A stretch of DNA of 35,125 nt. Source: Fidelibacterota bacterium (GTDB taxonomy: Bacteria; Fidelibacterota; Marinisomatia; SCGC-AAA003-L08; D37C17). The notes below the pieces were generated by a model that worked only from the letters and a program-made list of their open reading frames with translations, was not told the origin of the DNA and did not search any database. The position numbers and the translations under genes are program-made. How positions within the stretch are numbered: position 1 is the stretch's first letter; each line of letters opens with the position of its first letter. Shown here piece after piece: positions 1 through 35,125 of this stretch. The DNA lies in contig PANV01000040.1 of the NCBI GenBank assembly GCA_002707765.1, positions 1 to 35,125 on the forward strand. Direction: 5' to 3'.

Positions 1-1
1 A

Positions 2-601
2 ATTGAAAAAACCTTAGTTGAAAAGCTAATTAAAGCATATAAACAAGTTCAAATTGGTAACCCCCTGGATGAATCCACTCTTATGGGACCATTGATTGAC
101 CAAGGCGCTGTAAGTGATTATTCAAATGCATTAATAAAAGCAAAAGAACAGGGTTGTGAAATATTATATGGTGGTAATGTAATAAATGACAAAAAAGGAT
201 TTTATGTTGAGCCAACAATAGTAAGAGCTAAAAATCATTATGATATTGTCCAAGAAGAAACTTTTGCTCCAATTTTATATTTAATGAGATATTCTGATTT
301 AAATGAAGCAATTACCATACATAATGCTGTACCACAAGGTTTATCATCTTCTATATTTACAAATAATATAATTAATGCAGAAACATTTTTATCTCACAAG
401 GGAAGTGACTGTGGTATTGCTAATGTTAATATCGGAACTTCGGGTGCTGAAATCGGTGGTGCTTTTGGTGGTGAAAAAGAAACAGGAGGAGGTAGAGAAT
501 CAGGTTCAGATTCTTGGAAAGCCTATATGCGTAGGCAAACAAATACATTGAACTGGAGTACAGATTTACCTCTTGCTCAAGGAATTAAATTTGATTTATA
601 A
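2..601 (+). CDS. Aldehyde dehydrogenase, ALDH7 / alpha-aminoadipate-semialdehyde dehydrogenase-like, C-terminal part (5' end outside window)
   Basis: Frame is open from base 2 ([32 protein letters not shown]...) and carries the ALDH7-like ending [35 protein letters not shown]; next to lysine 6-aminotransferase. Confidence 0.88.
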
Positions 602-610
602 GGAAAAATT

Positions 611-1966
611 ATGTCTATACAAGCAAATAATGTAAGAAAAATTTTGGCAAGAAATATTTTAGCTGATGGTTTTGAGCCAGTTCTGGATTTAGAAAAAAGT
701 CATGATTCATGGATTGTCGATAAAAGAGATGGTTCCAAATATTTAGATATGTTTTCAATGTATGCTTCTGGATGTATAGGATATAATCATCCTAAAGTTT
801 TAGAAAATAAAGATTTGCTTGCTAAAGTTTCTTTATTTAAGCCAACTTTGTCAGATATTTATACAACAGAATATGCTAGTTTTTTAGATACTTTTAATGA
901 AATAGCTATACCAGATTATCTTAAAAAAACTTTTTTCATTGAAGGTGGATCACTTGCAGTGGAAAATGCTCTTAAAGTTGCTTTTGATTGGAAAGTTAGA
1001 AAAAATTTATCAAAAGGAATTAAAAATAAGGGCTATAAAGTTATACACTTTAAGGAGGCATTCCATGGTAGAAGTGGTTACACAATGTCTTTAACTAATA
1101 CTGATCCAATTAAAACAAAATATTTTCCTAAATTTGATTGGCCTAGAATCGATAATCCTTATTTAAATTTTCCACTAACTAGTAGTGTCTTAGATGATGT
1201 AAAAGAGAGAGAAAAATTAGCGGTTAAACAAATTGAAAAAGCTGTTAAAGAAAATCAAGATGATATTGCAGCTTTAATCATTGAGCCAATTCAAGGCGAG
1301 GGTGGTGATAACCATTTTAGATGCGAATTTTTTCAGAAATTAAGGGAATTAGCTGATGAACATGATTTTTTATTAATCTATGATGAAGTTCAGACTGGAA
1401 TAGGTATAACTGGGAAAATGTGGGCACATCAAAATTTTACTAATGGTTGTGGTTTAAATTGTGATTGTTCTAATGAAATGAAATCAATTCCAGATATAAT
1501 TTCATTTGGTAAAAAGACTCAGGTATGTGGAATTTTAGTTGGTGATAGAATAGATGAAATTGATGATAATGTTTTCAAAAAATCTAGTAGAATAAATTCT
1601 ACTTTTGGTGGTAGTCTGACGGATATGGTTAGATTCAAAATCATTCTTGAAACAATAAGAGATTTTGATTTACTTGAAAATACAAAAAATAACGGATTGT
1701 ATCTACTTAATAAACTTAATGAATTAGAGAAAGAATTTCCTGCATTTGTAATAAATACTAGAGGATTGGGTTTGTTTTGTGCTTTTGACCTGCCTTCAGG
1801 AACAGAAAGAGATAAGCTTACCGCTGAAGCGTATAAAAATAAACTATTAATACTTGGTTGTGGAATTAGAAGTATTAGGTTTAGACCTCATTTAACTGTC
1901 ACCAAAGATGAAATAGATTTTACAATTGATGTTATAAGAAAATCGATTAGTAATTTATTAAAGTAG
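611..1966 (+). CDS. lat: L-lysine 6-aminotransferase (class III PLP aminotransferase)
   Basis: 451 aa; GGSLAVENALKVAFDWK, EPIQGEGGDNHFR, IYDEVQTGIGITGKMWAHQ motifs; SD-like aaggaaaaatt upstream. Confidence 0.88.
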   Translation: MSIQANNVRKILARNILADGFEPVLDLEKSHDSWIVDKRDGSKYLDMFSMYASGCIGYNHPKVLENKDLLAKVSLFKPTLSDIYTTEYASFLDTFNEIAIPDYLKKTFFIEGGSLAVENALKVAFDWKVRKNLSKGIKNKGYKVIHFKEAFHGRSGYTMSLTNTDPIKTKYFPKFDWPRIDNPYLNFPLTSSVLDDVKEREKLAVKQIEKAVKENQDDIAALIIEPIQGEGGDNHFRCEFFQKLRELADEHDFLLIYDEVQTGIGITGKMWAHQNFTNGCGLNCDCSNEMKSIPDIISFGKKTQVCGILVGDRIDEIDDNVFKKSSRINSTFGGSLTDMVRFKIILETIRDFDLLENTKNNGLYLLNKLNELEKEFPAFVINTRGLGLFCAFDLPSGTERDKLTAEAYKNKLLILGCGIRSIRFRPHLTVTKDEIDFTIDVIRKSISNLLK

Positions 1967-2643
1967 TGCCAGGCACATTATATATTGTTTCAACACCAAT
2001 TGGTAATTTATCAGATTTATCTTTTCGTGCTATTGATACTCTTAAAAGTGTTGATTTAGTTGCAGTTGAAGATTCTAGAGTAACAGGTAAATTGTTTAAA
2101 AATTATAACATTAAAAATAAATTTTTTATTTATAATAATTTTAATGAAAACAGAAGGTATTTAGATTTATTAGAAAAATTAATAGATGGTATTGATATTG
2201 CATTAGTTTCGGATGCTGGTACTCCAAATATCAGTGACCCTGGCTATAAAATTATTAGTGAATCAAGAAAGTCTGGAGTAAATATTGTTTCTATACCTGG
2301 TCCTTGTTCTGTTGTAGCAGCTTTGTCAATATCTGGTTTACCGGCTAATAGATTTTTTTATGAAGGTTTTTTACCAAAGAAAAAAGGTAGAAAAAAAAGG
2401 TTTGAATTTTTGTCTTTAGTTGATTCAACAATTGTAATACTTGAATCACCATTGAGAGTAAATAAAACTTTGAATGATATTTTAAATTTTATGGGTAATA
2501 GAATCGTAGCATTGTGTAAAGAAATTACTAAAATTCATGAAAATGTAAAATTTGGTTATGTCAATGATATTATTAATGAAGAAAACATGAAGTACAAAGG
2601 AGAGTATATTATTTTAATAGCAAATGAGAAACATGAATTATAA
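1966..2643 (+). CDS. rsmI: 16S rRNA (cytidine1402-2'-O)-methyltransferase
   Basis: GTLYIVSTPIGNLSDLSFRAIDTLK..., VSDAGTPNISDPGYKII, IPGPCSVVAALSISGLP; GTG start overlapping upstream stop (TAGTG). Confidence 0.93.
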   Translation: MPGTLYIVSTPIGNLSDLSFRAIDTLKSVDLVAVEDSRVTGKLFKNYNIKNKFFIYNNFNENRRYLDLLEKLIDGIDIALVSDAGTPNISDPGYKIISESRKSGVNIVSIPGPCSVVAALSISGLPANRFFYEGFLPKKKGRKKRFEFLSLVDSTIVILESPLRVNKTLNDILNFMGNRIVALCKEITKIHENVKFGYVNDIINEENMKYKGEYIILIANEKHEL

Positions 2644-3269
2644 TGAATAAATTTATAACATTTGAAGGAATTGATGCTTGCGGAAAAACAACACAAATAA
2701 ATCTTTTATCTGATTTTTTAAAAATTAAAAAAAATAAAAATTTAATTGTTAGAGAGCCTGGAGGTACTCAAATTTCGGAAAAAATTCGTAATTTATTATT
2801 AGATAATAACAATAATATTTCTGATGAAACTGAAACTTTACTATTTTTATCTGCAAGATCACAATTAATAAATGAAATTATTATGAAAAATATTAATAAA
2901 AATAATTTTACGTTATGTGATAGATATATTGATAGTACTGTTGCATATCAAGGTTATGGAAGAGGATTGAGTTTAGATCAAATTCAAATATTGAATAGTT
3001 TTGCTACTAGAGGTATAAAGCCTGATTTAACTTTTATTCTCGATATTGAGGTCTCAGAATCAATGATCAGACTCGGAGGAAAAAAAGATAGAATGGAAGA
3101 GTCAGGGATAGAATTTTTAGAAAAAGTAAGGTATGGTTATCAAAACTTGGCAAAAACTTCTGAAGATAGGTTTAGATTTATTAATTGTATGAATCGTGAT
3201 ATAAAAGATATAAGTGATGAAATAATATATAATGTAAAAGATTTTTATAAAGGAGCATTGGATGAGTAA
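2643..3269 (+). CDS. tmk: Thymidylate kinase
   Basis: FITFEGIDACGKTTQ P-loop, REPGGTQISEKIR, DRYIDSTVAYQGYGRG. Confidence 0.95.
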   Translation: MNKFITFEGIDACGKTTQINLLSDFLKIKKNKNLIVREPGGTQISEKIRNLLLDNNNNISDETETLLFLSARSQLINEIIMKNINKNNFTLCDRYIDSTVAYQGYGRGLSLDQIQILNSFATRGIKPDLTFILDIEVSESMIRLGGKKDRMEESGIEFLEKVRYGYQNLAKTSEDRFRFINCMNRDIKDISDEIIYNVKDFYKGALDE

Positions 3270-4947
3270 GTTTTTATTATTAATGATATTTTTATTTGGA
3301 CTAATTTTTTCACAAGATAATATTAATAAAATAAAATCTAATAACAACCCTTCATCTAAAGAATATATTAAATTATTAGAAAAATCATTAAAACTTTTAA
3401 AAACTAATTACGTTGATTCAATCAATGAGTCTGAAGTAATAATTTCTGGCATTAAAGGTTTAATGAAAGAGTTAGATCCATATACAAAACTGCTTATGTC
3501 TGATAGTAAGGCAAGCTATGATCATTTAAGAAAAGGAAAATATGGAGGTATTGGAATTCAGATTGGGATGAGAAGAGATACTTTAACAGTTTTAAGCACT
3601 TTTGAAAATAGTCCAGCATATTCAGAAGGTATACAAATTGGAGATAATATCTTGATGATTGATAGTACCTACACAAAAAATTTAACTTTGAAAGAGAGTT
3701 CAAATTTGATAAAAGGAGAATTAGATTCAATTGTTACTTTATCAATTTACCGTTCAGTAACAAAAGAAAGATTAAAATTTGATTTAAAAAGATCTAATAT
3801 ACCTTTAAAAAATGTTCCTTACTGGGGGGTAGATGATAATGGTGTAGGTTATATAAGAATTAATCGATTTTCTAAAAATTCTGATAAAGATTTTAAACAA
3901 GGATTGGAAGAATTATCCAAAAATGGACTAAAAAGTTTAATAATTGATCTGAGAGGAAATTCAGGTGGTTTACTGAGTACTGCCATAAATATTTTAGATA
4001 ACTTAACAAACAGGGGTGATGATTTATTATCACAAAAAGGAAAGACTTCCAGGTCAAATAGAGAATGGAAATCTAGAAGGAATCCAATATTGAGCCCTGA
4101 AATTCCATTAATTATATTAATTAATAAAAGGTCTGCATCAGCAAGTGAAATTGTTGCTGGTACTATTCAAGATTTAGATAGAGGAATAGTTCTTGGAGAA
4201 AAATCTTTTGGAAAGGGCTTAGTCCAACACATGTATGATTTAAATGATTCAACTACTTTGAAGGTTACTACTGCTAAGTTTTATCTTCCATCAGGTAGGT
4301 TAATTCAGAAGCAAGATTATTTAGATAATGGTTTTTTAACTGATGGTTTAGATAAAATAGATTCAACTTTTACAACTAAAAATGGTAGGGAGGTTAAAGG
4401 AGGTGGGGGTATAATTCCAGATGTTAAAACTTCCAAGAATAAATATTCTCCCTTTGTTAATGCACTTTACAAAGAAAAAGTATTTTTAACTTTTGCAACT
4501 GATTTTATACCAAGAAACCCAGATTTAAAAGAAAAACTTGCAAATAATTTAGTTTTACCAAATCAAGTTTTTAACGAATTTAAAAAGTTTTTGATCGATT
4601 ATGATTTAAAATATAAAATTGTTGGTGAAGTTGAATTTGAAAAAATGAAAAATAACCTTTTGAAAGAATCAATTTCAATAAATAAATATAGTAGGCTAAT
4701 AACGTCTAATCCAGATTATAATATGATTAGAGATATTGAAAATTATTTTAAAAAAATCAAACAGATTCAAATAGATTTATCAGATAATAAAAGAGATATT
4801 AAAAATGGTTTATTAAGAGAATTCTGCAGACTATTGTTTGATGAAAAAAAAAGAATTGCAGCAAGTCTCAAAAACGATGTAGAATATAATAAAGCTGTAG
4901 AAATCTTAAATGAAAAAAATGAATATTATAAACTATTAGGTTATTGA
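3262..4947 (+). CDS. S41 family carboxyl-terminal processing protease (CtpA/Prc type) with PDZ domain
   Basis: KYGGIGIQIG PDZ region, LIIDLRGNSGGLLSTAINILD, SASASEIVAGTIQDLDRGIVLGEKSFGKGLVQ catalytic region; signal-like N-terminus. Confidence 0.92.
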   Translation: MSKFLLLMIFLFGLIFSQDNINKIKSNNNPSSKEYIKLLEKSLKLLKTNYVDSINESEVIISGIKGLMKELDPYTKLLMSDSKASYDHLRKGKYGGIGIQIGMRRDTLTVLSTFENSPAYSEGIQIGDNILMIDSTYTKNLTLKESSNLIKGELDSIVTLSIYRSVTKERLKFDLKRSNIPLKNVPYWGVDDNGVGYIRINRFSKNSDKDFKQGLEELSKNGLKSLIIDLRGNSGGLLSTAINILDNLTNRGDDLLSQKGKTSRSNREWKSRRNPILSPEIPLIILINKRSASASEIVAGTIQDLDRGIVLGEKSFGKGLVQHMYDLNDSTTLKVTTAKFYLPSGRLIQKQDYLDNGFLTDGLDKIDSTFTTKNGREVKGGGGIIPDVKTSKNKYSPFVNALYKEKVFLTFATDFIPRNPDLKEKLANNLVLPNQVFNEFKKFLIDYDLKYKIVGEVEFEKMKNNLLKESISINKYSRLITSNPDYNMIRDIENYFKKIKQIQIDLSDNKRDIKNGLLREFCRLLFDEKKRIAASLKNDVEYNKAVEILNEKNEYYKLLGY

Positions 4948-4949
4948 AT

Positions 4950-4984
4950 AAATAATTGATTTTTTTTATAGGAAAAAATTATTT
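4950..4984 (+). terminator. AT-only inverted repeat downstream of the S41 protease gene, possible weak terminator
   Basis: AAATAATT(GA)TTTTTT...AAAAAATTATTT can pair as a 12-bp stem with a GA bulge. Confidence 0.25.
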
Positions 4985-5017
4985 AAATTTCCCGGCTTTA
5001 CAATATATATATTAAAT

Positions 5018-5091
<74 letters not shown>

Positions 5092-5140
5092 CATTAATAT
5101 TTTTAGCTAGAATTTAATAAATAAAACAAGGAGTAATAAA

Positions 5141-5656
5141 ATAGCAAGTAAAACAGATAAAGTTAGAATTAATAATTCAATAAAAAGTTCAGAGGTGAGA
5201 TTAATAGATGAAAATGGTAATCAATGTGGTATCATTTCACTTGAAAAGGCTCAGGAAATGGCTAATGAAGCAAGTTTAGATTTGGTTGAGATTGCATCTA
5301 ATACGAATCCTCCCGTTTGTAAAATATTAAATTTTGGAAAATATAAGTACGATAAAGAAAGACAAAAGAAAATAAATAAAAAAAAGCAACATGTTGTTAA
5401 TGTAAAAGAAATTAGATTAAGGCCAAATACTGATAAACATGATTTAGTAATAAAAATTAATAAAGCTCAAAAATTTTTACTTAAAGGTGACAAGCTAAAA
5501 GTCACAATTATGTTTAGAGGTAGAGAATTTATGAGGCAAGAGGCAGGTTATGATTTATTAAATAACGTTAAAGATGTACTTAGTGAAATATCTGTTGTTG
5601 ATAAAGAACCTAATATGCAAGGAAGAAGACTCTCATTAATATTGAGTCCTAAATAA
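5141..5656 (+). CDS. infC: Translation initiation factor IF-3, apparently starting at an AUA codon
   Basis: ORF track starts at GTG 5195, but frame is open upstream and encodes [25 protein letters not shown], the conserved IF3 N-terminus; GGAG at 5130-5133 lies 7 nt before ATA 5141; in-frame stop TAG at 5108 and no ATG/GTG/TTG between. Confidence 0.9.
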
Positions 5657-5667
5657 GGAGAAAAAAG

Positions 5668-5862
5668 ATGCCTAAAATGAAGACAAAAAAAAGTGCTGCA
5701 AAGCGTTTTAAAGTAACAGGTTCAGGTAAAATTAGTTATAATAAAAGTGGAAATAGACATTTATCTACGAAAAAAAGTCCAAAACGGAAGAGGCGTCTCC
5801 GTAAGGATACTACAATAAGTAATGCAATGAGTCGTAGAACGAAGACTATGATTCAAGCATAG
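5668..5862 (+). CDS. rpmI: 50S ribosomal protein L35
   Basis: [22 protein letters not shown]; infC-rpmI-rplT order; SD aaggag. Confidence 0.96.
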
Positions 5863-5883
5863 TCTAAATTAAGGAGATAAAGT

Positions 5884-6228
5884 ATGCCAAGAGCCAATAG
5901 TAGTGTGCCTCGACATAGAAGGCACAGAAAAATAGTAAAACAAGCCAAAGGTTATTATGGAGTAAGAAAATCAAATTTTAGAGCTGCAAAGGATGCAGTC
6001 GAAAGGAGTTTGCAATTTTCTTACAGAGATAGAAGACAGAAAAAGCGAACAATAAGATCTTTGTGGATAGTACGAATTAACGCTGCAGTTAGAGAACATG
6101 GACTAAATTATTCAACATTTGTTAATTTATTAAAAAATAAAAATATTATGATTAATAGAAAAACTTTAGCATATCTTGCTGTAAATGACAAAGATGCATT
6201 TGATGCAATTGTAAAATCTGTATCTTGA
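5884..6228 (+). CDS. rplT: 50S ribosomal protein L20
   Basis: MPRANSSVPRHRRHRKIVKQAKGYYGVRKSNFRAAKDAVERSLQFSYRDRRQKKR. Confidence 0.97.
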   Translation: MPRANSSVPRHRRHRKIVKQAKGYYGVRKSNFRAAKDAVERSLQFSYRDRRQKKRTIRSLWIVRINAAVREHGLNYSTFVNLLKNKNIMINRKTLAYLAVNDKDAFDAIVKSVS

Positions 6229-6240
6229 TATAGAATTTAC

Positions 6241-7260
6241 GTGTCTTTATCTGAAAAAATACAAGAAATCAAATCTACATTTGATTCTGATTACAAATCT
6301 GTAAAAAATAATCAATTAGATAATCAACTAGTCTACAACAAATATTTGGGCAGAAAGGGTTTGATGAATACTCTTTACCCATTACTAGCTAAGGTCGAAG
6401 TAAATAAAAAATCTGAATTTGGAAAAAAGATTAATGATTTAAAAAATCATATAGCCTCAAAGTTAGATGATAAGCAATCAACTACAAAAAGTAGCAAAAA
6501 TAAATTAAAAGTTGATTTATCATTACCGGAATCTTATAATTCATTTGGTAGTATACACCCAATTACCCTAATTATTGACGAAATTAAAAGTATTTTTAAT
6601 AGAATTGGATTTTCTTCAGTATATGGTCCAGAAATTGATACAGATTATTATAATTTTGAAGCATTGAACATACCCAAGCATCATCCCGCTAGAGATATGC
6701 AAGATACATTTTACATTAATGATCAAGTGTTATTAAGAACACATACATCTGGAAGTCAAGTTCATTTTATGAAAAACAATGAGCCTCCTGTGAGGATTTT
6801 ATCACCTGGTCGCGTCTATAGAAATGAGGACATAAGTGTTAGAAGTTATTGTTTGTTTCATCAAATTGAAGGCCTATATGTTGATAAGAATGTAACTTTT
6901 TCTGAATTGAAGGGCACCCTCGAATATTTTGCGAAAGAATTTTTTGGTTCAAATGTTAAAACTAGATTTAGACCTAGTTATTTTCCATTTACTGAGCCTA
7001 GCGCTGAAATGGATGTTTATTGGGGATTAAATTCTGAATCAGATTATAGAATAACTAAAGGTACTGGATGGTTAGAAATTTTAGGATGTGGAATGGTAGA
7101 CCCAGAAGTATTTAAATCAGTTGAATATGATTCTGATAAATATAGTGGTTTTGCTTTTGGCTTAGGAATTGAGAGAATTGCAATGCTAAAATATGGAATA
7201 GATGATATTAGGCTTCTATATGAAGGAGATTTTAAATTTTTGGAGCAATTTAAAAAATGA
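6241..7260 (+). CDS. pheS: Phenylalanyl-tRNA synthetase alpha subunit
   Basis: HPARDMQDTFYI, LRTHTSGSQVHFM, GRVYRNEDISVRSYCLFHQIEGLYVD, FGLGIERIAMLKYGIDDIR; GTG start. Confidence 0.97.
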   Translation: MSLSEKIQEIKSTFDSDYKSVKNNQLDNQLVYNKYLGRKGLMNTLYPLLAKVEVNKKSEFGKKINDLKNHIASKLDDKQSTTKSSKNKLKVDLSLPESYNSFGSIHPITLIIDEIKSIFNRIGFSSVYGPEIDTDYYNFEALNIPKHHPARDMQDTFYINDQVLLRTHTSGSQVHFMKNNEPPVRILSPGRVYRNEDISVRSYCLFHQIEGLYVDKNVTFSELKGTLEYFAKEFFGSNVKTRFRPSYFPFTEPSAEMDVYWGLNSESDYRITKGTGWLEILGCGMVDPEVFKSVEYDSDKYSGFAFGLGIERIAMLKYGIDDIRLLYEGDFKFLEQFKK

Positions 7261-9632
7261 AAATATCAAGAAATTGGTTAAATAGTTATATCGAATCAGA
7301 TAGAACTAATTCAGAATTAGTTGATTGTTTTACACAGTTGGGATTAGAGTGTAATTATCATCTAATTAATTCATTAGATTCTAATATAGTCGTTGGAAAA
7401 GTTGTAGAATGTGTTAAGCATCCAGATGCTGATAGATTAAAAGTCTGTCAAGTAGATATATCAAGTGAATCCAATTTGACAATTATATGTGGTGCTCCCA
7501 ATGTGAAAGAAAATATTTTAGTTCCTATTGCAAAAATCGGTTCTCATATAAGTGATTTTGAAATAAAGAAAACTAAAATAAGAGGTATTTATTCATATGG
7601 TATGATATGTTCAGAAAAGGAATTAGGCTTAGGTGAGAATCACGATGGAATTATGATATTAGATAATAATTTAGAAGTTGGACAAAAATTAGCTAGTGAA
7701 CTTGAAATTAAAGAAGATTCAATTTTTGATTTTGATATCACACCTAATAGAGGTGATTGCTTTAGTCACTTAGGAATAGCAAGGGAACTTTCCATTATTG
7801 AAAATTTAAAAATTAAAAAAGAAAAGTTTGATTTTAAAAAAAATGAACTTGATATTTTAGATTATGTTGACGTTACTATTGATGATTATGATCTTTGTCC
7901 AAGATATGCTTGTAGGTTAATTAAGAATGTGGAAGTTAAAGAAAGTCCTTTGTGGCTGAAGAAAAGTCTCGCAGCTATTGGGCAAAAAAGTGTCAATAAT
8001 ATTGTCGATTTGGCAAATTATATTATGTTTGATTTAGGGCAGCCATTACATACATTTGATTATGATAAATTAAACGGAAATAAAATTGAAGTTAGAAGGG
8101 CATATGAAAATGAAAAAATTATTTGTTTGAATAATGATGAGAACAAATTAACATCAGATGATATTGTCATAGCTGATAATAGCGGACCTGTAGCAATTGC
8201 AGGTGTAATTGGAGGCTTGGAAAGTCAGGTTACATCAAAAACAACTAACATATTACTTGAAAGTGCTGTATTTAATGAAATAAATATTAGAAAAACATCA
8301 AAAAAATATGATTATGCAAAGGAAGCATCTAAGAGATTTGAGAGAGGCATCGATTATGAAAATGTAATTTATGTAATGGATAAATTTACTTATTTACTTT
8401 TAAGTGATTGTAAAAAAGCAGAAATAAGTTCTAATTACATAGATAAATGTAAAAATAAATCAAATAAATTGATTGAGTTTGATGTTTCGAAGTGTAATAG
8501 TTTTTTAGGTACTTCACTAGGAAGCAATGAAATCAAAAGTATTTTTAATTCTTTAGATATAAAATTTTCTGACAAAAAAAATCATTTTAAATGTTCTATT
8601 CCTTCTTATAGGAATGATTTAGAAAGAGAAGTAGATTTGTTTGAGGAGGTTGCGAGAGTTTTTGGTTATGATTCTATAGAATCTAATATGAATTTCAAAT
8701 TTTCAATAAATAGTTTAATCAGAGATGAAAATCTTATAGAAGATAAATTAAGAACAATTTTATCAAATAATGGTTTTAATGAACATTATTCTAACAGCTT
8801 GTACAATAAAAAAGAAACAACTTTATCAAATGAAAATGCAATAAGGTTAATGAACCCATTGAGCAGAGATATGGAATATTTAAGAAATTCTTTATCTCCT
8901 GGAATTTTAAAAGCATTATCTTTTAATGAAAAAAGAGAGTCTGAATTTTTGAAGTATTATGAAATAGGTTCAATAAATGTTTACGACAAAAAAAAATATA
9001 ATTTATCTAATGAAAGAAGAATTTTATCTTTAGGATATTTAGGAGATAAAATAAAATCCTGGAGCGGTACAAAACCCTTTAACTTATTTAATATCAAAGG
9101 TGATATTTCGATGATATTTCATAATTTAGGATTCAATAAAATTAGTTATAAAGTTGATACTATCGATAACAATTGTAATTTTAAAATTTCAATAATTCTA
9201 AATGGACAAAATATTGGTGAAATCAAAGAAATTAATGATACCGTTAAAAATTATTACGATATATCAAGTAGTGTAATAGTATGTAATATTGACTTAGATG
9301 AAGTTAATGTTTTTTATGATAAACTTAAAATTTCTTATAATAAAACTATTTCATATCCATCAATTAATAGAGATATTGCAATTTTAGTACCACATTCAAT
9401 TACACATGATGATATAATTAATGTAATACGTAAATCATCAACCAAAATATTGAGAGATGTTAAACTATTTGATATTTATGATGATAAGAATTTTGACAAA
9501 AATACAAAAAGTATGGGTTATTCTTTAAAATTTCAATCACCTGAAAGAACTTTAAAATCTAGCGAAGTAGATAAAGAAATTAAATTAGTACTTGATAATC
9601 TATTAACTAAATTAAACGCTAAACAGAGATAA
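7257..9632 (+). CDS. pheT: Phenylalanyl-tRNA synthetase beta subunit
   Basis: 791 aa; tRNA-binding domain VVGKVVECVKHPDADRLKVCQVD, B5 domain, C-terminal ferredoxin-fold anticodon-binding domain. Confidence 0.97.
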   Translation: MKISRNWLNSYIESDRTNSELVDCFTQLGLECNYHLINSLDSNIVVGKVVECVKHPDADRLKVCQVDISSESNLTIICGAPNVKENILVPIAKIGSHISDFEIKKTKIRGIYSYGMICSEKELGLGENHDGIMILDNNLEVGQKLASELEIKEDSIFDFDITPNRGDCFSHLGIARELSIIENLKIKKEKFDFKKNELDILDYVDVTIDDYDLCPRYACRLIKNVEVKESPLWLKKSLAAIGQKSVNNIVDLANYIMFDLGQPLHTFDYDKLNGNKIEVRRAYENEKIICLNNDENKLTSDDIVIADNSGPVAIAGVIGGLESQVTSKTTNILLESAVFNEINIRKTSKKYDYAKEASKRFERGIDYENVIYVMDKFTYLLLSDCKKAEISSNYIDKCKNKSNKLIEFDVSKCNSFLGTSLGSNEIKSIFNSLDIKFSDKKNHFKCSIPSYRNDLEREVDLFEEVARVFGYDSIESNMNFKFSINSLIRDENLIEDKLRTILSNNGFNEHYSNSLYNKKETTLSNENAIRLMNPLSRDMEYLRNSLSPGILKALSFNEKRESEFLKYYEIGSINVYDKKKYNLSNERRILSLGYLGDKIKSWSGTKPFNLFNIKGDISMIFHNLGFNKISYKVDTIDNNCNFKISIILNGQNIGEIKEINDTVKNYYDISSSVIVCNIDLDEVNVFYDKLKISYNKTISYPSINRDIAILVPHSITHDDIINVIRKSSTKILRDVKLFDIYDDKNFDKNTKSMGYSLKFQSPERTLKSSEVDKEIKLVLDNLLTKLNAKQR

Positions 9633-9638
9633 GAAACT

Positions 9639-9941
9639 ATGCAAAAGAAATTAAAAGTACATAAAATAAAACTTCTAGGTCAAGATTACCTTCTCAAAAC
9701 ATCTGGTTCTTCTAATATGGTTGAGATTACTCAATATGTTGAAAAAAAAATGCAGGAGGTTATTGATAGTGGAATTGATAGTAATTCTCAACAATTGAGA
9801 ATAGCAGTTTTTACTTGCTTAGAAATTGCAGGTGAACTTTTTCTTCATAAAAGTGATAATAAAAAGAAAATTGATAAAATTGAGAAAAAGTCCAAATTAA
9901 TTCTCGACTTAATTGAAGATAAACTTAATAAAATTAAATGA
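9639..9941 (+). CDS. zapA: Cell division protein ZapA-like
   Basis: HKIKLLGQDYLLKTSGS...VEKKMQEV...RIAVFTCLEIAGELF; downstream of pheT. Confidence 0.8.
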   Translation: MQKKLKVHKIKLLGQDYLLKTSGSSNMVEITQYVEKKMQEVIDSGIDSNSQQLRIAVFTCLEIAGELFLHKSDNKKKIDKIEKKSKLILDLIEDKLNKIK

Positions 9942-10825
9942 GTGTAAAAATCCTAAGTGGTCAACCTGTTGCTGAGAAATATAAGCAGCTTTTAAGTAAA
10001 AGAATAGATTTATTAAAAAAAGAAAATATTGTACCAACACTTGCAGCCATTTTAGTCGGAGATGATCCGGCTTCCAAAATTTATGTTAATACTAAACATA
10101 AAACTTTTACTAAACATAATTGTAAAAGTATTGTTTATGAAAAAAATAGTAGTATAACAGAGTCAGATTTAATCAATTTTATAGATTCACTTAATTTAGA
10201 TTCTAATATACATGGTATTCTAGTTCAATTACCATTACCAAAACATTTAGATGAGAAAAAAATTCTAAGCTCAATAGACCCTAATAAAGACGTTGATGGT
10301 TTTCACCCAATGAATGTAGGTAAAATATTGATTGGTTCCCCAAATTTTATACCCTGTACACCTTATGGATGTCTTGAAATTTTAAAATTTTATAAAATTA
10401 ATGTTAGCTCAAAACATGTTGTTATTTTAGGAAGAAGTAATATAGTTGGTAAGCCATTAATGGCCTTATTATCTCAGAAATTTGAAGTTGGAAATGCAAC
10501 AGTAACAATATGTCATACAGGAACTCCAGACTTAAAATTACACACCCGCCTCGCAGATATTATAATTGTTGCAATAGGAATACCTTTATTTTTAAAATCA
10601 AATATGATAAAGAATGGTGTTGATATAATTGATGTCGGTATCAATAGATTAGAAGATGATTCAAAAAAAGGATATAGGATAGTCGGGGATGTTGATTATA
10701 ATGATACAATTGATAAAGTTAATTCAATAACTCCTGTACCAGGTGGAGTTGGACCAATGACGATTACAATGCTATTGAGTAATACAGTTTTAGCAGCTGA
10801 ACGAAAACTAATCAAAGAAACTTAA
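9938..10825 (+). CDS. folD: Methylenetetrahydrofolate dehydrogenase / methenyltetrahydrofolate cyclohydrolase
   Basis: PTLAAILVGDDPASKIYV, GILVQLPLPKHLDEKKIL, DPNKDVDGFHPMNVG, VILGRSNIVGKPLM, PVPGGVGPMTITMLL. Confidence 0.97.
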   Translation: MSVKILSGQPVAEKYKQLLSKRIDLLKKENIVPTLAAILVGDDPASKIYVNTKHKTFTKHNCKSIVYEKNSSITESDLINFIDSLNLDSNIHGILVQLPLPKHLDEKKILSSIDPNKDVDGFHPMNVGKILIGSPNFIPCTPYGCLEILKFYKINVSSKHVVILGRSNIVGKPLMALLSQKFEVGNATVTICHTGTPDLKLHTRLADIIIVAIGIPLFLKSNMIKNGVDIIDVGINRLEDDSKKGYRIVGDVDYNDTIDKVNSITPVPGGVGPMTITMLLSNTVLAAERKLIKET

Positions 10826-10850
10826 TCTTAATTTTGGTATTTCTTAAATA

Positions 10851-10890
10851 GGAAATAATTTGATTTTATCCACTAAATTTATTCCTTTTT
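10851..10890 (+). terminator. Possible imperfect stem-loop plus T-tract after folD
   Basis: GGAAATAATTT...AAATTTATTCC followed by TTTTT; stem needs bulges. Confidence 0.25.
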
Positions 10891-10971
10891 ATTATATTTG
10901 TTATTAATTCTTAAAGTTTACATTTAATTTATATAAATATTAAATTAAGTATGAAAAATTTAAATTAATTT

Positions 10972-12063
10972 ATGTCACTTGTTCCCAAACATATTAAAAA
11001 TTTATCACCCTACAAGCCTGGAAGAACTATTGATTCAGTTAAAAATGAATATAATTTAGATAAAATTATAAAGTTAGCTTCAAATGAAAATCCTTTAGGA
11101 CCTTCATTGAAATCCATAGATTTATCGCTTAATGACTTAAAAAACTCCCATAGGTATCCAGATGCTTCGGGTATGAAATTACGCAAAAAATTAGCTAAAA
11201 AGTTTGATTTGAAAGTTGAAAATGTTATTTTAGGTAGTGGTAGTGAGGGTATTATGTCATCAATAATGAGAACTTTCTTAAAAGATAAAGATGAATTAAT
11301 ATCTGCTCAAAAATCATTCATAGGTTTTAAAGTTCTGGCTAATGCTAGCGGAAAAAAAGTTATATGGGTTCCTAAAAAAAACTACAAATATGATTTAGAA
11401 TCTATATGTAATCAGATTAATGAGAATACAAAAATCATTTATATTGCAAATCCAGATAATCCAACGGGAACATATATAAACAAAAATGAATTTGATAGTT
11501 TTATTAAAAAAGTTCCCAAAAGAGTTTTAGTAATTTTAGATGAGGCATACTTTGAATATGCTGCACATGTATATGATTATCCAGATTCAATGGAATATAG
11601 ATATGATAATGTTATAACTTTAAGAACTTTTTCAAAAGTACATGGTTTAGCGGGATTCAGGGTTGGCTATGGTTTTGCTCATAATGAACTTATTAACAAC
11701 CTGATGAAAGTCAAACTTCCATTCGAACCATCATCAATTTCTCAACGAGTAGCATTAGCAGCTATTAATGATAATAATCATTTGTTAAGAACTGTTGATT
11801 TGAATATAAAAGAGTTAGAATTAATGACTAAAAATTTAGATAAATTAGGTATAAATTACATTCCATCAGTTGCAAATTTTGTTACAATGGTATTAAATAG
11901 TAGGTCTGAGGTTCAAGTATTAGTTCAATTTTTATTAGAAAATGGAATTATTGTAAGAGATTTGATAGGTTTTGGCCTACCTGAATGCATTAGAGTAACT
12001 ATAGGTTTGAAAGAAGAAAATTATTTTTTTATGAAAAAAATTAAGGAGTATTATAAAATATAA
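10972..12063 (+). CDS. HisC-family PLP aminotransferase, possibly acting on aromatic amino acids given context
   Basis: LASNENPLGPS, HRYPDASGMKLRKKLA, LGSGSEGIM, NPDNPTGTY, LDEAYFEY, LRTFSKVHGLAGFRVGYG; one-base overlap with hppD. Confidence 0.87.
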   Translation: MSLVPKHIKNLSPYKPGRTIDSVKNEYNLDKIIKLASNENPLGPSLKSIDLSLNDLKNSHRYPDASGMKLRKKLAKKFDLKVENVILGSGSEGIMSSIMRTFLKDKDELISAQKSFIGFKVLANASGKKVIWVPKKNYKYDLESICNQINENTKIIYIANPDNPTGTYINKNEFDSFIKKVPKRVLVILDEAYFEYAAHVYDYPDSMEYRYDNVITLRTFSKVHGLAGFRVGYGFAHNELINNLMKVKLPFEPSSISQRVALAAINDNNHLLRTVDLNIKELELMTKNLDKLGINYIPSVANFVTMVLNSRSEVQVLVQFLLENGIIVRDLIGFGLPECIRVTIGLKEENYFFMKKIKEYYKI

Positions 12064-13178
12064 TGGCATATTTTACTAATGAATTCAAGGGCGTCGATTA
12101 TTTTGAAGATATTGATTTTCATCATTTGGAATTTTATGTTGGTAATGCAAAACAATCTAAAGAATTTTATAAAAAAGTTTTCGGATTCATCGAATATGCA
12201 TATTCAGGTCCTGAAACTGGTGTAAAAGATAAAGTATCATATGTTTTAAAAAAAAATAATATATTTTTCGTTCTTACTACTCCTTTAAAATCTAATCATC
12301 CTATTGCATCGTGGTTAAAAAAACATGGAGATGGTGTTTATGATGTTGCTTTTAAAGTTAAATCTGTTAGGGATTCATTTGAAGGTTGTTTGAGTAGAGG
12401 TGGTATATCAGCTAATGATTTTAAACATATCAATGATAAAAATGGTTCATTTACTAAAGCATCTTTAAAATCTTATGGAGATTGTATACACTCCATTATT
12501 AATAATGATGATTATAATTCTTGGGCTCCAGGTTTTATTTTAACAAATGAGCAAACCCATGCTAATGATACTGAAATTGAATTAATCGATCACGTTGTTG
12601 CAAATGTAGAATTAGAAAAGATGGATTTTTGGAAGGATTATTATGAGAAAGTTTTTGGTTTTTTTGCATTTGTTAGATTTGATGAAACAGATATCTCAAC
12701 AAAATATTCAGCATTGAAAAGTGTTGTAGTGAGGTCTGCTAATTGGAAAGTTAAATTACCTATTAATGAACCTGCTGAGGGTTTAAAAAAATCTCAGATT
12801 GAAGAATATTTAGATTTCAATGAAGGTCCAGGAGTTCAGCATATTGCTTTATTAAGTACAAATATTCTAAAAACAATTAAATCATTAAGGGAAAATGGAT
12901 TGGAGTTTTTAAAACTTCCAGATACGTATTATGAGCTTTTAGCAAAAAAGAATATTATAATAAAAGAAGATATTAAAATTATAAAAGATTTGGGTATTTT
13001 AATTGATAATGATGAAGAAGGATACTTATTGCAATTATTTACTCAGCCTTTACAAGATAGACCAACACTTTTTATAGAAATAATTCAAAGAAGAGGATCA
13101 AAAGGTTTTGGCCAAGGAAATTTCCAATCTCTTTTTGAGTCAATAGAATTAGAACAATCCAGAAGAGGTAACCTTTAA
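12063..13178 (+). CDS. hppD: 4-hydroxyphenylpyruvate dioxygenase
   Basis: HHLEFYVGNAKQSKEFYKKVFGF, IDHVVANVELEKMDFWKDYYEKVFGF, GPGVQHIAL, EEGYLLQLFTQPLQDRPTLFIEIIQR. Confidence 0.95.
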   Translation: MAYFTNEFKGVDYFEDIDFHHLEFYVGNAKQSKEFYKKVFGFIEYAYSGPETGVKDKVSYVLKKNNIFFVLTTPLKSNHPIASWLKKHGDGVYDVAFKVKSVRDSFEGCLSRGGISANDFKHINDKNGSFTKASLKSYGDCIHSIINNDDYNSWAPGFILTNEQTHANDTEIELIDHVVANVELEKMDFWKDYYEKVFGFFAFVRFDETDISTKYSALKSVVVRSANWKVKLPINEPAEGLKKSQIEEYLDFNEGPGVQHIALLSTNILKTIKSLRENGLEFLKLPDTYYELLAKKNIIIKEDIKIIKDLGILIDNDEEGYLLQLFTQPLQDRPTLFIEIIQRRGSKGFGQGNFQSLFESIELEQSRRGNL

Positions 13179-13188
13179 AGGAGAAATT

Positions 13189-14343
13189 ATGCCATTTTAC
13201 CAAACACGAGGAACTATCCCAAAAAAAAGACATACTATCTTTAAAAATCCTAATGGAGGTATATATTTTGAGGAGCTCGTAAGCAGAGAAGGCTTTTCAT
13301 ATACATATACAAATTTATATCACTTAAACATGCCTACTCAGGTAAAAGAATTAGGAGAATTTAAAAGTTACTCTGAAAAATATAAGTATAAAAAAAATGA
13401 TCATAAACCCTATCATTTTTTGTCAAATAAGTCTAATGATACTTTACTTTATAATAAAGATGTTGAAATTTCAAGATTGTATTTAGAATTAAAATCAGTT
13501 AAATCAGATTTAAATGAAAATATTTTTCATAGAAATGGTGATAGTGATATGTTAGTATATATTCAATCTGGAAATGGAATAATTAAAACAAATTATGGAG
13601 ATATGCAATTTGTTGAAGGAGATTATATCGTTATACCGAGAGGCGTAATTTATCAATATGAACTCAAAACAAAACATGTTTCAGGGTTAACTATTTATTC
13701 TAAATCACCAATAGAGACTCCAGCAAAATATAGAAATAGAGTTGGTCAGCTATTAGAACATTCACCTTTTTGTGAAAGAGATATAAAAACTCCTGTTCTT
13801 AAAAATCCTGTTGATAAAAAAGGTAAATTTAATATTTTAGTTAAATTTAAGGAAGGAACTAAATCATTTATTTACAATAATCACCCATTTGACGTTATTG
13901 GCTGGGACGGCTATTATTTTCCATGGATCTTAAATATAAATGATTTTGAACCTATCACAGGTAGTATACATCAACCTCCACCTGTTCATCAAACATTTCA
14001 GTCTAAAGGTTTTGTCATTTGTTCTTTTGTATCAAGATTGTTTGATTATCATCCTGATGCTATACCTGCGCCTTATCCTCATTCAAATGTCGATTCTGAT
14101 GAAGTAATTTTTTATTCAAAAGGCAATTTTGTATCCAGGTCAGGAATCAGTTTAGGTTCTGTTACTTATCATCCAATGGGACTTCCACATGGACCGCAGC
14201 CTGGTAAATACGAGGATTCAATAGGTAAAAAAAGTACTGATGAACTTGCAGTGATGGTTGATACTTTTAATCCTTTATATGTATTTAATGATAAACAAAG
14301 TAATATTGACAAAGATTATCCATATAGTTGGTTAAAAAAATAA
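13189..14343 (+). CDS. hmgA: Homogentisate 1,2-dioxygenase
   Basis: FHRNGDSDMLVYIQSGNG, GDYIVIPRGVIYQYEL, FDVIGWDGYYFPWILNINDFEPITGSIHQPPPVHQTFQ, LPHGPQPG. Confidence 0.94.
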   Translation: MPFYQTRGTIPKKRHTIFKNPNGGIYFEELVSREGFSYTYTNLYHLNMPTQVKELGEFKSYSEKYKYKKNDHKPYHFLSNKSNDTLLYNKDVEISRLYLELKSVKSDLNENIFHRNGDSDMLVYIQSGNGIIKTNYGDMQFVEGDYIVIPRGVIYQYELKTKHVSGLTIYSKSPIETPAKYRNRVGQLLEHSPFCERDIKTPVLKNPVDKKGKFNILVKFKEGTKSFIYNNHPFDVIGWDGYYFPWILNINDFEPITGSIHQPPPVHQTFQSKGFVICSFVSRLFDYHPDAIPAPYPHSNVDSDEVIFYSKGNFVSRSGISLGSVTYHPMGLPHGPQPGKYEDSIGKKSTDELAVMVDTFNPLYVFNDKQSNIDKDYPYSWLKK

Positions 14344-15197
14344 TGAATTTTAAAGAGTTTAATTCTAAAAAATTAGATATTAAAAGTATATATCATCTTC
14401 TTATTTCTGGTATTTCTCCAAGGCCAATTGCATTGGTTGGTTCAATTGATAAAAATGGTAATTCTAATTTAGCACCTTATTCTTTTTTCAATGCCTTTGG
14501 GGCTAATCCACCAATTGTTGGTTTTTCTCCTGCATTAAGTGGAAGGACTGGATTACCAAAAGATACTTTGCTAAATATTCAAGATACTAAAGAATTCACT
14601 ATATCAATTATTAACAGCCATATGGTTGAACAAATAAGTTTGTCTTCCTGCGAATTTGATAAAGGTATTGACGAATTTGTAAAAACAGGCTTGAAAAAAT
14701 ATAAATCTAAAATGATAAAACCTTTTGGTGTATCAGATTCATATTTTATTATGGAATGTAAGTTATATGATATAATTGAACTTGGAGGTAAAAAAGCAAG
14801 TGGTAATTTAATTCTTGGAGAAGTTGTCAATTTTCATGTATCTGAAAAGGTTATTGATGATAATAGTCAGATAAATCCTTACAAATTTGATGCAATTGCC
14901 CGTAATGGAGGAGGTTGGTATACAGACTCTAAAAAAGGATTATTTGAAGTAAAAAAACCAAAACATGAAGGTATAGGATTTGATGAGCTACCAGATTTTA
15001 TTCTTAAATCTAATCTGACTGGTAATCAATTAGCCAAACTAGCTTCAATTAATAAAATACCTGAATATCAAATTAATGAAAAAAAAATATCAGAAAATGA
15101 AACTTTAGATTTAATAAAGTCTAGTATAGAATCAAATAATATTGAAGATGCTTGGCAGTATGTATTTCAATTAGGAAAACTAATTAATGATAAATAA
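14343..15197 (+). CDS. Flavin-reductase-like domain protein (FMN-binding split barrel) with C-terminal extension
   Basis: ISPRPIALVGSIDKNGNSNLAPYSFFNAFGANPPIVGFSP; ATG 14343 overlapping hmgA stop preferred to TTG 14328. Confidence 0.82.
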   Translation: MNFKEFNSKKLDIKSIYHLLISGISPRPIALVGSIDKNGNSNLAPYSFFNAFGANPPIVGFSPALSGRTGLPKDTLLNIQDTKEFTISIINSHMVEQISLSSCEFDKGIDEFVKTGLKKYKSKMIKPFGVSDSYFIMECKLYDIIELGGKKASGNLILGEVVNFHVSEKVIDDNSQINPYKFDAIARNGGGWYTDSKKGLFEVKKPKHEGIGFDELPDFILKSNLTGNQLAKLASINKIPEYQINEKKISENETLDLIKSSIESNNIEDAWQYVFQLGKLINDK

Positions 15198-17103
15198 AAT
15201 TTTGTGGAAACCGTCTGCTCGGTATATAAAAGAATCAAACTTATTTAGATTTACACAAAATATTAATCATAAATATGGTCATAATTTTGATAGTTATGAT
15301 GATTTATATAAATGGTCTATAAGTGAACTAGAAAAATTCTGGGAAGAAGTTTCAATCTTTTCAAATATTAAATATTCTCAAAAATCTACAAATATCATTA
15401 AAAAAAATGAAAAAATTTGGAAAACAAAGTGGTTTTTAAATTCAAAGTTAAATTATGCTGAAAATCTCCTTAATAATAAAGATGATAATATTGCTATATA
15501 TTTTTTTGGCGAAAATAAAGTAAAAACTCAGATAACATTTAATGAACTTCACTCTGAAGTTGCTAAAGTTGCTTATTGTTTTAGGAACCTAGGAATTAGA
15601 AGAGGAGATAGGATAGCTGGTTTCATACCAAATATACCTGAAGCAATTATATCAATGCTTGCTGCAACTAGTATTGGTGCTATTTGGTCTTCCTGTTCTC
15701 CTGACTTTGGAACTGATGCGGTTCTTGATAGATTTAAGCAAATAAATCCTAAGATTATTATTGCTTCTGATGGATACTATTATAAAGGTAAAGAAATTAA
15801 TTATAATGATAAATTAAATAAAATAGTAAATTCTCTTTCTTCAATAGAAAATGTATTTATTGCAAATTATCTAAATAATGGACTATCTAATTGGTATAAG
15901 CTTATAGATAATGATTGTGATGAAATAAATTTTGAGCAAGTTGATTTTAACCACCCCCTTTACATAATGTATTCATCTGGAACAACAGGTAAGCCTAAAA
16001 GTATAGTTCATTCAGTAGGTGGTACTCTAATTCAACATAATAAGGAGCATCTTTTACATGTTAATTTGAAAAAAAATGATAAGATTTTTTACTATTCAAC
16101 TTGCGGTTGGATGATGTGGAATTGGCTAGTAAGCAGTTTAGCAGTTGGTGCTTCAATTGTTTTATATGATGGTAATCCATTTTATCCTCAAAATGATAGT
16201 TTGTTAAATAAATTAGATAAAATTGATATAAATGTTTTAGGAACTAGTGCAAAGTATATATCTGCATTAGAGTCATATAATGTTAATCCAGGAAAGTTCC
16301 CTTTTAAGTCATTGAAGTCAATATTATCAACAGGTTCAGTGCTTTCTTCAGATAATTTTAATTATATATATGATAAGTGGAGTGATAAAATTCAATTAAG
16401 TTCTATATCTGGTGGTACAGATATTATATCATGCTTCGCTTTGGGAAATCCTATTTTACCTGTAAGGAAAATGGAATTGCAATGTATTGGGTTAGGAATG
16501 AGTGTGAAAAGTTTTGATAAAGATGGGTTTCATCGATTAAATACAAAAGGTGAATTGGTTTGTGATGAACCTTTTCCATCAATGCCAATTGGGTTTTGGA
16601 ATGATTTTAAAAATGAAAAATTTATATCAACTTATTTTTCAGATTATAAAAATATTTGGAAACATGGAGATTATATCTCTATTAATGAAAATGGTGGCGT
16701 AATCATCTATGGAAGGTCTGATACTACATTGAATCCTGGAGGAGTTAGAATAGGAACTTCAGAAATTTATGAAATTGTTGAAAAAATAGATTTTATTGAT
16801 GATTCCCTAGCAGTAGGTAAATTATATGATGATGATGAGAGAATAATTTTGTTTGTTAAGTTGAAAAATAATATAGGTTTGAAAAATGATTTAATTGACA
16901 AAATAAATAAAGAAATAAGAAATAATTGTTCACCGAGACATGTACCATTTAAAATTTTACAAGTAAAAGATATTCCATACACAATTAATGGAAAAAAAAT
17001 AGAAATTGCTGTAAAGCAAATTATAAATGGTCAAGAAATTTCAAATAAGGATTCAATCGTAAACTTTTCTTGCTTAGAAGAATTTGAAAGTAAAAGATTA
17101 TGA
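15187..17103 (+). CDS. Acetoacetyl-CoA synthetase (acetoacetate-CoA ligase)
   Basis: LWKPSARYIKESNLFRF N-terminus, LNYAENLL, YSSGTTGKPKSIVHSVGGTLIQHNKEH, GGVRIGTSEIYEIVE, KDIPYTINGKKIEIAVK. Confidence 0.9.
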   Translation: MINKILWKPSARYIKESNLFRFTQNINHKYGHNFDSYDDLYKWSISELEKFWEEVSIFSNIKYSQKSTNIIKKNEKIWKTKWFLNSKLNYAENLLNNKDDNIAIYFFGENKVKTQITFNELHSEVAKVAYCFRNLGIRRGDRIAGFIPNIPEAIISMLAATSIGAIWSSCSPDFGTDAVLDRFKQINPKIIIASDGYYYKGKEINYNDKLNKIVNSLSSIENVFIANYLNNGLSNWYKLIDNDCDEINFEQVDFNHPLYIMYSSGTTGKPKSIVHSVGGTLIQHNKEHLLHVNLKKNDKIFYYSTCGWMMWNWLVSSLAVGASIVLYDGNPFYPQNDSLLNKLDKIDINVLGTSAKYISALESYNVNPGKFPFKSLKSILSTGSVLSSDNFNYIYDKWSDKIQLSSISGGTDIISCFALGNPILPVRKMELQCIGLGMSVKSFDKDGFHRLNTKGELVCDEPFPSMPIGFWNDFKNEKFISTYFSDYKNIWKHGDYISINENGGVIIYGRSDTTLNPGGVRIGTSEIYEIVEKIDFIDDSLAVGKLYDDDERIILFVKLKNNIGLKNDLIDKINKEIRNNCSPRHVPFKILQVKDIPYTINGKKIEIAVKQIINGQEISNKDSIVNFSCLEEFESKRL

Positions 17104-17984
17104 ATATGTTATTTAATGATATTTTAACCTTGATTAAAGTTAGAATTACAATTTTAGTAATTGTAACTGCATACTTAGGTTATTATCTAGGTCTCAGGTT
17201 TGTTGGATTACAAATGACAGAATTATCAAGCATAATTATTTTTTTTCATTTGATTATAGGCATTTCACTTACTTCAAGTTCATCAGCTATTCTTAATCAG
17301 TATTTAGAATCTGATCTTGATTTGAATATGAAAAGAACATTTGCCAGACCCTTACCTCAAAATAGAATTAATAAAAATTTTGCTCTTTTTTTAGGATTAG
17401 TTCTTGGTATTACCGGATGTCTTTATCTTTATTTTTTTATTAATCCTACAACATCACTAATCTCTTTTTTAACAATATTTAGTTATGTTTGTATCTACAC
17501 ACCGTCAAAGACGAGATCAAAATGGAATACAGTTATTGGTTCATTCCCAGGTGCATTACCACCAGTTGGAGGATGGACAGCTGCCACAGGAGAAATTAAT
17601 TCACCTGCATTAATCCTTTTTTTAATATTGTTTTGTTGGCAAATACCTCACTTTTTATCATTGGCAATAATATTTAAAGATGATTACAAGAATGCTGGAT
17701 TTAAAATGCTTCCTTCAATTAGTAAAAATTTAGATTCTACATTATTCCAAATTGTATTTTTTGTTATGGCTTTAATCGGATCATCTATTGGTATTTATTT
17801 ATTAAATCTTACTTCTTTTGTTTATATGTTTGGAGCAGTGATTTTAGGGATAGTTTTTTTAATCCATTCAGCAAATATTTTATTTGAGCAATCAAGTAGA
17901 AAAATTAAAAAACTTTTTATTTTTTCAATTATTTATTTGCCGTTATTAATGTTATTAATAATTTTTGATACTCTTTTTTTATGA
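17100..17984 (+). CDS. ctaB: Protoheme IX farnesyltransferase (heme O synthase)
   Basis: UbiA-type polytopic protein; LIKVRITILVIVTAYLGYYLG, NQYLESDLDLNMKRTFARPLP, YTPSKTRSKWNTVIGSFPGALPPVGGWTA. Confidence 0.95.
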   Translation: MNMLFNDILTLIKVRITILVIVTAYLGYYLGLRFVGLQMTELSSIIIFFHLIIGISLTSSSSAILNQYLESDLDLNMKRTFARPLPQNRINKNFALFLGLVLGITGCLYLYFFINPTTSLISFLTIFSYVCIYTPSKTRSKWNTVIGSFPGALPPVGGWTAATGEINSPALILFLILFCWQIPHFLSLAIIFKDDYKNAGFKMLPSISKNLDSTLFQIVFFVMALIGSSIGIYLLNLTSFVYMFGAVILGIVFLIHSANILFEQSSRKIKKLFIFSIIYLPLLMLLIIFDTLFL

Positions 17985-19006
17985 AAAAAAATAACTTACA
18001 TATAATTTTTTGGTTAAATACCTGTCTTATTTTAATTTTTATAATGATTTTAATTGGAGGGGCCACTCGTTTAACCCAATCTGGTTTATCAATGGTAGAT
18101 TGGAAGCCAGTTATGGGTATAATTCCACCAATAAGTGAAAATCAATGGATAGAATCATTCGAAGAATATAAAAAATTTCCTGAATATCAAAAAGTAAATA
18201 AATTTAGGCAAATGGATTTATCAGGATATAAAAAAATATTTTTTTGGGAATATTTACATAGGATTTTTGGAAGAATCATTGGCTTAGTATTCATTATTCC
18301 TTTTGCTTTATTTTTATATAGAAAGAAATTACCTGATAGGCTTATAAAACCAATATTATTTGCAATCTTTTTAGTGATTTTTCAGGGTATTTTGGGTTGG
18401 TTTATGGTCAAAAGTGGGTTAGTTAACAACCCTCATGTTAGTCATTACCGTTTATCAGCGCATTTGATTTCTGCATTTTTCTTATTTGGTTATACTTTCT
18501 GGATAAAACTTACCATCACTTCTGAAAAAGTAGATAAAATCAAAAATCATTTTCTTTCTAGGCATATTAATCTATTATTTATTTTATATTTAATTCAGGT
18601 TCTTTTTGGTGCATTTATTGCTGGAACAAAAGCTGGATTACTATGGAATACGTTTCCTCTAATGGAAGGTAAATTAATACCAGATGGTTTAATGGCGATT
18701 CAACCATTTTATATGAATTTTTTAGAAAATATGAAAACTTTTCAATTTTCACATAGATTTTTAGCATTAATTATAATGGTATATGCTGGTTGGTATTTTA
18801 TGAAAACACAAGGGGAATTTTATAATAAGTTTACTGGTATGCTCTTTATGGCTTTTATTATTCAGTTTTATCTAGGTATAATAACTTTGTTATTGAAAGT
18901 ACCTGTTGTTTTAGGTGTTGTTCATCAAGGTATGGCAGCATTAATTGTTTTGATTTTAGTTCAAATAAAATTTTCAATTACCCACGCTGAGACCATTAAT
19001 AGATAA
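17981..19006 (+). CDS. ctaA: Heme A synthase (COX15/CtaA)
   Basis: IGGATRLTQSGLSMVDWKPVMGIIPP, FFWEYLHRIFGRIIG, HYRLSAHL, FQFSHRFLALI, HQGMAAL. Confidence 0.95.
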   Translation: MKKNNLHIIFWLNTCLILIFIMILIGGATRLTQSGLSMVDWKPVMGIIPPISENQWIESFEEYKKFPEYQKVNKFRQMDLSGYKKIFFWEYLHRIFGRIIGLVFIIPFALFLYRKKLPDRLIKPILFAIFLVIFQGILGWFMVKSGLVNNPHVSHYRLSAHLISAFFLFGYTFWIKLTITSEKVDKIKNHFLSRHINLLFILYLIQVLFGAFIAGTKAGLLWNTFPLMEGKLIPDGLMAIQPFYMNFLENMKTFQFSHRFLALIIMVYAGWYFMKTQGEFYNKFTGMLFMAFIIQFYLGIITLLLKVPVVLGVVHQGMAALIVLILVQIKFSITHAETINR

Positions 19007-19357
19007 AATATATTCAATAGCATCTAATAAATCTTCATCTGAACAATCAATACATCCACCTTTGTAAGGCATTGGTCCTTTTTCACCCATATAACCATTG
19101 TAAACGTTGGAGTAAATTTCAATTTTATTCTTTTTAGATATTACCCTTGACCATGAAAGACTATCATTAAGCATAATGGAACCTCCACTACCATAAAGAT
19201 GGCACGTGATACATGCCTTATTGAAGACTTTTCTTCCGTTTTTTAAATCAGCGGAGTAGCTATTAACAAATGAAAAGTTTTCTTTTGTATCATCTTGATT
19301 ATTTTTACTGCAACTCAACACTAAAATGAATATTAAAAAAAATAGCTTTTTTATCAT
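18974..19357 (-). CDS. Cytochrome c5-like lipoprotein
   Basis: LIFILVLSCSKN lipobox; one CITCH heme motif; GPMPYKGGCIDCSDEDLLDAIEYIL c5-type ending. Confidence 0.85.
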   Translation of the reverse strand: MIKKLFFLIFILVLSCSKNNQDDTKENFSFVNSYSADLKNGRKVFNKACITCHLYGSGGSIMLNDSLSWSRVISKKNKIEIYSNVYNGYMGEKGPMPYKGGCIDCSDEDLLDAIEYILSINGLSVGN

Positions 19358-20190
19358 TTAAGTCCAATTTCTTGTAATCTTTTAAACAAATATTCATCAG
19401 CAGTATATTTTTTTGATAAAACAACATCTCCTCTAGGATGAAAAAATAATGGAATAGAAAACCTGGAAACATTTTTTTTAATTTCTGGATTTATTACACG
19501 ATGGATAGTCGATGGAAAATAGCCATTTGAACATTCTTTTAACATATCTCCAGTATTAATTACAATTTGTCCTTTTTTAGATTTAATGTCAACCCAATTT
19601 TTATTTTTATCCATAACTTGTAGTCCAGGTTGTGAACCTGATATTAATAAAGTAATTAGATTTATATCTGTGTGTGCAGCTGCTCTTATTTCATCTGGGT
19701 GGTCTGAATCTCTTAGAGGCGGATAATGAATAACTCTCATAAGATTTTGATCACTACTTTTTGACATTTTATGAAGAGGTTCACTGTAATGTTTTCTTAT
19801 TTCATTAGGCGAAAAAGTATCTAATGCTTTAAGAAGAATATTACCAAATTTTGTTATTCCTTCAAAGAGCACTAAACTCTTTTTACTTATGAAGTCAGGA
19901 TATCTACCCCACAAAGGATAAATATGGTAAAATTCTTTTAAGTCTTTTTTCTCACTATCATTTGCATTTTCAGATTTAAATGGGAAATACCCATCTTGTT
20001 TATCATAATCAAATAAGTAGTCATACTTTTTATCAGATTTAAAGAAAATAGACCAATCATCGTAAACTTTATTAATTAAGTTTTGGTCAATTGGATGGTC
20101 ATTAATGACTGCAAAGCCAGTATTATGTAATGAGTGAACAAATTTTTCTCTAAAATGCTTGTCATTATAATTTATTGTAAGTGTATCCAT
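19354..20190 (-). CDS. 2-oxoglutarate/Fe(II)-dependent oxygenase, isopenicillin N synthase-like
   Basis: AAHTDINLITLLISGSQPGLQV (HxD), STIHRVINP distal His, RFSIPLFFHP; overlaps cytochrome c start by 4 nt. Confidence 0.85.
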   Translation of the reverse strand: MDTLTINYNDKHFREKFVHSLHNTGFAVINDHPIDQNLINKVYDDWSIFFKSDKKYDYLFDYDKQDGYFPFKSENANDSEKKDLKEFYHIYPLWGRYPDFISKKSLVLFEGITKFGNILLKALDTFSPNEIRKHYSEPLHKMSKSSDQNLMRVIHYPPLRDSDHPDEIRAAAHTDINLITLLISGSQPGLQVMDKNKNWVDIKSKKGQIVINTGDMLKECSNGYFPSTIHRVINPEIKKNVSRFSIPLFFHPRGDVVLSKKYTADEYLFKRLQEIGLK

Positions 20191-20320
20191 AATCTATCTA
20201 AATTTAAATATTAATTTCATTTATAATAAAGAATATTCTTTGCTAAATCGAACAATTGCCATACTAATTTGTACTCTATTGACTATCGCATACTTTGTGG
20301 TAGTATTTGTATATTTTTAA

Positions 20321-20674
20321 ATGAGAAAAAAAACTCATTCACATCCATGTATTTTTTTAAAAATTATTAAAAAAAATAATTCTGAAGTTACAGTTGAATA
20401 TATTGATAATGAGTTTGACGAATTTTTTGAAAGAAAAGTTAAACAACGTAAAATTAAATTACCTGAAGATTTTGATAATTTATATGATGATTTTAACCAA
20501 ATTATTAATAAATTAAATAAGCAGGAATTGATTAAAACTAACAATTATCTCAAAACGCAAAATAAGGTTTTAAGATATCATAAAAAAAACAATAATTTAG
20601 ATTCAATTAGAGTTGTTGAAGAAAGTATAAAGCTAGTTGAATCATTTCGAGCAAAACTAAATAATGAATTTTGA
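20321..20674 (+). CDS. Hypothetical protein, 117 aa, charged
   Basis: Full ORF starting an overlapping gene chain. Confidence 0.6.
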   Translation: MRKKTHSHPCIFLKIIKKNNSEVTVEYIDNEFDEFFERKVKQRKIKLPEDFDNLYDDFNQIINKLNKQELIKTNNYLKTQNKVLRYHKKNNNLDSIRVVEESIKLVESFRAKLNNEF

Positions 20675-20810
20675 ATGGTTGACACTAATTTGGCTTATGG
20701 AAAACTTAAATTGGATAATATTATTTTTATCCATAAGTATTGTAATATTATTTTTGTTTCCTGTTTTGCTGGGATATGATCTATATGATAAGGAAACTAA
20801 AGATAAGTGA
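20664..20810 (+). CDS. Small single-TM protein, 48 aa
   Basis: MNFEWLTLIWLMENLNWIILFLSISIVILFLFPVLLGYDLYDKETKDK; overlaps upstream stop, next start overlaps its stop; absent from ORF track. Confidence 0.6.
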   Translation: MNFEWLTLIWLMENLNWIILFLSISIVILFLFPVLLGYDLYDKETKDK

Positions 20811-20950
20811 AGTCAAATTTAATTTTACTATTATCTTTATTAGGGTTTACATTTCTTTTTTTTGTCAAAGAAATAATAGATCTTAAAAAGGAAGTAAGAA
20901 AGTTAAATAAAATAGTTAGCCATTTACTTAAAAAAAAGAGTAATAAATGA
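20807..20950 (+). CDS. Small single-TM protein with basic C-terminal helix, 47 aa
   Basis: GTG start overlapping upstream stop; MKSNLILLLSLLGFTFLFFVKEIIDLKKEVRKLNKIVSHLLKKKSNK; ATGA overlap with next gene; absent from ORF track. Confidence 0.58.
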   Translation: MKSNLILLLSLLGFTFLFFVKEIIDLKKEVRKLNKIVSHLLKKKSNK

Positions 20951-21792
20951 GTGAAAATTTAAAAGATAATAATATAAATGAGAATCCAAGTAGAGTCTAT
21001 GCCCTATTTTATTCTTTTTTTCTTATTCCATTTATGATAGCCATTTTTGGAGCTTTATTCTTCTTTATGTTCCAATTTTTGACATATGAAAAAAGTACTC
21101 CAATTGACTTGTTAGAAAATATACAATCTGGTTCTTCAACCAAAAGATGGCAATCAGCATTTGAATTATCTAACATGCTTGATAAGTCTGAGGTTATTAA
21201 TAAAGAACTTTTTAATAACAAGATGATTTTTCTTTATGAAAAATCAAAATATGATGATTCAAGAGTCAGAACTTATTTAGCTCTGGCAATGGGAAAGACT
21301 AAAGATTATTCTTTTGGTCCCTATTTGTTAGAAGGATTGAATGAAGATGAAGATTTAACTAATCGAATAGCTGCAATTCAGTCATTAGGAATGTTGCAAT
21401 ATAAAGAAAGCTGTTCAACTCTAGAATTGATAATTAAGAATTCGATTCATGATTCTGAAAAACTTGCTGCAATCATATCATTAGGAGTTATTGGTGATTC
21501 GAAATACAAGCAAATATTAATTGATATGCTAGATTACGAAGAACCTAATATAAGGTGGGATTCAGCAATTGCTCTTGCAAAAATGAACGATGATTCAGGA
21601 ATTAGTATTATTATTAATCTCTTAGATAGGGATTATTACAGTTTATTTCCATCCAAGGCCAATGGGACTGGAGTAAATGTAGATGAAGTAGATAATTCTA
21701 TCTACATCGCTATTGCAGTAACTCAAAAATTAGTAGATGATAGATTCAAAGAAAAGTTGACTTTTTTATCAAAAAATGATAAAAGTATATAA
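20947..21792 (+). CDS. Membrane-anchored HEAT-repeat protein
   Basis: One N-terminal TM segment then repeats such as DDSRVRTYLALAMGKTKDYSFGPYLLEGL, DLTNRIAAIQSLGML, EPNIRWDSAIALAKMND. Confidence 0.75.
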   Translation: MSENLKDNNINENPSRVYALFYSFFLIPFMIAIFGALFFFMFQFLTYEKSTPIDLLENIQSGSSTKRWQSAFELSNMLDKSEVINKELFNNKMIFLYEKSKYDDSRVRTYLALAMGKTKDYSFGPYLLEGLNEDEDLTNRIAAIQSLGMLQYKESCSTLELIIKNSIHDSEKLAAIISLGVIGDSKYKQILIDMLDYEEPNIRWDSAIALAKMNDDSGISIIINLLDRDYYSLFPSKANGTGVNVDEVDNSIYIAIAVTQKLVDDRFKEKLTFLSKNDKSI

Positions 21793-21821
21793 ATTAGAGA
21801 ATTTGCATTGAAAACACTTAC

Positions 21822-21840
21822 TAATTATTATAAATAATTA
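21822..21840 (+). repeat. Perfect short inverted repeat between HEAT-repeat gene and Rieske gene
   Basis: TAATTATT-ATA-AATAATTA, 8-bp perfect arms. Confidence 0.5.
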
Positions 21841-21898
21841 TTAAATTTCAATAGTTGATTTTTTGTTAAAATTTAATTTACGGTAAAAAAATAAATAA

Positions 21899-22573
21899 AT
21901 GAAACTTACAAAAGAAGAGAAACAATCTCTGATTCAAGCAAAAAGTGAAACAGACTGGTACTCTATTTGCGATGAAATCAAATCAAAGAGAAATGGTATT
22001 TATCCAAATTATTTAGCTAGAGAAATTTTAGAAATATTCAATAATAAATTTCCTGTTGATAAATATAAAGACTTATCTTTTGGTCAAATAATTAATAGGA
22101 AGTCCTTTCTAAATTGGTTAACACTTGGATGGTTAGCATTTGCTGGAGCGACAGGAGGTTTTTTTACTGTGATAATAAGATTTCTGTTTCCAAATGTTTT
22201 ATTTGAGCCGCCCCAAAGCTTTAAAATAGGTTTTCCAAATGACTTTGAAGCTGGTAAAGTTGACCTAAGATTTAAAAAATCTCATAATGTTTGGATTGTA
22301 AGGGATGATGAAAAAATTATTGCCTTGTCAACTGTCTGTACTCATTTAGGGTGTACTCCTAACTGGTTGGAAGCAGATAGGAAGTTTAAATGTCCATGCC
22401 ATGGTAGTGGATTTCGTTCATCAGGCATGCATTTTGAAGGTCCGGCTCCAAGGCCACTAGAAAGATATAGAATTGTTTTATCTAATGATGGTCAAATTTT
22501 AGTTGATAAAACAAAGAAATTTAATTATGAAAAAGGTGAATGGAATAGATCAGAATCATTTTTGAAAGTTTAG
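21899..22573 (+). CDS. Rieske iron-sulfur subunit of a cytochrome bc-type complex
   Basis: CTHLGCTPNW...CPCHGSGF; one TM segment after a roughly 70-aa N-terminal extension. Confidence 0.93.
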   Translation: MKLTKEEKQSLIQAKSETDWYSICDEIKSKRNGIYPNYLAREILEIFNNKFPVDKYKDLSFGQIINRKSFLNWLTLGWLAFAGATGGFFTVIIRFLFPNVLFEPPQSFKIGFPNDFEAGKVDLRFKKSHNVWIVRDDEKIIALSTVCTHLGCTPNWLEADRKFKCPCHGSGFRSSGMHFEGPAPRPLERYRIVLSNDGQILVDKTKKFNYEKGEWNRSESFLKV

Positions 22574-22591
22574 TGAATTCAAAGGAAAAAT

Positions 22592-23386
22592 ATGCCAGAA
22601 GATAAGAAAAAAGAATCATTATTAGAAAAAGTAGGGAATTCTCCTGTTTGGAAATCTATTTTTAGATCAGGAGTTCCAAGAACTAGAAGGCAAAGAATGT
22701 ATGCTGTTTTAGGAAATGTTTTTTTACATTTACATCCAGCGCGTTTACCCAGACATGCAGTAAAGGTTGGCTACACATGGTGTATGGGTGGATTATCCTT
22801 CTTTTTATTTGTAGTTCTTACAATTACGGGAATTTTATTAATGTTTTATTATAGGCCTACTGTAGAATATGCATTTACTGATATCATAGATTTAGGTGAA
22901 CAAGTTCCATTAGGTATAATGAGGGAAATTCATAGATGGGGTGCGCATTGTATGGTTCTGACAACATGGCTCCATATGCTCAGAGTTTTTATGACTGGAT
23001 CTTATAAACCTCCAAGGGAATTTAATTGGGCTGTTGGTGTAATTTTAATGACTCTTACTCTTTTATTAAGTTTTACAGGTTATCTTCTCCCATGGGATCA
23101 ATTAGCAATTTGGGCTGTTACTGTTGGAACTAATATGGCTAGAGCAACACCTTTTTTAGGTTCTGAAGGCCCAGGTGCTTCTTTACTTGCTATTGGAGAT
23201 ATTAATTTAATTCATTCAGCTTCTGATGTAAGGTTTGCATTATTAGCTGGAAGGTTTGTAGGCGAAGCAACTTTATTAAGATTTTATGTTCTTCACTGTA
23301 TTGCTGTTCCGTTTATAGCGATGATTTTCATGGCAGTTCATTTTTGGAGAATTAGAAAAGATGGGGGAATCTCAGGGCCTTTATAA
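22592..23386 (+). CDS. Cytochrome b6-like subunit (N-terminal half of cytochrome b)
   Basis: His pairs HRWGAHCMVLTTWLH and HCIAVPFIAMIFMAVH (14 residues between second pair, b6-type), GYLLPWDQLAIWAVTVG. Confidence 0.95.
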   Translation: MPEDKKKESLLEKVGNSPVWKSIFRSGVPRTRRQRMYAVLGNVFLHLHPARLPRHAVKVGYTWCMGGLSFFLFVVLTITGILLMFYYRPTVEYAFTDIIDLGEQVPLGIMREIHRWGAHCMVLTTWLHMLRVFMTGSYKPPREFNWAVGVILMTLTLLLSFTGYLLPWDQLAIWAVTVGTNMARATPFLGSEGPGASLLAIGDINLIHSASDVRFALLAGRFVGEATLLRFYVLHCIAVPFIAMIFMAVHFWRIRKDGGISGPL

Positions 23387-23389
23387 AAT

Positions 23390-24508
23390 ATGATTGAAAC
23401 GTTAAAAAATACAATAGATTATTTATCTACTCCAACAATATCATTCACTGTAATTACAGCTATATTCCCGTTTGTATTTCCACCCACTGATTGGTTTGAT
23501 AGAATAAATAGAAAGTTAAAAATCGATAAGCTTTGGACTAACACAGGTGGTTTTATTCAGTTTATTCTTATTACAGGTTTTTTTGTTTTGGGTTATCAAG
23601 ATCCAAATTTTAAAATCATATTAATGAAGGGTGATAATTTTCCAATAGTACTAATGGTTTATAGTATGGCATTTTTTACTTGGTATGCTATGAAAAAATC
23701 TTACATTAATGATGCTAGGCTTGATGAAGGGAAAAAACCAATGGAATATCATGATCCTGAGGATAAGGTTTTAGTTTGGCCCGATTTGGTATATATTGAA
23801 TTTATTTGTTTAATTCTATTTATGGTTTTTTTAATTGTTTGGTCTATTTTAGTACCAGCTCCATTGGAGGAACCTGCAAACCCTGCTGCAACTCCCAATC
23901 CATCTAAAGCTCCATGGTATTTCTTGGGATTACAAGAGATGCTTGTTTATTTCGATCCCTGGTTGGCTGGGGTAATCTTTCCAACGCTAATCATTGTTGG
24001 TATGTGTGCCATTCCTTACATTGATATTAATAAAAAAGGAGATGGTTATTATTCTTTTAAAGAACGTAGAGTAGGATATTTTATATTTATGTATGGATGG
24101 GTGGTCTTGTGGGTCTATTTGATTATTATTGGTACATTTTTCAGAGGACCTAATTGGAATTTCTTTGGTCCATTTGAATATTGGGATCCTCATAAGCTTG
24201 AAGTATTGAATAATGTTAATTTATCTGAATATTTCTGGGTTATTGGTCTTGGTCAGCCACTCCCTTCTAATATCTTATTAAGAGAATCTATCGGATTTTT
24301 AGTTACTGGTATTTATTTATTTGTTTTACCTGTTCTCCTTGCAAAGACAGTTTTAAAAAAAATGTATGAGGCCTATGGTCCTACCAGATATACTTTTTTA
24401 ATGATTTTAGGTTTAACCATGTTAGCCCTTCCTATAAAAATGTATCTTCGTTGGTTTTTTAATCTCAAGTATATAATTGGAATCCCTGAGTGGTTTTTTA
24501 ATATTTAG
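23390..24508 (+). CDS. Cytochrome b C-terminal / subunit IV-like protein with extra TM segments
   Basis: NPSKAPWYFLGLQEMLVYFDPW (APWY at the PEWY position); 372 aa. Confidence 0.88.
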   Translation: MIETLKNTIDYLSTPTISFTVITAIFPFVFPPTDWFDRINRKLKIDKLWTNTGGFIQFILITGFFVLGYQDPNFKIILMKGDNFPIVLMVYSMAFFTWYAMKKSYINDARLDEGKKPMEYHDPEDKVLVWPDLVYIEFICLILFMVFLIVWSILVPAPLEEPANPAATPNPSKAPWYFLGLQEMLVYFDPWLAGVIFPTLIIVGMCAIPYIDINKKGDGYYSFKERRVGYFIFMYGWVVLWVYLIIIGTFFRGPNWNFFGPFEYWDPHKLEVLNNVNLSEYFWVIGLGQPLPSNILLRESIGFLVTGIYLFVLPVLLAKTVLKKMYEAYGPTRYTFLMILGLTMLALPIKMYLRWFFNLKYIIGIPEWFFNI

Positions 24509-24509
24509 T

Positions 24510-27500
24510 ATGACACACAAGAACGACGAAAGATATTGGAATATTAAAAAACTAAATAAGTGGTTTGCTATATCAAGCATTCTATTTCTGCTATCATATG
24601 TTTGGATTTTTTATCACGATAATGATGATGAATTTAAACAATATCAAAGAGAATTTAGAAAACTCGAAATAGAAGTATCTAATAAAAAGCTCGAATCAGC
24701 TTTATCTGATGTTCAAGATCAGCGTGTAGAATACGAAGAAAAATATAATATTGAGCTTGATAAATATAATTCAAAAATCGTTGAGATTGATTCTCTGAAA
24801 GCAAATCTGGATTATACAAAAGGTTTATTTTATAAAGCTAATATGGATTATTTATTTAAGAAAGCAGAGGTTGATGAACTTAAGTATCTTTATGAAGATG
24901 AAATTGTTCACTTTGAGGATTACTCTCACAAATACGATAATGATGAAGACCACTCTAAAGTTGAAGTTCATCACGATCACAATAGTAATTCTGAATACAG
25001 AGAAAAGTATTATGAATCGATAGAATTGATGAAAAATCTCAAGATTATTAAAGAAAAGTATGAATTACAAGTTCTTGATATTGAATCTACAATTAAAAAT
25101 ATGGGTGCAGAACTTAAAAATAAGAAAGATGAATTGAATGAGTATTTGAAAGAGGTAAATCTTATAAATAATAAAATTTTAAAACTTGATAGAACTAAAA
25201 TGACATTTATGAATCAGCTTGGTGACCTCGTTCGTGATTTACCAATTTTAGATTTCATGGATCCATATTATAAGGTTAATCAAGTAGTAGCTCATGATAT
25301 TAAATATGATGTTAATTTTGCTCAGGTACCAAGTGTTGATAGATGTACTAGTTGTCATTTAGGTATTAGTAATCCTGATTACAAAGATGCTCCTCAGCCA
25401 TTTACTAGTCATCCTAATCTTGATCTTTTTGTATCAAGTTCATCACCCCATCCTTTTGAACAATATGGATGTACAAGCTGCCATTCAGGTAGAGGAAGAG
25501 GTACAGGATTTGTATCATCAGTTCATATGCCTGGTTCTCCAGAACAAAAAAAAGAATGGGAAGAGAAATACGACTGGAAAAAAATGCATCATTGGTTACA
25601 ACCAATGTTACCAACAAAATACACCCAGGCAGGATGTTTTAAATGCCATGAAGCTGATCCGATTCTTGCAGGTGGAGAGAAACTAGCTTTGGGACTTATG
25701 TTAATTGATCAGTCTGGTTGTAATAATTGTCATCATATTGAATCATACCAAGCAATGGGGAAAAGTGGTCCGCCTTTAACTCATTTAGATGAAAAATTAG
25801 ATAAAGATTGGGTTAAGAAATGGATTAAAAATCCACAAAGTTTTAGATACAATACCTGGATGCCGCATTTCTTCGATCAGTCAAATAATTCAGATGAAGA
25901 ATCTGTAAAAAGAAGTAATGCTACAATTTATGCTATAACGGAATATTTATATCCTGATGGTGATAAAGAAAATTTCGATAACTCTAATGAGTTTATAGGC
26001 GACGCTGAAAATGGTCAGAAATTATTCAATGCAGTGGGATGTCAAGGATGTCATGTAATTGAAACGGAATCTACGGAATTAGGAGATGTAGATGTACCTT
26101 ATGAAATGTATATTTCAAATCATGGTTATGAGCCTGATACATCAGGTGTTGGTTATGAAAAAATGGATAGATATACTCTATTAAAATACCAGGGTCCAAA
26201 TTTAATTGGTATGGGGTCAAAGTCAGATGCTAAATGGATTTATAATTGGATCAAACATCCTGAAAAGTACTGGCCAGATACCAAAATGCCAAACCTAAGG
26301 TTAACCCATGAAGAAGCAAAAGATATAACAGCCTATCTTTTAACTTTTGAAAATGAAGAATTTGAAGATGAAATTGCAGTAACTGAAGATAGGGAAGAAC
26401 TGAATAATATTGCTAGAAGATGGATGATGAAATCATTTCCAAAAGTTGAGGTCGATGCAAGACTGAGTACCATGAGTGATGCTGCAATTGACGAGTATGT
26501 TGCTAAAAAAAGTATAAACTATTATGGATGTTATACATGCCATGATATGGATGGATATGAAAACGGTAAACCTATTGGTGCTGAATTAACTTATGAAGGT
26601 TCTGTTCCTGTTAGTAAGTTAGATTTTGGTCATATCCATGATATAGATCATACAACTCACGCATGGTTTGAGCAAAAGTTAGCTAATCCTAGAATTTTTG
26701 ATAAACATAAAATTGTTGCTCATGAAGATAAGAGTCGTATGCCTAATTTTTATTTTAAACCTGAAGAAATCGAAGCAATTGTCACAGCAATTTTAGGCTT
26801 TACTAATGTAAAAATTGCAGATAGTAAAATTACTTATAATTTAGTTGACGATAAGTCAGTTTTTGAAGGTTATAAATTGATTAACCAATATAATTGCCAA
26901 GGATGTCACGTTATAGAAAACTTCGGTGGTCATATGGTTGATGTTATTGGTAAGATAGAGAACGCACCACCGAATTTAAATACTCAAGGTGCTAAAACTC
27001 AGCCTGATTGGTTATTTAATTTCTTTAAAAATCCAGCCACCATCAGACCTCATTTACAAGTAAGAATGCCTGCTTTTAAATTTACGGATGGTCAATGGAA
27101 TTCAATCATCAAGGCTTTTCAGCATCTAGATGAAAGAAGTCTGTTAATTGAAGACTCATTTGCAGTTGATATTAATTCTGCTAAGTTTAAAGCTGGAGCT
27201 AAGTTGCATGAATTTGGAGCTTGTAATAATTGTCACTTTTATGGAGATCAATTTCCAAAACAAACTCCTGAAACATGGGCTCCTAACCTTGCAATGACAA
27301 AAGAAAGACTACGACATGATTGGGTAGTTAGATGGCTTGATAATCCTCAAGCAATTATGCCTGGGACTAAAATGCCAGCTCCTTACATACCTGATTCTAT
27401 AACCTTATCGCTTGATAATGCATTAGAAACATGGGGTAAAGACCTTATGAGCTTAGATGGAAATAGACAAGCTATGCTTGAAGGTCTGACGGATTATATT

Positions 27501-27617
27501 TACAGTATTGAAGGATCTAAAGATATATCCACACTTGTTAAAGAATATTTCAAGATAAACGGATATGAATTTGATACTGATGTAGAAGAAGATGATTTTG
27601 AAGATGAAGATTGGTAA
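24510..27617 (+). CDS. Large octaheme c-type cytochrome with N-terminal TM anchor and coiled coil
   Basis: Eight CxxCH motifs: CTSCH, CTSCH, CFKCH, CNNCH, CQGCH, CYTCH, CQGCH, CNNCH; ATG 24510 just after subunit IV stop preferred to TTG 24477. Confidence 0.9.
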   Translation: MTHKNDERYWNIKKLNKWFAISSILFLLSYVWIFYHDNDDEFKQYQREFRKLEIEVSNKKLESALSDVQDQRVEYEEKYNIELDKYNSKIVEIDSLKANLDYTKGLFYKANMDYLFKKAEVDELKYLYEDEIVHFEDYSHKYDNDEDHSKVEVHHDHNSNSEYREKYYESIELMKNLKIIKEKYELQVLDIESTIKNMGAELKNKKDELNEYLKEVNLINNKILKLDRTKMTFMNQLGDLVRDLPILDFMDPYYKVNQVVAHDIKYDVNFAQVPSVDRCTSCHLGISNPDYKDAPQPFTSHPNLDLFVSSSSPHPFEQYGCTSCHSGRGRGTGFVSSVHMPGSPEQKKEWEEKYDWKKMHHWLQPMLPTKYTQAGCFKCHEADPILAGGEKLALGLMLIDQSGCNNCHHIESYQAMGKSGPPLTHLDEKLDKDWVKKWIKNPQSFRYNTWMPHFFDQSNNSDEESVKRSNATIYAITEYLYPDGDKENFDNSNEFIGDAENGQKLFNAVGCQGCHVIETESTELGDVDVPYEMYISNHGYEPDTSGVGYEKMDRYTLLKYQGPNLIGMGSKSDAKWIYNWIKHPEKYWPDTKMPNLRLTHEEAKDITAYLLTFENEEFEDEIAVTEDREELNNIARRWMMKSFPKVEVDARLSTMSDAAIDEYVAKKSINYYGCYTCHDMDGYENGKPIGAELTYEGSVPVSKLDFGHIHDIDHTTHAWFEQKLANPRIFDKHKIVAHEDKSRMPNFYFKPEEIEAIVTAILGFTNVKIADSKITYNLVDDKSVFEGYKLINQYNCQGCHVIENFGGHMVDVIGKIENAPPNLNTQGAKTQPDWLFNFFKNPATIRPHLQVRMPAFKFTDGQWNSIIKAFQHLDERSLLIEDSFAVDINSAKFKAGAKLHEFGACNNCHFYGDQFPKQTPETWAPNLAMTKERLRHDWVVRWLDNPQAIMPGTKMPAPYIPDSITLSLDNALETWGKDLMSLDGNRQAMLEGLTDYIYSIEGSKDISTLVKEYFKINGYEFDTDVEEDDFEDEDW

Positions 27618-27620
27618 ATT

Positions 27621-28280
27621 TTATATAGATTTATTCTTTTTAAGAATCATATAGGTTACAAGGTAAGAAAACAACCCAATCACAATCAAACCAATCAAAT
27701 AGTCAGGCCAATCAGAAAATAAAAGTGTTAAGTTTTTTCCTTCTGGCTTACTTGCAGTAAACCAATAGTTTGAGCCAAACATTTTATTAAAAACAAATGC
27801 AAAACAGAATATAAGTGCATTAATTAGAATACTTATAGAAAACATTTTTTTATTTATTGTAAATTTTTCTTTATATAATATTATAAAGAAAAAAATTAAA
27901 TTTGTATGAGATAGGTATAAATGAAAAAATTCTATCCAGTAAGAACTGACTACTAGATTAGAATTGGTTAATCCACTTATTCCTCCTCCTAAACTATTTA
28001 GTGCTAAAACTGGATAAAAAGTTTTATTCTTTAAAATAAAACTAATTAAAATTCCAAGTTCTGTAATATAACATAAATGTATTGGTAAATGAGTTCTAAA
28101 ATCAAAAGAATTATTAATCATTAAAACTAAATAATATGAAATGAAATTAATAATTAGTGAAAAAAATAAAATTTTATTGAGGATTTTGGTATTCTTAATT
28201 ACGAATTTAATTGAAAAAATTACGATAACAAATAATCCTGATATCAAAATATGATTATCAAGAAAAAATAATTTATTCAT
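27621..28280 (-). CDS. YwaF/TIGR02206-like integral membrane protein
   Basis: LPIHLCYITELGILISFIL, WIEFFHLYLSHTNLI, NKMFGSNYWFTASKPEGKNLTLLFSDWPDYLI. Confidence 0.72.
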   Translation of the reverse strand: MNKLFFLDNHILISGLFVIVIFSIKFVIKNTKILNKILFFSLIINFISYYLVLMINNSFDFRTHLPIHLCYITELGILISFILKNKTFYPVLALNSLGGGISGLTNSNLVVSSYWIEFFHLYLSHTNLIFFFIILYKEKFTINKKMFSISILINALIFCFAFVFNKMFGSNYWFTASKPEGKNLTLLFSDWPDYLIGLIVIGLFSYLVTYMILKKNKSI

Positions 28281-29131
28281 TAATTTAAATTTATAAAGTT
28301 AGATAGATCTCTTTTAAAATCAGAAGGTTTCCAGTCTGTACCACTATATGATTTAATTAATTTTTTATCTTTATCTAAAATTAGTGTTATCATTGTGTGT
28401 CCGATATTATTATCCTCAACACCGCCAAAAGAGATATTAGATTGTTTTGTAAGGAGTATTAGGTCATTATAATGATCTGTACTTGATAAAAATTTTATAT
28501 TAGGGAATTTTTCCTCAATTGAGCCATAATTTTTTTTAAGAATTTCTGGTGTATCAAATAAATAATCAAAGCTTAAAATAAGAAAATCAATATTTCTCTT
28601 GCTGAATGAATCAGCTAAATATTGATTTTTAGAAATTACAGCCGGGCACATGTTAGGAATGGGACATCTCGAAAAAATGAATGAAATGACAGTGTAATCT
28701 TTATTGTTATTGTAAAGAGTATATTTCTTAGAATTTGTTTTATAAAAATTAAAATCATCGAACTTGTCACCAATACTTTTAGGAGAATATAAATCATCTT
28801 GCCACAATTCGTCTAAGTTCTCAGTTTCTTGTCTCACTCCAATTTTTTTAAAATTGATAGTATAATGTGAGTCTTCAGTTATAATTAGGTTGAAACTTAC
28901 ACTATCAAGATTATTAAAACTATTCATGTTAACTTTTTTGTGAACATTCAAGTCCATAATCATGGGTTCCATAAAACCAGGGATTCTATCATGATCAATT
29001 TTAAAAACTCTTTTGCCTAGGTCTTTTTCAAGTATAACTCCAGTAACATTATAGTTTGGATTGGTATTACACGAGTAAATTCCAAGAATTATCATAAGTG
29101 ATAACCCTTTAAAAAAAAGAAAATATTTCAT
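28280..29131 (-). CDS. SCO1/SenC-family protein with N-terminal CusF-like copper-binding segment
   Basis: VTGVILEKDLGKRVFKIDHDRIPGFMEPMIMDLNV then VISFIFSRCPIPNMCPAVISKNQ and IGHTMITLILDKDKKLIKSYSG. Confidence 0.8.
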   Translation of the reverse strand: MKYFLFFKGLSLMIILGIYSCNTNPNYNVTGVILEKDLGKRVFKIDHDRIPGFMEPMIMDLNVHKKVNMNSFNNLDSVSFNLIITEDSHYTINFKKIGVRQETENLDELWQDDLYSPKSIGDKFDDFNFYKTNSKKYTLYNNNKDYTVISFIFSRCPIPNMCPAVISKNQYLADSFSKRNIDFLILSFDYLFDTPEILKKNYGSIEEKFPNIKFLSSTDHYNDLILLTKQSNISFGGVEDNNIGHTMITLILDKDKKLIKSYSGTDWKPSDFKRDLSNFINLN

Positions 29132-29139
29132 TATTTAAT

Positions 29140-29865
29140 TTATTTTTTCTTTTTAACTGGTTTTTGAAATTCAAAATCCGCAACAGTTGCACCATCTTCT
29201 GATACTTCAATGTTTAAAGAGTTATTTGCTGCAACATATTTTTTCTTTGGAAGATTTGAAAGTTTCTCTTGCCAAAAAACAATTTCATATTCACCAGCAG
29301 GAACATTTTCAATTTTGAAATTTCCATTTTCATCTGTAACTGCGAAGTAAGGGTGGTCTGCAACCATAATCCATGCTTTCATCCATGGATGTACATCACA
29401 TTTAACATAAAATGGTTCTTCTGCCTTGGAAAAAGTTTTTTTAATATCTGGAACACCAGCTGGCTGTGCAGAATTAAAACTTGGATTAACTTGTGATTGA
29501 GAGTTAACATTGTGAAGTGTTTTGTCACTATTTTTAATCGAAACCTCTTGACTAGTTGTGAATACATTTACATGAGGAGTATATATACATCCAACTTGAT
29601 CAATTATTCCAGTATTTTTGTTTAATTCACCATCAAATTTAACATCTTTAAGCCATACGATTACATTTTTAAACTTATTTTCTTCATTTAAGATAAAATC
29701 CTCTTTAACTGGTGCGATTTTATGAGAAGATCCGCAGATAGGATCTGAATCCATTTTTAAAGATTTGGCTGCTCTGTTTTTGCCCGCATATGAAACAGTA
29801 CCTTCAATTGTTCCAGCGAATAAGTTAAAAGAAATTGTAGTGATTAACATTAAAACTTTAAACAT
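29140..29865 (-). CDS. Secreted cupredoxin-like protein with carboxypeptidase-regulatory-like domain
   Basis: Signal peptide; DKTLHNVNSQ...PFYVKCDVHPWMKAWIMV; VTDENGNFKIENVPAGEYEIVFWQEKL. Confidence 0.78.
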   Translation of the reverse strand: MFKVLMLITTISFNLFAGTIEGTVSYAGKNRAAKSLKMDSDPICGSSHKIAPVKEDFILNEENKFKNVIVWLKDVKFDGELNKNTGIIDQVGCIYTPHVNVFTTSQEVSIKNSDKTLHNVNSQSQVNPSFNSAQPAGVPDIKKTFSKAEEPFYVKCDVHPWMKAWIMVADHPYFAVTDENGNFKIENVPAGEYEIVFWQEKLSNLPKKKYVAANNSLNIEVSEDGATVADFEFQKPVKKKK

Positions 29866-29944
29866 TATTTAAATTCTCCATTAATTATGTAATAATTTAC
29901 CAAAATATATACTACCATTACAACTTTATATATTAAATTTACAT

Positions 29945-30433
29945 ATGATTATCTTTTATATATTAATGTTTTTGTCTTTTATTACATTATCTATTAATGG
30001 CTTACAATGGATTTTTAGATTCAATGTATTAAATGCTAACTATATTTCATTTTCTTTTGTATCAACCATATTATATATGTTTACGCAAACACTTATAATG
30101 TTCTATCTTATTGGAGCAGGCAAAAAAGTTAAAGAGTTAATTATACAATATGATTTGAATAAAGATACATATAATGACGTCTTGAAAATTAAGAGTGATT
30201 TATTTCCTCCATTAACATTAAATATACTTTTAGTTGGAACAGCTTTCGTTTTAGGAGGTGGTGTCCAAACAAAGGTTTTGAGCAAGTATTGGCATCATTC
30301 TATTTTTCTCTTTAGCCTAATACATTTTTTAAAAGTTATTTTGTTATCTCATAAGTCACTTATTAAAAATTCTGATATATTATCCATCGTTGGCTCTGAA
30401 CTCGATAATAAGTTAAAAAATAAGGATAATTAA
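29945..30433 (+). CDS. Hypothetical multi-TM protein
   Basis: 162 aa with several hydrophobic segments; upstream of oxidase operon. Confidence 0.6.
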   Translation: MIIFYILMFLSFITLSINGLQWIFRFNVLNANYISFSFVSTILYMFTQTLIMFYLIGAGKKVKELIIQYDLNKDTYNDVLKIKSDLFPPLTLNILLVGTAFVLGGGVQTKVLSKYWHHSIFLFSLIHFLKVILLSHKSLIKNSDILSIVGSELDNKLKNKDN

Positions 30434-30470
30434 TATTTTTTATATTGCAAAAATATTAGAATTTACAGGT

Positions 30471-30596
30471 ATGACTATCATAGGTGTAAGTTTATATATA
30501 TCATTTCCAAGTAGAATGAGTTATGAAAGTTTTATCATAGGTATAGCCTTTTTTATGATGGGCTACATGATTGAAAAGTTTGTTTTAAAACAGTAG
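30471..30596 (+). CDS. Possible 41-aa membrane protein
   Basis: MTIIGVSLYISFPSRMSYESFIIGIAFFMMGYMIEKFVLKQ; fills gap before ferredoxin; absent from ORF track. Confidence 0.42.
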   Translation: MTIIGVSLYISFPSRMSYESFIIGIAFFMMGYMIEKFVLKQ

Positions 30597-30617
30597 AAAT
30601 ATTATTAAATTATAGCA

Positions 30618-30950
30618 ATGGCATCCAAAGTATATGATCACTTAAAGCAAGTTCCTGAATTACCTCAGAAGGTAAATACTAAGAAAACACGCCCAAAAAA
30701 AATTGCATGGGTAGACGAAGATAATTGTACAGGCTGTCAGGCTTGTATCCCTTTTTGCCCTGTAGATTGTATTGAACCTGTTCCAGCTGATAAATACACA
30801 TGGCCTCCAATTCCACCAGTACACGTTAGAGAAAATGAGTGTATAGGATGTCAGATCTGCGCAAAAGTATGTACCAAGTTAACCTGGGATGCTATTAGAA
30901 TGGTTAATACTAATGAGTACGAAGAAAGATTTGATACAGTAATTGATTGA
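30618..30950 (+). CDS. Ferredoxin-like protein with two 4Fe-4S motifs
   Basis: CTGCQACIPFCPVDC and CIGCQICAKVC separated by a Pro-rich segment. Confidence 0.88.
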   Translation: MASKVYDHLKQVPELPQKVNTKKTRPKKIAWVDEDNCTGCQACIPFCPVDCIEPVPADKYTWPPIPPVHVRENECIGCQICAKVCTKLTWDAIRMVNTNEYEERFDTVID

Positions 30951-30965
30951 TTTAATAGGAGAATT

Positions 30966-32645
30966 ATGAGCGACGAGCACCATCAAGAAAGTTTTTGGAC
31001 CAAATATATATTTTCACAAGATCATAAATGGATTGGAATACAATATGGAGTAACTGCGTTATTTTTTATGTTGTTAGGTTTTGTACTAATGATTGTTATG
31101 AGATATCAACATGTGCATTCAGGAACAATTTCTCCAGATACATACAATTCGTTTGGAGCAATGCATGGAACAATTATGGTATTTTTAGGAATCGTCCCTG
31201 TTATAGTTGGAGCATATGGTAATTATTTAGTTCCATTACAAGTAGGAGCTCCTGATATGGCCTTCCCTAAATTAAATATGGCAAGTTACTGGACTTATTT
31301 TTTAGGTGGCGTTACAATGCTTTATGGTTTTACTTTGCCTGGAGGTGCTGCAAATTCTGGTTGGACTTCGTATCCTCCATTAGCTGATATTGCAACTACG
31401 GGTCAAACTGTTTGGCTCATTGGCATGATATTTCTTATAACATCTTCTTTATTGGGATCTGTTAATATTATCGTTACTATTGTTCAACTTAGAGCGCCAG
31501 GTCTTACTTGGATGAGATTACCATTTTTTGTTTGGGCTCAACTTGTAACATCTTTTCTTTTACTTCTTGCATTTCCTCCACTAGAGGTTGCTGGAATATT
31601 TCAATTAATGGATCGAGTTGCAGGTACTAGTTTTTTTCTTCCTACGGGTTTAGTAGTAGGCGGAGAAATGATGTCAAATTCTGGAGGAGGTAGTCCTCTT
31701 CTTTGGCAACATTTATTTTGGTTTTTAGCACATCCAGAAGTTTACGTATTAATACTACCAGCAATGGGAATAATTGCTGAAGTTATATCAACTAACATTA
31801 GAAAACCTTTATGGGGTTACAGTTTAATGGTTAAATCTGTTATATTTTTAGGTTTTATGTCATTTTTAGTATGGGCCCATCACATGTTTTTAACAGGTAT
31901 GGGGCAGGGAATGAGTAATTTCTTTGCAATAACAACGATGATTATATCAGTACCATCAGTAATACTTTTAACATGTTTTATTTTATCACTTTATGGTGGA
32001 TCTATAAGGTATAATACTCCTATGTTATTTGCTTTAAGTTTTATACCAATGTTTGGTATAGGCGGTTTAACAGGTTTACCCCTGGGTCTTCCATTATCAG
32101 ATATTCCATTACACGATACATATTATGTTATTGGTCACTTTCACTATGTTGTTGCTCCAGGCACAATTTTTGCAATTTTCTCTGGGATTTATTTTTGGTT
32201 TCCAAAAATTACGGGTAAACCTCTAAATGAAATTCTTGGTAAAGTCCATTTCATTTTCTCTTTTATTTTTATGAATTTATTTTTTATGCCAATGTTTTTT
32301 CAGGGTTTGGCGGGTATGTCAAGAAGGCTTGCTGATGGAGGTCAATCTTATGCGCATACTCAAAATGTAATTCAATATAATGATTTCATGATGTACGCAT
32401 CTTGGGGTCTAGCCATAGCACAGTTGCCCTTCATAATCAATATAGTTATGACTTTGTTAAAGAAAACAGATAAAAATCCAGATCCAAATCCATGGGAATG
32501 TACAACTTTAGAATGGGTTGCTGCACCTTCTCCACCAATTGGACATGGAAACTTTGAAAAAGTTCCAAATGTTTATAGAGGAGCATATGATTATAGTCTT
32601 CCTGATGCTAAAAAAGATTATTTACCACAAAATGAAAAAGATTAG
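30966..32645 (+). CDS. ctaD: Cytochrome c oxidase subunit I (heme-copper oxidase A family)
   Basis: GAPDMAFPKLN, WFLAHPEVYVLILPAMGI, WAHHMF, HDTYYVIGHFHYV. Confidence 0.98.
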   Translation: MSDEHHQESFWTKYIFSQDHKWIGIQYGVTALFFMLLGFVLMIVMRYQHVHSGTISPDTYNSFGAMHGTIMVFLGIVPVIVGAYGNYLVPLQVGAPDMAFPKLNMASYWTYFLGGVTMLYGFTLPGGAANSGWTSYPPLADIATTGQTVWLIGMIFLITSSLLGSVNIIVTIVQLRAPGLTWMRLPFFVWAQLVTSFLLLLAFPPLEVAGIFQLMDRVAGTSFFLPTGLVVGGEMMSNSGGGSPLLWQHLFWFLAHPEVYVLILPAMGIIAEVISTNIRKPLWGYSLMVKSVIFLGFMSFLVWAHHMFLTGMGQGMSNFFAITTMIISVPSVILLTCFILSLYGGSIRYNTPMLFALSFIPMFGIGGLTGLPLGLPLSDIPLHDTYYVIGHFHYVVAPGTIFAIFSGIYFWFPKITGKPLNEILGKVHFIFSFIFMNLFFMPMFFQGLAGMSRRLADGGQSYAHTQNVIQYNDFMMYASWGLAIAQLPFIINIVMTLLKKTDKNPDPNPWECTTLEWVAAPSPPIGHGNFEKVPNVYRGAYDYSLPDAKKDYLPQNEKD

Positions 32646-32656
32646 GAGCTACGTTA

Positions 32657-33247
32657 ATGCAAATCCCATATAATGAAGAATTAAGGCCGGATACGGGTTT
32701 ATATAATGCCAAATTAGGAATTTGGTTATTTTTAGCATCTGAAGTAATGCTATTTGGTGCATTATTTTCTGCTTACATAATGCTTAGAACAAGTAATCCA
32801 TATTGGTTTGATATTAAAACTGTATTAAATATTCCATTAGCTACATTGAATACTGTTTTATTGATTACTTCTAGTGTTACCATGGTGATGTCATGGGTCG
32901 CTTTAAAGCTAAAAGATTTAAATAAATTTAAGTTTTATCTTGGAATAACATTGCTTTGTTCTTTTGGTTTCTTGATTGTTAAATACTTTGAATATGCTTC
33001 AAAATTTGAACATGGATTATTTCCTTCATCAAGTACATCTTTGGCTTGTTATTTTACAATGACTGGTTTACATGTTCTTCATGTACTTGGTGGAGTAGCA
33101 GTTTTTCTATATTTAATTGGCCCAGGAATTAAAATGTGGGATAGTGAACCAGAAAGGTTTACAAATAGAATTGAAGTTGTAGGTTTGTATTGGCACTTTG
33201 TAGATCTTGTTTGGATATTTTTATTTCCAGCACTTTATTTATTGTAA
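32657..33247 (+). CDS. ctaE: Cytochrome c oxidase subunit III
   Basis: KLGIWLFLASEVMLFGALFSAYIMLR, TGLHVLHVLGG, VVGLYWHFVDLVWIFLFPALYL. Confidence 0.96.
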   Translation: MQIPYNEELRPDTGLYNAKLGIWLFLASEVMLFGALFSAYIMLRTSNPYWFDIKTVLNIPLATLNTVLLITSSVTMVMSWVALKLKDLNKFKFYLGITLLCSFGFLIVKYFEYASKFEHGLFPSSSTSLACYFTMTGLHVLHVLGGVAVFLYLIGPGIKMWDSEPERFTNRIEVVGLYWHFVDLVWIFLFPALYLL

Positions 33248-33262
33248 TTATGAGGTATTCTT

Positions 33263-33628
33263 ATGAGCGAAGATATTAAACATCATATTAAAATTTATAG
33301 AAATGTTTTTATAGCATTATTAGTACTTACAGTAGCTACTGTAGGTGTGTCCTATATTCATTTTTCATCCCATGCAATGGGTTTAGCAGTAGGCTTATTA
33401 ATTGCATGTGTTAAAGGATATTTAGTTGCATCGCATTTTATGCATTTAAATGATGAGAGAAAATGGATTTATGGTACTTTAATATTTACAATGTTATTCT
33501 TTTTTGTTTTATTAGCTATGCCTATAATGTGGTACAATAATAGTGTTGGATATGGAAATGGTTCATATGAGAATGTACAACATCTTGATTCTAGCAAGTT
33601 GGACTATAAGAAAAAAGGAGGGCATTAA
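33263..33628 (+). CDS. Cytochrome c oxidase subunit IV family protein
   Basis: Three TM segments, YLVASHFMHLNDERKWIYG; after subunit III. Confidence 0.88.
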   Translation: MSEDIKHHIKIYRNVFIALLVLTVATVGVSYIHFSSHAMGLAVGLLIACVKGYLVASHFMHLNDERKWIYGTLIFTMLFFFVLLAMPIMWYNNSVGYGNGSYENVQHLDSSKLDYKKKGGH

Positions 33629-33630
33629 AA

Positions 33631-33828
33631 TTGTCTCTAAGATTGTTTCATATAATTTTTGTTTCTTTTGCAACTTTATTAATGATTTATTTTGGTTCTT
33701 GGTCTTATTTAATGTGGGACTTCTATGCAGATAGTGCTTACCTATCTTATATAGCTTTTAGTATTGTTGGTTCAATACTACTTATTTTTTATGGAAAAAA
33801 TTTTATTAACAAATATAAGAATCTTTAA
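33631..33828 (+). CDS. Small 65-aa membrane protein within oxidase operon
   Basis: TTG start with aaggagg upstream; MSLRLFHIIFVSFATLLMIYFGSWSYLMWDFYADSAYLSYIAFSIVGSILLIFYGKNF. Confidence 0.7.
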   Translation: MSLRLFHIIFVSFATLLMIYFGSWSYLMWDFYADSAYLSYIAFSIVGSILLIFYGKNFINKYKNL

Positions 33829-33829
33829 T

Positions 33830-34045
33830 ATGAAATATATAATTTTCTCAATCTTTTTAATTCAAAATATTTTTGCATGTGCAGTTTGTTATGGTGCTCC
33901 TGAACATCCTGTTACTCAAGGGATGAATAATGGTATTTTATTTTTATTATCTATTGTTGCTTTTGTTTTATCTAGTATTGCAGCTAGTATTTTTGTTTTA
34001 GTAAAAAGAGCTAGAGCTTATGAAATAGAAGGTGGGGTTGAATGA
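33830..34045 (+). CDS. Small membrane protein/lipoprotein with CxxC motif within oxidase operon
   Basis: MKYIIFSIFLIQNIFACAVCYGAPEHPVTQGMNNG...; ATG 33830 preferred to the upstream start at 33764; ATGA overlap with CoxII gene. Confidence 0.7.
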   Translation: MKYIIFSIFLIQNIFACAVCYGAPEHPVTQGMNNGILFLLSIVAFVLSSIAASIFVLVKRARAYEIEGGVE

Positions 34046-34971
34046 AAGAAGTAGAATTAAATGTTATAGATAGAATTGGTCAATTTATCAGTGACACATT
34101 TCTTAGTTTTCCCTATGATGGCTCAATGTTTGGTTTTAAAACTGATGTTTTAAATGGATGGGTTCATATGTTGATGTTGATTTTATTTGTTTTTTGGGGT
34201 GTTTTTCTGGTTTACGTATTAATAAGATTTTCTAGTAAGAATAATCCAAAAGCTTCTCATCAAGGATTAAAGGGTAAATTTTCAAAGTATGCTGAATTTG
34301 GGGTCATAGGGTTTGAGTTATTCTTATTATTTGCTTTGGCCATTCCTGGATATTATGATTTAAAGTATGAAAAATTAGAAGTAAAAGATGATTCTGAAAT
34401 AGAAATTAGAGTTATAGCCCAACAATTTCAGTGGAATATCCACTATCCAGGCGAAGATGGCGTTTTTGGTCAAACATATGCTGATTCAGTAGATGATGGA
34501 GCTCAAAATTTTATTGGACTAAGCAGACAGGGTTATGGTGCTGATGATATCGTGACAATGAATCAACTTCATATTCCTAAAGGTAAACAAATAAAGATAA
34601 GATTATCATCAAGAGATGTTATACATGGTTTTGCCTTGCCAGAGATGAGAGTTAAGCAAGATGCAATACCTGGAATGGAAATACCTATATATTTTACAGC
34701 AACAAAATCTAGTGATGAATACTTGGAATATCTAAAAGAGAATGATCCTGTTCGTTATAATAACAAATTAGATAAAGATCAGGACACTTATGATATGCTA
34801 CCTGAGAGTGTTAGAGACTCTTATTATAGAGGTTATCAAATAGCTTGTGCACAATTATGTGGGAATTCTCATTATTTTATGAAAGGATATATGCAAGTTC
34901 ATGAACCTGAAGATTTTGAAGAATGGTTGGTAAATAATAAACCTGAGGAAGAAGAAGAGGAAGAGTGGTAA
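34042..34971 (+). CDS. ctaC: Cytochrome c oxidase subunit II (CuA)
   Basis: VIAQQFQWNIHYPGEDG, SRDVIHGFALPEMRVKQDAIPG, CAQLCGNSHYFMKGYM CuA ligands; no CxxCH. Confidence 0.95.
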   Translation: MKEVELNVIDRIGQFISDTFLSFPYDGSMFGFKTDVLNGWVHMLMLILFVFWGVFLVYVLIRFSSKNNPKASHQGLKGKFSKYAEFGVIGFELFLLFALAIPGYYDLKYEKLEVKDDSEIEIRVIAQQFQWNIHYPGEDGVFGQTYADSVDDGAQNFIGLSRQGYGADDIVTMNQLHIPKGKQIKIRLSSRDVIHGFALPEMRVKQDAIPGMEIPIYFTATKSSDEYLEYLKENDPVRYNNKLDKDQDTYDMLPESVRDSYYRGYQIACAQLCGNSHYFMKGYMQVHEPEDFEEWLVNNKPEEEEEEEW

Positions 34972-34992
34972 TCTCTGTTGAAGCAATTTAAT

Positions 34993-35024
34993 AAAAAAAC
35001 CTCTGCTAATAGAGGTTTTTTTTT
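34993..35024 (+). terminator. Rho-independent terminator after the oxidase operon
   Basis: AAAAAACCTCT-GCTAAT-AGAGGTTTTTTTTT stem-loop with T-tract. Confidence 0.88.
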
Positions 35025-35030
35025 ATAATT

Positions 35031-35125
35031 ATGAAGGATTTAGATATTAGAAATAAGTCGTTTTTAGAAAAAATAAAAATATTTTTTCTAAGTGTAATTA
35101 AACCATTTTCTGCAATTTTGTTATT
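35031..35125 (+). CDS. Start of a further ORF, truncated by window end
   Basis: MKDLDIRNKSFLEKIKIFFLSVIKPFSAIL..., open to the end. Confidence 0.5.
   Translation, partial: MKDLDIRNKSFLEKIKIFFLSVIKPFSAILL

Follow-up and report, generated by a model that had tools for sequence, protein, structure and literature searches.

The locus described here raises the question of what an octaheme cytochrome c does at the end of an operon for a Rieske/cytochrome b complex, and where its electrons go. The window, which is the whole stretch of 35,125 nucleotides that was analysed, is contig 40 of a Neomarinimicrobiota (SAR406) MAG of 1.30 Mb and 74% completeness, and complexes of this sort are discussed mainly for nitrogen-cycle specialists. 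The reading that we favour, with a probability of roughly 0.7, is that a b6-type Rieske/b complex, in which the octaheme cytochrome would replace cytochrome f or c1, serves as a complex III feeding the neighbouring aa3-type oxidase. It is built from gene content, motifs, conservation, synteny and co-occurrence, which were observed directly, and from an electron path and acceptor that we infer.

The octaheme cytochrome c and its operon partners

The operon comprises the following genes:

20947..21792, + strand: HEAT-repeat protein (Pfam HEAT_2, 1e-14; one TM helix near the N-terminus, 15-48), which opens the conserved cluster
21899..22573, + strand: Rieske [2Fe-2S] subunit (PDB 9rk3, Kustd1480, E 7e-44)
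22592..23386, + strand: cytochrome b6-like subunit (aligned to PDB b6 chains, E 1e-41)
23390..24508, + strand: subunit IV-like protein (residues 129-245 match PDB subunit IV; additional helices at either end)
24510..27617, + strand: octaheme cytochrome c, 1035 aa, which closes the HEAT/Rieske/b6/subunit IV/octaheme operon

The octaheme reading frame begins with an ATG one base past the subunit IV stop (a gap of 1 bp), and the gaps further upstream are 3 bp between b6 and subunit IV, 18 bp between Rieske and b6, and 106 bp between the end of the HEAT gene and the Rieske gene. The original prediction had assigned the octaheme to the Rieske, b6 and subunit IV genes and proposed a survey of such neighbourhoods. 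This assignment was borne out: 39 of 40 homologous loci retain the order HEAT-Rieske-b6-subunit IV-octaheme, and the HEAT gene is upstream in 40/40 homologous loci with enough flank. The 46 homologous loci comprise one from Phycisphaerae, with the rest being from Neomarinimicrobiota or from MAGs whose title says only 'bacterium' and whose gene content is the same.

The octaheme cytochrome carries eight CxxCH motifs (residues 279, 321, 376, 404, 511, 674, 796 and 905), a motif that occurred on average 0.008 times, and at most once, in 1000 shuffles of the same composition. All eight are invariant across 46 Neomarinimicrobiota homologs (with H283 undetermined in one sequence), as are the methionines of the five MP motifs (M451, M593, M744, M853 and M955), and the eight motifs and five methionines are also invariant in a 35-row alignment that includes one Phycisphaerae homolog. 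Pfam and NCBIfam models define a c7-like region (313-409), a SoxX-like c domain (402-480) and class-I c domains at 499-612, 786-866 and around 924-957. Each of the class-I hemes (404, 511, 674, 796 and 905) is followed, 47 to 82 residues downstream, by an invariant Met-Pro, in keeping with the earlier suggestion that the MP motifs mark several class-I-type domains. The protein therefore reads as a c7-like triheme part (279-380) joined to five class-I c domains with invariant, putative Met ligands. The three c7-like hemes are probably bis-His, with the invariant His301, His314 and His339 being candidate distal ligands of these first three hemes.

Residues 37-235 contain no proline, two glycines and 40% D/E/K/R. 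In the AlphaFold2 model (mean pLDDT 70.9), helices span residues 12-37, a long stretch 42-141 and a return stretch 162-226, with a loop between the long two; the pLDDT is mostly 80-90 on the two long stretches and falls below 50 at residues 247-338, the region of hemes 1 and 2. The model thus predicts a charged helical hairpin of about 200 residues (approximately 42-226). The N-terminal segment WFAISSILFLLSYVWIFY has positive-inside charges and lies below the Kyte-Doolittle cut-off of 1.6, and helix 12-37 is a plausible single TM anchor. The outline given in the original prediction, namely about 1035 aa, eight CxxCH motifs, an N-terminal TM segment and a coiled coil of about 200 aa, is thus matched by the reading frame, shuffles, conservation and structure prediction, with the TM segment at the level of plausible.

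Against the PDB, the octaheme sequence matched single c domains and nothing more, and a structure search with the model, at a threshold of E 0.001, found no match in the PDB and returned mostly coiled-coil look-alikes. An identity as an HAO-type octaheme enzyme was dropped, because the domains are c7-like and class-I c and no HAO match was found in Pfam, NCBIfam or the PDB.

In the Rieske subunit, all of the cluster ligands (C147, H149, C165 and H168) are present and invariant, C152 and C167 form the disulfide pair, and Ser170 and Phe172 adjoin the cluster, as in Kustd1480. The b6-like subunit has the b-heme His pairs 114/128 and 235/250 (conservation in 42 sequences), and its invariant C64 aligns with the heme cn cysteine of b6. 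Beyond the b-heme ligands, it has four further invariant histidines (46, 48, 55 and 119). Subunit IV carries a nearly invariant APWY in place of the PEWY motif of the Qo site; the usual Qo glutamate is therefore missing, which counts against the complex III reading. The subunit IV model (pLDDT 55) is too weak for counting helices. No cytochrome f was matched in the window by Pfam or NCBIfam, the octaheme standing in its place, and the bc1 features of an unsplit cytochrome b and a cytochrome c1 are absent from the window's complex.

Relation to known Rieske/b complexes

The original prediction regarded the architecture as novel, which the literature does not support. The Nitrospina gracilis genome paper described a Rieske protein, a split cytochrome b and an atypical octaheme cytochrome c, and noted that Kuenenia and Methylomirabilis have this operon as well (PMC3578206; 2013). 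In 2025, two Kuenenia complexes were reported that contain a b6-like cytochrome b, subunit IV-like proteins, hexa- or octaheme cytochromes c and an NAD(P) oxidoreductase, and one of the modelled complexes has a large multiheme c subunit with long wrapping helices (PMC12954380). In the window, the genes for a Rieske protein, a split b6 and subunit IV adjoin that of an octaheme cytochrome c, the gene arrangement by which R/b complexes are recognised. Given the operons of 2013, the Kuenenia complexes and the identity of its Rieske domain to Kustd1480, the architecture (Rieske/b6/subunit IV/octaheme) is of a known kind.

The closest likeness is to Kustd1480-1485 of Kuenenia stuttgartiensis (PMC12954380), which shares the b6-like cytochrome b, a subunit IV with extra helices and a multiheme c in place of cytochrome f. 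The Rieske domains are 52% identical (61/117 positions against 9rk3, covering the full length of the crystallised domain), and they share the Ser/Phe pair. The match to Kuste4569 (9rk4) has an E value of 3e-24, and the window Rieske resembles Kustd1480 more than it does Kuste4569 or any of the b6f Rieske proteins in the PDB. In Kuenenia, the large c subunit has long helices around the complex (Kustd1485 being compared by description only), and the hairpin predicted for the window octaheme may be their counterpart. They differ in that Kuenenia has an NAD(P) oxidoreductase subunit, whereas none is encoded in the window's operon, and in that the window adds a HEAT subunit, a separate ferredoxin, a copper protein and aa3 genes. 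In the Kuenenia complexes, an interface heme b is proposed to have as its ligand an N-terminal histidine of cytochrome b, Kustd1481 His62 or Kuste4571 His43 (compared by description only), and one of the extra histidines of the window b6, of which H46, H48 and H55 are invariant, could match this proposed interface heme.

The Kustd1480 Rieske protein has a potential of about +335 mV (PMC12954380), and by analogy with this one anammox protein we take the window Rieske to be of the high-potential type. Since the window's operon has no NAD(P)H module, this type is well suited as a control for the view that a Rieske of this kind points to NAD(P)H production.

Nitrospina gracilis and Methylomirabilis oxyfera resemble the window, by description, in having Rieske, split b and octaheme c genes in one operon; Nitrospina is aerobic (PMC3578206). 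Sequence similarity also extends to the Geobacter Ext proteins of NCBIfam, with the b6 matching ExtP (267 bits), subunit IV matching ExtQ (68 bits) and ExtS matching a stretch of the c subunit; however, all of these matches are below the curated cut-offs and the operon is different. Cytochrome b6f is similar in its split b6/IV and heme cn cysteine, but the window differs in the lack of cytochrome f, in APWY for PEWY and in a larger subunit IV.

We also observed compact Rieske/b6/IV operons in three Neomarinimicrobiota genomes (L073:6112-11569, L074:6585-12472 and L075:2515-9304). These encode an NAD(P) oxidoreductase whose C-terminal part carries ferredoxin domains and an 8-heme cytochrome c of about 655 aa without the coiled coil (654 aa in L074, 659 aa in L075 and a slightly longer ORF in L073), which is homologous to the window octaheme over the c domains (193-214 bits). 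Their b6 has no heme cn cysteine and their subunit IV is short; genes for a Rieske protein and a monoheme c were seen in L074 and L075. Like Kuste4569-4574 of Kuenenia, they share with the window a Rieske protein, b6, subunit IV and a multiheme c. They resemble the anammox-type complexes, yet in another phylum, and for the L075 Rieske the best match is Kuste4569 (9rk4), modestly ahead of Kustd1480. The window type, in contrast, keeps the heme cn cysteine and has a Rieske closest to Kustd1480.

Distribution, oxidase and electron carriers

Outside the operon, the genes that bear on electron exit are:

18974..19357, − strand: small monoheme cytochrome c whose leader resembles that of a lipoprotein, an alternative carrier found in the closest relatives only
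28280..29131, − strand: SCO1-like copper-chaperone candidate for the CuA site (family name by sequence inspection)
29140..29865, − strand: secreted candidate type-1 copper protein (by ligand pattern), a candidate periplasmic electron carrier
30966..34971, + strand: aa3-type oxidase genes (COX1 at 30966, COX3 at 32657, COX4 at 33263 and COX2 at 34042)

The octaheme gene is present in 38 of 60 relatives and in 66 of 151 genomes of the phylum, the latter tally counting full-length matches and clear fragments and leaving out two weak matches (G073 and G074). We found no description of such a complex in Marinimicrobia/SAR406 in the open-access literature. The original prediction had named the oxidase as a possible destination of the electrons. 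It is the likely one, as in 24 of 32 loci COX1 follows the octaheme downstream at a distance of no more than about 8 kb. COX2 of the window has the CuA motif CAQLCGNSHYFM, and C156, M161, C162 and H245 of the SCO1-like protein are invariant in 24 sequences.

The Phycisphaerae homolog (L046:7980-12956) shares the coiled coil and the eight hemes, and at 1658 aa it has large inserts between hemes. It lies directly upstream of a copper protein followed by COX2-COX1, and no Rieske or b genes were found within about 8 kb upstream of it.

A second line of support came from alternative complex III. ORFs of the NrfD family with a length of 455-500 aa, a range chosen post hoc with the data already seen, were found in 4/38 genomes with the octaheme vs 14/22 without it (Fisher 3e-5; 0.002 at genus level). 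COX1 is present in 53 of the 60 genomes, including all 14 that have NrfD and no octaheme, and four genomes have both the octaheme and an NrfD of alternative-complex-III size. The two complexes thus look largely complementary and interchangeable upstream of the oxidase, which supports a complex III role. The octaheme complex would then be the apparent complex III of these small-genome marine bacteria (SAR406), alternating with alternative complex III.

These observations also bear on a different reading, in which the hemes form a wire away from the membrane to other acceptors such as nitrate or nitrite reductases or extracellular metals. A multiheme c with a c7-like part would suit such a conduit, and the Rieske/multiheme operons of Kuenenia and Nitrospira are tied to nitrogen-cycle enzymes (PMC12954380, PMC6606698). 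The aa3 synteny in two phyla and the complementarity with alternative complex III argue against it, however, as does an operon in which no outer-membrane porin or reductase gene was seen, and we regard this conduit as very improbable.

In the favoured complex III reading, quinol would be oxidised at the Qo site, as judged by homology, and the high-potential electron would pass from the Rieske cluster to the octaheme. The latter would be held by its one TM helix, with the helical hairpin probably clasping the complex, and the electron may then run through the three c7-like hemes followed by the five Met-ligated hemes. It could leave for CuA in the oxidase by way of the linked copper protein, the small cytochrome c or direct docking. 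The second electron would pass through hemes bP and bN to heme cn.

In 29 of 32 loci the copper-protein gene lies downstream of that for the octaheme, and the protein's H118, C156, H159 and M162 are invariant in 40/40 sequences, including those of two compact operons and the Phycisphaerae contig. No curated cupredoxin model of Pfam matches it significantly, so the copper assignment is a pattern-based inference. The protein also has a carboxypeptidase-regulatory-like tail and is kept beside octaheme operons in two phyla.

As a sub-case of the complex III reading, the C-terminal class-I domains might dock directly on CuA in a III/IV supercomplex that needs no mobile carrier, which corresponds to the in-built wire to the oxidase of the original prediction. 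In G008, G017 and G020, which belong to a different genus in the family, PF00034 and PF13442 found no small class-I cytochrome c outside the octaheme, as expected for such a wire. Against this, the neighbouring copper protein is a conserved candidate carrier, other members have small cytochromes c, the genome of the window among them, and that genome also encodes a small (127 aa) Copper-bind-family protein. The wire is thus possible but not needed, and we consider direct docking to be unlikely.

A co-inherited ferredoxin

The ferredoxin gene lies between the copper-protein and oxidase genes:

30618..30950, + strand: 2[4Fe-4S] ferredoxin (FDX), 110 aa, cytoplasmic, with conserved Cys and a presence that follows the octaheme

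The original prediction did not link FDX to the complex. FDX was found in 33/38 relatives with the octaheme vs 0/22 without it, and in 61/66 genomes with the octaheme vs 2/85 without it among the 151 genomes of the phylum, a set that overlaps the 60-genome set. Matches in the 60-genome set were bimodal, with none from E 1e-38 to the 1e-10 limit, and a weak match in G079 (a 436-aa protein, E 3e-12) was left out of the count. Two genomes, G095 and G111, have FDX but not the octaheme, and other listed members of their genera have the octaheme. The association emerged while several genes were being explored, and as the genomes are related and the sets overlap, P values for it are not independent.

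Part of this association is linkage, because FDX is on the octaheme's contig in 15/33 genomes and lies near the cox genes in the window; in the other 18/33 the two are on different contigs. In the deep-branching L076 and L077, the order is octaheme, copper protein, FDX, with FDX two genes past the octaheme in the same orientation. Since COX1 is found both with and without the octaheme, FDX tracks the complex and not the oxidase. The co-inheritance suggests that FDX is an unexplored cytoplasmic partner of the complex. From these genomic patterns, FDX belongs to the octaheme system and would probably exchange electrons at the cytoplasmic side of the complex, with a putative docking and direction. 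What looks partly new in the window's system is its wiring and not its architecture.

One form that this exchange could take is ferredoxin-coupled bifurcation, in which the low-potential branch through bP, bN and cn reduces FDX while the oxidase pulls the high-potential branch through the octaheme. FDX would then replace the iron-sulfur part of an NAD(P) reductase, comparable with the NAD(P)H-making proposed for the Kuenenia complexes. The near-perfect co-occurrence of FDX and octaheme, also when unlinked and with no such pattern for COX1, is consistent with this coupling, as are the Rieske of high-potential type and the sister operon of the same phylum, where an NAD(P) oxidoreductase that ends in ferredoxin domains stands beside a compact octaheme complex. 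However, the heme cn cysteine is kept in the window, as in the quinone-reducing b6f, whereas the sister type linked to NAD(P) lacks it. This speaks for ordinary reduction of quinone at the N side. FDX itself matches generic families best (the rnfB model, below its cut-off), which also weighs against a dedicated coupling, and overall we judge bifurcation to be unlikely. If true, it would join an aerobic complex III, pulled by O2, to the ferredoxin pool. The reverse direction, with FDX feeding quinone through heme cn, is possible. The linked FDX makes the role of heme cn and the N side in b6-type complexes directly testable.

A 162-aa membrane protein (29945-30433), with no match in Pfam or NCBIfam, is encoded between the copper-protein and ferredoxin genes in many loci.
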